Part shown: positions 1 to 53,035 of the stretch, in pieces
How the letters are laid out: each line of letters starts with the position of its first letter
Numbering within the stretch: position 1 is the stretch's first letter
DNA from: Desulfobacteraceae bacterium
GTDB taxonomy: Bacteria > Desulfobacterota > Desulfobacteria > Desulfobacterales > Desulfosarcinaceae
Length of the DNA: 53,035 nucleotides
Direction of reading: 5' to 3'
Assembly (NCBI GenBank): GCA_024230435.1
Contig: JAAERL010000587.1
Span: 1 to 53,035 of the forward strand
Translations under genes and position numbers: made by a program
Notes under the pieces: generated by a model
What the model saw: the letters and a program-made list of their open reading frames with translations, nothing else
Told to the model about the DNA's origin: nothing
Database searches by the model: none

Positions 1-1279
1 CAGGTACGTTCCCACTGCCAGAATAAGCTTTGTTATGACCGCCAAGAGCCTGAGTATTTGCATAGCCGGTAAAAAGGTGACTAAGCCTTTCTATTAGTTG
101 CGGCCTATCAGCCTCAATGGCTTTAGTGTACAAATGTTCGTAAACTTCTTTGGAACATCCATTTAATACAATCTCTTGAATGGAATACGCATCATTGTTG
201 TCTACAAGCCGATCTAAATACCTACGCGCGTCTTCATCCATATTAATTTTAGGATGCGATAGCAGCAATTTTACAACATCAACGCGGCCTTTTCTTGCTG
301 CCCAATATAGCGGTGTTCTGTCATCTCTATCAGCCTTATTCACATCAATATTAGGATGCGATAGCAGCGCATTTATAACTCCAACGTGGCCCCTCCTATA
401 TGCTGCCCAATATAGCGGTGTTCGGCCTTCGTTATCAGCCTTATTCACATCAATTTTATCACAGGAATTAGGATGCGATAGCAACAATTCTACAACATCA
501 ATGCGGCCATTTTCTGCTGCTATAGATAGCGGTGTCCTGCCATAGTCATTAGCCTGATTCACATCAATATTAGGATGCGATAGCAGTAATTTTACAATCT
601 CAATGTGGCCCTCCCTTGCTGCTATAGATAGCGGTGTTTGGTCCAATCCATTAGCCTTATTCACATCAATATTAGGATGCGATAGCAGCGCATTTACAAC
701 ATTAACGCGGCCATTTTCTGCTGCCCAAAATAGCGGTGTTCGGCCCCGCCAATCAGCCTTATTCACATCAATATTAGGATGCGATAGCAGCAATTTTACA
801 ATCTCAATGTGGCCTAGAACTGCTGCACAAAATAGCGGGCCCCCCTCATTCCCCTCATCCAAATCAATTTTATCACAGGAATTAGGATGCGATAGCAGCA
901 ATTTTACAATCTCAATGTGGCCATTTTCTGCTGCCTCAGATAGCGGGTACCCCTTATTCACATCAGCACCGGCATCTAACCACGTCTTTGCCCGCTTAAC
1001 ATCACCAGTTTTTACTGCCTCAATAAAGAGCTTATTTATATCTTTCTGTGAATGAGTGATTTTTATATTAATCTGTCTCATTTTTTTTAACGGTGAAGCT
1101 GAAGGTTTCGATCCATCAGCATTATTACAAGCTATCGCTTTAGGAGGAGGAGTATTCTGTCCTGAGAGCTGTGACATTCCTGCTGGCTGATTGTTTTGAT
1201 TTGTCCTATTATCGGCGCCGTTTTGTCCGCTCTTGTAAACGTTGTAGTTGTTTAAAGATTGCGCTGGATCAAATGCCAT
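1..1279 (-). CDS. Ankyrin-repeat protein, C-terminal end outside the window
   Basis: The minus strand is open from an ATG at 1279 to the left edge, at least 426 codons with no stop. The first ~65 residues are low complexity, rich in Asn, Gln, Pro and Ser, with no clear signal peptide. About eight ankyrin repeats of ~33 residues follow, each with TPL, AA..G and VVKLLLSHP-type helices and an NIDVNKA loop. The repeats are very alike at DNA level (a unit of about 99 bp containing TCGCATCCTAAT), which suggests recent duplication. After the repeats comes a unique helical stretch of ~70 residues. An AAGGA lies upstream of the start. The gene is divergent from the ankyrin/TPR gene at 2161, which also has a disordered N-terminus. 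Ankyrin repeats bind proteins; the partner cannot be inferred. Confidence 0.85.
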   Translation of the reverse strand, partial: MAFDPAQSLNNYNVYKSGQNGADNRTNQNNQPAGMSQLSGQNTPPPKAIACNNADGSKPSASPLKKMRQINIKITHSQKDINKLFIEAVKTGDVKRAKTWLDAGADVNKGYPLSEAAENGHIEIVKLLLSHPNSCDKIDLDEGNEGGPLFCAAVLGHIEIVKLLLSHPNIDVNKADWRGRTPLFWAAENGRVNVVNALLSHPNIDVNKANGLDQTPLSIAAREGHIEIVKLLLSHPNIDVNQANDYGRTPLSIAAENGRIDVVELLLSHPNSCDKIDVNKADNEGRTPLYWAAYRRGHVGVINALLSHPNIDVNKADRDDRTPLYWAARKGRVDVVKLLLSHPKINMDEDARRYLDRLVDNNDAYSIQEIVLNGCSKEVYEHLYTKAIEADRPQLIERLSHLFTGYANTQALGGHNKAYSGSGNVP

Positions 1280-1576
1280 GGAACATAATTCCTTTTCAAT
1301 AGTGTTTATTGTTTCTAAAATTTTCTTAAATATTAGCCTGATATGAGTCTGATAATCTATCGTTCAGCTCAAAGCCCATGACATTCAGCAACAAGCATGC
1401 CATGACATTAGTTTGCTCTACTGGTGTGCTATCAGCTTATTTGGTTAATCGATAATGGCCGAAATATCGTAGGTTTATGTCAACTTTGTTGGCGCTGCTG
1501 TTTAAGATTATCCAGTGAGAATTCCAGGCAATTTATTGCCGGGAGCAGTTACCGTACGTTGTAGTTCCGTTGGACT
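1280..1576. other. Intergenic region upstream of the ankyrin gene
   Basis: This stretch holds the likely promoter region of the ankyrin gene and, at its right end, one copy of a 52-bp dispersed motif (1501-1552). I see no convincing open frame. Confidence 0.5.
1501..1552 (+). repeat. Dispersed 52-bp motif, copy 1
   Basis: It begins TTTAAGATTATCCAGTGAGA and contains the small palindrome GGCAATTTATTGCC. A copy matching at about 46 of 52 positions lies at 45497-45550, and a shorter, more diverged one at 7699-7730. All three are on the same strand and each lies upstream of a MITE-like element copy. Confidence 0.7.
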
Positions 1577-1765
1577 TCAGTAAGTTCTATCTGTTGCCGT
1601 GCCTTTTCGCTTATCGTAGCTGCGCATGCCTGCGATGCCGAGCATGCCCGGTTTAGGCTGCTTCGCCGCTTTGCGCCGTTGCTCCAAGGCTTCATCGCTC
1701 ATCGTGTACCGGCGCTTTATCCTCATATCTTCGGGGATGCCAATGTTATTTTTATTTTCACTCAT
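1577..1765 (-). CDS. Small hypothetical protein, 62 aa
   Basis: This is an ATG-started frame of 62 residues, strongly basic in its second half, with a run of charged helix (MSDEALEQRRKAAK) followed by KPGMLG. The DNA is visibly more GC-rich than its surroundings, which argues for a gene or gene fragment. There is no good Shine-Dalgarno sequence upstream. I do not recognise the family. It could be a remnant of a longer gene, since a dispersed repeat lies just beyond its stop. Confidence 0.4.
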   Translation of the reverse strand: MSENKNNIGIPEDMRIKRRYTMSDEALEQRRKAAKQPKPGMLGIAGMRSYDKRKGTATDRTY

Positions 1766-2160
1766 GGCCGATAGCTATCAATTTTTTTCAACTTAATCTG
1801 GCAATATATGTAACTATCCCGCCGGAGCGTTTGGTTAGGCTTTAACAGAAATCGCCTAAATAATTATCCAAATCGCAAATCATGTTGATCTTGACAAAGA
1901 TGCGGTACTTATTCCGCATATTATGTTGCATCAACATTGTTGGCTCCCTGCCAACTTTTTTGGCAATTGATATATGCATATCAAACCCGTCTTTTTTAAT
2001 TGTTTAATTTTATTCATAATATGGTTTTTGGCACGAAAATTGAATGCTTACCTCGCTCTGTAATGATTGAAAATCAAACAGCAATTTGCATAAAGCTGAA
2101 ATGGCTTGAAAAACAAGCTGGCCGCTTACTGCATGAACTTAGAAAGGATATTTACTTCAC
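1766..2160. other. Intergenic region between the small frame and the ankyrin/TPR gene
   Basis: AT-rich DNA holding a 25-bp end-only remnant of the MITE-like element at 1835-1859 and probably the promoter of the gene at 2161. A 60-codon frame at 2000-2182 overlaps that gene's start and looks non-coding. Confidence 0.5.
1835..1859 (+). repeat. End-only remnant of the MITE-like element
   Basis: The sequence starts TTAGGC and ends TTTAACAGAAATCGCCTAA. It matches the right terminus of the element at 45661-45818 joined to only a few bases of the left terminus, as if the interior had been lost. Confidence 0.5.
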
Positions 2161-4812
2161 ATGGCATATTATGATCCGCTAATTGAGAAATATCAGCAAA
2201 ATAAGTATGAAGAACAATATAATCGCAATCATTCTTCAAACATAGGACGTTTACAACCGGGGGCTCAACATTCTGCCCCCCAAGCCTATGTTGATGAGCC
2301 TGGTGGTTATAAAAATGATTATCAATTTAGCGATGAGGGGGTCCCCTATAATAATAACCCTTTTTTAAAATTAAAGCCTTCTGATCCTGCTAAAGATACC
2401 CCTGGCGTTACCGAGTTGGGATTCGGATTTGATAAGCCCAACCAAAATATACCGGCCTCAGCACCTCCTGAACATAGCATCGAAAAGTCTGGCATAAGGC
2501 CCGTAAATACTAATAACTTTAACGATATGGGCTGTGGATTGAATAGTTTATCAAACGATAATGTATATCCATCAGCCCCTCCTATGGACGCTGCAGAAAA
2601 CAACAACGATCCTGCCCAAAGATATACCACGGATGATAAAATAGATTCTTTGAAAAATTTTTTACCGGTGTTGAATGGTGGGAGACCATTTAAATTTAGT
2701 AAAAAGAATGCTTTTAATCAACTGCAAAAAAATTTTAAGGAGATGGCAATATATAACGGTTCTGAAAGGGAAAAAAAATTAAAGATAATTTTTGAAAAGT
2801 TAGCTGGTCCCAAATTTACGAGAAAAAATAGCCAGAAACACCCCTTGCACGTTGCCTGTGAAAAAGGCCATGCTCCTGTCGCAGCCGGAATTATGACATT
2901 TGATGCGTGGGCGCAGAACAATCTTGTGAATATGCGTGATTGCCACGGCCAGACGCCGCTTTTCAAGGCAGCGGCCAACGGGCATAATGAAATTACAGGT
3001 CTGCTGTTAAATGAAAATAATATCGTTATAAATACACCCGATAGCAAAGGCAAAACACCACTTCAGGCAGCGGTAGCCAATGGACATTTGGATGCTGCGG
3101 TGATGCTGATAAATGAAGGAGCCAAAGACGATAAGGCTATATACGATCTGTTTTTTCAAGCGGTGCAAAACGGCCGCAACGATATTGTGCGACAGTCGCT
3201 GAATGTTGAAGGCATTGGCATTGATGTGAATAAGATTGGCAGCAAAGGCAAAACGCCACTTCAGACAGCGGTAGCCAATGGACATTTGGATGTTGCGGCG
3301 ACGTTGATAAATGAAGGAGCCAAAGACGCTGAGGCTATGTACGATCTGTTTTTTCAAGCGGTGCGAAACGGCCGCAACGATATTGTGCAACTTTTGAAAA
3401 AGGCGGATGTTAAATTTGACGAACTGAAACTCGCTAAACAATACTTCGACCGTGGGAAAGCCATGGAAAAATCAGGCAACCACAAGAGCGCAATCGATGA
3501 TTATGAAATGGCAATCAAATTAAATCTAAACAACGCTGACGTATACTACAATCTTGGGAGAGTCAGGGGAAAATTAGATGAGTTCGAGGGCGCAAGGGAT
3601 GCTTTTAAAAAGGCAACCGAATTAAATCCAAAACACGCTGACGCATACTACAGGCTTGGGAACGCCATGAAAAAATTACGCGAGTTCGAGGGCGCAAGGG
3701 ATGCTTTTGAAAAGGCAACCGAATTAAATCTAAAACACGCTGACGCATACTTCAATCTTGGGGACGTTAAGGTAAAATTAGGCGAGCTCGAGGGCGCAAA
3801 GGCTGCTTTTAAAAAGGCAACCGAATTAAATCCAAAACACGCTGACGCATACTTCAATCTTGGACTCGTCAAGTATTATACAAACGACTACAAGGGCGCA
3901 AAGGATGCTTATGAAAAGGCAATCGACTTAAATCCAAAAGACGCTGACGCATACTACAGGCTTGGGAACGCCAGGAGTAAATTAGGCGACAAAGCTGGCG
4001 CAAGGGATGCTTTTAAAAAGGCAACCGAATTAAATCCAAAACACGTCGGCGCACACTCCGGTCTTGGGAACACCAAGTATGAATTAGGTGACATCAAAGG
4101 CGCAAAGGCTGCTTATAAGAAGGCAAGCAAATTAAATCCAAACGATGCTTTCGCACACATCGATCTTGGACGCGTCAGGGAAAGATTAGGCGACCATAAA
4201 GGCGCAATCAAGGCTTATGAAAAGGCAATCGACTTAAATCCAAAATTAGCCGAATCAATAAATCCAAAATTAGCTTCCGCATACTACAATCTTGGGGTCG
4301 TCAGTAGTAAATTAGGCGACCATAAAGGCGCAATCAAGGCTTATGAAAAGGCAATCGACTTAAATCCAAACAACATTGACGCACACATCGAACTTGGGGT
4401 CGTCATGCATTATAATACAAAAGACTTCGAGGGCGCAATCAAGGCTTATGAAAAGGCAATCGACTTAAATCCAAAATTAGCTGAATTAATAAATCCAAGA
4501 TTAGCTTCCGCATACTACGGTCTTGGGCTCGTCTGGGATAAATTAGGCGTGCTCAAAGACGCAAAGGCTGCTTTTAAAAAGGCAATCGAATTAAATCCAA
4601 AACACGCTGGCGCATACATCGGTCTTGGGAACGCCAAGTATGCATTAGGCAAATTCCATGGCGCAAAGAAGGCTTATGAAACGGCAATCCAATTAAAACC
4701 AGACAACGCATACGCACACATCGGTCTTGGGAACGCCAAGTCTAAATTACGCGACTTCGCTGGCGCAAGGGCTGCTTATGAAATGGCAGAAAAATTAAAA
4801 TCAAATATGTAA
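2161..4812 (+). CDS. Ankyrin plus TPR repeat protein, 883 aa
   Basis: Residues ~1-165 are disordered, rich in Asn, Pro and Tyr, and include two SAPP motifs. Residues ~225-415 form ankyrin-type repeats (HPLHVACEKGH, QTPLFKAAANGH, KTPLQAAVANGH). From ~425 to the end there are about twelve 34-residue TPR units of the form AYYNLG...GA..A(Y/F)EKAI.LNP. The TPR DNA is a near-identical 102-bp tandem array, and within the ankyrin part a ~145-bp segment at 3044-3188 recurs at 3242-3386. Two TPR units carry an extra LAE.INPKLA insert. No signal peptide or membrane segment is seen. The gene is monocistronic, closed by a strong hairpin, and starts at ATG 2161 after GAAAGGA. It is probably a protein-binding scaffold; function is unknown. 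Confidence 0.9.
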   Translation: MAYYDPLIEKYQQNKYEEQYNRNHSSNIGRLQPGAQHSAPQAYVDEPGGYKNDYQFSDEGVPYNNNPFLKLKPSDPAKDTPGVTELGFGFDKPNQNIPASAPPEHSIEKSGIRPVNTNNFNDMGCGLNSLSNDNVYPSAPPMDAAENNNDPAQRYTTDDKIDSLKNFLPVLNGGRPFKFSKKNAFNQLQKNFKEMAIYNGSEREKKLKIIFEKLAGPKFTRKNSQKHPLHVACEKGHAPVAAGIMTFDAWAQNNLVNMRDCHGQTPLFKAAANGHNEITGLLLNENNIVINTPDSKGKTPLQAAVANGHLDAAVMLINEGAKDDKAIYDLFFQAVQNGRNDIVRQSLNVEGIGIDVNKIGSKGKTPLQTAVANGHLDVAATLINEGAKDAEAMYDLFFQAVRNGRNDIVQLLKKADVKFDELKLAKQYFDRGKAMEKSGNHKSAIDDYEMAIKLNLNNADVYYNLGRVRGKLDEFEGARDAFKKATELNPKHADAYYRLGNAMKKLREFEGARDAFEKATELNLKHADAYFNLGDVKVKLGELEGAKAAFKKATELNPKHADAYFNLGLVKYYTNDYKGAKDAYEKAIDLNPKDADAYYRLGNARSKLGDKAGARDAFKKATELNPKHVGAHSGLGNTKYELGDIKGAKAAYKKASKLNPNDAFAHIDLGRVRERLGDHKGAIKAYEKAIDLNPKLAESINPKLASAYYNLGVVSSKLGDHKGAIKAYEKAIDLNPNNIDAHIELGVVMHYNTKDFEGAIKAYEKAIDLNPKLAELINPRLASAYYGLGLVWDKLGVLKDAKAAFKKAIELNPKHAGAYIGLGNAKYALGKFHGAKKAYETAIQLKPDNAYAHIGLGNAKSKLRDFAGARAAYEMAEKLKSNM

Positions 4813-4831
4813 TTTGAAAAGTCTAAATTTC

Positions 4832-4864
4832 GCAGCCGCCGGAAGTTTTTTTTCCGGCGGCTGC
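4832..4864. terminator. Strong hairpin after the ankyrin/TPR gene
   Basis: A perfect 13-bp GC-rich stem (GCAGCCGCCGGAA / TTCCGGCGGCTGC) with a 7-base GT-rich loop begins 20 bases after the stop. No long T tract follows on the plus strand, so intrinsic termination is likely but not textbook. Confidence 0.65.
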
Positions 4865-4930
4865 AAAATTATCCAACCGTTTTCAGATATCGATGGATAA
4901 AAATAGCAGGATCGAGAACCGGCGCGGCGC

Positions 4931-4987
4931 CTTGCTGGTGATCAACGACAATTATAAATTCCCTTCAGCGACAATTAAAATTCCCGT
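4931..4987. repeat. Short repeats left of the mor-like gene
   Basis: GGTGATCAAC at 4935-4944 is inverted relative to GTTGATCACC at 5408-5417, on the other side of the mor-like gene. Two direct copies of CGACAATTA(T/A)AAATTCCC-type sequence lie at about 4945-4962 and 4970-4987. Multiple short terminal repeats of this kind occur at the ends of IS21-type elements. Reading them as the ends of a decayed element is inference only. Confidence 0.4.
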
Positions 4988-5021
4988 TTCCAGTTTTCGG
5001 CCCTGCTGTAAACACCTATTT

Positions 5022-5342
5022 TTAGCTGCCGTTTGCGCTAATGATCCGGCGCACATGATTGGGCGATAAACCGAAGCGCTGAGCAAGCTCTGATAAGTTT
5101 GCACCGTTAAATTCGTTGCTGATCCGCCTGTTTCGTTTTTCGCGGAAAAGCTGGCGCATATCCGGCACGGTAATTCTCAGGCCGCCCAGCTCTTCTACCA
5201 TGGCTCGCTGCACTGCTACGGCAAAATTAAAGCCCAGCTCTTCTATAAGCCTGTCACCAAAGCGATTTAAAGCGTTCCGGTTTTCAGCCTTCACACTTTC
5301 CCCCCCCCCCCCTTCACGATTAAGCGCTCCCAGTCCAGCCAA
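5022..5342 (-). CDS. Mor-family transcription regulator, 106 aa or shorter
   Basis: The C-terminal half matches the Mor/C activator family of Mu-like phages: GGLRITVP, then an EFNG..LSELAQRFGLS helix-turn-helix and a final VRRII. The N-terminal half is poorly conserved in the family. The frame can begin at TTG 5342 (106 aa), but the coding strand carries 13 consecutive G at 5312-5300. An in-frame GTG at 5294 lies just after that run and would give 90 aa, with the G run acting as an unusually strong Shine-Dalgarno. No other phage genes are nearby, so it is either a host-adopted regulator or a prophage remnant. The family call is fairly secure; the start is not. Confidence 0.7.
   Translation of the reverse strand: MAGLGALNREGGGGESVKAENRNALNRFGDRLIEELGFNFAVAVQRAMVEELGGLRITVPDMRQLFREKRNRRISNEFNGANLSELAQRFGLSPNHVRRIISANGS
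5300..5312. repeat. Homopolymer of 13 C (13 G on the coding strand)
   Basis: The run lies at the 5' end of the mor-like gene. Its length fits a site of slipped-strand mispairing. A change of one base would shift the frame from the TTG start or alter ribosome-site spacing to the GTG start at 5294. Confidence 0.8.
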
Positions 5343-5483
5343 AAATGTCTTAAAGAGCGGTATTTTTTTCCAACCCTGCGCCGCTGGGGCAAATATCGGT
5401 CAGTTGTTGATCACCCGCCTTCAACGGCTGAGACTGGCAACCGTTTATTTGTATTGTCCAAACAGGTAAAGTTATGCGGTACT

Positions 5484-5530
5484 AAAAAAAAGCGGCCGAA
5501 AAGGGTTTAAAACCTCTATCGGCCGCTTTT
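5484..5530 (-). terminator. Rho-independent terminator of the porin gene
   Basis: Read on the minus strand, AAAAGCGGCCGA pairs with TCGGCCGCTTTT and is followed by further T residues. It begins about 24 bases after the porin stop. Confidence 0.85.
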
Positions 5531-5553
5531 AATTGCGAGAATCAGATCAAAAT

Positions 5554-6888
5554 TTAGAACACGAACTGAAGTCTTGTTCCTATTATATCCAAATCATCGT
5601 CTCCCTCAAAATCGCCATTACCATTGGCGAATTCATCATTATCCACATGAATGTAGTTGATTTTTAACATAAGGTTATTGTTGATGTACCAATTCAGGGC
5701 GGCAGTGATGTTTTTGGCTTCACCGCCATTGTCATCCAGGTCATCGGCCCAAACCGATTGATCGTTGAGATTTAGAGTTGAGTAACGCAGAGCCACTTCA
5801 AAAGCGCCATATTTTCCTTTGGGTCTTACGCCGCCGAACTCGGCGTCTGAAAGATTATACAGTCTCTGATCATCTGTGAGAAAATAGGATACATAGGCAT
5901 ACCACCCATCAAATTCAGGAGATTTACCACTATCCGTGGAATTGATTTTGCTTTTCATATATTCAGTTTGGAACTGTGCTTTTCCCAATTTGGCGGTTAA
6001 TTCCAGGCCATATGTTTGTACATCTTTTGTATTTTCAATTTTATCGTGTTTCAAAAATTTGTAGTCTACAAAATGAGCTTCTGAACGGCTATTGTAGCGA
6101 AACTCATCATCAGGCTCATCAGACATCGGCTCATGGCGAAGATAGTTCAAGCCAAAATGCAATACCGTTGCACAGTCATCACTCACATATGGACGGCCCA
6201 CAAGACGTGCGGAGTATCCATGGCCTTCGCTCTGATTCTCGTCACTTGGGTTGACTGCAACTTCGTCACCAAATAAACTGGCTCCGGCAAAGTAATGTTT
6301 GCCCCAGTTTGAAGCCGATATGCCTATGCGCCGGCCTGTGGAAAATGAATCTGTGACCATGGATGTCTCCATGAAGACTGCGTTGCGCGATGAAGTCACT
6401 TCGTTAAGACTGAAGTGGGGCTTTTGGTTTCCCGCCTTGATTTCAGTATTGGGAAAACCGATATAAGATACCCAGAGGTCTTTTAAATCGACTTCTTTTT
6501 CAGCAAAGTCCAGATCAAACTCGCCTTTCCACTTCCCGTACATCGTGGTTTTGAGGGCCAGACGCAGCCGCCTGAATTCGGTGTTTGTATACAGGTCGTT
6601 ATCTTCGTTGCTGTTCTGAACCGCACCGGTGTCCAGCATGATTCTTCCATCGAGTTTATATTCAAAATTACCGTCTGCTGATTTAAACTTGAGGTAACTA
6701 TCTTCAAATTCAGAGGAAAGCGAAGCAGATTCGGAAGTTTTATCCGCATCCTCTTTTTTTTCAGCCTTTAGCTCCTGGATCATCTCATAAAGCTCTTCAT
6801 TGGTCGGATTATCTGCTGCAAACGCCATATTTGCCAGCATAAAAAAAGATAAAAATATGATTGTGATTTGCCATCGATTTCTTTTCAT
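5554..6888 (-). CDS. OprP/OprO-type outer membrane porin, 444 aa
   Basis: The chosen start, ATG 6888, sits behind GGAGGATCAGTT; a longer frame to 6936 lacks such a site. Residues 1-24 are a signal peptide ending AMAFA-type. A short charged helix (NEELYEMIQELKAEKK) follows, as in many trimeric porins. The rest is a beta-barrel-like sequence of alternating aromatic strands with acidic loops, beginning FEYKLDGRIMLDTG and EFRRLRLAL.T..GKW.GEFDLDFA, the pattern of the phosphate-selective porin O/P family. It ends in Phe (RLQFVF), typical for barrel insertion. Substrate specificity cannot be read from sequence; the family covers phosphate, polyphosphate and other anions. It is transcribed alone, with its own terminator. 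Confidence 0.88.
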   Translation of the reverse strand: MKRNRWQITIIFLSFFMLANMAFAADNPTNEELYEMIQELKAEKKEDADKTSESASLSSEFEDSYLKFKSADGNFEYKLDGRIMLDTGAVQNSNEDNDLYTNTEFRRLRLALKTTMYGKWKGEFDLDFAEKEVDLKDLWVSYIGFPNTEIKAGNQKPHFSLNEVTSSRNAVFMETSMVTDSFSTGRRIGISASNWGKHYFAGASLFGDEVAVNPSDENQSEGHGYSARLVGRPYVSDDCATVLHFGLNYLRHEPMSDEPDDEFRYNSRSEAHFVDYKFLKHDKIENTKDVQTYGLELTAKLGKAQFQTEYMKSKINSTDSGKSPEFDGWYAYVSYFLTDDQRLYNLSDAEFGGVRPKGKYGAFEVALRYSTLNLNDQSVWADDLDDNGGEAKNITAALNWYINNNLMLKINYIHVDNDEFANGNGDFEGDDDLDIIGTRLQFVF

Positions 6889-7857
6889 AACTGATCCTCC
6901 GTAGATTTGAATAACAATTATTCTGCTGCAAAACAACGCACGTCAAAAGCAAAAATGTTATAAATTTTATCGTTTCTCCTCAAAATAATCATGCCGGGGC
7001 ATATACTATATTTTCCACAAACACCATGATGTTCTTATCTTTATAATCGCTGCCAGAAGCAATTTATTTTTCACGAATAATTTTGCACTAATAAGAACAT
7101 GATCAACTTGTTAAGCCGGCAAGTTAATAGATCCAAATGTCTCCATTACGGCAGCAACCCGCATCCAGGCCGGGACTGTATGCCGGGTCAGGTCCGGCAT
7201 GGCTGAAGTGCTCTTTTTAATCGTCAGCCTTATAGATAACCCGAACATGATTAAATGTTCAGCAAAATTTGTAGTTTTTTTGAAAATGCCTGAAATATGG
7301 GCTTTTACAGAGATTATACCGATTAAAAACCTCATAATTACGAGTTTACAATACCAATATGTTTTTAAAAAAACAATTTACTATTTTTTTTATAATTTTG
7401 TGCACATGTTATACTGTGTAAGTCCTTATCTGATATAGTTTTAATAATTATTACTATCTCTGTGGGTGCTATTTTGAGGCATTTTCAGCGATCATTCTTT
7501 GTAGCCCCGCTACAATTAAACTTTTACGCCTAATTGCAATGAATTTATCTTAACATTTAAGAATAGTCTAATTAGTTTTGTGTATACACACGATAACCGT
7601 TTTTAATACCTTGAAATCTGCTCTCCTGGCCCGCCTGACAAAAACTTAATACCCTAATTTTGCACGTAAATAGCCAACAGGTAACTTGCTCTCAGATTTT
7701 TTAAGATTATCCAGCGAAAATTCCCGGTAACTAAAACCGCAAATTTTTAGAATAATAAATCTGCGTCTGGCATGGGTTTATGAGGCTTTGAAGCTTTGAA
7801 GCTTGTAATAATTTTTGCCGGGCTAATAAAACACCGGTAGGTTCGCAACTGTTCCTA
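6889..7857. other. Long AT-rich intergenic region
   Basis: Almost 1 kb without a credible gene. Frames at 7111-7335 (minus) and 7199-7438 (plus) overlap each other and look non-coding. It holds a small hairpin TGCCGG...CCGGCA near 7181-7200, a copy of the dispersed 52-bp motif (7699-7730), and at its right end the short MITE-like copy at 7858-7915. Confidence 0.5.
7699..7730 (+). repeat. Dispersed 52-bp motif, partial copy
   Basis: TTTTAAGATTATCCAGCGAA followed by AATTCCCGG matches the first half of the motif at 1501 and 45497. The second half has diverged. Confidence 0.5.
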
Positions 7858-7915
7858 GGCGATTGGCGGAAAAGAATATACCCAATATGGTATATTATTT
7901 AACTGCAAATCGTCC
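7858..7915 (+). repeat. Short MITE-like element at the lysR stop codon
   Basis: The left terminus GGCGATTGGCGGAAAAGAAT is identical to that of the long copies, and the right terminus GGTATATTATTTAACTGCAA closely resembles theirs. Only about six bases separate them, so this is an internally deleted or foldback-only copy. Its right end touches the stop codon of the lysR-type gene (7915-7917). Confidence 0.65.
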
Positions 7916-8874
7916 TAAACCGGTTTTCCCAATTGGCCCGAAGTGTCATTGCGCATGTAGTTTTGCAAATTATTTTCGGCGGAAAGTAACCTAAGCCCGG
8001 AGATCAGCTCCAAAAAAGTCCGGACAGCCTTACTAATGATTTTTTTCTTTAAGAAAAACAGGTAATAATCGGCTGACAAATCAAATCCTTGAAGCTTTAC
8101 CGGCTTAAGCAATCCTAAATGCAGTTCGCGCCTGGCGGAAACCTCTGGAAGGATAGTGATGCCGAACCCTTCAATAACCGTTCTTTTGGCCGCCTCCAGA
8201 TTTTGAAGTTCAATTGTTTTTTTGGGATATTCGCCCCCGGAGTTTTTTTCTAACCATTTTTTCACAAGTACTCTTGTTTGGGTGCCCTTTTCCCGCCAGA
8301 TTAAAGGTATTTTATCGAGCGCTGTTACAGGCGTTGTTTTAGAATCAATGAAGCTATGCTCGGAGCCGGAAACTGCGATTAGTTTTTCTTTATGAATGCA
8401 AATAGTAACTATTCTTGGATTGCCTTTTAGACGGCCGGCGAAACCGATATCAACCTTACCATCCAAAATCATGTTGGCCACTTTATGTGAATTGCCCATA
8501 CGCACATCAAAATCAATGCCCGGATAGCGTTTGTTGAAACTGCCGATCATTTTTGGTAAAAAATAAGTACCCATCACGGCCGTAGCGCCAATAACAATCT
8601 TGCCTTTTTGGAGCCCGTGCAATTGGCCGAACAGCACTTCGATTTGTTCCAGCAAACTAAAGAGTTTGTCAGTATAAGACAAAAGCAGTTTACCTTCAGC
8701 AGTCAGGGTGACTTTTTTTCCTGAGCGATCAAACAAGATGATTCCATAATGCGTTTCAAGGGATTGGATTTGCTGACTGATGGCCGGCTGAGTTAGGAAG
8801 AGTTCCCTTGCGGCCACTGTGAAGCTGCCGACTTCGGCAACTTTGTGGAAAGCGTTTAGTTGATCAAAGTTCAT
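7915..8874 (-). CDS. LysR-family transcriptional regulator, 319 aa
   Basis: Residues 1-60 form the winged helix-turn-helix (FTVAARELFLTQPAISQQIQ), and ~90-290 the periplasmic-binding-like effector domain (GKIVIGATAVMGTYFLP, GKVDIGFAG, GFGITILPE). Length is normal for the family, although the last ~25 residues look unlike a conserved LysR tail and end in a repeat element, so the C-terminus may have been changed by insertion. It is divergent from the CYTH/tctCBA genes with ~140 bases between, the usual arrangement for a LysR regulator and its target. The effector is unknown. Confidence 0.92.
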   Translation of the reverse strand: MNFDQLNAFHKVAEVGSFTVAARELFLTQPAISQQIQSLETHYGIILFDRSGKKVTLTAEGKLLLSYTDKLFSLLEQIEVLFGQLHGLQKGKIVIGATAVMGTYFLPKMIGSFNKRYPGIDFDVRMGNSHKVANMILDGKVDIGFAGRLKGNPRIVTICIHKEKLIAVSGSEHSFIDSKTTPVTALDKIPLIWREKGTQTRVLVKKWLEKNSGGEYPKKTIELQNLEAAKRTVIEGFGITILPEVSARRELHLGLLKPVKLQGFDLSADYYLFFLKKKIISKAVRTFLELISGLRLLSAENNLQNYMRNDTSGQLGKPV

Positions 8875-8887
8875 AAGATTTTCTTAT
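8873..8887. promoter_or_regulatory. Candidate LysR operator
   Basis: ATAAGA TTT TCTTAT is a perfect dyad containing the T-N11-A pattern of LysR-type sites. It overlaps the lysR start codon, so autoregulation is plausible. The evidence is one site only. Confidence 0.35.
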
Positions 8888-8909
8888 CGTATGAATTCTA
8901 TATCATAAT

Positions 8910-8938
8910 TTGACTATATAGCATATGGCGAATACGAT
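8910..8938 (+). promoter_or_regulatory. Candidate promoter of the CYTH/tctCBA genes
   Basis: TTGACT at 8910-8915 and TACGAT at 8933-8938 are separated by 17 bases, ~75 bases before the ATG at 9015. The region between the divergent genes is AT-rich. Confidence 0.4.
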
Positions 8939-9014
8939 TTCAACAATTGACAAATGCGACATTAACACCCGCACAACCCGTAATTACCGATTCACACTGA
9001 AAAGGAGCATATTT

Positions 9015-9617
9015 ATGCAGGATATTATCCCAAGATACGAATTCCGGGCATTTGCACAAAATTTTGGAATGGTGGAAACCAAGCTGCAAAGGTTTTCTAA
9101 ATGCGCTGGGATTAGGCAAAGCAATGAAATCTATATTGTTTCCGCATCTAACAACGAGAACAACACCAAAATCCGCGATGTCAAAATGGACATTAAGGAA
9201 TTGGTTGAAAATAATCGTGGCCTGGAACGCTGGAATCCTCGCATGAAGGGTGAATTCCCCATGAAAACCAAAGTTATTCAGGATGATGTCTTTCCCGCCT
9301 TTGGCGTTAAGGAACCTGAATACACAAGACCGGAGTACTCTTTTGACCAATATCTTAAAGAATTGATCATACCCCATCCCGAACTGGTCGCCGTGAGGGT
9401 TTTCAAGCGGCGATTCGCGTTTACCATCAACGGTTGCATCACGGAGATTGCCCAGTTGCTGATAAACGGAGCCGCTATCCAAACTGTGGCCGTGGAACTC
9501 GAAGATATAGATGCTATCCTTGAAGCTAAAAAGATTCTCGGTTTGGACGACTATGAAAATGTAAATTACCTGCTGGCTATAAAGCGGATTATCGGTATGG
9601 AACCATTGGCCGAATAG
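9015..9617 (+). CDS. CYTH-like conserved protein, 200 aa
   Basis: The start ATG 9015 follows AAAGGAG with good spacing; a longer frame from 8925 would run through the promoter region. The N-terminal half resembles a CYTH (triphosphate tunnel) fold: IPRYEFRAF at the start, EIYIVS, then TKIRDVKMDIKEL, the place where CYTH proteins have a VKIRDG strand. The C-terminal half (KRRFAFTINGCITEIAQLLI, VAVELEDIDAILEAKKILGL) may be a second part of the same fold. The classical ExExK start is not present (YEFRA). It is the first gene of a likely operon with the CYTH protein and tctCBA. I regard the family as probable and the reaction as unknown. Confidence 0.6.
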   Translation: MQDIIPRYEFRAFAQNFGMVETKLQRFSKCAGIRQSNEIYIVSASNNENNTKIRDVKMDIKELVENNRGLERWNPRMKGEFPMKTKVIQDDVFPAFGVKEPEYTRPEYSFDQYLKELIIPHPELVAVRVFKRRFAFTINGCITEIAQLLINGAAIQTVAVELEDIDAILEAKKILGLDDYENVNYLLAIKRIIGMEPLAE

Positions 9618-9751
9618 AAAAACGTGTTTGGTAATTGTCAGTTTTTTTCGCAACGAAATTCACAAAAACGTACGTTTTTTAAGATTGAAGCATGACCGGC
9701 AAATTTAGCGTAAAATAACAGCTATTACATTGTAAAAAGGAATTTTAAACC

Positions 9752-10216
9752 ATGGGTACGGAAATAGAAAGAAAATTTTTATTGCAAAACGATGATTGGC
9801 GTTGCCTGGCAAAAGGCATAACCTACCGGCAAGGGTACCTGAACAGTGTTAAGGAAAGAGTTGTACGGGTACGCACGATTGGCGGCAAAGGGTTTTTAAC
9901 CATTAAGGGAATCACCACCGGCGCCACCCGGGCAGAATATGAATACCCGATCCCTGAACAAGATGCCACTGCTATGCTACATGATTTATGCGAAAAGCCG
10001 ATAATTGAAAAAAAACGCTATAAAATCGGCTTTGCGGGATTGACCTGGGAAGTAGATGAATTTTTTGGTGAAAATCAAGGATTGATCGTAGCCGAGGTGG
10101 AACTTGAGAGTGAGCAGCAACAATTCGAAAAACCCCCATGGATCGGAGAGGAAGTAACTGGAGATCCCAAATATTTTAATTCCAGCCTTATTATTAATCC
10201 ATTCACAAAGTGGTAG
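9752..10216 (+). CDS. CYTH-domain protein, likely inorganic triphosphatase, 154 aa
   Basis: The protein begins GTEIERKFLL, the ExExK signature of the CYTH superfamily. It continues with alternating basic and acidic strands (ERVVRVRTI, FLTIKG, RAEYEYPI, EKKRYKIGF, WEVDEFFG, LIVAEVELES) that line the triphosphate tunnel in this family. Length and order match single-domain bacterial members, which act on inorganic triphosphate, thiamine triphosphate or, in class IV cyclases, ATP. Triphosphatase is the commoner activity, but substrate is inference. It starts at ATG 9752 after AAAAAGGAA, and its stop is 10 bases from the tctC start, so it is probably co-transcribed with the transporter. Confidence 0.85.
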   Translation: MGTEIERKFLLQNDDWRCLAKGITYRQGYLNSVKERVVRVRTIGGKGFLTIKGITTGATRAEYEYPIPEQDATAMLHDLCEKPIIEKKRYKIGFAGLTWEVDEFFGENQGLIVAEVELESEQQQFEKPPWIGEEVTGDPKYFNSSLIINPFTKW

Positions 10217-10226
10217 GAGGATTAAA

Positions 10227-11180
10227 ATGAATAAGATAGCAGTATTTATGACTGTAGTGGCCATTGTATCCGGATCCGTTGCAAACGTCTGGGCGAAGTT
10301 TCCTGAAAAACCTATCAAGATTGTTGTTTACACTAAACCCGGCGGAGCTGGTGACGTATTTTCCAGAAAATTCGCGGCCATCGCAAAACAGTATACCGAT
10401 GCGAACTTTGTGGTGATCAACAAACCGGGCGCCGGCGGGGTAATGGCCATCAAACATATTTTAAAAAGCCCTGCCGACGGCTATAAATTGGCATTTGTGA
10501 CGCGTTCAAATATCGGGAAAATCGTCTCGACCGGCAGCAATATCGACATCGAAAAATTGTCCTGGATGGCTTTGATGGTCTCTGACCCGGAAGCTATCAT
10601 AACCTTAAAAAAGTCACCTATCAATACCTGGGAACAATTGGTAGCCGATGCCAAAGCGAAAAACGGTAAACAAATATGGGTCGGCCCCGCCTCAGGCGGC
10701 AATGACCATATAATGGCTATGAAAATCTGGGAAGCAGCCGGTATCAAAACAAAATGGGTACCATACAAAAGCGGAGGCAAAGCCATGGCGGCTCTGATGG
10801 GCGGGCATGGCGTTGCTTATGTGGGCAATCCTCAGGATGTTATCGGGCGGCCAGATCTGAAGGTGGCTGTCATATCCAGTCCGGCGCGCATAGGCGGTGA
10901 TTTCAGCGGTGTGCCTACTTTCAAAGAACTGGGAGTTAAGGGCCTGGATAATGAAATCATGTGGCGCGGGTTTATGGCCAAAAAGGGGCTCACCAAAGAG
11001 AGCTACGATTTTTACATGGAATTGTTCAAAAAAGTTAATCAAAATCCGAAATGGCGCGAACATATTCTTAAAGGCGGTGCTACGCCTGTTTTTTATAAAG
11101 AAGACCGGTTCCTGGATATCGTTAGACAGGACCAGGCTGAATTTACAGCCACGCTCAAAAAATTGGGAGCAATTAAATAA
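10227..11180 (+). CDS. tctC: TctC/Bug-family solute-binding protein, 317 aa
   Basis: A signal peptide covers residues 1-23 (cleavage near VWA|KFPEKP). The mature protein starts with the PEKPIKIVVYTKPGGAGD motif of the Bug receptors and continues with NKPGAGG and SPADGYKLAF, the loops that bind the carboxylates of the ligand through water molecules. It is the extracytoplasmic receptor of a tripartite tricarboxylate transporter, with TctB and TctA encoded directly downstream. GGAGG precedes ATG 10227. Ligands in this family include citrate, other dicarboxylates, aromatic acids and nicotinate; this one's ligand is not known. Confidence 0.92.
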   Translation: MNKIAVFMTVVAIVSGSVANVWAKFPEKPIKIVVYTKPGGAGDVFSRKFAAIAKQYTDANFVVINKPGAGGVMAIKHILKSPADGYKLAFVTRSNIGKIVSTGSNIDIEKLSWMALMVSDPEAIITLKKSPINTWEQLVADAKAKNGKQIWVGPASGGNDHIMAMKIWEAAGIKTKWVPYKSGGKAMAALMGGHGVAYVGNPQDVIGRPDLKVAVISSPARIGGDFSGVPTFKELGVKGLDNEIMWRGFMAKKGLTKESYDFYMELFKKVNQNPKWREHILKGGATPVFYKEDRFLDIVRQDQAEFTATLKKLGAIK

Positions 11181-11731
11181 TGGGCCTATTAGCGTATTTT
11201 AGCGAAGGTACGGGGCTTGCCCTGCTGATTGCCGGGTTGTTTATCGCTTTGGCCTTGCTCGCTGTAGTGGTTCTGCGTTACGGCAAGCGCGAATACTTCG
11301 GTCAAATTATGGCGCCTAGCTCCCTGATTGGTCTTTGCATCGTTTTTTTTGCAATCACCTTCAGCTTCCCCGAAGAAGAAGCCGGTCCGCGAGCGGTCCC
11401 ACGCTTGTGGATCTTCTGGCTCTGTGTTTTGTCTTCGATGGTATTAATACAAATATTTCGCAGAAAGGCCGCCAAGGATCCGGCCCCGGGGCGGTTGGGA
11501 TTTGTCTTTTTGATGATCGCGCTGCTGACCGGCTATTATTTCGCCATTCAAACAGCGGGTTATTTTTTAAGCACCTTTGTGTTTCTTGCGCTGTTGATGC
11601 ATATTTTAGGATATAAAAATAAATGGATCATCTATGCGGTCAGTACCGGATGGGTGATTTTCTCCTATATCGTATTTTACCGGGTTTTGTATATACAACT
11701 GCCCCTTGGCTATTTCGAAAATTATTTTTAA
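11180..11731 (+). CDS. tctB: TctB-family small membrane subunit, 183 aa
   Basis: The start ATG overlaps the tctC stop by one base (TAATG), showing translational coupling. The protein is short and hydrophobic with about four to five membrane segments: residues ~11-33, ~48-65, ~72-92 and two in the C-terminal half. The polar loop PEEEAGPRAVPRLW is typical of TctB. It pairs with TctA in the inner membrane. Sequence conservation in TctB is low, so the call rests largely on position and topology. Confidence 0.88.
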   Translation: MGLLAYFSEGTGLALLIAGLFIALALLAVVVLRYGKREYFGQIMAPSSLIGLCIVFFAITFSFPEEEAGPRAVPRLWIFWLCVLSSMVLIQIFRRKAAKDPAPGRLGFVFLMIALLTGYYFAIQTAGYFLSTFVFLALLMHILGYKNKWIIYAVSTGWVIFSYIVFYRVLYIQLPLGYFENYF

Positions 11732-11810
11732 CGGTTCGCGAGCTGATGACAATTCGGTGACGGGTTCGAACCTTTTATCTTGCGTGCCTGCTAAGAGAAT
11801 TAAAAACGTT

Positions 11811-13289
11811 ATGGAACTATTCGACAGTATATTGATGGGATTTGGTGTTCTTGCCGGATGGAAGCCGATAGTGGTGATTATCACCGGAGTAATTGTCGGC
11901 ATCCTGGCCGGCGCCATGCCGGGTTTGTCGCCTTCCACGGCGGTGGCTTTGCTGGTGCCCTTTAGCTATACCATGCCCCCTGGATTGGCCCTGATTCTTC
12001 TGACATCCATCTATATCGCATCCAACTATGGCGGATCCATTACGGCCGTGCTGATCAACACCCCGGGCACCCCGTCGGCGTCAGTGACGGCCTTGGACGG
12101 ATACCCGCTGACCCAACAGGGCAAGGCCGGCAAAGGCCTGGGCATCGCCCTTATTGCCTCGACTATTGGCGGCGGCGCCGGTGTATTGATTCTTATCTTG
12201 TTTGCCGTCCCTTTGGCACGCATTGCCCTAAAATTCAGTCCGGCAGATTATTTTGCGTTAGCCCTTTTCGGTCTGGCCACGGTGGCCTCGATGGGCAGGC
12301 GAAACGTGCTCAAAGCGATGATCGCCATTTTGTTCGGACTGCTTATCAAAACAATCGGTATAGATTCGATTTCAGGAGTTAGCCGCTTTACTTTCGGCAG
12401 CGATGCACTCTATGAAGGATTTTCATTGATACCGGCTTTAATCGGCCTTTTTGCGATAAGCGTTGTTTTTTCCAAGATAGAACAATGGACGGGATTAAAT
12501 TGTGTTTTGAGCAAAGTTGACAACAAACTTCCTTCGTTCAAGGAGTTTTTGAAAGTTCGGATGACCATCCTGCGATCATCTATCATCGGGACTATCATAG
12601 GCATTTTTCCAGGTGCGGGCGCCACCATAGCAGCTTTTATCAGCTATGATGTAACCAAACGCACCAGTACAGAGCCTGAAATGTTCGGTAAAGGGTCTAT
12701 GGAAGGCGTTGCCGCGGCCGAAGCGGCCAATAGCAGTTCAGTTGGCGGCGCCCTGGTTCCCCTGCTTGCTTTAGGCATTCCGGGCAGCGCCACCGATGCC
12801 GTATTGCTTGGAGCGTTCATGCTCCATGATTTGGTACCGGGACCACTATTGTTCAGAGATAGCCCGGAAATAGTTTATGGCATATTTGCGGCTCTGATCG
12901 TAGCTAACTTTGTGATGCTGATTCTGGGATTATTCGGCAACCGGATGTTCATCAGAGTCGTATCCATACCCGATGCCATCTTATATCCGCTTATACTGGC
13001 CATCGGCATTATCGGCAGCTTCGCAGTAAACAGCTCCATGTTCGATGTGTCCGCTTGCATCGGTTTTGGCATTATCGGCTGGATTTTCAAACGCTATGAT
13101 TACCCGGTGGCTCCAGTGGTATTAGGTATCGTCCTTGGTAACATGGTCGAGGAAAACTTCAGACGGGCGGTTATCATGGACGGATATGGCATTTTTTTCC
13201 GCGACAAGCTGGCCTTTACCGTGCTGTTGATTGCGTTATTGTCTTTTATCTACCCGTTTTTCAAGCAGTGGCGGACGCGCAAGCGATAG
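11811..13289 (+). CDS. tctA: TctA-family large permease subunit, 492 aa
   Basis: About twelve membrane segments with the two family signatures, GILAGAMPGLSPSTAVALL near the N-terminus and the related GTIIGIFPGAGATIAAF near the middle, plus NYGGSITAVLINTPGTP and LLALGIPGSATDAVLLGAF. Start ATG 11811 fits the usual N-terminus (MELFDSILMGFGVL); the frame extends upstream to 11706 inside tctB, but those residues are unlike the family. The ribosome site is weak, so coupling to tctB is possible. Together with TctC and TctB it forms a cation-driven secondary transporter. No tctDE two-component genes are adjacent, so the LysR regulator is the likely controller. Confidence 0.93.
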   Translation: MELFDSILMGFGVLAGWKPIVVIITGVIVGILAGAMPGLSPSTAVALLVPFSYTMPPGLALILLTSIYIASNYGGSITAVLINTPGTPSASVTALDGYPLTQQGKAGKGLGIALIASTIGGGAGVLILILFAVPLARIALKFSPADYFALALFGLATVASMGRRNVLKAMIAILFGLLIKTIGIDSISGVSRFTFGSDALYEGFSLIPALIGLFAISVVFSKIEQWTGLNCVLSKVDNKLPSFKEFLKVRMTILRSSIIGTIIGIFPGAGATIAAFISYDVTKRTSTEPEMFGKGSMEGVAAAEAANSSSVGGALVPLLALGIPGSATDAVLLGAFMLHDLVPGPLLFRDSPEIVYGIFAALIVANFVMLILGLFGNRMFIRVVSIPDAILYPLILAIGIIGSFAVNSSMFDVSACIGFGIIGWIFKRYDYPVAPVVLGIVLGNMVEENFRRAVIMDGYGIFFRDKLAFTVLLIALLSFIYPFFKQWRTRKR

Positions 13290-13468
13290 CTTACAAATAC
13301 TCAGGGCCGCGGGAAAAAGCTCTGAAAGATTCTCGGCCGGTCTTGAGCGGATAAATATTCAATCAATCCCCAATCCCCAGGGCAAGAGATTTGGATGGCA
13401 AAACTGTCAAAGCCGGCCATACGAATGGACTGTGTCAAGCAGTGCGTTACAAGGAAAGGCATTCTAAA

Positions 13469-14119
13469 ATGGGCGAAAATATTCTAAAACGCAAAATCGG
13501 AATTGAAAAACAAATCGATGATTTTTTAGACAAGGTAAGCGAATCCGGATTGCTCTTTAAATGCGGAGTCGATTACTATTTAAAAGACAATATGGAAGAT
13601 TTTGCTCATAAACTTGAGCAGATTACCGAAACCGAGCACGCCGGAGACGCTTTGCGGCGTTCCGTTGAGGATGTGCTCTACAGGCGCACTCTTATTCCCG
13701 ATTCTCGTGGCGATGTAATGGAGCTGATTGAAAATATGGACTCGCTGCTGGATCGCTTCAAAGGAGCTCTATGGCGTTTTGAAATCGAATATCCCGAAAT
13801 TTGCGCTCCATTCGTGGAAGATTTCAAGGCACTGGTAGATTGCGTTCTGGAAGCCGTGGAAGCGCTAATACGAGCGTCCAGGGCATTTTTTAAAGACATG
13901 TCAGCCGTCACAAATCACATACACAAGGTGGCCTTTTGGGAGAGCGAATCAGATAATATCGCTACCAGGTTGCAGCGCAGCATCTTCCGTAATAAAGAAT
14001 TACGCCTCAGTCACCGTATGCAACTGCGCGATTTTGTCCGGCATGTGGATAAAATCGCCGACCGGGCCGAAGATCTGGCGGATCGGCTCAACATATTCGT
14101 TATCAAACGTTCACTATAG
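13469..14119 (+). CDS. DUF47/PhoU-like Pit accessory protein, 216 aa
   Basis: An all-helical protein with the DUF47 pattern: a long helix near residues 45-60 carrying ITETEHAGD, then DVMELIENMDSLLDRF, and near the C-terminus the second ESESDNIATRLQRSIF and HVDKIADRAEDLADRL. These E/D-rich bundles are related to PhoU. The start ATG 13469 follows AAGGAAAGG; the frame is open further upstream but without a site. The stop is nine bases from the PiT gene, the standard arrangement in which the DUF47 protein modulates its PiT partner at the membrane. Confidence 0.9.
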   Translation: MGENILKRKIGIEKQIDDFLDKVSESGLLFKCGVDYYLKDNMEDFAHKLEQITETEHAGDALRRSVEDVLYRRTLIPDSRGDVMELIENMDSLLDRFKGALWRFEIEYPEICAPFVEDFKALVDCVLEAVEALIRASRAFFKDMSAVTNHIHKVAFWESESDNIATRLQRSIFRNKELRLSHRMQLRDFVRHVDKIADRAEDLADRLNIFVIKRSL

Positions 14120-14128
14120 GATCAGCAC

Positions 14129-15601
14129 ATGTTTATCTTCTTTCTCTCTAGTGGTCTGTTTCTGGGTTGGTCTTTGGGCGCCAACGATGCTTCAAATGTC
14201 TTCGGCACTGCAGTAGGTTCGCGTATGATCCGTTTTCGAACAGCCGCCATCTGGTGTAGTATTTTTATCATACTCGGAGCCGTTATTAGTGGTGCGGGAG
14301 CCTCTCATACACTAGGCAAGCTGGGAGCGGTAAACGCTATGGCTGGCGCATTTATGGTCGCCTTTGCCGCTGGAATGAGCGTATACCTGATGACCAAGGC
14401 AGGCTATCCGGTATCTACCTCCCAGGCGATTGTGGGAGCAATTATCGGCTGGAATTTCTTTTCGGGCTCTCTTACCGATTACAATGCTTTGGGTAAAATT
14501 TTTATCACCTGGGTGGCGTGCCCGGTTTTAACGGCCATTATCGCTGTCATACTCTACCTGTTGTCAGTTTTTGCAATTAAGCATTTCAAGTTTCACATGT
14601 TCAAACTGGATCGCATCATGCGCTATGGCCTGTTTTTGGCCGGAGTGTTCGGCTCCTTTTCCCTGGGGGCCAATAATATCGCTAATGTGATGGGAGTCTT
14701 TATACCGGTTTCTCCGTTTTCCGATATCTCTATATTCGGCGAATTCAGCCTGAGTTCGTCACAACAACTTTTTTTCATCGGCAGTGCCGCCATTGCCGTG
14801 GGCGTGATAACCTATTCCAAACGAGTTATGATGACCGTTGGAAAAGGGATATTTGAACTATCTCCGGTAATGGCTTTTGTGGCGGTCTGGTCGCATTCCA
14901 TCGTGTTGTTTCTATTTGCCTCCCAGGGTTTGGAACAATTTTTACTCAACCGCGGCCTGCCGACAATTCCGTTAGTGCCTGTCTCGAGCTCCCAAGCCAT
15001 CGTGGGAGCTGTTATTGGCATGGGATTGCTCAAGGACGGCCAAAATATCCGCTGGTCAAAAGTGGCGGGCATCACCAGCGGCTGGATCATAACGCCAATT
15101 ATTGCGTGTCTGATCAGCTTTATCGCGCTGTTTTTTCTTCAAAACGTCTTCCAGCAAAAAACGTTTCAACCGGTTCGTTTTGGTATAAGCCAGCAAGTGC
15201 TGGCCAGCATCCGCACAACCGGACTTTCTACTAAGAATTTTGATGATCTTTCAGGCCAAACCTTTGCTAATGCGAGCCAATTCAAAAAGATCCTGGACCA
15301 GCGCATGGAGCTGACAGAAGCGAGCCGGAAGGTTATTATGTCCGCTGCGCAAATCCACGCCATGAAGATCACCCCGGACGCGCGGAAACGGATAAGTAAA
15401 GATATGCTCAGCCTTGAGCAAATCCAAGCCCTTGAGCGGCTTAAAGGGCGCAGTTACCTTCATAAATGGCAATTAAAAAGGGACTTGGAGCAACAAGGCG
15501 CACAGTGGCAAGCCCGTGCAAAAGATCCGGAATTTAATCGAAATTTGCGCAACAAACTGGCCCATCTCTATAAAACTTTTAAGAGCGATGATGGGAGCTG
15601 A
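14129..15601 (+). CDS. pit: PiT-family inorganic phosphate transporter, 490 aa
   Basis: Both PiT signatures are present, GANDASNVFGTAVGSR near residue 16 and GANNIANVMGVF near residue 185, within two homologous halves of about five membrane segments each. SSQAIVGAVIG-type loops occur in both halves. It should take up phosphate (as a metal-phosphate complex or with a cation) across the inner membrane. Residues ~345-490 form a long hydrophilic helical extension after the last membrane segment, longer than in most PiT proteins and unrecognised (ITPDARKRISKDMLSLEQIQ). Co-transcribed with the DUF47 gene upstream. Confidence 0.92.
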   Translation: MFIFFLSSGLFLGWSLGANDASNVFGTAVGSRMIRFRTAAIWCSIFIILGAVISGAGASHTLGKLGAVNAMAGAFMVAFAAGMSVYLMTKAGYPVSTSQAIVGAIIGWNFFSGSLTDYNALGKIFITWVACPVLTAIIAVILYLLSVFAIKHFKFHMFKLDRIMRYGLFLAGVFGSFSLGANNIANVMGVFIPVSPFSDISIFGEFSLSSSQQLFFIGSAAIAVGVITYSKRVMMTVGKGIFELSPVMAFVAVWSHSIVLFLFASQGLEQFLLNRGLPTIPLVPVSSSQAIVGAVIGMGLLKDGQNIRWSKVAGITSGWIITPIIACLISFIALFFLQNVFQQKTFQPVRFGISQQVLASIRTTGLSTKNFDDLSGQTFANASQFKKILDQRMELTEASRKVIMSAAQIHAMKITPDARKRISKDMLSLEQIQALERLKGRSYLHKWQLKRDLEQQGAQWQARAKDPEFNRNLRNKLAHLYKTFKSDDGS

Positions 15602-16026
15602 CAAAAAAGAAATTTTTCCAATGGCATGAATTGTTTCCAGATAAATTTCCGCACTTGATCTGGAACAAATTTTTCTGTTTGCCCGATAAACACAAATTAA
15701 TATGCGTTGGATGAACTTAAAGCTTAAGTTTTTAGCATCTTAAGCCGATGCGCATTATAACAACGACTCTGACAACGAGCTTTAAGTTATTGTGGAATCG
15801 AAGAAAGTAACTATCATAAAGGCCTTGGAAGCTGCAAATGTAGCGTCATTGCATCAGATTTGTATTCTTTTTCAAAAAACAAAGATGGGTGCATACTCAA
15901 AGTCTTTGCCCTTTGGATCAACAAACGAAAACGGATTCAATGACAAGCAAGAGTGCAATATTTGCACTTTCCAAGACCCTGAACATGAATGGGCATATCG
16001 CGTGACGCTATCCGGGGACGCTGTTT
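15602..16026. other. Intergenic region with a dispersed repeat
   Basis: An 80-codon frame at 15792-16034 runs through the repeat copy at 15864-15942 and is probably not a gene. Otherwise nothing recognisable; the promoter of the metallophosphoesterase gene should lie here. Confidence 0.5.
15864..15942 (+). repeat. Palindrome-ended dispersed repeat, copy 1
   Basis: The core ATGGGTGCATACTCAAAG and the right end GCGAAAACGAATTC-like sequence (here ACGAAAACGGATTCAA) match, in inverted orientation, the copy at 32233-32320. Its left end is more diverged than that of the other copy. Confidence 0.6.
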
Positions 16027-17163
16027 ATGATTAAGATGTGGGCACTCCTGTCAGTTGTGCTGTCCATCTTCGCTGTGTTTCATCTTTATGTTCTTATCCG
16101 GGTCAAGCAAGGCTTTTACTTTTATGGGTTCCCCTATTGGTTCTTTTTGGTTGTCCTTGCATTTTTAATGTTTTGCCCGATTAATGCGCATATTTTGGAA
16201 TCCCGGGATTATATCATTTCTGCGAAGCTTTTATTCTGGATCGGAAATGTTTGGACAGGGCTGTTGCTTGTGTATGTGGGTCTGTCTTTGCCATTGGACA
16301 TCTACCATATATTTATGTCTTTAATGCAGCGCATGTCCGATGGTGATCTTACCGTCATGATGTTATCAAAAACTCAACGCGCCGTGGCCCCGGCTTTCAT
16401 CGCTGCAGGCATTATCATTTACGGCGCCATTGAGGCCCATCAAATTCGAATCGAAACAATTTTTATAAAAAGCCCAAAAATACCTGCCGGCGCAGGTCGT
16501 TTACGAATTGTACAAATTTCCGATTTGCATATAGGCCCGATGATGCATGCAGCCAGACTTACCCCAATTATCGATAAGGTGAAAGCAGCCCGGCCTGACA
16601 TTGTGGTTTCCACCGGGGATCTGATTGACGGTTCCGTATCGAACGGCACAACAATAACTCATCTGCTCAGCTCAATATGGGCGCCATTGGGAAAGTATGC
16701 TGTTAGCGGAAATCATGAAAACATCACCGGATTGAAAAAATCTGTTGATTTTATACAAAAATCCGGTTTTATCTACCTCGGAAACCGAAGTGTTAATCCG
16801 AAGAAATTTATCACCATCGCAGGAGTTAATGATCGAAGCGAGCCCAACTTTGACGAAAAAGCTGAAAGCGACTTAATACTCAAGCAGCCAAAATCTAACT
16901 TTATCATTTTATTAAAACATCGTCCTGAAATTAATAGACGTACCAAAGGTCATTTTGATCTTCAGCTGTCAGGTCATACGCACCATGGGCAGATGATGCC
17001 CTTTGGATTGTTGATAAAGCTTTTTTACCCGGTAATGGGGGGATTACATCAGATTACACCCGGCTGTAATCTATACGTCAGCAGGGGGACCGGAACATGG
17101 GGACCGCCATTTAGAATAATGGCCCCGCCGGAGATTACCGTTATTGATTTATTGCCGGGATGA
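16027..17163 (+). CDS. Membrane-anchored metallophosphoesterase (YaeI/YkuE type), 378 aa
   Basis: Residues 1-~145 contain four to five hydrophobic segments. The C-terminal domain has the full calcineurin-like metal site: DLHIGP (D166, H168), GDLIDG near 197, GNHE near 227, a lone H in LLKHRPE, and GHTHHGQ near 316. This YaeI-like layout is known for enzymes acting on lipid-linked phosphodiesters such as UDP-diacylglucosamine, though many members are uncharacterised. The ribosome site before ATG 16027 is weak; an alternative ATG is three codons on. It stands alone and is followed by a REP-like hairpin. The fold and catalysis are clear, the substrate is not. Confidence 0.9.
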   Translation: MIKMWALLSVVLSIFAVFHLYVLIRVKQGFYFYGFPYWFFLVVLAFLMFCPINAHILESRDYIISAKLLFWIGNVWTGLLLVYVGLSLPLDIYHIFMSLMQRMSDGDLTVMMLSKTQRAVAPAFIAAGIIIYGAIEAHQIRIETIFIKSPKIPAGAGRLRIVQISDLHIGPMMHAARLTPIIDKVKAARPDIVVSTGDLIDGSVSNGTTITHLLSSIWAPLGKYAVSGNHENITGLKKSVDFIQKSGFIYLGNRSVNPKKFITIAGVNDRSEPNFDEKAESDLILKQPKSNFIILLKHRPEINRRTKGHFDLQLSGHTHHGQMMPFGLLIKLFYPVMGGLHQITPGCNLYVSRGTGTWGPPFRIMAPPEITVIDLLPG

Positions 17164-17726
17164 ATCGCTGAAGGTTTTTTTTATTATTTTTTATGCCAGC
17201 AAGACTCCCGCCTTCGCTGCGCGAGGCAAGGAGTCTTTTCGGCATGAAGGATAATGAAAACCGTTTTTGCTCTGACACGAGCAGGGCCGATTATAAAAAT
17301 ACAGTTCAGATAGCGAAACCGGCAGTGGTGCGGCAATAAGAACGGCAACCAACAAAAATTTTAACCTGGAAACCGCCGTTTTGGAATTCGTGTTGGAAGT
17401 AATTGCTTAGCGCAGTGTTTGAGTGTTGTTTTTGGGCGCCTTATAGGAACTCTGAGCATTTGCAGTATTATGTTCCGGGCGCAATACCCATGTTACAGTT
17501 TAAACGCCAAACTCAACAGTGGAGTGTCATGCCCCTGCTATGTCATGATATCGGACTATTAGCAATTAGCTTTAGTTTTTTTCTTCATTTAAATATTTCC
17601 GGTAACCGGTTTGACAACCAAAAATACCTTTTCTATAGTGCACATGGGATTTAAAATTCTAACCGGACGTAATATAGAGTCAACACAATGCAAATGCGTT
17701 AGAGGGGGGCGAAAAGACAGACTGAT
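17164..17726. other. Intergenic region after the metallophosphoesterase
   Basis: Contains the REP-like hairpin at 17201-17254. The remaining ~470 bases hold no convincing gene; an 83-codon frame at 17403-17654 looks non-coding. Confidence 0.5.
17201..17254 (+). repeat. REP-like hairpin, copy 1
   Basis: AAGACTCC pairs with GGAGTCTT around an inner stem GCCTTCGC/GCGAGGC, followed by CGGCATGAAGGATAA. A second copy with the same right flank lies at 29647-29704, also just after a stop codon. Confidence 0.65.
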
Positions 17727-18146
17727 ATGAGCGATATCCCACAAGATTTTTTGAAAAGCCATTCCTTGAAATTTTTGGAATCGGCTTTTAGAACGGACAG
17801 GCAGGAACGAATCGAAAAAGCCGATGGTTATGGCAAAAATACCGGTGATTGCGGTGATACGATTGAATTTTATGTTATGATGGATGGCGCCCGCATATCC
17901 AATCTTTCTTATTTTGTAAATGGGTGCATAAACACCAACGCTTGTGCCAATGCCATTGTCGATCTTGTTCAAGGGCGCCGCTTGGAACAGGCGTGGGAAT
18001 TGAAACCCGAGAATGTGGCCGAATACCTTGAAAGCCTTCCCCAGGACCATTTCCATTGTGCCGAACTGGCCGTGGGCGCACTTTATAAAGCTCTGGCCGA
18101 TACCCGCCAACTACAGAGGCAATCATGGAAAAAACTGTACCGGTAA
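17727..18146 (+). CDS. IscU/NifU-N-like iron-sulfur scaffold protein, 139 aa
   Basis: Three scaffold cysteines of the IscU fold are in place: C42 in GDCGD, C67 in VNGC and C111 in HFHCAEL, with an extra C73 in TNACANA. The block from LVQGRRLEQAWEL to ESLPQDHFHCAELAVGALYK is typical of a subgroup common in sulfate reducers and other anaerobes. It probably assembles and transfers Fe-S clusters in the cytoplasm. No iscS, nifB or Mrp gene is adjacent, so its client is unknown; the neighbouring Dsr complex is rich in Fe-S clusters. The ribosome site is unclear: a GGGGGG run lies ~20 bases upstream of the ATG. Confidence 0.88.
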   Translation: MSDIPQDFLKSHSLKFLESAFRTDRQERIEKADGYGKNTGDCGDTIEFYVMMDGARISNLSYFVNGCINTNACANAIVDLVQGRRLEQAWELKPENVAEYLESLPQDHFHCAELAVGALYKALADTRQLQRQSWKKLYR

Positions 18147-18545
18147 TTGGCGGTTCTAATAATATGCCCATACACAAATAATATGCCCATACACAAATGA
18201 CAAATTGCGGTTTAGATTTCAAAAATCAAGGTCGTAGTATTTTCTCAAGCCGCCTGAGACATACCGGCTTCTTGCATCACGTATTGCACAAATGCGAATA
18301 GTTTAGGGACTCAACCGCGAGAGGCCATTTTAGCATAGACGCTATCAGACTATTATTGCTTAATTCAAAGTGCCTCCAACGCCCATTTATCCTTGACATT
18401 GCCGTGTGAGTTGACTTAAATTCATTTCTTTGATTGTCTATGGTGCCCCCCATTTAAAAGGGTATAATTAGAACGAGCGATAAATATACTACTATTGAGC
18501 AGTAATTTGCGCACAATTTCAAGAGGGGGCGGAAGAAACGCTCAA
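18147..18545. other. Intergenic region upstream of the dsr locus
   Basis: A 19-bp tandem duplication, AATATGCCCATACACAAAT twice, lies near 18160-18197. A promoter-like TTGACA (18393-18398) is followed after 17 bases by TTAAAT, and a TATAAT occurs at 18463-18468. These are candidates for the transcription start of the RsbRD-like gene and possibly of dsrMKJOP. Confidence 0.4.
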
Positions 18546-19073
18546 ATGAATTTTAAAAAAAAAATAAGCCAACACAAAGAAACCATCGCCAAAAAGTGGT
18601 TTGAATTGATAATCAATTCTTATCCTGCAGAGACTGCGCGTTTTTTAAAAACCAGAAATGACCCTTTTGCCAATCCTGTGGGCATGAGCACACGGCAAAG
18701 CCTCGAAGTCCTCATCGACTGCTTAACAGATCAAATAGATCAAACAGGGCAGGACAAAGCTCGCTCCGCGCTGGATACAATTCTGCGTATCCGAGCCATC
18801 CAGGATTTTACTCCCGCGCAAGCCATTCGATTTGTTTTCGATGTAAAACAAGTGATACGCCAGACGCTATCCGTTGAACATTCAGATTCGCAAACAGTGA
18901 AGGAAATGGCGGCTCTTGATCGTCAAGTCGACGAGCTTGGACTGCTTGGCTTTGATATTTATATGAAGTGCCGGGAAAAAATTTATGATCTCAAGGCTAA
19001 CGAAATAAAATCCAGAATTTATAAAGCGTTTTCAAGAGCAGGAATAATCAAGGAGTCGTTGGATGATGTCTGA
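18546..19073 (+). CDS. RsbRD-like N-terminal domain protein, 176 aa
   Basis: A helical, soluble protein beginning MNFKKKISQHKETIAKKW and carrying AETARFLKTRNDPFANPVG, the mark of the RsbRD N-terminal domain found in sensors of stressosome type. Here it stands alone, without a STAS or kinase domain. The start ATG 18546 is chosen because the residues added by a longer frame (from 18495) do not fit the family. Genes of this family are often found beside dsrMKJOP in sulfate reducers; the location 183 bases upstream of dsrM fits. It probably senses or regulates something about the complex, but its role is not established as far as I know. Confidence 0.75.
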   Translation: MNFKKKISQHKETIAKKWFELIINSYPAETARFLKTRNDPFANPVGMSTRQSLEVLIDCLTDQIDQTGQDKARSALDTILRIRAIQDFTPAQAIRFVFDVKQVIRQTLSVEHSDSQTVKEMAALDRQVDELGLLGFDIYMKCREKIYDLKANEIKSRIYKAFSRAGIIKESLDDV

Positions 19074-19255
19074 CCTCTCCGCCAGGGGGACTGTGCAAAC
19101 TGATTCGGCCGGGGGCAAACGCGGCCAATACGCGATTCGTATATCGGATGCTGTTTAAAGCCGGATCGATCTGGCCGGATAACCTTGGCAGATTTTAACT
19201 TTTTTTAGATAGTGGCTCCAAATATTTAGCGGGGCCAAGAATGAGGTGCGGTTAG

Positions 19256-20329
19256 ATGAATAAATACTATATGTCATCACTGCTGGCGGTATTTGCGCTG
19301 GCCGCGGTCGCCTATTTTGGATCGATGGGTTTACCGTGGTTGTTCGGGATTTTACTGCCATATGCGGCCGTTGTTGTCTTTGTGTTGGGATTTGCCCGGA
19401 AAGTGATGGGCTGGGCCCGGTCTCCGGTACCTTTCCGTATCACTACAACAAGCGGTCAGCAGCAGTCTCTGCCATGGATACAACAGGCCCGGATCGATAA
19501 TCCTTCCAGTACGGTTGGGGTAATCGTACGAATGGCGCTGGAAGTATTGACCTTCCGTTCCCTGTTTCGCAATACTCGAATGAAATTGCACGATGGCGGC
19601 AAGTTTTCTTACAATTTGGAAATATTTCTTTGGGTTGGCGCGTTAGCTTTTCATTATGCCTTTTTAACGACCCTGGTGCGCCATACACGGTTTTTCTTTG
19701 AGCCGACGCCTCTGTGCATCCAGTTCCTGGAAAATGCAGACAGTTTTTTTCGGTTCGAAATTATCTATGATTTTATTCAGTTTGGTCTGCCCGGTATCTA
19801 TGTTTCTGGTCTGGTCCTGTTTGCGGCGGCTGTTTATTTGTTTCTCAGGCGGTTGTTTGTGTCAAATGTGCGTTATATTTCACTGGCATCGGATTATTTT
19901 CCTCTCTTTTTGATCATCGGCATAGCTTTTACCGGTATCCTGATGCGTTATTTTACGAAAGTGGACATCACAGCCATTAAAGAGTTGACCATGGGCCTGA
20001 TAACCCTGAAGGCCTTGACGTTTCAGGTGCCTGAAGGTATCAGTGCCTTGTTTTACATTCATCTGTTCTTTGTCAGTGTACTGCTGGTTTATTTTCCATT
20101 CAGCAAATTGATGCACATGGGTGGTGTCTTTTTAAGCCCCACGCGCAACATGACCGGCAATACGCGGCAAGTGCGGCACACCAATCCGTGGAATCCACCG
20201 GTCAAAGTGCATACTTACGAAGCATATGAAGACGAATACCGCGAAAAAATGATCGAAGCAGGTCTGCCGGTGGAAAAAATGCCGGAACCGAAAGTCGAAA
20301 AACCGACAGAGGAAGAAAAAAAGGAGTAA
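19256..20329 (+). CDS. dsrM: DsrM, b-type cytochrome subunit of the Dsr membrane complex, 357 aa
   Basis: The protein has two N-terminal hydrophobic segments and then a NarI-like four-to-five-helix core from ~residue 120 to ~295. The His residues GALAFHYAFLT, VRHTRFF, FYIHLFF and LMHMGG are candidate haem b ligands. The cytoplasmic C-terminus is acidic (KPTEEEKKE). DsrM oxidises menaquinol and passes electrons to DsrK on the cytoplasmic side, ultimately for DsrC trisulfide reduction in sulfite reduction. It is the first gene of dsrMKJOP; GAGGTG precedes ATG 19256, and dsrK starts six bases after its stop. Confidence 0.93.
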   Translation: MNKYYMSSLLAVFALAAVAYFGSMGLPWLFGILLPYAAVVVFVLGFARKVMGWARSPVPFRITTTSGQQQSLPWIQQARIDNPSSTVGVIVRMALEVLTFRSLFRNTRMKLHDGGKFSYNLEIFLWVGALAFHYAFLTTLVRHTRFFFEPTPLCIQFLENADSFFRFEIIYDFIQFGLPGIYVSGLVLFAAAVYLFLRRLFVSNVRYISLASDYFPLFLIIGIAFTGILMRYFTKVDITAIKELTMGLITLKALTFQVPEGISALFYIHLFFVSVLLVYFPFSKLMHMGGVFLSPTRNMTGNTRQVRHTNPWNPPVKVHTYEAYEDEYREKMIEAGLPVEKMPEPKVEKPTEEEKKE

Positions 20330-20335
20330 ACCGAT

Positions 20336-21970
20336 ATGTCAGATGAAACTCCCAAGCCTGATGAGCTTTTTGGAAAAATTGATTATCGGACGCCGGCAAA
20401 AGGATGGATGGATACCCCCGTCAATATCCGCAAAGGGATGTATTGTTACGCTTCAAATCCAAAAAGCGTAAAAAACCTGGGCCTTCCCAACGCCCGTGCC
20501 TGGAATCCGCTGGAAGATGACTGGAAACTGCCCGAAAACTGGCAGCAGATTTTGCATGAAGGTTTCAAAGAGCGTCTGGATAAATTCCGCTCTATCAAGA
20601 TCTTCATGGATATCTGCGTGCGATGCGGCGCCTGCGCCGATAAATGCCACTTTTTCATTGGAACCGGCGATCCTAAAAATATGCCGGTGCTCAGGGCAGA
20701 ACTGCTTCGTTCGATTTACCGCAACGATTTTACCCCCACGGGCAAGATCTTTGGACGCCTCGCCGGAGCCCGGCCAATGACCCTGGAAGTTCTTAAAGAG
20801 TGGTGGTACTACCTGTTCCAATGCTCTGAATGCCGGCGTTGCTCGGTATATTGCCCGTACGGCATCGATACGGCTGAAATTACGATTTTCGGCCGCGAGC
20901 TTTTAAACCTTATAGGACTCAACATTGACTGGATCGCCACACCGGTTTCCAATTGCTATAACACCGGAAACCACCTGGGCATCCAGCCCCACGCTTTTAA
21001 GGATATGCTTAACTTTTTTGTAGAGGATATCGAAGAGATTACCGGTATTCATGTTGAACCGCAGTATAACAAAAAAGGTGCGGATATCCTTTTTATCACC
21101 CCCTCGGGCGATGTGTTCGCTGATCCGGGAACTTATACCTGTATGGGCTATATGCTCCTTTTCCACTATTTAAAGGAAAAATACGGCCTCGATGTCACCT
21201 GGAGCACTTACGCCTCCGAAGGTGGTAACTTCGGCTTTTTTACCTCCCATGAAACCATGAAACGGCTGAATGCAAAAATGTATAACGAAGCCCGGCGGCT
21301 TGGCGTTAAATGGATTTTGGGCGGTGAATGCGGGCACATGTGGCGGGTAATCAGCCAGTACATGGACACCATGAACGGGCCTGCCGATTTTCTGGAGACG
21401 CCGGTCAACCCCATTACCGGCACCCGGTTTGAAAACGCCGCTTCCACCAAGATGGTGCACATAGCAGAATTTACCGCCGACCTTATCCGCCACGGCAAGC
21501 TTGAGCTGGACCCGGGCAGAAACGACAACAAAATCATAAGCTTTCATGATTCGTGCAATCCGTCCCGTGGAATGGGCATGTTCGATGAGCCACGCTATGT
21601 TATCAAAAATGTGGCCAACAACTTCTATGATATGCCGGCCAACACCATTCGGGAACAAACCTTTTGCTGCGGAAGCGGGTCCGGTTTGAACGCCGGTGAA
21701 GATATGGAACTGCGCATGGCCGGTGGTTTGCCCAGGGCCAATGCCGTAAAGCATGTCCATGAAACCTATGGTGTAAATATGCTGGCCTGCGTGTGCGCCA
21801 TCGATCGCGCGGCTCTGCCGACCTCCATGGAGTATTGGGTGCCGGATGTGGATGTCACCGGTGTACATGAACTGGTGGCCAATGCATTGATTCTGCCTGG
21901 CGAGCAAGACCGAACTACGGATTTACGCGGTGAGCCGCTGCCGGGAATGGAGGATGCCGATGAAGGATAA
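20336..21970 (+). CDS. dsrK: DsrK, HdrD-like iron-sulfur catalytic subunit, 544 aa
   Basis: Two classical 4Fe-4S motifs are visible: C94, C97, C100, C104 (CVRCGACADKC) and C163, C166, C169, C173 (CSECRRCSVYC followed by Pro). The C-terminal half carries the cysteine-rich site of heterodisulfide-reductase-like proteins (HDSCNPSRG and FCCGSGSGLNAG), which binds the special cluster thought to reduce the DsrC trisulfide. There is no membrane segment, so it sits on the cytoplasmic face with DsrM. AAGGAG precedes the start. The 3' end overlaps the start of dsrJ by 11 bases. Confidence 0.95.
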   Translation: MSDETPKPDELFGKIDYRTPAKGWMDTPVNIRKGMYCYASNPKSVKNLGLPNARAWNPLEDDWKLPENWQQILHEGFKERLDKFRSIKIFMDICVRCGACADKCHFFIGTGDPKNMPVLRAELLRSIYRNDFTPTGKIFGRLAGARPMTLEVLKEWWYYLFQCSECRRCSVYCPYGIDTAEITIFGRELLNLIGLNIDWIATPVSNCYNTGNHLGIQPHAFKDMLNFFVEDIEEITGIHVEPQYNKKGADILFITPSGDVFADPGTYTCMGYMLLFHYLKEKYGLDVTWSTYASEGGNFGFFTSHETMKRLNAKMYNEARRLGVKWILGGECGHMWRVISQYMDTMNGPADFLETPVNPITGTRFENAASTKMVHIAEFTADLIRHGKLELDPGRNDNKIISFHDSCNPSRGMGMFDEPRYVIKNVANNFYDMPANTIREQTFCCGSGSGLNAGEDMELRMAGGLPRANAVKHVHETYGVNMLACVCAIDRAALPTSMEYWVPDVDVTGVHELVANALILPGEQDRTTDLRGEPLPGMEDADEG

Positions 21971-22352
21971 AAAATGGATCGTTTTGGGCCTGGTTGTCTT
22001 TTTTGGCCTGTTACTGTTCCCCCTGGCCTGGAACATGCTGGTCAAAGCGGCTCCGGCTCCGGAAGTGGTGCTGACCAAAAAAGCAAAAGCGGCCAAGCAG
22101 TGTGTGATGCCTAAAGAATACATGACCTCTGAGCACATGCAGCTTCTTGACTTGTGGCGTCATTCGGTGGTGCGTAACGCAAAGCGTGAATATGTCAATC
22201 CCGAAGGCAAAAAGTTTGACATGAGTTTGTCCAATACTTGTCTGGATTGTCATTCCAACAAGGAGCAATTTTGTGATCGTTGTCACAACTATGCTTCTGT
22301 CCGCCCTTATTGCTGGGACTGCCATATTGACAACCCCAAAGGAGAAGAATGA
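21960..22352 (+). CDS. dsrJ: DsrJ, periplasmic triheme cytochrome c, 130 aa
   Basis: Start ATG 21960 lies six bases after GGAGG within the end of dsrK; a longer frame from 21930 has no such site. Residues ~7-25 are an uncleaved signal anchor. Three CxxCH haem motifs are at 94-98 (CLDCH), 105-109 (CDRCH) and 118-122 (CWDCH). C48, in KQCVMP, matches the conserved cysteine reported as a distal haem ligand in DsrJ, giving the unusual His/Cys coordination. The protein faces the periplasm and works with DsrO and DsrP. Its last codons overlap the dsrO start (ATGA). Confidence 0.94.
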   Translation: MKDKKWIVLGLVVFFGLLLFPLAWNMLVKAAPAPEVVLTKKAKAAKQCVMPKEYMTSEHMQLLDLWRHSVVRNAKREYVNPEGKKFDMSLSNTCLDCHSNKEQFCDRCHNYASVRPYCWDCHIDNPKGEE

Positions 22353-23137
22353 TGAAAAGCAGCCGTAGACGCTTTATGAAATTGGCGGGCGCCGCCGCTT
22401 TGGGGCTTGGGGCGCAGCCGGTAATCAAGGCCGTTGCTCCCGCTTCGGAAGAAAGCCCCCAGCCGGTCATCCGTAAGGGGTCCAATGCCTTGCCCGCCGA
22501 GCAGTGGGCCATGGTCATCGATACCAGAAGGTTCCACAGCGCAAAAGACTTAGAACCGCTCATCGAGGCGTGCCATAAAATTCACAATGTACCGCACCTG
22601 ACCAATAAAAATCATGAAATCAAATGGATTTGGGAAACTCATTATCATAATGCCTTTCCCGGCAATCCGAATCCCTATCAAAGTGAAGAAGTAGAGCACC
22701 GCCCTTTCATGGTGCTTTGCAATCATTGCGAAAACCCGCCTTGTGTACGGGCTTGCCCAACCAAAGCGACGTTTAAGCGGGAAAGCGACGGTATTGTCCT
22801 TATGGACTTCCATCGCTGCATCGGCTGCCGTTTCTGCATGGCTGCCTGCCCCTATGGGTCTCGGAGTTTCAACTTCCGCGATCCGCGTCCATTTATTGAA
22901 GAGACAAATCCGAAGTTTCCCACTCGAATGAAAGGCGTTGTGGAAAAGTGCAATTTTTGCGCTGAGCGCCTGGCAGTGGGCCAGAAACCGGCCTGTGTGG
23001 AAGCCTCTAATGGCGCCATCGTCTTTGGTGATTTAAAAGACCCCCATTCGGAGGTGCGCGAATTGTTGCGTGAGAATTTCACCATCCGGCGCAAACAGAA
23101 CCTGGGAACCGAACCCAGCGTTTATTATATCGTATGA
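22349..23137 (+). CDS. dsrO: DsrO, periplasmic ferredoxin-like subunit, 262 aa
   Basis: A Tat signal (SRRRFMKLAGAAALGLG) starts the protein, so it is exported folded with its clusters. The cysteine motifs follow the DMSO-reductase/NrfC-type ferredoxin order: CNHCENPPCVRACP, then CIGCRFCMAACPYG, then CNFCAERL and a lone C in KPACVEA, enough for three or four 4Fe-4S clusters. It links DsrJ haems to the membrane quinone subunit DsrP. GGAGAAG precedes ATG 22349; a second ATG follows immediately. Confidence 0.94.
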   Translation: MMKSSRRRFMKLAGAAALGLGAQPVIKAVAPASEESPQPVIRKGSNALPAEQWAMVIDTRRFHSAKDLEPLIEACHKIHNVPHLTNKNHEIKWIWETHYHNAFPGNPNPYQSEEVEHRPFMVLCNHCENPPCVRACPTKATFKRESDGIVLMDFHRCIGCRFCMAACPYGSRSFNFRDPRPFIEETNPKFPTRMKGVVEKCNFCAERLAVGQKPACVEASNGAIVFGDLKDPHSEVRELLRENFTIRRKQNLGTEPSVYYIV

Positions 23138-23144
23138 GGTGGGT

Positions 23145-24302
23145 ATGCTTGAATTAGCGTTTAAAGGAAAAAAAACTTACTGGACATGGATTTTCGGTCT
23201 GCTCGCAGCAATTGGCGCAGGCTTTGCCCTTTACATCTGGCAGATTAACCAGGGTCTGATGATTACGGGAATGAGCCGTGATGTCTCCTGGGGTTTTTAC
23301 ATCGCCAACTTTACCTATCTGGTGGGGGTTGCCGCCGGGGGTGTAATGGTCGTGCTGCCCTATTATCTGCATAACTACAAAGCCTATGGAAAAATTACCG
23401 TCATGGGTGAATTCATGGCCATCGCTTCAATTGTGATGTGTGTTTTATTCATCCTGGTTGATCTAGGCCAGCCCACTCGCGCGTTGAATGTTATGCTGTA
23501 CCCGACACCCAACTCGGTTTTGTTCTATGACGCCATCGTGTTAAACGGGTATCTGTTTCTCAACCTGATCGTGGGCTGGAACGCCCTGGAAGCAGAGCGT
23601 AACGGCGTTCACTACCAGAAATGGCTCAAACCTTTTATCTATATCTCGATTCCCTGGGCCATCAGTATTCATACGGTAACCGCTTACCTGTATTGCGGTT
23701 TGCCGGGACGAGGGTTCTGGATGACAGCCATTTTAGCGCCCCGTTTTCTCAGCTCGGCCTTTGCCGCCGGTCCCGCGCTGTTGATTCTGCTTTGCCTGTT
23801 TGTGCGTAATACCACGAATTTTGATCCGGGTAAGGAGCAGATCCAAAGCCTGGCCAAAACCGTTGCCTACGCTATTTGCATCAACGTTTTCTTCCTTCTT
23901 TGCGAAGTTTTCGTTGCCTTTTACAGCAATATTCCCGAGCACATGGATCACATCAAATACCTGTTTTTCGGCCTGCACGGTCACGCAAGCTTAGTTATCT
24001 GGATGTGGTCGTCCATGGCGTTGATGGTTTTGGGTATTATTTTGACGGTCAATCCTTCGACCCGTAAGAATGAAGCAACATTGGCCGTTGCCTGCGTCAT
24101 GATTATTGCGGGAACATGGATTGACAAAGGACTTGGTATGATTTCAGGCGGCTTTGTGCCCAATCCTCTTCATGAGATCAATGAATACGCTCCCACACTT
24201 CCGGAAATTGGTATCACTATAGGCGTATACGCCATAGGCGCATTGGTTCTGACAATGCTATACAAAATTGTGATCGGCGTAAAAGAAGAGGCGCATGCCT
24301 GA
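23145..24302 (+). CDS. dsrP: DsrP, NrfD-like integral membrane subunit, 385 aa
   Basis: About ten membrane helices with the NrfD/PsrC pattern, including ISRD-like GMSRDVSWGFYIANFTYLVG and VDLGQPTRALNVML. The start ATG 23145 lies just after the dsrO stop and is preceded by GAGGTG; an upstream extension to 23070 inside dsrO is not family-like. DsrP is thought to exchange electrons between menaquinone and the periplasmic DsrJO module. It is the last gene of the operon, followed by a good terminator at 24347. Confidence 0.94.
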   Translation: MLELAFKGKKTYWTWIFGLLAAIGAGFALYIWQINQGLMITGMSRDVSWGFYIANFTYLVGVAAGGVMVVLPYYLHNYKAYGKITVMGEFMAIASIVMCVLFILVDLGQPTRALNVMLYPTPNSVLFYDAIVLNGYLFLNLIVGWNALEAERNGVHYQKWLKPFIYISIPWAISIHTVTAYLYCGLPGRGFWMTAILAPRFLSSAFAAGPALLILLCLFVRNTTNFDPGKEQIQSLAKTVAYAICINVFFLLCEVFVAFYSNIPEHMDHIKYLFFGLHGHASLVIWMWSSMALMVLGIILTVNPSTRKNEATLAVACVMIIAGTWIDKGLGMISGGFVPNPLHEINEYAPTLPEIGITIGVYAIGALVLTMLYKIVIGVKEEAHA

Positions 24303-24346
24303 TGCACGATTAAGTGCCTGATTCCAATCGATTACAAAAAAATGTG

Positions 24347-24384
24347 AAAAGGCCCGTCCGTTTAAACCGGCGGGCCTTTTTTTT
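24347..24384 (+). terminator. Rho-independent terminator of dsrMKJOP
   Basis: AAAGGCCCG.CCG pairs with CGG.CGGGCCTTT, followed by a run of T, about 45 bases after the dsrP stop. Confidence 0.88.
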
Positions 24385-24448
24385 ATGTTCCTTGTGCGGT
24401 AAGGTAAACTCCATATAACATCTAATTCTAATCAGGGTTTTACCGTCC

Positions 24449-25648
24449 ATGAAGAATAAATTCAAATTCAACCGGATGGAGCTTTCAGGTTCTCTGGGGG
24501 ACCTGGGAACACTATTGCCTTTGGGCATCGGCATGATTTTGATCAATGGCCTGAACCCCATGGGCGTATTCTTTGCCGTAGGGTTATTCTATATTTTCTC
24601 CGGTCTTTACTTCGGAGTAACCTGTCCTGTGGAGCCCATGAAGGTGATCGCAGCCTATGCCATTGCAACGGGTGTGACAGCCGTTCAAATCCAGGCATCC
24701 GGCTTGCTAATCTCCGTTTTATTGCTTTTCATCGGCCTGACCGGCCTGATGACTTTTATTGGCAGCATTATTCCTAAACCGGTAGTTCGTGGCGTTCAGC
24801 TTTCAACGGGCGTTTTGCTTATTTCAAAAGGAGCCGGATTAATGATGGGCAGTTCCGCGTTTCAACGGCTGCACCCGTCTGCTGAAACTGACTTTGTTTT
24901 TCAAAACCTTGGGCCGGTCCCCCTAGGCTTGATCATTGGTATCGGTTTGGCGGTTCTTACGTTGTTTCTTATTGATAACCGCCGTTTGCCCGCCGCCATC
25001 ATCGTAGTCGGTTCAGGGTTCGTGTTGGGCTTGATCATGGGGGGGGCAAAAGGGTTGCAAGATCTTCAGCCAGGGTTTTATGTTCCGGGAATTTTGCCAT
25101 ATGGTTTTCCAAAAGAAGTGGATTTCGCCTTTGCCCTGGTTGTTATGACGTTGCCCCAGATTCCCATGACACTGGGAAATGCCGTAATGGCCAATGCGGA
25201 TCTGTCTTTGCAGTACTTTCCCCAATCCGGCCGTAAGGTCAGTTACCGTGCTTTATGTATCAGTATGGGGCTGGCAAATATGGGAAGTTTTTTTGTAGGC
25301 GGGATGCCCATGTGTCACGGGGCCGGAGGATTGGCCTCGCGCTACCGTTTCGGCGCCCGTACAGCCGGTTCGAACCTGATAATCGGAGTGTTTTTTCTTG
25401 CCATAGCCGTGTTTTTAGGGGGCTCGGCGTTGTCCCTGGTCTCGCTTATACCTTCACCGGTGTTGGGTGTATTACTTGTTTTTGCTGGAGGCCAATTGGC
25501 GCTGACCTTGTTGGATATCACTACCCGCAAGGATCTGTTTACAGCGATCCTGGTCCTGGGAATTACGATTGCCTCGAATTTATCTGCCGGATTTATTGCC
25601 GGTATTTGTGTGGCCCATTTATTTAGATGGAAAAAACTCAAAATTTAG
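24449..25648 (+). CDS. MOT1-type sulfate/molybdate transporter, 399 aa
   Basis: The start RMELSGSLGDLGTLLPLGIG and the VTCPVEPMKVIAAYAI block are the signatures of the MOT1 branch of the SulP-like family, and the related LPQIPMTLGNAVMAN lies in the second half. About ten to eleven membrane segments; no STAS domain. Family members carry molybdate or sulfate. In a sulfate reducer either would be sensible: sulfate as electron acceptor or molybdate for formate dehydrogenase-type enzymes. It has its own start after the dsr terminator, so co-regulation is not implied. Confidence 0.88.
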   Translation: MKNKFKFNRMELSGSLGDLGTLLPLGIGMILINGLNPMGVFFAVGLFYIFSGLYFGVTCPVEPMKVIAAYAIATGVTAVQIQASGLLISVLLLFIGLTGLMTFIGSIIPKPVVRGVQLSTGVLLISKGAGLMMGSSAFQRLHPSAETDFVFQNLGPVPLGLIIGIGLAVLTLFLIDNRRLPAAIIVVGSGFVLGLIMGGAKGLQDLQPGFYVPGILPYGFPKEVDFAFALVVMTLPQIPMTLGNAVMANADLSLQYFPQSGRKVSYRALCISMGLANMGSFFVGGMPMCHGAGGLASRYRFGARTAGSNLIIGVFFLAIAVFLGGSALSLVSLIPSPVLGVLLVFAGGQLALTLLDITTRKDLFTAILVLGITIASNLSAGFIAGICVAHLFRWKKLKI

Positions 25649-25660
25649 GCTTGCCCGCAA

Positions 25661-26683
25661 CTATCGCATAAAATGCATATTCGGCCGTTTCAATACGGCA
25701 GGATTGGTATCGAAAAAGGCGGTCAGAATAGCTTCGATCTGCTCATAATCGGCGGCGATTCTGATTTTGTTGAATAAGCTGTTGCCAAATGCGAAGTTTG
25801 CAGCCAAGTAAGACGCATAGCGTTTATAGCGCCGAAGCCCTTTCAGAGGGTCGAAATGTTTTTCGGTCAACGTGAGCAAACGCATCGCTGTGCGTCGATG
25901 CAAATCATCAGGCGAAGGGTCATCCGATCCCCATTGCGTGAATACCCATGGGCGGGCAATGGCGATTCGCCCAAGGGCAACACCATCGCAATCCGTGCTT
26001 TCCATCATTTTCAGGCAATCGTGCTCATCAAAAACGTTACCGTTTCCAAAAACCGGAATGCGAACGGCTTGTTTAACAAGTCCGATGTATTCCCATTTGG
26101 GATGCCTGGCCCTCCGGTCCGGGGCCACACGCGGATGGAAAGTCAGGGCATCTGCGCCGGCATCCTGCAGTCTCACAGCCAGGGAAACCGGAAATTGAGA
26201 ATCATCTTGCCAGCCGGTGCGAAATTTAACGGTAACCGGGCACTGCACCGCTCGTCGCACCTTGCGAACGATCTCCACGGCGATCTGCGGAGATTTCAAT
26301 AGGGCAGCGCCTTGTTGATGCCGGCAGATTCCCTTGGCTGAACATCCCAGATTGATATCAACGCCAAAAAAGCCTTCTGTTTCAATTCGTTGCGCCGCCA
26401 AGGCCATGCGATCCGGGTCTGAGCCAACAATTTGGATGATCAGCCGGCGGGTCTCTTGATCGCGCCATTTAAAATAACCGGAAGTCCGGCGATTCTCATG
26501 GGGAAGCCGCCCGGCGCTGCACATTTCCGAAAACATCAAATTTCGGCTGCCTGACTCATCCAATAGTTCACGAAAGGCTACATGTCCAAGATAGGTCATG
26601 GGAGCAAGAATCAGGCGGTTTTCAATTTTCTTGGAACCGATGATAAGCGGTTTATTGATTAATTCCGGCAGCTTGGAGGTCAT
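25661..26683 (-). CDS. dus: tRNA dihydrouridine synthase, 340 aa
   Basis: A TIM-barrel flavoprotein with the Dus hallmarks: LILAPMTYLGHVAFR at the start, DINLGCSAKGICR containing the catalytic Cys, VKFRTGW, LTFHPR and GNGNVF. It reduces uridine in the tRNA D-loop with NADPH and FMN. The NLGCS form differs from the more common N.GCP, and a second Cys follows in KGIC, so it belongs to a side branch rather than a clear DusA, B or C. It is convergent with the transporter gene, 13 bases apart. Subfamily is uncertain. Confidence 0.9.
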   Translation of the reverse strand: MTSKLPELINKPLIIGSKKIENRLILAPMTYLGHVAFRELLDESGSRNLMFSEMCSAGRLPHENRRTSGYFKWRDQETRRLIIQIVGSDPDRMALAAQRIETEGFFGVDINLGCSAKGICRHQQGAALLKSPQIAVEIVRKVRRAVQCPVTVKFRTGWQDDSQFPVSLAVRLQDAGADALTFHPRVAPDRRARHPKWEYIGLVKQAVRIPVFGNGNVFDEHDCLKMMESTDCDGVALGRIAIARPWVFTQWGSDDPSPDDLHRRTAMRLLTLTEKHFDPLKGLRRYKRYASYLAANFAFGNSLFNKIRIAADYEQIEAILTAFFDTNPAVLKRPNMHFMR

Positions 26684-26841
26684 ATGCCGATACCTTTAAT
26701 TATTAATGTCCATCAGTGAAATGACTCATTTCGCTGATGAGTATGACTATGCTGATCAGTGTCAACCTGATTAAACGAGCCACTGAAACATAAAAAAAAC
26801 ACAATGTCCAGCCCGGAAAATTCCTTGAAACAAAAAAACTA

Positions 26842-26869
26842 TTGACAAACAGGATAAAAATTTTAGATA
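26842..26869 (+). promoter_or_regulatory. Candidate promoter of the rplU operon
   Basis: TTGACA at 26842-26847 and TAGATA at 26864-26869 (16-base spacing; AGATAT with 17) lie ~45 bases before the rplU start. A dyad TCAGTGAAAT...ATTTCGCTGA near 26713-26737 lies further upstream. Confidence 0.55.
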
Positions 26870-26912
26870 TTCGCTTTTTTTATGTTAAGGGATTTTTTGG
26901 AGGTAAATAGAC

Positions 26913-27224
26913 ATGTACGCAATCGTTGCTACAGGCGGTAAGCAATATAAAGTTGAAGAAGGCGAGACATTACGCATAGAAAAGCTCACGGGTGAGGTCG
27001 GCGATGAAGTGACTTTCGACCGTATTCTCATGATAGGCGGCGGCGATGATGTTCGTATCGGTCAGCCCCTGGTCGATGGAGCCAGCGTAAAGGCCAGCAT
27101 TGTGGAACAGGGCAAGGCTAAAAAAATAATTGTTTTCAAGTATAAAAGACGTAAACGGTACCGCCGCAAACAAGGTCATCGTCAACCTTTTACAGCGGTA
27201 AAGATTGATACAATTCAAGCTTAG
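26913..27224 (+). CDS. rplU: 50S ribosomal protein L21, 103 aa
   Basis: Begins [20 protein letters not shown] and ends with the basic [16 protein letters not shown] block, both diagnostic of L21. Length is normal. A strong GGAGG lies 10 bases before the start. It is followed 65 bases on by rpmA, the universal order. Confidence 0.98.
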
Positions 27225-27289
27225 GTATATATTTTATTTATACCTTTGCTTAGACGTTTACGAAGGATCAGCGATCAGGAGAGTCAACC

Positions 27290-27544
27290 ATGGCACATAA
27301 GAAGGCGGGCGGAAGCTCCAAAAACGGCCGTGACAGTCAGGGACAGCGCAGAGGGGTGAAGCGTTTCAGCGGGCAGAATGTCAAAGCCGGCAACATTATC
27401 ATTCGTCAACTGGGAACGAGAATTCACCCAGGTGAAAATGTTGGTATGGGCAAAGATTATACCCTTTTTGCCAAGATAGATGGCACCGTTACTTTCGAAA
27501 GAAAAGGGCGAACAGGCAAAAAGGTCAGCGTATATGCCACGTGA
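27290..27544 (+). CDS. rpmA: 50S ribosomal protein L27, 84 aa
   Basis: Begins [20 protein letters not shown], the conserved flexible N-terminus that reaches the peptidyl transferase centre, so no N-terminal processing extension is present. The stop overlaps the GTG start of obgE by four bases (GTGA). Confidence 0.98.
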
Positions 27545-28542
27545 AGTTTATTGATGAAGCCAAGATCATCGTCCAGTCCGGAAACGGAGGAAGCGGTTGT
27601 GTCAGTTTCAGGCGCGAGCGCTTCGTCCCACGCGGCGGGCCGGACGGTGGTGACGGTGGCAATGGCGGCTATGTTTTTTTAAAAGCCACATCCCGCAAGC
27701 GAACCCTCCATCATTTCCAATTCAAGAAGCATTATAGCGCAAAAAACGGAGTTCCCGGACAGGGAAGCCAGAAAACTGGACAGGCAGGCAGCGATTTAAT
27801 CCTTGAGGTTCCACAGGGTACTCTTGTTTATAACGCCGAGACCGGTGAGCTTCTTTTTGACCTGGTGGACGATGACCAGGCAGAGGTGGTTGTTCAGGGC
27901 GGCAGGGGAGGCCTGGGCAACAGGCATTTTAAATCATCCACGAATCGGTCGCCTCGTTACGCTCAGTCCGGCGAACCGGGGCAAACTTTGCAGATCCGGC
28001 TGGAACTAAAATTGTTGGCCGATGTTGGGCTTGTGGGGCTGCCCAATGCAGGTAAATCAACCCTTATCAGCACCCTTTCGTCAGCAAAACCCAAAATAGC
28101 CGATTACCCGTTTACTACGCTTACTCCGAACCTGGGTGTGGTGCAGTACCAAAATGCCGAACCCTTTGTGGTTGCTGATATTCCAGGCTTGATCGAGGGG
28201 GCGCATCAGGGAGCCGGTTTGGGTACGCGATTTTTACGCCATATAGAGCGAACGCGTATTCTGGTTCATCTTATTGATGCAGCGGAGCTGGATCCGGCAA
28301 ATCCGCTGGCCTCGTATGAAGCCGTAAAGCGGGAGTTGGTCATGCATAGCCGCGAACTTGCAGATAAACCCCAATTGGTGGTACTGAATAAGCTGGATAT
28401 TGATGGCACAGAAGCCTTGGCGGACGCTTTTTGCAAAGCGGCGCCTTCCATCGGCGCCGTGCGTATCAGTGCTGCCGCACGCCAAGGATTGAATGAGTTA
28501 AAAGCACGTTTATTGAGACATATCGAACACCTGGATGACTAA
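27541..28542 (+). CDS. obgE: GTPase Obg/CgtA, ribosome assembly, 333 aa
   Basis: The glycine-rich Obg domain (residues 1-~158, with [12 protein letters not shown]) precedes the GTPase domain with GLPNAGKST (G1), DIPGLIEGA (G3), NKLD (G4) and RISA (G5). There is no C-terminal OCT domain, as in many Gram-negatives. It binds the 50S subunit during assembly and links growth to nucleotide levels. Starts at GTG, translationally coupled to rpmA; overlaps nadD by eight bases. Confidence 0.97.
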
Positions 28543-29242
28543 AACTAACACACCTGCGAATGATGTTTTGGATCGATGCAGCCGTATCGGTCTTTTTGGC
28601 GGTACGTTCAATCCTATCCATAACGGTCATGTGCTGACCGCTAAAGATGTTTTACGGCAATTTGAACTGGATCGAATTTATTTTATTCCCAGCGCCTATC
28701 CTCCTCATAAGTGCCATGGTATGCTGGCTGCGGCCCAGGACCGGTATGATATGGTTCGCCTGGCCTTGGATACCCACGAAGGACTCAAAGCCTGCGATGC
28801 GGAAATAAGACGCAAGGGCCCCACTTATAGCTTTGATACCCTGGCATATTTCAATGAGTGTAAACCATCCGGGTGCGAGTTGTTTTTTTTGCTGGGTGTA
28901 GATGCCTTTCTGGAAATTCATACCTGGAAAAATTATGATAAATTATTTGAGTTGACATCATTTATCGTTATGACACGGCCTGGAAATATCATTTGTCTTT
29001 CCAAATTGTGTAAAAAGATAAATACCTTCGTTCGAAATAAACTTAATATGGCATATAGCTTTGATTCGGCAAAAAACGTTTTAACACATTCTGATTTAAA
29101 GCCCATTTATCTGACTCAGGTGTCACCGGTGGATATTACTTCGTCGCAACTTCGCCATATGATTATCAGCCACCAATGCATAAGCAGCTGGGTGGCTGCA
29201 CAGGTGGAAAGTTTTATTCAAAAAAAAGGATTGTATTTATGA
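28535..29242 (+). CDS. nadD: Nicotinate-nucleotide adenylyltransferase, 235 aa
   Basis: Contains GLFGGTFNPIHNGHV (the nucleotidyltransferase HxGH site), IPSAYPPHK and, near the C-terminus, DITSSQLRHMI, the counterpart of the ISSTxIR motif. It makes deamido-NAD from nicotinate mononucleotide and ATP. The first ~14 residues precede the conserved core; an overlap with obgE supports the listed start. The stop overlaps the rsfS start. Confidence 0.95.
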   Translation: MTKTNTPANDVLDRCSRIGLFGGTFNPIHNGHVLTAKDVLRQFELDRIYFIPSAYPPHKCHGMLAAAQDRYDMVRLALDTHEGLKACDAEIRRKGPTYSFDTLAYFNECKPSGCELFFLLGVDAFLEIHTWKNYDKLFELTSFIVMTRPGNIICLSKLCKKINTFVRNKLNMAYSFDSAKNVLTHSDLKPIYLTQVSPVDITSSQLRHMIISHQCISSWVAAQVESFIQKKGLYL

Positions 29243-29649
29243 GCGCCAAGCTGGACCCAAAACTGGATCTTTGTGTAAAAGCTGTCCTGGAAAGAAAAGC
29301 TGAAGATGTATTGATTTTAGATGTTCGGGAATTAACGAGCATTGCAGATTATTTTATCATTTGCAGTGGGCGGTCAAGCCGCCAGGTCTCATCCATGGGG
29401 GATCATATTGAACGTTATTTAAAAAAACACAAACATCGTGCTTCATGCATCGATGGCAAGCAGGAGGGACATTGGGTTTTAATGGATTATGGAGACGTCA
29501 TCATCCATATTTTTTACGATGAAACCCGCCGTTTTTTTGATCTGGAAGGGCTTTGGTCCGAGGCCAAGCGAGTGACTACCGAAAAACTGGAAACTTATAG
29601 CAAAAGCAGTTTTCAGCAATTTAGCGGTGAAGAAATTATTATTGAGTAG
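29239..29649 (+). CDS. rsfS: Ribosome silencing factor RsfS, 136 aa
   Basis: Matches the RsfS/Iojap family: AEDVLILDVRELTSIADYFI, CSGRSSRQV, EGHWVLMDYGDVIIHIF and ETRRFFDLEGLW. It binds L14 and blocks subunit joining. The start ATG 29239 overlaps the nadD stop (ATGA) and gives the expected length; an extension to 29176 lies wholly inside nadD. A REP-like hairpin begins at its stop. Confidence 0.95.
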   Translation: MSAKLDPKLDLCVKAVLERKAEDVLILDVRELTSIADYFIICSGRSSRQVSSMGDHIERYLKKHKHRASCIDGKQEGHWVLMDYGDVIIHIFYDETRRFFDLEGLWSEAKRVTTEKLETYSKSSFQQFSGEEIIIE

Positions 29650-29704
29650 ACTGCTCCCCCATCTTCGCTACGCGAAGCAAGGAGTCTTCTCGGTATGAAG
29701 GATA
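29647..29704 (+). repeat. REP-like hairpin, copy 2
   Basis: CTTCGCTACGCGAAG forms the inner stem and GGAGTCTTCTCGGTATGAAG the right flank, matching the copy at 17201-17254. It lies between rsfS and gpmI and may also stabilise or end the upstream transcript. Confidence 0.65.
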
Positions 29705-29753
29705 AACACGTTCCATCCATAGTATTCATTTCAAATAAGGAAAGTAAAATAAA

Positions 29754-31301
29754 ATGGGAAAACCAAAACCCATTATGTTGATGATATTGGATGGCTGGGG
29801 ATTGCGCAGCGCCGACGCAAATAATGCCGTAACATCCGCGAATACGCCGGTATTAGACAGCCTTTGGGAAAAATATCCGCATACATTGCTTCAGACATCC
29901 GGAAAAGCAGTGGGACTGCCGGAAGCTGTTATGGGCAATTCCGAAGTCGGTCACATGAATATCGGCGCCGGTCGGATTGTTTATCAAGACCTTTTGCGCA
30001 TTGATATGGCGATTTCTCAAGGCGATTTTTTCGAAAATTCCGCCCTGAACCAAGCTATGGATGCTGTATTAGAAAACGGCCGGAATCTGCATTTAATGGG
30101 CCTAGTCTCCGATGGCGGTGTTCACAGTCATATCACCCACATCTGCGCATTGTTGGATTTGGCCAAACGAAAAGGTCTGAAACGCGTTTTCGTTCATGCA
30201 ATCATGGATGGGCGTGATACAGCCCCAGACTCCGGGCGTGGTTATATCAAACATCTGCAACAGTATATGGATCAAATCGGCACTGGAGTCATTGCTTCTA
30301 TTTGCGGCCGCTATTATGCCATGGACCGGGATACGCGTTGGGACCGCACAAAGACGGCTTTCAAACTCTATACTGAAGGATCGGGCCTCCAGGCGCGTGA
30401 TGCGGTTCAAGCCATTGAGCAGGCTTATGACCGTGGTGAAACCGATGAGTTTATCAAACCCATTGTGCTGATCGATGATCATACCGCACAGCCAAGGGCT
30501 TGTGTATCTGACAAGGATGCCGTTGTTTTTTTTAACTTTCGCGCTGACAGGGCGAGGCAAATCACCCGTGCTTTCACGGATAAAAACTTTGATGTATTTC
30601 AACGTGATAAGGTTCCCCAACTAAGCGATTACGTCTGCATGGCGCTTTATGATGAACATTTTGACCTTGCCGTGGCTTTTCCGCCTGAACATTTAGATGG
30701 GATTTTAGGAGAAGTTCTCAGCCGCCATGGGGTGAGTCAGCTTCGCATCGCTGAAACGGAAAAATACGCTCATGTCACCTATTTTTTTAACGGTGGTGAA
30801 GAAAAACCCTTTGAACTGGAAGACCGATGCCTTATTCCATCTCCTCGGGATGTGGAGACCTATGACCATAAACCCGAAATGAGCGCTGGAAAAGTAACAC
30901 AAGAAGTATTGAAAAGAATCGACACCGGAAAATACGATTTTATTGTGTTGAATTTTGCAAATATGGATATGGTTGGTCATACGGGCGTAATGCAGGCCGC
31001 CCAAAAGGCTGTGGAAACGGTTGATGGGTACGTCGGCCGTATTAAAGACGCTGTAATTTCCAAAGGCGGCATTGTACTGATCACCTCTGATCATGGCAAT
31101 GCCGAAACTATGCGCGGAGCCAATGGAAAGGTGTATACCGCACATACCACCAATCCCGTACCATTTATTATAGCGGGCGATACGGTCCAAAATGTTCGTC
31201 TTAAAAAGGGTGTATTGGGAGATATTGCGCCGACTGTACTCAAATTACTGGGCATTGAGCAGCCGCCTCAAATGACCGGCCGGTCTTTGATCGGGCAATG
31301 A
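29754..31301 (+). CDS. gpmI: 2,3-bisphosphoglycerate-independent phosphoglycerate mutase, 515 aa
   Basis: The alkaline-phosphatase-like fold is shown by LMILDGWGLR at the start, the phosphoserine site VMGNSEVGHMNIGAGR near residue 62, DGRDTAPDSG, RYYAMDRDTRWDR, and the metal ligands in MDMVGHTG and ITSDHGNAE. Length is standard. It interconverts 3- and 2-phosphoglycerate using two Mn ions. AAGGAAAG precedes the ATG. The stop overlaps the next start by four bases (ATGA), so the EamA gene is co-transcribed. Confidence 0.97.
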   Translation: MGKPKPIMLMILDGWGLRSADANNAVTSANTPVLDSLWEKYPHTLLQTSGKAVGLPEAVMGNSEVGHMNIGAGRIVYQDLLRIDMAISQGDFFENSALNQAMDAVLENGRNLHLMGLVSDGGVHSHITHICALLDLAKRKGLKRVFVHAIMDGRDTAPDSGRGYIKHLQQYMDQIGTGVIASICGRYYAMDRDTRWDRTKTAFKLYTEGSGLQARDAVQAIEQAYDRGETDEFIKPIVLIDDHTAQPRACVSDKDAVVFFNFRADRARQITRAFTDKNFDVFQRDKVPQLSDYVCMALYDEHFDLAVAFPPEHLDGILGEVLSRHGVSQLRIAETEKYAHVTYFFNGGEEKPFELEDRCLIPSPRDVETYDHKPEMSAGKVTQEVLKRIDTGKYDFIVLNFANMDMVGHTGVMQAAQKAVETVDGYVGRIKDAVISKGGIVLITSDHGNAETMRGANGKVYTAHTTNPVPFIIAGDTVQNVRLKKGVLGDIAPTVLKLLGIEQPPQMTGRSLIGQ

Positions 31302-32170
31302 CCGTTTCGGAAAAACCTAAAAGAGCCCTCACCGCGCTTCATACTGCGGCACTTTTATTCGGCCTGGCAGGTTTGTTCGGAAAAATAATTCATGCCAGTC
31401 CGTTGGTCATTGCCGCTGGGAGAACGTTTTTTGCCGCAATTGCTTTGGCTTTGGTTTTAATTGGGACAAACCGTCAAGGCATCAGGACCTTTCGCGCAAA
31501 GGATTTATGGCTTTTTATTTTACCGGGAATCCTTCTGGCGTTACACTGGTGGACCTTTTTCCATGGTATTCAGATTTCAACGGTAGCGGCCGGCTTATTG
31601 GGATTTGCTTCGTTTCCCATGTTCATCACGTTGTTTGAACCTTATCTTTTCAAGGAGCCCTTTCGCCTGTTTGATCTGGCGGTTGCAATGTTAATCATGG
31701 CCGGGCTGGTGGTGGTGGCGTGGCCTGATGATTTAAATAACGCCCGGTGCGCAGGGGTTTTGTGGGGTATCGTATCAGGTGGGCTGTTTGCTGCCCTTTC
31801 TATGTTCAATCGTAGAATTGTCAGGCGTTTCAACGCAATTACAATTGCCTGTTTTCAAAATACGGCCGCCTGTCTGGTAATGTTACCTGTAGCGTTTTTT
31901 CTGGAATCCTGGCGGCTTTCTTTATCTGATCTGCTATTGTTAGTCATTCTGGGAGTTGTTTGCACAGCCTTGGCTCATACCTTGTTTATCTTCAGTTTAA
32001 CCGTTGTGCGGGCTCAATTAGCGGGTATCGTGACGGCCCTGGAGCCGGTTTATGGTATCTGTTTTGCTTTTCTGCTGTTGGGAGAAAAACCATCCATAGT
32101 TGTCTTGCTCGGCGGGGCACTAATCATCGGCACAACATGTGCCGCCATCTTAGGGGCTTGGAGACTGTAA
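31298..32170 (+). CDS. EamA/DMT-family permease, 290 aa
   Basis: Ten hydrophobic helices in two EamA halves; each half ends with the usual glycine and proline pattern (GLVVVAWPDD in the first, ALEPVYGICFAFLLLGEKPS in the second). These inner-membrane carriers move metabolites such as amino acids or sugars, usually outward. Substrate cannot be assigned. Translational coupling to gpmI is probably incidental. Confidence 0.9.
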   Translation: MTVSEKPKRALTALHTAALLFGLAGLFGKIIHASPLVIAAGRTFFAAIALALVLIGTNRQGIRTFRAKDLWLFILPGILLALHWWTFFHGIQISTVAAGLLGFASFPMFITLFEPYLFKEPFRLFDLAVAMLIMAGLVVVAWPDDLNNARCAGVLWGIVSGGLFAALSMFNRRIVRRFNAITIACFQNTAACLVMLPVAFFLESWRLSLSDLLLLVILGVVCTALAHTLFIFSLTVVRAQLAGIVTALEPVYGICFAFLLLGEKPSIVVLLGGALIIGTTCAAILGAWRL

Positions 32171-32232
32171 TTATCCCACCGGCTTGTCTTGATTTATATG
32201 GCCCCTTGATTTATATGGCCTCTTTATCCAAT

Positions 32233-32320
32233 GCCTTTTGAATTCGTTTTCGCTTTTTGCGCCAAAGGGTCAAAGGCTTTGAGTATGCACCCATATTTTC
32301 TTTTTGAAAACGAATCCGAA
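32233..32320 (-). repeat. Palindrome-ended dispersed repeat, copy 2
   Basis: The ends TTGAATTCGTTTTC and GAAAACGAATCCGAA form an inverted pair around a core with CTTTGAGTATGCACCCAT. The core and one end match the copy at 15864-15942 in the opposite orientation. Just upstream, TTGATTTATATGGCC is duplicated in tandem (about 32190-32221). Confidence 0.65.
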
Positions 32321-32378
32321 TCCGGCGCAATACGCTATACTTACAACCTCCAACACCCTTAAAAATAAGGAGTATAAA

Positions 32379-32894
32379 TTGAACAACTGTCCGGATATGC
32401 TCACCGACTACATCACTGGTAATCAAATACCCAATGCAGGTGCGGAAGCCAATCGCCAGGCTATTGAACACATATTAGTAAAAGACAAAGGATTCGCTAA
32501 AACCGATATCGAAGTGGATGCGCCGATCCGTCTCGATATGGATGACGGGTTATATGTGTCAAGGGTTGATCTTGTGGTCAGTGTGCGAGAAAAGCGTATC
32601 CTGGTGGTTAAATGTGCCGCAGGATCATTGGATTCACGGCAACGTGAAATCATCGCAGCGGCACGTGTTTTGGATTCGTGCCAAATACCCTTGGCAGCGG
32701 CATCTAATGGTTTGGATGCATATGTTTGGGATACGCTTACCGGGCGTCTTATGGGCCGTGGGATCGCATTTATACCTACGATAGAACAGGCGTTGGAAAT
32801 TGCCAATGAATCTAGGTTTGTTCCTCTGGCTGAAAAACTGCGCAAACGTCAGCAATTGATATTTCGTTCTTATGACAGCGAGAATATAAACTAA
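32379..32894 (+). CDS. HsdR-N-like small protein lacking nuclease residues, 171 aa
   Basis: The start is a TTG at 32379, six bases after AAGGAG; the in-frame ATG at 32304 has no site and lies in the repeat. The protein resembles the N-terminal domain of type I restriction subunit HsdR: EANRQAIEHILVKDKGF, DIEVDAPI, SRVDLVVSVREKRILVVKC. In active nucleases the last strand carries E-x-K; here it reads VVKCAAGSLDSRQRE, so the catalytic pair is absent. This KCAAGSL form appears to typify a subgroup in sulfate reducers. No hsdM or hsdS gene is nearby, so it is not part of a restriction system here. Function unknown. Confidence 0.75.
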   Translation: MNNCPDMLTDYITGNQIPNAGAEANRQAIEHILVKDKGFAKTDIEVDAPIRLDMDDGLYVSRVDLVVSVREKRILVVKCAAGSLDSRQREIIAAARVLDSCQIPLAAASNGLDAYVWDTLTGRLMGRGIAFIPTIEQALEIANESRFVPLAEKLRKRQQLIFRSYDSENIN

Positions 32895-32905
32895 ACTTTT
32901 CGTGA

Positions 32906-32928
32906 TAATGGGTTTGCGAATCCCATTA
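32906..32928. terminator. Palindrome between convergent genes
   Basis: TAATGGG and CCCATTA pair around a 9-base loop, placed between the stops at 32894 and 32944. There is no T tract, so terminator function is tentative. Confidence 0.4.
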
Positions 32929-32943
32929 AAACGCGCATGCAAT

Positions 32944-33621
32944 TTATTTTCCGGCGACTTCCCGGCTGCAATGTTTACAAATTTCCGCCCTTTTTTTGAT
33001 AATCTCAGCACAAAAGGGGCATTCCCGCGTAAAAAACCGGTCATGGATGCTGGTGATCGCTTCCTCAATGGCTTTTTGCATTGCCTGATTCCCGGTTTTC
33101 ATGCAACGCAATGCTTCGATCGACTCTAACTCTCCGAAATCACCCATCATTTCGGCGGCTTTGATACGCACACGGACCGGTTCACAAGGATCGGTCAACA
33201 GCCGAATAATCGTGAGTGTATCTTTTTCTACATAACAATTGGCCAGAATTGAAAATCCTTTTTTGGTCTGTTCTTTGAGCATTTTCTCTTCGGCCATGAT
33301 CTGTTCATCTATAATTTGCCCTTTTGCTCCCTGGGAACTGAAAACCGGCATGCATTCAAACTGATCCGTACCCGGATAATTCAAACAGCGTACGGAAGCG
33401 TTTTGGGCGTAGTTTTCTTTAAGATCATTCCAGCCCTGATCATAAAGCGGACATTCATCATTAAAGCATAAATAAAGATAAGGCGATCCCCATCCCAAAC
33501 CATCTGAAAATGTAACCGGCGGCACTTCCCAGAGCTGCATGGTTTTATTGCAATGGGGGCACGATGGTTTCGGCATGGCCAGAATACGTTCAAGAAATTC
33601 CTGTTTCGTTTCGATGGACAT
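32944..33621 (-). CDS. Zinc-ribbon protein with helical-repeat middle, 225 aa
   Basis: Two cysteine clusters suggest zinc sites at both ends: CPHC at 21-24 with CFNDEC near 52-57, and CPFC...CKHC close to the C-terminus, a rubredoxin-like zinc ribbon. Between them, TDPCEPVRVRIKAAEMMGDF and SIEALRCMK look like one or two HEAT-type helical repeats. No signal or membrane segment. GGAGTCTATT precedes the ATG at 33621. The combination is typical of a conserved hypothetical family in deltaproteobacteria; its role is unknown. Confidence 0.8.
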   Translation of the reverse strand: MSIETKQEFLERILAMPKPSCPHCNKTMQLWEVPPVTFSDGLGWGSPYLYLCFNDECPLYDQGWNDLKENYAQNASVRCLNYPGTDQFECMPVFSSQGAKGQIIDEQIMAEEKMLKEQTKKGFSILANCYVEKDTLTIIRLLTDPCEPVRVRIKAAEMMGDFGELESIEALRCMKTGNQAMQKAIEEAITSIHDRFFTRECPFCAEIIKKRAEICKHCSREVAGK

Positions 33622-33876
33622 AATAGACTCCGATCAATAATTGAAAATTAAATACCGAGTGCCAATATTAAGGCCCATAACGATATTGTCAATCATTGTT
33701 CGAAGGTATGTAAGTTTTACAATGCAGCAGAAAATGTTTGTTATTGCGCTTAGATTTGGATCCGTTTTTAAGGCGCATCAATGGTTGCATCGACTAATAG
33801 TCTGTGGACATTGACGCAACACAAAAAACGAATTTATGGACAAGCAACAGTGGTGTATTCGCTTTTTCCACGAGCC

Positions 33877-34173
33877 CTAACTATGAGAATCGAGTTGATC
33901 TGGTTCCAGATCTTGCTTTAGAGCCCTTTTAATGCGTTTCCGTGTATCATCGGAAAGTGTTTGCACTTCCTGTTCCTGCCCATTTATTTTTTCTGACAAT
34001 CTCCAGCGGCAAGCGGCGCTAATGGACTTGAACTGTTCGTCAAGTTTTTTACAAGGCGGGCAAATCCATTGATGGATTTTGATGTACATACGCTCCCGAA
34101 AAGATAAAGGGCGGTCCATGCATCTGGATACCATTTCAGCATATTCTTTGCAGTTAATCATCCAGCGTTGCAT
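33877..34173 (-). CDS. Zinc-finger anti-sigma factor, 98 aa
   Basis: A small soluble protein with INCKEY...C.D..LS at the start and HQWICPPC, the HxxxCxxC zinc motif of ZAS anti-sigma factors. It lies 18 bases downstream of the ECF sigma gene on the same strand. There is no membrane segment, so it would act in the cytoplasm, perhaps sensing redox or metals through its cysteines. GGAG precedes the ATG at 34173. The C-terminal third is acidic and probably disordered. Confidence 0.8.
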   Translation of the reverse strand: MQRWMINCKEYAEMVSRCMDRPLSFRERMYIKIHQWICPPCKKLDEQFKSISAACRWRLSEKINGQEQEVQTLSDDTRKRIKRALKQDLEPDQLDSHS

Positions 34174-34191
34174 TGGCGCATCTCCTATTTT

Positions 34192-34755
34192 TTATTTTTC
34201 GAGCCAGTTGCTTTCCAGGCATTGCTTTAATTGCATCCGCGCCCGGTAAAGCATTACCCAACTATTGGATTCAGATATTTTCAACTCATTACAAATGGAT
34301 TGTGTGCTTTGCTCCTCAAACTCTCTCAACATAAATATTTCAGCTAATCTTTTGGGCAACTTTGCAATACATTTGTACAGAACATCTATAAATTCTTTTT
34401 GCTCATATACCGCATCCGGGTTTACGTTCCATGCATTAGGCATAACCTTCCATTTGCCGGTATCATCAAATAGTTTTTCAAGTTTATTGGCTATCATTTC
34501 AATGTCGTTCGTTTCATGTTTGTGTCCCGATCTGCGATAATGATCCACAATTTTTCGTTTCAAAATAGCAACCAGCCAAGTTTTAATGGATGATTTGCCC
34601 TGGAACCTTCCATACGCCTGAATAGCCGAAACAAAAGCTTCCTGGACAGCATCCTCAGCCGTTTCCTTGTTGGGAAGCCGTGCTATCGCATAACGATACA
34701 AATAATCGCTATACAAGTCGACCCATTGTTCGGGATTCGGTGAATTTGCTTTCAT
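34192..34755 (-). CDS. ECF-family RNA polymerase sigma factor, 187 aa
   Basis: Region 2 is seen in YLYRYAIARLPNKETAEDAVQEAF and SIKTWLVAILKRKIVDHYR, and region 4 in LPKRLAEIFMLREFEEQST followed by the helix-turn-helix NELKISESNSWVMLYRAR. A ~35-residue linker separates them. Start ATG 34755 is chosen (AAGGA seven bases upstream); a TTG at 34758 is also possible. Together with the zinc-finger protein downstream it forms a sigma/anti-sigma pair. The regulon is unknown. Confidence 0.92.
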   Translation of the reverse strand: MKANSPNPEQWVDLYSDYLYRYAIARLPNKETAEDAVQEAFVSAIQAYGRFQGKSSIKTWLVAILKRKIVDHYRRSGHKHETNDIEMIANKLEKLFDDTGKWKVMPNAWNVNPDAVYEQKEFIDVLYKCIAKLPKRLAEIFMLREFEEQSTQSICNELKISESNSWVMLYRARMQLKQCLESNWLEK

Positions 34756-35031
34756 CAAAAGATCCTTACTCGCTATGTGTCACTTATACGCGTGTGGGAG
34801 TCTAATATATGGAGTCTGTCTGATAGTAACCAGAATAATAACAAACACGAATGCGCATTGCAATCATAGCTTTATAAATTCACCGTTTATGTAAACTGTT
34901 AGTCGCATTTGTGGCATTATACTTACTATTGCTTTCATATATTTCCTATTTAGCAAATATTTCAAACTGTTGTAAAAATTAACTTGTTTCTCAAGGCGAT
35001 TCAGAGGGGGGGAGAAGGAGGCATGAATACC
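34756..35031. other. Intergenic region between HU and the sigma factor genes
   Basis: It should hold the promoter of the sigma gene. No open frame or repeat was recognised. Confidence 0.4.
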
Positions 35032-35069
35032 AAAAAAAGGCAGTCCACTAATGTAGATCTGCCTTTTGT
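35032..35069 (-). terminator. Rho-independent terminator of the HU gene
   Basis: On the minus strand CAAAAGGCAG pairs with CTGCCTTTT, followed by TTT, about 20 bases after the HU stop. Confidence 0.85.
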
Positions 35070-35086
35070 CCTATTTGAAAATGAAA

Positions 35087-35359
35087 CTATATGGCTTCTT
35101 TGAGTTTTTTGCCTGGCTTGAACTTTACAACGTTGGTGGCCTTGATCTTGATTACTTCCCCGGTCTGCGGGTTTCTGCCCTTGCGAGCCTTACGCCGGCT
35201 TTTCTGGAAGGTTCCAAATCCAACCAGTGTCACTTTACCTTCTTTTTTCTTCAGTGCTTTTGTAACTGCCTCGATGAATGATTCCAAGGCGGTTTGTGCT
35301 GCAGCCTTGGTGATGCCGGCATCTACGGCCATTTTTTCAACGATTTCGGCTTTTGTCAT
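35087..35359 (-). CDS. hup: HU-family nucleoid protein, 90 aa
   Basis: Whole-length match to HU: MTKAEIVEKMAVDAGITKA, VTLVGFGTFQ, and the DNA-binding arm RKGRNPQTGEVIKIKATNV. Normal length. GGAGGAG precedes ATG 35359. It bends and packs DNA as a dimer. Monocistronic, with terminator and candidate promoter. Confidence 0.97.
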   Translation of the reverse strand: MTKAEIVEKMAVDAGITKAAAQTALESFIEAVTKALKKKEGKVTLVGFGTFQKSRRKARKGRNPQTGEVIKIKATNVVKFKPGKKLKEAI

Positions 35360-35417
35360 CTAATTTCTCCTCCTTTTTTATATATGGACCAATCTTATGA
35401 GTCCACTTACTAGTAGG

Positions 35418-35446
35418 CATTTACAGTCTCACTAATGCTTTGTCAA
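35418..35446 (-). promoter_or_regulatory. Candidate promoter of the HU gene
   Basis: On the minus strand TTGACA (35446-35441) is followed after 17 bases by TAAATG (35423-35418), ~60 bases before the start codon. Confidence 0.45.
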
Positions 35447-35646
35447 TACATAATCGCTTATGTTTAGCGGTTTTTCGGCGCTTCATGCTCGAGAATAGCG
35501 ACTGCATTTTGCAATAAAGGTCTTCGGTGTATATAACAGGAGCAAATTTGGTCTGTTTTCTCCTGTAAGCCTTTTACTCAATTTCAGAAAAAAGAAGACT
35601 GCAGCAATTTAGTTTTTTTTCAGTAAATTATAAATAATAATAATAA

Positions 35647-37182
35647 TTATAGGCTATTAAGATTGCGATCCAGAACCCGATACTGGATCGCTTCGGCTAT
35701 ATGCGCCAACTGTATATCCCTTTTTTTATCCAGATCGGCTATCGTTCTGGAAATTTTTAAAATACGATGATAAATCCGTGCTGAAAATCCGTATTTATTT
35801 ACGGCGTTTTCCAATAGTGACGCTGAATCTGAAGATAATTTGCAATGTTTCTGAATCAAACGGCTATTCATTTGGCCGTTACAAAACGTTTTGGTATGAA
35901 TTAACCTTTCAAGTTGTATGTTACGCGCCCGGATAACCCTTTTGCGGACACTGTTAGAAGATTCGGCTTCGGTCAAATCCACTAAATCCTTATAATCTAC
36001 CGCTGCTGCTTCGACCTGCAAATCAATCCGGTCTAATAAAGGGCCTGAAAGTTTTGATCGATAGTTGTGTATTTGCCTGCCCGAACACGTGCATTCATGC
36101 CTGCTGTCGGCGTAATAGCCGCAGGGACAGGGATTCATGGCCGCTACGAGCATAAAATTAGCCGGATAAGAAAGACTGGCTTTAGCTCTGGATATGGTAA
36201 CGAGCTTGTCTTCAAGGGGTTGGCGCATCACTTCAAGCACATGTTTTTTAAATTCGGGCAATTCATCAAGAAAAAGAACGCCGTGATGGGCCAGGCTCAC
36301 TTCTCCGGGTTTGGGGACAGCTCCGCCTCCTATGAGCCCCGCATCGGATATCGTGTGGTGAGGTGAACGGAAAGCCCTTTTGGTAATAAGAGCCTGCCGG
36401 GAATTGAGCTGACCGCAGATACTGTATATTTTTGTTGTTTCGATTGCCTCTTCAAAGGTCAGGGGAGGCAAAATCGAGGCGAATCGTTTGGCTAACATTG
36501 TTTTTCCTGCTCCCGGAGGTCCTATCATCAGTAAGTTGTGGCCGCCTGCGGCACATATTTCAAGAGCTCTTTTAACGTGTTCCTGGCCTTTTACTTCAGA
36601 AAAATCATGATAAGAATCCTCTTGAATGTTGAAAAGCTTATCAAGATTAACTTTTTCTTCAATAAGCGTGGACTCGCCTTTTAAGTATTCAACAACCTGG
36701 GTCAGATTTTCAGATGCATAGACGGTAAAATTATCCACAACGGCAGCCTCTTTCCCGTTATTATGAGGCAAGACAATGGCGCTGAGTCCTGATTGTTTGG
36801 CTGCAAGGGCCATGGACAGCGAGCCTAATACAGGTTTGATACGGCCATCGAGACCTAACTCACCGGATACCATTATTTCCTCTAAGCGATTCTGTGGAAA
36901 TGTTTCTGTTGCCGCCAGGATACCTAAGGCGATAGGAAGATCGAATCCGGTACCTTCTTTGCGAATGTGGGCTGGAGCTAAATTAACTGTAATCCGATCG
37001 TCAGGAAAAACATATCCGGAATTTTTTATAGCTGCTTTTACACGTTCTTTGCTCTCTTTGACGGCTGTTTCCGGAAGCCCTACAATTGTAAACGCCGGAA
37101 GGCCTTTTGTAATGTCAATCTCAACCTCAACCTGATAAGCATCAATTCCGATGACAGCGCTGCTTAAAGCTTTTGCAAGCAT
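35647..37182 (-). CDS. comM: YifB/ComM-family Mg-chelatase-like AAA ATPase, 511 aa
   Basis: The N-terminal domain (DITKGLPAFTIVGLPE, ITVNLAPAHIRKEG, FDLPIALGIL) is followed by the AAA core with MIGPPGAGKTMLAKR (Walker A), VLFLDELPEF (Walker B) and NPCPCGYY. A C-terminal domain includes SARIYHRILKISRTIADL. ComM promotes branch migration during natural transformation in other bacteria; whether this organism is competent is unknown. GGAGGAGTC lies directly before ATG 37182. Full length for the family. Confidence 0.93.
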   Translation of the reverse strand: MLAKALSSAVIGIDAYQVEVEIDITKGLPAFTIVGLPETAVKESKERVKAAIKNSGYVFPDDRITVNLAPAHIRKEGTGFDLPIALGILAATETFPQNRLEEIMVSGELGLDGRIKPVLGSLSMALAAKQSGLSAIVLPHNNGKEAAVVDNFTVYASENLTQVVEYLKGESTLIEEKVNLDKLFNIQEDSYHDFSEVKGQEHVKRALEICAAGGHNLLMIGPPGAGKTMLAKRFASILPPLTFEEAIETTKIYSICGQLNSRQALITKRAFRSPHHTISDAGLIGGGAVPKPGEVSLAHHGVLFLDELPEFKKHVLEVMRQPLEDKLVTISRAKASLSYPANFMLVAAMNPCPCGYYADSRHECTCSGRQIHNYRSKLSGPLLDRIDLQVEAAAVDYKDLVDLTEAESSNSVRKRVIRARNIQLERLIHTKTFCNGQMNSRLIQKHCKLSSDSASLLENAVNKYGFSARIYHRILKISRTIADLDKKRDIQLAHIAEAIQYRVLDRNLNSL

Positions 37183-38011
37183 GACTCCTCCATGGTTAAC
37201 CCCGATGCTGTGACATTACATCAGGACAATATGAACAAACTATTATGGCCGTTTAAAATGGATTTAAGGCCCTGGAATTTTCAAGTCCATTGGGCCGTAT
37301 AAAATAAAATACAAATTTTCTTATTCGCCGATGGACACTATTGAGCATCGGCTTAATTTTGTTTTCACAATGCAACAATGGGCGTATTGTTATTGTCTGC
37401 GCTCATTGACGAAATTATCAAAAACCGGATTCAAAACTAAGCAAGATTAGATAATTCGCATCTTTCACACCCCTTGGCATCCCCCTATATCCAAAAGTTA
37501 AGGGAATTGAAAGCCCGAAATCTTGCAAGCACTAATGTCTCTAAACGAACTTTTTGTTTGAATATCAAGACAATGAGATGATCAGGCATCGATATCTGGC
37601 TGGAACATCGCAGGAATGTTGTAAAAATTATCAATTTTTATGTATTGACTGTGAATAATTGAACACAGTATGTTGCATTTTAAGATTTGCTAACGCCGAA
37701 ATATCGAAGCAGGTTTCATCAGTAAAAGGCTCTCAGCAACGCATTAACTTCAATACCACCGAACATGTCAGCAAAGCCTGATGGTATTAAAATCACAGAA
37801 AATTTTCAGCTTGGTGTCTCGGCTAACGGCAGACAATTTTTCCGCACAACCTGTTGGGCGAGGCAATTGTTCCCAGAATTGGCATAAAATCTGCAGTAGT
37901 CTGGATATATGATGTGTTTTTATTCATTGCTTAATTGGTTTGGCTATGTAATTGGTTTATTTGAAATTTTGTATCGGAATTTGCATTTGCCCCGATATCT
38001 TCAAGGAACAG
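37183..38011. other. Long intergenic region between comM and lpxC
   Basis: About 830 bases with divergent genes on either side, so it must hold both promoters. I see a small dyad CCGATG...CATCGG near 37329-37352 and TTGACT near 37645, but no frame of useful length and none of the repeat families found elsewhere in the window. Confidence 0.45.
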
Positions 38012-38014
38012 ATG

Positions 38015-38932
38015 ATGGCTGGATATACTAACAAACAGAAAACTATTAAAAAAACAGTAAGTTGTTCGGGAGTTGGGGTTCACTCCGGAAAACAGGTGCA
38101 TTTAACTGTAAAGCCGGCTTTTGTAAATCATGGGATAAAATTTGTAAGAACGGATTTGCCGGGCAAGCCTTCTGTGTCCGCCCATTTTAGCAAAGTTGTA
38201 GATACCAGCTTGGCAACCGTTATCGGAGCGGATGGTTTTATTGTATCAACCATAGAGCATCTCATGGCGGCCTTTGCTGGATTGGCGGTTGATAATGCTA
38301 TAGTTGAAGTTAATTGTTATGAGTTACCGATAATGGACGGTAGCGCAGGTCCTTTTGTCAGGATGTTAAAATCGGCAGGCCTTGAGTCTCAATTAGGACC
38401 CCGCCACTACCTGGCGGTTCATAAGCCAATAGAATTGGTAGGTGCTGATAAATTTTTAGGAATTTATCCGGCGAACCATTTTAGTATCTTGTGCATAATT
38501 GAATACGATCACCCGCTGATTCGTTCACAAAAGTATGAAATTAAGGTCACCGAGGATCGGTTTGAAAATGATATTGCCAATGCTAGAACCTTTGGTTTTT
38601 TGCACGAATTCGAGTACTTGAGACAGTATGGCCTTGCCCAGGGCGCATCATTGGAAAATGCAGTTGCTGTTGACGGCAATGGTGTTATTAACGAGGAAGG
38701 GCTTCGCTATGATGACGAATTTGTACGCCATAAACTTCTGGATTGTATTGGTGATTTTTCATTGCTGGGGCTGCCCCTGCTTGGCCGCATCGTCGCCAAA
38801 CGAACCGGCCACAGTTTTAACCATGCCTTCCTTAAAAAATTATTCCTTAAAAAAGATGCTTGGCAAACCTGCTGTGTTAAACAAAATACAACCTGTTGCG
38901 ATCAAGCACTATTGAAACGGCTTGCTAATTGA
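38015..38932 (+). CDS. lpxC: UDP-3-O-acyl-N-acetylglucosamine deacetylase LpxC, 305 aa
   Basis: Signature parts are TIKKTVSCSGVGVHSGK, STIEHLMAAFAGLAVDNA (first zinc His), MDGSAGPFV and the C-terminal HKLLDCIGDFSLLG (His and Asp zinc ligands) with RTGHSFNHAF. It performs the first committed step of lipid A synthesis. ATG 38015 is seven bases after AAGGA; ATG 38012 is equally possible. Upstream residues to 37952 are not family-like. Its presence shows an LPS-bearing outer membrane. Confidence 0.95.
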   Translation: MAGYTNKQKTIKKTVSCSGVGVHSGKQVHLTVKPAFVNHGIKFVRTDLPGKPSVSAHFSKVVDTSLATVIGADGFIVSTIEHLMAAFAGLAVDNAIVEVNCYELPIMDGSAGPFVRMLKSAGLESQLGPRHYLAVHKPIELVGADKFLGIYPANHFSILCIIEYDHPLIRSQKYEIKVTEDRFENDIANARTFGFLHEFEYLRQYGLAQGASLENAVAVDGNGVINEEGLRYDDEFVRHKLLDCIGDFSLLGLPLLGRIVAKRTGHSFNHAFLKKLFLKKDAWQTCCVKQNTTCCDQALLKRLAN

Positions 38933-39010
38933 TTAAATGATCGCTATGATGTTATTTTAGCTTAAAATTCCTGCTATTTCAAAAGACTACACACTATTAG
39001 AGTTTTCGTT

Positions 39011-39583
39011 ATGACGAAGAAGGACTACGTGCGTAAAATTGCGATGTTGTTTTGTATTCTGTGGCTGGTTTCACCCCGGCACATTTGTGCGCAAGATGCG
39101 CGGTTGGAAAATATTATTGTAACGAATACACAGCAAGACCTGCTTCTTTATCTAAATGTAGAAGACGCTTTTCCTCCAAAAATTGAAAAAGCGGTAAATA
39201 GCGGTTTTCCTGCGGAATTTTCCTTTTTTATTAACCTTTACCGGGTGCGCGGATTATGGTTGGACAAACAAATAGGAGACATCACTGCGACGCATACTTT
39301 AAAATATAATAATCTCAAAAAAAAGTATATTGTCACACGATCCTGGCAGGGCGATAAACCGATCGTTGTCTCCACTTTTAAAGAAGCTCAAAAATTAATG
39401 ACGGAGGTTGATAGCCTGATAATCGCTCCCTTGAAAAATCTGAAAAAAGGAAATCATTACCAAATTAGGGCAAAAGCGGAATTGAGTCGTTTAACGCTTC
39501 CTTTTTATTTGCATTATGTTTTATTTTTTGTCTCTTTTTGGGATGTGGAGACAGATTGGTATGCCATAGATTTTATTTACTGA
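39011..39583 (+). CDS. DUF4390 family secreted protein, 190 aa
   Basis: A signal peptide of ~27 residues (cleavage near ICA|QDARLE) precedes a domain of alternating strands with VTNTQQDLLLYLNVEDAFPP, SGFPAEFSFFI and an NH2-terminal-to-C-terminal beta pattern typical of DUF4390. Members of this family are commonly found just before ntrY-type kinases, as here, suggesting that it supplies or modulates a periplasmic signal. No enzymatic motif. It ends with YAIDFIY, 20 bases before the kinase start. Confidence 0.82.
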   Translation: MTKKDYVRKIAMLFCILWLVSPRHICAQDARLENIIVTNTQQDLLLYLNVEDAFPPKIEKAVNSGFPAEFSFFINLYRVRGLWLDKQIGDITATHTLKYNNLKKKYIVTRSWQGDKPIVVSTFKEAQKLMTEVDSLIIAPLKNLKKGNHYQIRAKAELSRLTLPFYLHYVLFFVSFWDVETDWYAIDFIY

Positions 39584-39603
39584 AAAAATACCGTACCGCT
39601 AAT

Positions 39604-41871
39604 ATGGATCAGCCTAGATTTAATTCATCAAAATCATTATCTGTTGAAGAACAGCGCAGGCGCAGAAGAGAACGAATTTTAATTATTGTTTTAATCGCGG
39701 TTGTTACGCTGTTTGCGGTGATTTTGAACAACAGTATGCAGTTTGGCGCAAAATTTTCGATTTCCAGCCAGGTTCTGATATTTATTCTTGTCAACATAAA
39801 TCTGCTTCTTTTGCTCTTGCTCATTTTTTTGGTTGTTCGAAATTTGGTCAAACTTATCTATGACCGCAAACGCAAAGTGATGGGCACCAAGTTGCGTATG
39901 CGGCTGGTTATCGCTTTTGTTTCATTGACATTGATGCCTTCAACGGTTTTGTTTGTATTCGCCATTAATTTCATCACCAGCAGTATTGAGTTCTGGTTTA
40001 ATGTGCCGGTTGAACAAGCCTTGGAAAATTCACTTGATGTGGGGCATTCGATCTATAAACAGGCGGAGAAAAACAGCAGCTTTTTCCTCAAACGTGTGGC
40101 CTATCAAATCAAGCGTAAGAATTTATTGGAACCAGGCAAAAATAACGCGCTTTCAAATTATATTCAGGTAGTCCAAAGAGAATTCAATATGCATGGCCTT
40201 GAGGTTTATGGGGCCAATGCAAAAAGGCTTTTTTATTCGCTGTCGCCGGTATTGGAGGATAAACCCTTTGCTATGCTGAGATCCAGGGATTTGCGAAAAA
40301 AATTCAACAGCCGGGGAGTGCATACGGTGACCACAACTCTGGGCTTTGGTGAAATCCTGCGTACTGTTTGTACTGTGCCTTTCAAGGTCTCTGCTAAAGA
40401 AGCACAGGGTTATCTGTCTATTTCATTGTACCTGCCGCCGGAATTGACATCCGATATGGCCTCGATTGCTCAAGGCTTTGAGGAATACCAGCAGATAAAG
40501 TTGCTCAAACGGCCCATCCAATCTTTCTACTATATTACCCTTTCAGTAGTTGCCTTGCTGGTTGTCTTTTGTGCGGTCTGGTTTGGTTTTTATCTGGCTA
40601 AAACCATTACCATACCGATTAAGGACTTGGCTGACGGGACTCGCCGGGTTGCAGAGGGGGATTTGAATTTTGAATTACCCCTTCAAGCCGATGATGAAAT
40701 AGGAAGCCTTGTATCGGCTTTTAACAAAATGACGCGTGATTTGCGTACTGGCCGGGAACAATTGGAATTATCAGCCCAAATGCTCAGAGATCAGAATCTT
40801 GTGATTGAAGAGCGTCGCCGTTATATTGAAATCGTTTTAAAAAATGTTTCCGCCGGGGTTATCACCCTGGATGCAAAAGGGATAATCACCAGTTTTAATA
40901 CCGCTGCTGAAAATATGCTTGGTGTGCGGGTTGACGAAATAATGAATCACAGTTACCGCAAATTGCTATCCGGACCGCAATCCAATCTGGTTGAAGAGAT
41001 CAGGCAAACCTTGGATGAAAGCCGCAATGAGTCCGTGGAAATGCCTTTGCGTCTTTCTATTAACGACAAACCCCGGAGCTTTTTAGCCTATATTAATAAA
41101 CTGAAAGATGAAGCAGGCAGAGACATGGGGATGGTAATGGTTTTGGATGATCTTACCGAGCTTGAAAAAGCCCAGCGTATGGCTGCTTGGCGTGAAGTCG
41201 CACGCAGGATCGCTCATGAAGTAAAAAATCCTTTGACTCCTATCAAATTATCCGCGCAACGATTAAAACGCAAATATTCCGGAGTGGTCCGGGAATCCGT
41301 ATTCGATGAGTGCATTCAGATGATTATCAATCATGTGGAACTGATCAGAAACTTGGTAAATGAGTTTTCGGCCTATGCCAGATTCCCTACTGCGGATCCG
41401 AAACCATGTTATTTAAAGCCTATTGTAGAAGAAATCGTAGCCCTTTACAAAGAAGGGCGCCCGTTAGTTATTTTAACATCATCAATTCAAGATGATTTGC
41501 CGTTGATGAATCTGGATCGTCAACAAATCAAACAGGCGTTGATCAACTTAGTGGATAATGCCATTGTAGCGATCCGTTCCGAAGGCCATATTCGTATAGA
41601 TGTTACTTACGATTCCATTCTAAAGTTGGTCAGGCTCGAAGTTGCCGACGATGGTATTGGTATTGCGAATGAGGATAAAATCCGTTTATTTGAACCCAAC
41701 TTTTCGACAAAAAAATCTGGTATGGGATTGGGGTTGACCATCGTCAACAGTATCATTACAGATCATAACGGCCGCATAAGCGTTCAGGATAATCATCCAA
41801 AAGGAGCCAAATTTGTGATTGAATTACCAGCACCCGGAGAGGGAACCAAGTTCGCCTCTATTGTTGCATAA
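39604..41871 (+). CDS. ntrY: NtrY-type membrane histidine kinase, 755 aa
   Basis: The start is taken as ATG 39604 (MDQPRFNSSK), since a longer frame overlaps the DUF4390 gene. Order of parts: two to three membrane segments in residues ~22-125, a periplasmic region to ~305, a further membrane segment, HAMP (~327-382), PAS (~404-500), HisKA with H538 in RIAHEVKNPLTPIKLS, and HATPase with NLVDNAIVAI, DDGIGIA and SGMGLGLTIV. It should phosphorylate the NtrX-type regulator downstream. The start lacks a clear ribosome site, so coupling to the upstream gene is likely. Confidence 0.92.
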   Translation: MDQPRFNSSKSLSVEEQRRRRRERILIIVLIAVVTLFAVILNNSMQFGAKFSISSQVLIFILVNINLLLLLLLIFLVVRNLVKLIYDRKRKVMGTKLRMRLVIAFVSLTLMPSTVLFVFAINFITSSIEFWFNVPVEQALENSLDVGHSIYKQAEKNSSFFLKRVAYQIKRKNLLEPGKNNALSNYIQVVQREFNMHGLEVYGANAKRLFYSLSPVLEDKPFAMLRSRDLRKKFNSRGVHTVTTTLGFGEILRTVCTVPFKVSAKEAQGYLSISLYLPPELTSDMASIAQGFEEYQQIKLLKRPIQSFYYITLSVVALLVVFCAVWFGFYLAKTITIPIKDLADGTRRVAEGDLNFELPLQADDEIGSLVSAFNKMTRDLRTGREQLELSAQMLRDQNLVIEERRRYIEIVLKNVSAGVITLDAKGIITSFNTAAENMLGVRVDEIMNHSYRKLLSGPQSNLVEEIRQTLDESRNESVEMPLRLSINDKPRSFLAYINKLKDEAGRDMGMVMVLDDLTELEKAQRMAAWREVARRIAHEVKNPLTPIKLSAQRLKRKYSGVVRESVFDECIQMIINHVELIRNLVNEFSAYARFPTADPKPCYLKPIVEEIVALYKEGRPLVILTSSIQDDLPLMNLDRQQIKQALINLVDNAIVAIRSEGHIRIDVTYDSILKLVRLEVADDGIGIANEDKIRLFEPNFSTKKSGMGLGLTIVNSIITDHNGRISVQDNHPKGAKFVIELPAPGEGTKFASIVA

Positions 41872-42109
41872 ATGTTTAATTTATTGATAATGTGATATTT
41901 TTACCTGTTCTGACAGGGTAATTACTAAATAGCGCCATCGGGGAAAAAGGAAAATTTGTTCGAGATAAAGGCATGCGAAAAATTTTACCACTGCCATCGT
42001 AATTGATATGCCCAAGGGCTGATACTGCGAGGATAAAATTTTCAGCACGACTTAAGATGTCGGGCAAATTGGTCATTTATGGATAGGCGCTGAATAAGGA
42101 TGTCTCTAT

Positions 42110-43474
42110 ATGTTTCCTAGTGTATTAATTGTAGATGATGAAGAATCCATCGTGCAGTCCTTAAAAGGCTTGCTATCTGACGAGGGGTTTGAAATTAATA
42201 CCGCCTCTAACGGATATGAAGCCTTACAACAAATTGAAAACGAAACTCCTGATCTGGTATTGCTCGATATCTGGATGCCCGGTATTGACGGCATTGAGAC
42301 CCTAAAGGAGATTAAATCCAAGCACCCTTATATTCAAGTAATTATCATTACCGGACATGGTACAATCGAGACCGCCGTACAGGCTACAAAGTTCGGAGCC
42401 TTTGATTTTATAGAAAAGCCTTTGTCTATTGATAAAATTATCGTGGCAATCAACAACGCGCTTAATTTTCGCAGATTGGAGGAAGAAAATCGTTACCTGC
42501 GAAAAAAAACCATCGAAAAAAGTTCCATTACCGGCAACAGCAGTCCCATTTCAACGTTAAAGCAAAATATTACTAAAGTCGCCCCAACAGAAAGCTGGGT
42601 GCTAATCAAAGGTGAAAACGGAACGGGTAAGGAATTGGTGGCTAGAACGATTCATCACCTTAGCCCAAGGTCTCAACGTTCTCTTATAGCCGTGAACTGC
42701 GCTGCCATTCCGGAAGAATTAATTGAAAGCGAATTATTCGGTCACGAGAAAGGCGCGTTTGCCGGAGCTAATTCAAAAAAAGTCGGAAAATTTGAACTTG
42801 CAGACAAAGGCACTCTTTTTCTTGATGAGATAGGAGATATGAGCCTAAAAACCCAGGCAAAAATATTACGGGTTCTACAAGAAAAACAATTTCAACGAGT
42901 GGGCGCAAGCCGGATTTTGCATGTGGATGTACGGGTTATTGCGGCAAGTAACAAGGATTTGGAACTGGAAATAGGAAAAGGAACTTTTCGTGAAGATCTT
43001 TTTTATCGACTCAACGTTGTGCCCATCGAGGTGCCCCCGCTTCGTGAACGAGCTATGGATATTCCCAATCTGGTAGAGTTGTTTTTAATAGAGGCTGCTC
43101 ACCGGAACCGTAACGCCCCGAAAAGGGTTTCCGATGATGTTCTTGAATTGTTAGTCAAATATAATTGGCCGGGAAATGTCCGTGAACTTAAAAATCTGGT
43201 TGAACGTTTGGCCATCATGGTATCGGACGAAGTGATCACTGCGGATCATTTACCCAAACCGTATAATCCAAAAACCAGTCCCATTGAAAAGACGGGCTCT
43301 GATACCCTCTATGAAATCAGTGAATTGAAAACAGCAAAGCATCTTTTTGAAAAACAGTTCATTCAATACAAATTGACACTTAACAACAATAACATTTCAC
43401 GCACTGCCAAGCAAATTGGTGTCGAGCGCAGCTATCTGCATCGCCGTATAAAAAAACTGGAACAGGATCTTTGA
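42110..43474 (+). CDS. ntrX: NtrX/NtrC-type sigma-54 response regulator with GAFAGA, 454 aa
   Basis: The receiver domain has D53 in LVLLDIWMPG. The AAA domain has Walker A (KGENGTGKE, ~168-176), Walker B (GTLFLDEIGD) and the R-finger region, and the C-terminus holds a Fis-type helix-turn-helix (ISRTAKQIGVERSYLHRRI). The L1 loop reads GAFAGA at 215-220 instead of GAFTGA, so the Thr that contacts sigma-54 is Ala218 (codon GCC). Some NtrX proteins lack a functional GAFTGA and act without sigma-54; this may be another. It is 238 bases downstream of ntrY and overlaps rsmD by four bases. Confidence 0.93.
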   Translation: MFPSVLIVDDEESIVQSLKGLLSDEGFEINTASNGYEALQQIENETPDLVLLDIWMPGIDGIETLKEIKSKHPYIQVIIITGHGTIETAVQATKFGAFDFIEKPLSIDKIIVAINNALNFRRLEEENRYLRKKTIEKSSITGNSSPISTLKQNITKVAPTESWVLIKGENGTGKELVARTIHHLSPRSQRSLIAVNCAAIPEELIESELFGHEKGAFAGANSKKVGKFELADKGTLFLDEIGDMSLKTQAKILRVLQEKQFQRVGASRILHVDVRVIAASNKDLELEIGKGTFREDLFYRLNVVPIEVPPLRERAMDIPNLVELFLIEAAHRNRNAPKRVSDDVLELLVKYNWPGNVRELKNLVERLAIMVSDEVITADHLPKPYNPKTSPIEKTGSDTLYEISELKTAKHLFEKQFIQYKLTLNNNNISRTAKQIGVERSYLHRRIKKLEQDL

Positions 43475-44022
43475 GAATTATTAGTGGTCTTTTAAAGGGG
43501 CGCAAAATAAAAACAGTTAAGGGAATGAACACGAGACCCACTTCGGATCGGGTGCGCGAGTCTTTATTCAACATCTTAAATGAAAAACCCAAGGGCGCCA
43601 AGGTACTGGACTTGTTTGCAGGCACGGGAGCCCTTGGGTTGGAAGCATTAAGCAGAGGCGCCTCTGATGCCGTTTTTATCGATTATAATCATCAGGCCAT
43701 ATCTGTACTCCGTCAAAACATTCATTTACTTGGGCTAAAAGACAGGGCTAAAATACTGCAATGGGATATTTCAAAAAATCTAAAATGTCTCAAAGCCTAT
43801 CCTTTTTACTTTAATTTAGTATTTCTTGATCCTCCCTATGGTCAGGCCTTATGCAAGCCGGCGCTGATTCATATTCAGCGGCAAGGCAGTCTTGCGCATG
43901 GCGCGGTAGTTGTCATCGAGCATGAAGCTTCTGAAGTTATTGACTATTTGTCCGAAGATTTTTTTTTAAAAGACACGCGTATTTATGGCCGAACAGCACT
44001 GAGTTTTTTTTCCAGTCAATAG
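43471..44022 (+). CDS. rsmD: 16S rRNA (guanine966-N2)-methyltransferase RsmD, 183 aa
   Basis: Begins with MRIISGLLKGRKIKT and the RPTSDRVRESLFNIL block, followed by the SAM site LDLFAGTGALGLEALSRGA and the catalytic DPPYG. It methylates G966 of 16S rRNA. The TTG start overlaps the ntrX stop (TTGA), a coupled arrangement. Length is normal. Confidence 0.95.
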   Translation: MRIISGLLKGRKIKTVKGMNTRPTSDRVRESLFNILNEKPKGAKVLDLFAGTGALGLEALSRGASDAVFIDYNHQAISVLRQNIHLLGLKDRAKILQWDISKNLKCLKAYPFYFNLVFLDPPYGQALCKPALIHIQRQGSLAHGAVVVIEHEASEVIDYLSEDFFLKDTRIYGRTALSFFSSQ

Positions 44023-44326
44023 CAATGATTGGTTCTTACAATTTAGCCTTTAGGCCGTAAAGCCCGGAAGCTTTAGCTTTGGGGTATAAGTCTTGCTTTA
44101 GGCGATTTGCAGTTAAAGAATATACCATCTTGTATGTCTTTTTTCCGTCTTGTGCGTTATGCCAAAGGTGCGAATACGTAAAGTATGCAAACTGATCATC
44201 AATCTTTGGCGCGCCTTGAATACGAAAAAAATCGAAGCTCAATCTGGTATATTCTTTTCCGCCAATCGCCTTAGCATTTTATTATTGGCATAAAATTATT
44301 TTACACTGGACTGATTTGTCCCGTGC
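44023..44326. other. Intergenic region between rsmD and cheR
   Basis: Most of this gap is the inverted MITE-like copy at 44101-44270. A 68-codon minus-strand frame at 44036-44242 is carried by that element. The stretch 44045-44100 left of it (CCGTAAAGCCCGGAAGCTTT) may belong to a longer form of the repeat. Confidence 0.5.
44101..44270 (-). mobile_element. MITE-like element, long copy A (170 bp)
   Basis: Ends are inverted repeats of ~25 bp: GGCGATT...AAAGAATATACC at the left and GGTATATTCTTTTCCGCC followed by AATCGCC at the right. The interior matches copy B (45661-45818) in inverted orientation, including CATACAAGATGGTATATTC, and has ~12 extra bases. TTA flanks both ends, so a TA or TTA target duplication is possible. 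It carries a 68-codon frame but no transposase. Confidence 0.7.
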
Positions 44327-45130
44327 TCATGCTGTTTTTTTATAAAACCAGGGACAGTTTTTATCCCGTAACAGCGGTAAAGGCAGAGCCGGTAGCCGCT
44401 CGTGTGATCCGAGAACCAGGTACCTGTCCATGGAAAGAGATTTTAGAATGCGTTTTAAAGCCTGCTCCAAAACATCGCCCTGATAATAGGTCAGCAGGTT
44501 ATTGCGCAGAAAAAGCAAGTGAAAATCCTTTTCAATCGGAAAATCCAACACATCATGGCGCATTAACCTGACAATGGACTTAAGCTCCGGCCTGAGTATG
44601 AAATGCTTTTCATTTTTGGAGATATGAAAATACCGTGTCAACAGATCCTGCGGAACCTCCTTGACACTGTTTTTGTAGTAAACAGCTTTTTGAGCCCGCT
44701 CCAGGCAATCGGACCTGATGTCCGTAGCCAGAATATCCAATGGGACCTGAGTATTTAGATTTTCATTCAGAACATGCCAAACCATGGCCAGGCTGTAGGG
44801 TTCTTCACCACCGGAACAGCCTGCCGACCAAGCTCTTATGCCATTGGGAAAAAGCCTGATGAGCCCGGGCAGGATAACATGGCATAAATGATCCCAGAGC
44901 TGCCGGTCGCGAAAAAACCTGGTGATGGTTACTACCAGCTTTTGCTGGCAAGCATGACCGATTTCAGGATCATCTTGTACAAGGGCCAGGTAGTGCTCAA
45001 AACACCGGCAATCCAACTGCGCCATATGCCTGCGTATGCGTTTTTTAATACCTTTACGGACTTTTCTAAATCCGGCCCAAGGGCGATCGAAATGTGCCAA
45101 CAGCAGCCGGAATTGATCATCACTGAGCAT
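44327..45130 (-). CDS. cheR: CheR-family protein methyltransferase, 267 aa
   Basis: The helical N-terminal domain (TRFFRDRQLWDHL) is followed by the SAM-binding domain with WSAGCSGGEEPYSLAM (102-116), ILATDIRSDCLERAQKAVY and FLRNNLLTYY in the place of the usual FCRNVLIYF. It would methylate glutamates of chemoreceptors. No other chemotaxis gene is in the window, so it may serve a distant cluster or a Che-like signalling pathway. AGGAG precedes ATG 45130. The C-terminus is of normal length. Confidence 0.9.
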   Translation of the reverse strand: MLSDDQFRLLLAHFDRPWAGFRKVRKGIKKRIRRHMAQLDCRCFEHYLALVQDDPEIGHACQQKLVVTITRFFRDRQLWDHLCHVILPGLIRLFPNGIRAWSAGCSGGEEPYSLAMVWHVLNENLNTQVPLDILATDIRSDCLERAQKAVYYKNSVKEVPQDLLTRYFHISKNEKHFILRPELKSIVRLMRHDVLDFPIEKDFHLLFLRNNLLTYYQGDVLEQALKRILKSLSMDRYLVLGSHERLPALPLPLLRDKNCPWFYKKTA

Positions 45131-45214
45131 CTTGTCACGCTCCTAAATTTTTGCCCCCTGCGTCATGCACTGCCAGGGCGGTTCGAATGTGTTGGCGCAT
45201 CTGTTGTTAATTTG

Positions 45215-45421
45215 TCAATTTAGCACTGTGCCCGGCAACGCATCCGTGCTCGTTGGGAGCAATGCCGCCGGTAACAATGAGCGCTGCATGGCCCTTTCAG
45301 CGTAAAAAACGGCCAATCGATCCCAGCCATTGAGAGCTTCTTCCAGTTCTGTATGCATGGAGCCCATATGCACGCGATTTTTCAAGGATGTAAATCCGGG
45401 ATCTAAAGGCCCCAGTAACAC
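45215..45421 (-). CDS. Possible small protein, 68 aa
   Basis: A GTG-started minus-strand frame 84 bases upstream of cheR with an amphipathic helix (ELEEALNGWDRLAVFYAERA). Composition looks coding, but no ribosome site precedes the GTG and I know no family. It may be chance. Confidence 0.25.
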   Translation of the reverse strand: MLLGPLDPGFTSLKNRVHMGSMHTELEEALNGWDRLAVFYAERAMQRSLLPAALLPTSTDALPGTVLN

Positions 45422-45496
45422 GGATGAATCGGATGGCGCATTTTTTTTCTTCTATCTTAACATTTTAGTGCCGTGGCAGGTGCAACGTCAGATTAA

Positions 45497-45550
45497 TTTA
45501 AGATTATCCAGTGAGAATTTCCGGCAATTTATTGCCTAAAGCAGTCACTC
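45497..45550 (+). repeat. Dispersed 52-bp motif, copy 3
   Basis: Begins TTTAAGATTATCCAGTGAGA and includes GGCAATTTATTGCC, matching the copy at 1501-1552 nearly base for base. It lies 111 bases before MITE-like copy B. Confidence 0.7.
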
Positions 45551-45660
45551 TTCCATTATTAAAGAATTCTATCATTTGACCGATGAAATAATAGTATACA
45601 CGAATTCAAATAACATAAATTTTGGCCTGTTGACAGTTTGCACCCAATTAAGACCGGTTA

Positions 45661-45818
45661 GGCGATTGGCGGAAAAGAATATACCAGATTGAGCTTCGAT
45701 TTTTTTCCGTATTCAAGGCGTGTCAAAGTTTGCATACTTAACGTATTCGGGCTTTGGCATAACGCAGAAGACGGGAAAAAAGACATACAAGATGGTATAT
45801 TCTTTAACAGAAATCGCC
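45661..45818 (+). mobile_element. MITE-like element, long copy B (158 bp)
   Basis: Left end GGCGATTGGCGGAAAAGAAT, right end GGTATATTCTTTAACAGAAA followed by TCGCC; as inverted repeats these agree at most positions. The interior is close to copy A. It sits 75 bases upstream of the HDOD gene, so it may influence that promoter. No transposase is encoded. Confidence 0.7.
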
Positions 45819-45892
45819 TTGGCATGGGATTCAAGTCAAAGCGCATCAACAAAACCTGGCTCCGAGTGCAAAACGAATAGGATACCGCTTAG

Positions 45893-47125
45893 ATGGCATT
45901 GATAAAAGTCGCAGATTTATCACAGGGAATGATACTTTCCAAAGACGTGGCCGATAGCCAAGATCAGCTTTTGATCAAAAAAGGCCAGGAAATTCTTGAA
46001 CAACATATCCGCGTTTTAAAAATGCGGGGTATTTTCGAAGTCGATGTCAATATGAACGAATCGGAAAACCCCGATGATCCGCTTAACGCAGATCCCAAAG
46101 TTGTAAAAGCCGTAACACATCAAGTCGGCGCAAAGTTTAAGAACCTGGATTTAAAGCACCCTGTGATACGGGAAATTGCCCGTTTATCAATGCTTTACCG
46201 GATTTCAAACGGCATCTTGCAAGATCAGGCCCCCAAACTGCCCAAAGAAAAATGCTTCAAGGCAAGCGAAAAAAATCAAGCGCTTTCCAAAATAGACCGT
46301 ATCGATATCAAGCTGCCCGAAGTGCCATCCCTTGTCTATGAACTCAATGAAATTATCGCCGATCCTATGTCATCTGGCAGCGATATCGGTGACGTTGTCT
46401 ATAAAAGCCCCAGCCTGGCAGCGATGCTATTAAAAATAGTCAATTCATCCTTTTATGGTTTTCGCAGCAGGATTGACAGTATTTCCCGTGCGGTTATGCT
46501 GATCGGCTCAAAAGAAATCTCCAACCTGGCGCTGGGTATTTTCATTATGGAGGCGTTTAAAGATATTCCCAAAAAAATCATCAATGTGCCTGATTTTATG
46601 ATGCACAATTTGGCCTGCGGCATTATAGCCCGTCTGCTGGCCGGTCATTGCAAAATCGCTCATACCGAACAAGTGTTCGTATCCGGTATGCTCCACGATA
46701 TCGGCCGCCTGGTGATGTTTAAATACTTTCCCGAGGCATCGCTGGCCGCCATTAACAATGCCTGTCAAACCGGCACGGTGCTTTTAAAAAGCGAATTGTC
46801 ATTTATTGGAAACACCCATACGCAGGTTGGTAAAAGGTTATTGGAAAAATGGAAACTGCCTGTTTGCCAGGTATACAACGTCACTTATCATCATAATCCG
46901 CATTTATCTCCTGAACCTGAAACAGCGGCAATCGTTCACCTTGCCGATATCATCGTTCACGGTCTGGGTGTGGGAAACAGCGTAGAATATATGGTTCCTG
47001 CGTTCGATGACAAAGCCTGGCAAAGCCTGAATGTTTCTGAAAGCGTTTTTGAGTCCGTAATAAACCAGGCAACCATTCAGATTGAAATGCTTCAAAACGC
47101 CCTATCAACCGTATCTTCGCAATGA
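45893..47125 (+). CDS. HDOD-domain signalling protein, 410 aa
   Basis: Residues 1-~60 form a small beta domain (SQGMILSKDVADSQDQLLIKK), then a linker, and from ~140 to ~340 an HDOD domain (LPEVPSLVYELNEI, AAMLLKIVNSSFYGF, SRAVMLIG). MLHDIGRL near residue 264 keeps the HD pair, though the full HD-phosphohydrolase metal set is not visible. HDOD proteins usually act as non-enzymatic signalling adaptors, for example in c-di-GMP or motility control. AGGA lies upstream of ATG 45893. It stands alone. Confidence 0.88.
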   Translation: MALIKVADLSQGMILSKDVADSQDQLLIKKGQEILEQHIRVLKMRGIFEVDVNMNESENPDDPLNADPKVVKAVTHQVGAKFKNLDLKHPVIREIARLSMLYRISNGILQDQAPKLPKEKCFKASEKNQALSKIDRIDIKLPEVPSLVYELNEIIADPMSSGSDIGDVVYKSPSLAAMLLKIVNSSFYGFRSRIDSISRAVMLIGSKEISNLALGIFIMEAFKDIPKKIINVPDFMMHNLACGIIARLLAGHCKIAHTEQVFVSGMLHDIGRLVMFKYFPEASLAAINNACQTGTVLLKSELSFIGNTHTQVGKRLLEKWKLPVCQVYNVTYHHNPHLSPEPETAAIVHLADIIVHGLGVGNSVEYMVPAFDDKAWQSLNVSESVFESVINQATIQIEMLQNALSTVSSQ

Positions 47126-47562
47126 CAAAGCCGACTGTAAAACCAAATGCCGGTGATCTGTTAGCACGGAATTAGATACCTGGAGGATAACCGCCGGTAT
47201 ATTCAGAACTCGATGGAAATGGCTCAACTATATGCAAACCAAAGTCTGAACAAACTATTTTTCTCCGGAAAATCAAGGAGTTGGCGTTGATTCATTTTAA
47301 TCGTAAAACCTTGATTTTATAATTGTTGTTATGTAACTGAACCAGTGCCGGATTTTCTGGCGGATTTAAAAATTCTCGAAAAAAATAAAAACGTCAAGCC
47401 AGCTAAAAAATAATTAATAGGCGGTTCCGGGGCCAAGAGTAACCTTGTTAAAGGGATCTGATGTTTTTATGGTTAAATGGGACGCAGATGCACTTCCCGC
47501 TATCGAAACAAATGACTATCGCCGGCCCGCCGAAATGCAAGCGCGGTGCGTATAAAAACCGG
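47126..47562. other. Intergenic region between convergent genes
   Basis: About 440 bases between the stops of the HDOD gene and the secreted metallophosphoesterase gene. I found no convincing gene, repeat or terminator. Confidence 0.4.
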
Positions 47563-49914
47563 CTATAAGCCCAGCAGCAAGTTCTTATCATCCATATCCA
47601 CATCTGCGTCCTGATCCGCGTCAAAAGCCGAGATGCAATTTTCAGCAGTAAATGGAGACGGCGGCTGAGGTGATACTCCGGGACCTGAGGCGCAAAAGCT
47701 AAACGCAGCTTCATCATCAGAATCGGAAAAAACATGGTTATTTGTATCAATCGATAGCCCGTCGCTGTCAAAATCCCCATCGGCAGGCACATCGCGAACA
47801 TGAATGACGGCCTTGCCAGAGCTGTATCCGCCATCGTCATCTTTGACTCTCACGCAAAGCGTATAGTCTCCGGCCTGGCTGAAAAACAAATCACCACTGA
47901 ACCCTTCAAAATCATCATATTGTCCGTCTTGATTTAAATCCCAGTTAGCCGTTATCCGGTCAACAGCGCCCGGATCAATAGCTTGCGCCTCAAACGAAAA
48001 TCTGCGTCCGATATCCACGGTCTTCTCACGGGTCATGGACACAATGCGGGGCGGTAAATTCGAAACGTTAATGGTCAGACTGCCCGCCTGTACAACTGTC
48101 TGATCGTCTGCCACTTCGGCATTGAAATGATAACTGCCTTCATCTTCAAACAAAACGATGTGGGAGATAGCCCCCTTGCCCGTGGCATAACCGACATCCT
48201 CGCCGCCAATGCGAAACACCAGCGGATCAGAGGCCCCCGGATCGGAAGCGGCTACGGACAAATCCACTTCCCCTCCCTCATAAATAGTGACTTTATCCGC
48301 GCTGAGCAAAGTCTCAACCTCAGGCGGCTCATTGATCGCCGTGTAAGTAAATTCTACACTAAGCGAGGGTCTGACCGCAGAAACATCATATATAGAAGAA
48401 TAAATATAGATTCCGTCATCGCAGTTTTTAACGTTTTCGGAAACAATAAGGAGACCATAATTTGGCTCGCCATCACTCCATGCCTGAACAGCAGGTGTTA
48501 TATCAAACGTGCGTCCGTAACCTGTATCCTGGTTTTTCCCCGGAAAAACCGCAAGCGTGGCGGACTCGGTTTCCGAGCCAACGCTTATACCGTTTTCCAA
48601 CGACTGCCAGGTAGCGGATTCACACCAATCGCGTGTAATTCGGTAAACATAAAAATCCGGGGCGCAGACAAACACATCATCTTCCAATGTGAGCGTCATG
48701 GTGGCGGATTTAATCGTCGCGCCATAAGGAATCCGGGTTGGAGCCGGATCTGACTCCATGATCGGCTCTTGAAAAATATCTTCGAATTTAAATAAGCCCT
48801 GCCCCTCATAATCCCCGGTAATACTGTTAACGGTATCATTGTCTACCCTGACAATAGCATCTGCGCTGTAATTGATTTCCGGGGCGTTTTGATTGATCCA
48901 AGTGTCGGTCATGCCCTCATAGCCGGACACACCTTGTTGAAAAACGATAAACGGAAGACTTTGCTTATAGCGGTCGAATTCCACATTTATACTGAACTGA
49001 CTATCTTTATCCGTACGAAATTTTTCGAGTGCCGGCGAGTAGGTCACCGCATCTATACGGTTTTGTTCTGTATCAAAATTGTAATAGCGTAACCATCCGT
49101 TACCGCCATTTGGGTCCGCCTGATAATCGGCTAATAATTCAAATACATCCAATCCGTATTGATTAGTGCTGACTTGATCGTATTCAGCGTAGTTGTGCCC
49201 GCAATGAACAAGAAAAATCTGCCGGTTGGCGGAAATAAAATGGTCAAAAAAATCATTTGCTGCTATACCGTCATGCCGGTAAGAAGGTGAAAACGTATAG
49301 CTTAATTGGTCGCAACGCCCGGCTCCTATAAAAGACCAGTCATACATATAACGATGGGTGCTCACCCAAGCCGGCTTGTCTTTGTGTTCGTTGAGAATCG
49401 TTTGAGCCCAGGCCAGTTCCCTGGCAGGTGTTTCCACAAGCAAGTGCATGAAAAGAAAATCCTGCCCATCGGTATTTATGATTTGATAGTTACTCAGCCC
49501 GCTGGGGCTAGCGTCTCCAAACCATTCTTTATCGGCGTAAAATGATGGATCGAAGCTGTTAAGGTAATTTAATCCGTCAGGATCATAATACGATCCCGGA
49601 TAACGGATATCATGATTGCCAACACATGTACCATAAGCCATATTTATGGAATGGAGCAATTTCATGGCGGCATACGCATTATCCCACTGTAAAAGATCGG
49701 AGCCCTCGTCCACAATATCACCCAAATGTGTAACAAAACGTATCTTCATTTCGTCGGCATTATCTACTACCCACCGGGTTTGCTCAACGTAGATTGACGG
49801 GTAATTATCGCTGTACTTTTGAGTATCCGGCAAGGCGACAACCGTAAATTCCGCCGCCATGGCAACACACGGAAGCATAAAGGATAGAAAGATAAAAACA
49901 ATCAAGCGTTTCAT
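47563..49914 (-). CDS. Secreted metallophosphoesterase with DNRLRE-like, PKD and dockerin-like regions, 783 aa
   Basis: A signal peptide covers residues 1-~21 (AMAA). The calcineurin-like domain follows to ~330: ALPDTQ.Y, HLGDIVDEG, GNHD, HRYM and a terminal HCGHNYAEY where GHxH would be. Next, ~345-530 reads as a DNRLRE-type beta domain (ADAIVRVDNDT, IKSATMTLTL, YRITRDWCESATWQS, FDITPAVQAWSDG, NYGLLIVSE). Then come two PKD-like domains (YEGGEVDLSVAASDPG and SFEAQAIDPGAV) and an acidic tail with DFDSDG and AFDADQDADVDMDD, resembling dockerin or EF-hand calcium sites. It should act on phosphate esters outside the cell. AAGGA precedes ATG 49914. It is 22 bases after the next gene upstream in its operon. 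Confidence 0.88.
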   Translation of the reverse strand: MKRLIVFIFLSFMLPCVAMAAEFTVVALPDTQKYSDNYPSIYVEQTRWVVDNADEMKIRFVTHLGDIVDEGSDLLQWDNAYAAMKLLHSINMAYGTCVGNHDIRYPGSYYDPDGLNYLNSFDPSFYADKEWFGDASPSGLSNYQIINTDGQDFLFMHLLVETPARELAWAQTILNEHKDKPAWVSTHRYMYDWSFIGAGRCDQLSYTFSPSYRHDGIAANDFFDHFISANRQIFLVHCGHNYAEYDQVSTNQYGLDVFELLADYQADPNGGNGWLRYYNFDTEQNRIDAVTYSPALEKFRTDKDSQFSINVEFDRYKQSLPFIVFQQGVSGYEGMTDTWINQNAPEINYSADAIVRVDNDTVNSITGDYEGQGLFKFEDIFQEPIMESDPAPTRIPYGATIKSATMTLTLEDDVFVCAPDFYVYRITRDWCESATWQSLENGISVGSETESATLAVFPGKNQDTGYGRTFDITPAVQAWSDGEPNYGLLIVSENVKNCDDGIYIYSSIYDVSAVRPSLSVEFTYTAINEPPEVETLLSADKVTIYEGGEVDLSVAASDPGASDPLVFRIGGEDVGYATGKGAISHIVLFEDEGSYHFNAEVADDQTVVQAGSLTINVSNLPPRIVSMTREKTVDIGRRFSFEAQAIDPGAVDRITANWDLNQDGQYDDFEGFSGDLFFSQAGDYTLCVRVKDDDGGYSSGKAVIHVRDVPADGDFDSDGLSIDTNNHVFSDSDDEAAFSFCASGPGVSPQPPSPFTAENCISAFDADQDADVDMDDKNLLLGL

Positions 49915-49936
49915 GATGCATCCTTTTTTTGTGGGG

Positions 49937-51112
49937 TTAATTTTCTAGCCAGTGGGACCGGCCGGATCGATCCAAAAACCGTTTTAGATTATCGCGGGTT
50001 TGCAAACGGTTGTCGAAGTGTAATAATTGCTTCACAAGCTTACGCGTCTTGATCTCATTATTGGCATCCGCCAGAGCGCGAGTAAAAGCTGTGGCACGCT
50101 GAACCACAAAAGAACGTGTTCCACGCCCTGATCCTTTTTCAGCCCAGGCAGGCCGTAAAATTTTATTTCTTTTATAAAGGGCGGCTTCACCCCGAAAGGC
50201 TTTTATGGGTTCAATCAATTCCAGGACTTGCGCACCGCGTCCGGCATTAACCAGATCATCAATCAGCAGATCAAGCAAACCAAGGCGCGCTGGACTGCCG
50301 CGTTCTAATTGGTTAAACAAGGCCAGTGCATGCTTAGTATCTTTTCGAAAAGCGTATACTTTACCAAGATCATCCGCTAATTTTATATTTTCCGGGTGGT
50401 CGCGCAGATAGTCTTCAGCATAGGATAAATACTTTTTAAATCGCTTCTCGGCAACCGGATACTTATCAGCATAAGCCGCCATAAAAGCGAACAGTTTAGG
50501 TCTTCTGGCTTCAGCGGTCACTGATTCGCCTAAAATTGCTTTCCGGGCGCACCAATCATATATTTCAAGGGCTTGTTTATGCAGGCCCGCCTCACTAAGT
50601 ACAGCCCCTAAACGCTCCCGGAAGAAAAAATTTTCTTTTCCCTTGGATTCCAATGCCTGGCGAACCCGTTGAACGGCATTGCTGTCCGAAAAATACGGCA
50701 TTACTTTTTCCGCGAGAAATGAAGATGACAAATCGCCTTCAATTTTACTTAGCAAACCGCCTTTGGAATCAAGCAGCAGAACAGCGGGCGGGCTAACATC
50801 ATAAACACTGAGTTGATCAGCATCACGCTTTACTTCCAACTGTGTAATGATGGTTTCACGTACCAGCCAGTCTAAAAGGCTGTCATTTTCCGCAGTGCGG
50901 TAGCGCAACAGCTTAAGGCGTCTGCCATTTGCTTTGCGCACATGAACAAACACCAGTTTGTACTCCTTGTCTGCGAGTCTCTTGGCATCGTCGAGGTTAT
51001 AGGCGTGAAAAAAGCTTGCATAATGCCCTGGATGGGCCAATGCTCCCTGCATGGCAAAGAATGCACAAACCACTGCCAACAGCAAAACCTTAAATCGATA
51101 TGCTACAGACAT
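49937..51112 (-). CDS. Secreted thioredoxin-like/TPR protein without CxxC, 391 aa
   Basis: Residues 1-26 are a signal peptide (GALA|HPGHY). Residues ~38-135 follow a thioredoxin-like pattern: DAKRLADKEYKLVFVHV, a strand YDVSPPAVLLLDSKGGLLSK (cis-Pro-like) and ALESK. The CxxC active site is absent. From ~150 on, several TPR-like helix pairs (KQALEIYDWCARKA, KHALALFNQL). It is the first gene of a two-gene unit with the metallophosphoesterase; GAGGTG precedes ATG 51112. It is likely periplasmic and structural or chaperone-like; function is unknown. Confidence 0.72.
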   Translation of the reverse strand: MSVAYRFKVLLLAVVCAFFAMQGALAHPGHYASFFHAYNLDDAKRLADKEYKLVFVHVRKANGRRLKLLRYRTAENDSLLDWLVRETIITQLEVKRDADQLSVYDVSPPAVLLLDSKGGLLSKIEGDLSSSFLAEKVMPYFSDSNAVQRVRQALESKGKENFFFRERLGAVLSEAGLHKQALEIYDWCARKAILGESVTAEARRPKLFAFMAAYADKYPVAEKRFKKYLSYAEDYLRDHPENIKLADDLGKVYAFRKDTKHALALFNQLERGSPARLGLLDLLIDDLVNAGRGAQVLELIEPIKAFRGEAALYKRNKILRPAWAEKGSGRGTRSFVVQRATAFTRALADANNEIKTRKLVKQLLHFDNRLQTRDNLKRFLDRSGRSHWLEN

Positions 51113-51494
51113 AATCGTTCACCTCTTTTACAGTTTACCGGCCAACGGTTTATGGCCGAAATGAAAGAAAAGGCTCAATATTATGACTCAATATTAAATC
51201 GCTCCACTTGGTTTTTATGATAAAGACCGGAAAAAAACTTGCTTTATGAAACTATATTTTGGAGCAAATTTCAGTCGCTGCGTATAGCTATGGAAATGTA
51301 TATTGGTGATATGTTAGATTAATAATTCAAAAATTTATAATATTTTGCTTATCTAATCAACCATATATTTTCTCAGTATGGATACAAAACGGCGTCTATC
51401 AGGAAAATGCGCCAGAGGAAAATGCGCCAGGGGCTTGAGTTGGCGGCAGCCCTGATGTATTAGAAAGGAAAATTAGTTAAGGACCGCATATTTG
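51113..51494. other. Intergenic region between divergent genes
   Basis: Contains a 15-bp tandem duplication (AGGAAAATGCGCCAG twice, ~51400-51430). Otherwise AT-rich with no gene recognised; promoters of both neighbours should be here. Confidence 0.4.
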
Positions 51495-52343
51495 ATGAAC
51501 GTATTTTATGTAGATGGTAAGTATGTAACCCAAGATCAGGCTATGATTCCCGTTGACGATCTGGCTATTTTGAGAGGCATCGGTGTATTCGACCTGCTGC
51601 GCACCTATAATGGAAAGCCCTTGTTTTTGAAAGAGCATGTCCAAAGATTAGAAAATTCGGCAAAAAAAATAAAACTGGATATTCCCTGGTCACGGGATAA
51701 AATCTGCCGCGTGGTAATAGAAACCCTTTCCCGGAACCAACTGCAAGAGGCCAATGTCCGAATCATTGTCACCGGCGGTTCCAGCCAGGATTTCATGACA
51801 CCGGCCGGCAAACCGCGCCTGATTGTACTGGTGACCCCCCTGCCCCGGTTGCCCCAGTGGTGGTATGAAAAAGGCGTAAAAGTGATCACCATGAAAGCGC
51901 ATCGCCACATCCCCGGAGCTAAAAGCATAGACTATTTACCCGCAGCCATGGCATTGCAAAAAGCCAAGCAACAAGACGCCATTGAAGTGATCTGTTTGGA
52001 CAGTAAAAATAATGCCCTGGAAGGCTCCACAAGCAACCTGTTTGCCATCTGCGATGGAAAACTTGTTACCCCCGGACGGAACATTCTAACCGGTATCACC
52101 CGAAAAGCGGTACTTAAAATTGCAAAACACATTTGCCCCGTTGAAATCAGGCGCCTTCCTAAAGCGGAAATGTTAAAAGCCCAGGAGGTTTTTATTACCG
52201 GAACCAGCAAAGGCTTGGTCCCTGTAGTGCAAATTGATGATACCACAATCGGCTCCGGGCGCCCCGGCGATCTAACCCGCAAAATCATGGCGGCTGTGAA
52301 GGCACACACCGAACACTTGATACAGAATAAAAAACACATTTAA
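51495..52343 (+). CDS. Class IV aminotransferase (branched-chain or D-amino acid type), 282 aa
   Basis: Fold type IV PLP enzyme: DDLAILRGIGVFDLLRTYNG at the start, the PLP lysine in GAKSIDYLPA, and ALEGSTSNLFAI in the second half with FITGTSKGLVPV. Similar enzymes are branched-chain aminotransferase (IlvE), D-amino acid aminotransferase and aminodeoxychorismate lyase. The short length (~280) is closer to D-amino-acid or small IlvE forms. I cannot decide the substrate. ATG 51495 is used; the AAGGA upstream is 11 bases away. Confidence 0.88.
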   Translation: MNVFYVDGKYVTQDQAMIPVDDLAILRGIGVFDLLRTYNGKPLFLKEHVQRLENSAKKIKLDIPWSRDKICRVVIETLSRNQLQEANVRIIVTGGSSQDFMTPAGKPRLIVLVTPLPRLPQWWYEKGVKVITMKAHRHIPGAKSIDYLPAAMALQKAKQQDAIEVICLDSKNNALEGSTSNLFAICDGKLVTPGRNILTGITRKAVLKIAKHICPVEIRRLPKAEMLKAQEVFITGTSKGLVPVVQIDDTTIGSGRPGDLTRKIMAAVKAHTEHLIQNKKHI

Positions 52344-52348
52344 AATAA

Positions 52349-52381
52349 GGGCCGTGGCAGAGGCGAATCATCCACGGCCCT
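52349..52381. terminator. Hairpin between convergent genes
   Basis: AGGGCCGTGG pairs with CCACGGCCCT around a 14-base loop, just after the aminotransferase stop and ~30 bases after the stop of the minus-strand gene. The minus-strand side has TTATTTTAAA after the stem, so it may serve both genes. Confidence 0.6.
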
Positions 52382-52408
52382 AAAACTAAAACTGCAATTT
52401 TTTTAGTT

Positions 52409-53035
52409 TTATACCTCAAAATGACCGATTAGATAATGGATAAAACAACCACCGCCGCCGCCACCACCGCCACCGCGGCCGCTTGCTGGCTCCTCATCGC
52501 AGGCATCTCCGATACCGTCACCGTCTGAATCAGTCTGATTGGTATTTTTCTCATCTATGCAATTATCGCAGGCATCACCAACACCGTCTTTGTCTGTATC
52601 CGCCTGATAGGGATTGGAGACATACGGGCAATTATCGTTGACATCTGAAACATTGTCGCCGTCATCGTCATCGTCATCATCATCATCGTCATCATCGTCG
52701 TCATCATCATCGTCGTCATCATCATCGTCGTCATCATCGTCATCGCAGGCATCACCATAGTCATCGTTGTCTGAATCAGCCTGATCGGGGTTGGAGATGT
52801 CCTGACAATTATCGCAGGCATCACCATAGTCATCGTTGTCTGAATCAGCCTGATCGGGGTTGGAGATGTCCTGACAATTATCGCAGGCATCACCATAGTC
52901 ATCGCCGTCTGAATTAGCCTGATCGGCATTTTCCTTGTCTATGCAATTATCGCAGGCATCACCAACACCGTCTTTGTCTGTATCCGCCTGATCGGCATTA
53001 GCTGTCAGCGGGCAATTATCGTTGATATCTAAAAC
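52409..53035 (-). CDS. Thrombospondin type 3 repeat protein with 28 consecutive Asp, N-terminus outside the window
   Basis: The minus strand is open from the right edge to a TAA at 52411-52409, leaving 208 residues. They form 23-residue calcium-binding repeats (DACDNC....NPDQADSD.DG.G) at 69-bp spacing; the units at 52745-52813 and 52814-52882 are identical. At 52661-52744 lie 28 codons for Asp only (GAT and GAC mixed). After two more repeats, the end is SGRG and a run of eight Gly, then CFIHYLIGHFEV. This resembles the Gly-rich CFIATAAYG tail of many deltaproteobacterial surface proteins, but the usual residues after CFI are missing. It is likely a secreted calcium-binding protein. Confidence 0.8.
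   Translation of the reverse strand, partial: VLDINDNCPLTANADQADTDKDGVGDACDNCIDKENADQANSDGDDYGDACDNCQDISNPDQADSDNDDYGDACDNCQDISNPDQADSDNDDYGDACDDDDDDDDDDDDDDDDDDDDDDDDDDDDGDNVSDVNDNCPYVSNPYQADTDKDGVGDACDNCIDEKNTNQTDSDGDGIGDACDEEPASGRGGGGGGGGGCFIHYLIGHFEV

Follow-up and report, generated by a model that had tools for sequence, protein, structure and literature searches.

What is a 170-bp repeat that encodes no transposase, what moves it, and why should the interior of such an element be kept when its ends are not? These questions are raised by a locus in the 53,035-nt stretch of Desulfobacteraceae DNA analysed here (the window), for which the original prediction, made from the letters alone, described a MITE-like family of four copies sharing terminal inverted repeats that begin GGCGATT. 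All four places were located as described (Table 1), and the short length, the inverted termini, the duplicated target and the many copies identify the family as a MITE. It was also right that no transposase is encoded in the element, as 170 bp is shorter than any transposase gene needs, and the partner must lie elsewhere. The count of four holds for the places it named and falls far short of the family, which has 370 exact termini in the source genome and is joined in the window by three more cores that were absent from the first list; these have the same interior as the MITE behind GGGTC-type or eroded ends. Further, with up to 2 mismatches allowed, the window contains 17 occurrences of the terminal motif AAAGAATATACC, where 6.3 would be expected, and 0 of 100 shuffles gave as many.

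Table 1. Copies of the MITE, their structured cores and related elements in the window; R1 is a covariance model of the core.
Feature	Position	Strand	Flanks, ends and scores
Full-length MITE, GGCGATT type, 170 bp	44101..44270	+	TTA duplication at 44098-44100 and 44271-44273
Structured core of the 44101..44270 copy	44127..44246	- (the better-folding strand)	R1 52.8 bits, E 1.9e-10
Full-length MITE, inverted copy, 158 bp	45661..45818	-	Flanks TTA / TTG
Structured core of the 45661..45818 copy	45685..45793	+	R1 95.8 bits, E 7.8e-21
Ends-only deletion derivative	7858..7914	-	
Remnant, GGC + TTTAACAGAAATCGCC	1838..1856	+	Between TTA (1835-1837) and TAA (1857-1859)
Related element, other terminus (GGGCTCGTGGAAAAAGCGAATACACC), second end eroded	33716..33879 (low boundary approximate)	+	Core 33740-33850, R1 56.7 bits, E 2.2e-11
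Related element, ends GGGTCTTGGAAAGTGC / GGCCTTGGAAGCTGC	15821..15979	+	Core 15845-15953, R1 36.5 bits, E 1.7e-6
Related element, one end GGGTGTTGGAGG..., second end eroded	32228..32358	-	Core 32228-32334, R1 weak, 18.9 bits, E 0.031; nhmmer E 6.3e-6

Several other features of the window may be recorded here. The ends-only copy is bordered by the TAG stop codon (7915-7917) of an ORF at 7915..8874 on the minus strand, and a TAG stop also lies at a MITE edge elsewhere in the genome (L076, 18990-18992); at both sites the G is the first base of the element or adjoins it. A second dispersed repeat (TTTAAGATTATCCAGTGAGAATT...GGCAATTTATTGCC) is present at 1501-1552, 7700-7751 and 45497-45548, the latter two being 62% and 88% identical to the first, and a MITE copy or remnant is present no more than about 300 bp from each of them. 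Repeated units occur at 3325-4797 (spacing 102 nt, within the ORF 2161..4812) and at 52496-53017 (spacing 69 nt).

A search of the whole source genome (6.13 Mb) for the exact terminus GGCGATTN{4,9}AAGAATATACC returned 192 + 178 = 370 matches, and the reversed pattern, used as a control, returned 0. Closer study drew on a sample of about 797 kb, namely the window and forty stretches of up to 20 kb picked around known copies and hence representing the neighbourhoods of the element and not the genome at random. With as many as 4 mismatches allowed, 203 termini were counted in this sample, a part of them due to chance. Facing ends less than 260 bp apart form 73 pairs, mostly 157-175 bp, and a few of these, such as a 235-bp pair in L057, are perhaps not genuine copies. 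Median pairwise identity among the 63 full-length copies is 0.936; as 131 of the 1953 pairs are at least 0.97 identical, some members of the family are young. Counted by its interior, with at most 150 candidates scored per genome, the element is present at least 150 times in the source genome (all 150 candidates match), at least 145 times in G019 (145 of 150) and at least 67 times in G341 (67 of 150). Several contigs of the source genome (for example C60, C129, C130 and C145) start about 110 nt from a MITE terminus, and the element therefore probably breaks the assembly.

The flanks of the 73 two-ended copies define the target. Identical TWA triplets stand on both sides in 57 of them (TAA/TAA 29, TTA/TTA 28), the remainder being TAA/TTA (4), TTA/TAA (2) or other (10), and the base preceding the triplet is C or T in 64. 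As the third base is duplicated as well, the target is the 3-bp TWA and not TA; of the "TA or TTA" first proposed, TA alone can be set aside and TTA stands as one half of TWA. The original prediction had also asked for empty sites, and one is present within the source genome itself, where a MITE copy (L059:10900-11070) is nested within a second repeat. Joined with one triplet removed, its flanks align across the junction to copy-free relatives in 16 alignments at 81-91% identity, which include window positions 33794-33879 and one place in L074 that differs by 7 nt in length. With 370 exact termini and an empty site, the family is therefore neither lacking in further copies nor confined to orthologous transcribed positions as a conserved RNA structure, the two outcomes named at the outset as speaking against mobility.

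The mobiliser is likely an ISAzo13-family transposase, and from sequence comparison this family can be named with good confidence. Termini of the form GGYGATT-N6/7-AAAGAATATACC, about 25 bp long, are common to the window MITE family and to several ISAzo13 elements of relatives, and ISAzo13 transposases (PF07592) are encoded in 7 of the 10 genomes matching the element. The ends at six such loci (L147, L152, L153, L154, L155 and L157) match the window-family ends at 19-23 of 25 bases, with 0 of 3000 shuffles equal in each case; the end of the remnant L148 is weaker (16 of 25 bases, 4 of 3000 shuffles as good). Both L148 (genome G019) and L147 (G120) are ISAzo13 remnants that break off a short way ahead of TWA|GGYGATT termini. 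The nearest intact transposase with a GGYGATT-type end is the 419-aa protein of L152, at which the 3' end GGTGATTTCCGAAAAAGAATTTACC was found and a second end was not; it is assigned to ISAzo13 by Pfam and NCBIfam, scoring above the NCBIfam ISAzo13 cut-off, and the IS630 model falls below its own cut-off. In L153, an ISAzo13 member by Pfam, GGTGATTCCCAACAAAGAATATACC follows immediately after the stop codon. At two loci a complete pair of ends was found. L155 spans 1389 bp between TAA and TAA, and L154 spans 1597 bp between TCA and TAA, its transposase reading frame being split. Moreover, plausible end pairs 1.3-1.4 kb apart occur at 11 ISAzo13 loci, with equal TWA triplets in L161, L165, L167, L169, L171, L174 and L180 and unequal ones in L156, L159, L162 and L172; the L131 set was counted beside the ISAzo13 loci that have the TWA duplication. 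Three-bp duplications have been reported for the ISAzo13 family (excerpts of PMC10045372), and the two marks of an ISAzo13-derived MITE, termini common to ISAzo13 elements and a 3-bp TWA duplication, were thus both found.

The transposase searches of the source genome covered PF01609, PF13340, PF07592 and the nearest ISAzo13 transposase. Neither PF07592 nor the nearest transposase gave a match in this draft of 1238 contigs, and the mobiliser was accordingly not found in the same genome as the MITE. Across the order, the near transposase is matched in 88 of 389 genomes, and it is associated with the core, being present in 33 of 97 core-bearing against 55 of 292 core-free genomes (Fisher p 0.003, relatedness ignored); the other 64 core-bearing genomes gave no match to it. 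Other candidates were considered and rejected. IS4/IS5 transposases occur in the source genome (6 places with PF01609 and 4 with PF13340), and no GGCGATT-type pair bounds any of these genes; one MITE lies near the IS4/IS5-type locus L098. The long elements between facing ends in L076 and L063 of the sample hold ordinary-looking genes and no recognised transposase. The element and its core had no match among the plasmids and phages searched, and the core pattern was not found in viral contigs. Five viral matches to the terminus pattern look like chance, because none has TWA ahead of GG.

It is the interior that sets this family apart, and matches to the element in relatives are often limited to it. 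A 104-nt query from the ~108-nt interior matched 97 of the 389 genomes of the order (own included), in 46 of 150 genera, and 9 of 395 genomes sampled over the phylum, again with the own genome included. A pattern scan of named genomes yielded 38 stretches with the core, from Desulfobacterales, Desulfocapsa, Desulfobulbaceae MAGs, one Bifidobacterium and several Gammaproteobacteria, namely Methylococcaceae UBA2778, Methyloprofundus, the methanotroph symbiont of Bathymodiolus platifrons and other MAGs. The covariance model R1, which was built partly from these same 38 stretches, matches all of them at E <=0.01; the weak matches are a pair in Bifidobacterium (33 bits each) and those in the RS_12_30 MAG (32-39 bits). 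By these matches, the core is common to at least two phyla, Desulfobacterota and, through the Gammaproteobacteria, Pseudomonadota. The Bifidobacterium pair lies in B. tibiigranuli (L211:2056-2121 and 2252-2363), about 130 nt apart and beside direct repeats TCAGTGCTGGTTCCCA.

The ends that adjoin this core vary: besides GGCGATT..., they include GGACCGCAAATTTTATAACTTGAA..., GGCACTCGGAAACAAATAATTG..., GGGTCTGACCC..., GGATCGCGAACTTAATAACTTG..., GGGACTTGGAAATAAAGGATATACC and others. Among 50 diverse members with assigned ends, 36 have an identical TWA triplet on both sides, and most of the elements are 152-162 bp long. Since the assignment of ends favours TWA, a control was made at displaced positions for 40 of the 51 members of a core alignment (A1, mostly one core per genome); identical triplets stood at 29 of 40 real positions against 1 of 148 displaced ones. 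The variety extends to single genomes. A simple text test on the source-genome sample assigned GGCGATT-type ends to 86 of 130 cores, the remaining 44 being bounded by different or eroded ends, and at L091:2957 a core of the GGCGATT type seems to be joined to an end of the GGGTC type. The converse is seen in genome G102 (L108-L119 and L125), where GGYGATT ends enclose an unrelated hairpin (GTTTGTAGTTCCGCCTTCAGGCGG...) and a looser terminus pattern has 143 matches. As a class, MITE ends resemble those of ISAzo13, with a mean score of 11-12 compared with 6.1 after shuffling. The proposal that ends follow the resident transposase was not borne out, the MITE ends being no closer to the ISAzo13 ends of the same genome than to those of others (permutation p 0.21, 11 genomes with both). 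Nor does the core appear to belong to the ISAzo13 elements themselves: 39 of 41 partly overlapping loci are without it, and at the remaining two, L131 and L158, its position is outside the IS. Overall, alignment indicates that the core is conserved independently of its ends, across genera and phyla, while the termini change, and these would have been exchanged or gradually replaced around it.

What, then, is being conserved? The core folds as a long asymmetric hairpin with fixed asymmetric internal loops. Its pairing was assessed on A2, a set of 42 cores left after near-duplicates and poor fits (L193, L195, L197, L210, L231, L242, L253, L089 and L064) were removed from A1. On the reverse strand 93.7% of the A2 cells are standard pairs, and 26 of the 34 pairs show changes on both sides, amounting to 174 both-side-change cells, where shuffles gave 47.6 and slid versions 23-40. 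RNAalifold on all 51 cores likewise gave both-side changes in 19 of 23 pairs. The invariant columns among the 51 are the two T of an unpaired GCGTT, together with the opposite CCTTG. On the A1 strand the internal mismatches are mostly C.A or A.C (38 of 51 at columns 22/93, 22 of 51 at 21/94, 25 of 51 at 50/67, 22 of 48 at 49/68 and 20 of 51 at 48/69); as these become G.U on the other strand, the reverse strand accordingly folds lower. As RNA it does so in 49 of 51 cores (-41.3 against -30.3 kcal/mol; z -6.3 against -3.6), a difference of 11.0 kcal/mol compared with 2.9 in shuffles. With DNA parameters the same strand folds lower in 46 of 51 and the difference is 3.4 kcal/mol. This preference for the reverse strand therefore points to one functional strand, and the folding models suggest that the active form of the core is probably RNA. 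No Rfam 15 family matches over the cores of the window and eight other loci, the weak hits falling outside them.

We thus favour, with a probability of roughly 0.8, a non-autonomous transposon of two modules, in which exchangeable ISAzo13-type ends surround a selected, structured core that is probably RNA. The first module is seen in the TWA duplication, the empty site and the recurrence of these termini on ISAzo13 elements in relatives; the second in the conservation, covariation and strand preference of the core. A DDE transposase of the ISAzo13 family, acting in trans, would recognise the ~25-bp terminal inverted repeats, insert the element at TWA and duplicate those 3 bp, and the ~108-nt core would form its long one-strand hairpin, maintained by selection, under many ISAzo13-like termini.

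Other explanations would account for parts of these observations. A palindromic, high-copy, intergenic element might be an ordinary IS630/Tc1-type MITE with a TA target, the partner that the original prediction thought would fit, or a REP/REPIN system; both are extremely improbable here. The duplication spans the 3 bp of TWA and not the 2 bp of TA, with mixed TAA and TTA triplets in 6 of 73 copies, and the closest transposase associated with ends of this kind clears the ISAzo13 cut-off and stays below that of IS630, so that ISAzo13 fits instead; the target duplication also makes REP/REPIN unlikely. The core could, on another reading, be functionless, its arms kept complementary only by template switching at quasi-palindromes. 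Such an event seems visible in the related genomes of L267 and L269, which have the same insertion with the same flanks, where the right arm of L269 is an exact copy of its left arm and that of L267 is not. Correction of this kind would remove the internal loops too, whereas it is the unpaired GTT and CCTT positions that are invariant, and a strand preference of 11 kcal/mol, against 2.9 in shuffles, is not expected from it; we regard this account as improbable.

If selection acts on the core, its target could still be single-stranded DNA, for example on the lagging strand, a form that we consider possible and not very likely. The same strand is the better one with DNA parameters (46 of 51), the whole window copy folded as DNA does better than 200 of 200 shuffles, and in G341 there is a hint of replication bias: GC skew places 23 of 36 cores among the matches listed against the replication direction, and 14 of 17 within one half, again among the matches listed. 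This bias of 13 with and 23 against is not significant, however (sign test p 0.13), G019 has no usable skew (114 positions among the matches listed), and RNA parameters separate the two strands more widely than DNA parameters do (by 11 and 3.4 kcal/mol, respectively). An RNA core might alternatively serve the host, acting as a regulatory element within transcripts of the adjacent genes; ERIC and the NEMIS of Neisseria have been proposed to work in this way. Nearly all copies are indeed intergenic, with 2 of 130 cores inside an ORF of at least 110 aa against 67% of random points, and functions of this kind have been reported for further small repeats in bacteria (excerpts of PMC2229807). The 111 cores with two neighbours show no preference for gene direction, both neighbours lying on one strand in 30 cases and on the other in 28 by rough ORF-based gene calls; a cis role in host transcripts is therefore not indicated, and we think it unlikely. 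Given intergenic copies without such a preference, the core would most likely, if tentatively, serve the element itself, in its spread, control or tolerance, and not the neighbouring genes.

How does this arrangement compare with known systems? Some members of the ISAzo13 insertion sequences have termini of the GGYGATT group and duplicate TWA as the MITE does; unlike them, the window element has no transposase, and the core is absent from 39 of 41 ISAzo13 loci. The ISAzo13 family is itself related to the eukaryotic Zator. A conserved central core joined to differing ends is also seen in the CORE-SINEs of animals, which are copied through RNA, whereas the window element has the duplications of a DNA transposon. 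For Correia/NEMIS, ERIC and CIR, we know of no case like the present one, in which the interior is conserved across genera and phyla under many different ends. These and other bacterial MITEs are otherwise similar, being small, intergenic and high in copy number, with inverted ends and RNA hairpins, and CIR is conserved between species (excerpts of PMC2229807 and PMC10969869). The Chunjie MITE of Geobacter uraniireducens resembles the window element in its description, a review excerpt portraying it as abundant, mostly intergenic and with size variants. Among the papers listed by literature searches, no title or abstract opening described this element or ISAzo13 MITEs.

The usual pattern of a MITE, constrained ends around a drifting middle, is turned round here: it is the middle that is conserved, and the ends vary between genomes and even within a single genome. 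This is a sign that a transposon taken to be empty contains a function under selection. It is conceivable, though we put it below even odds, that the core represents an undescribed class of structured RNA on DNA transposons, present in at least two phyla (with the weak pair in Bifidobacterium), which has repeatedly acquired new transposon ends and which the element requires in trans for its own spread or control. Such elements would offer a system in which the control of a cut-and-paste element by RNA, or by folded DNA, could be directly tested, and they connect the ISAzo13 transposases with repeats that are abundant in sulfate reducers and in symbiotic methanotrophs.
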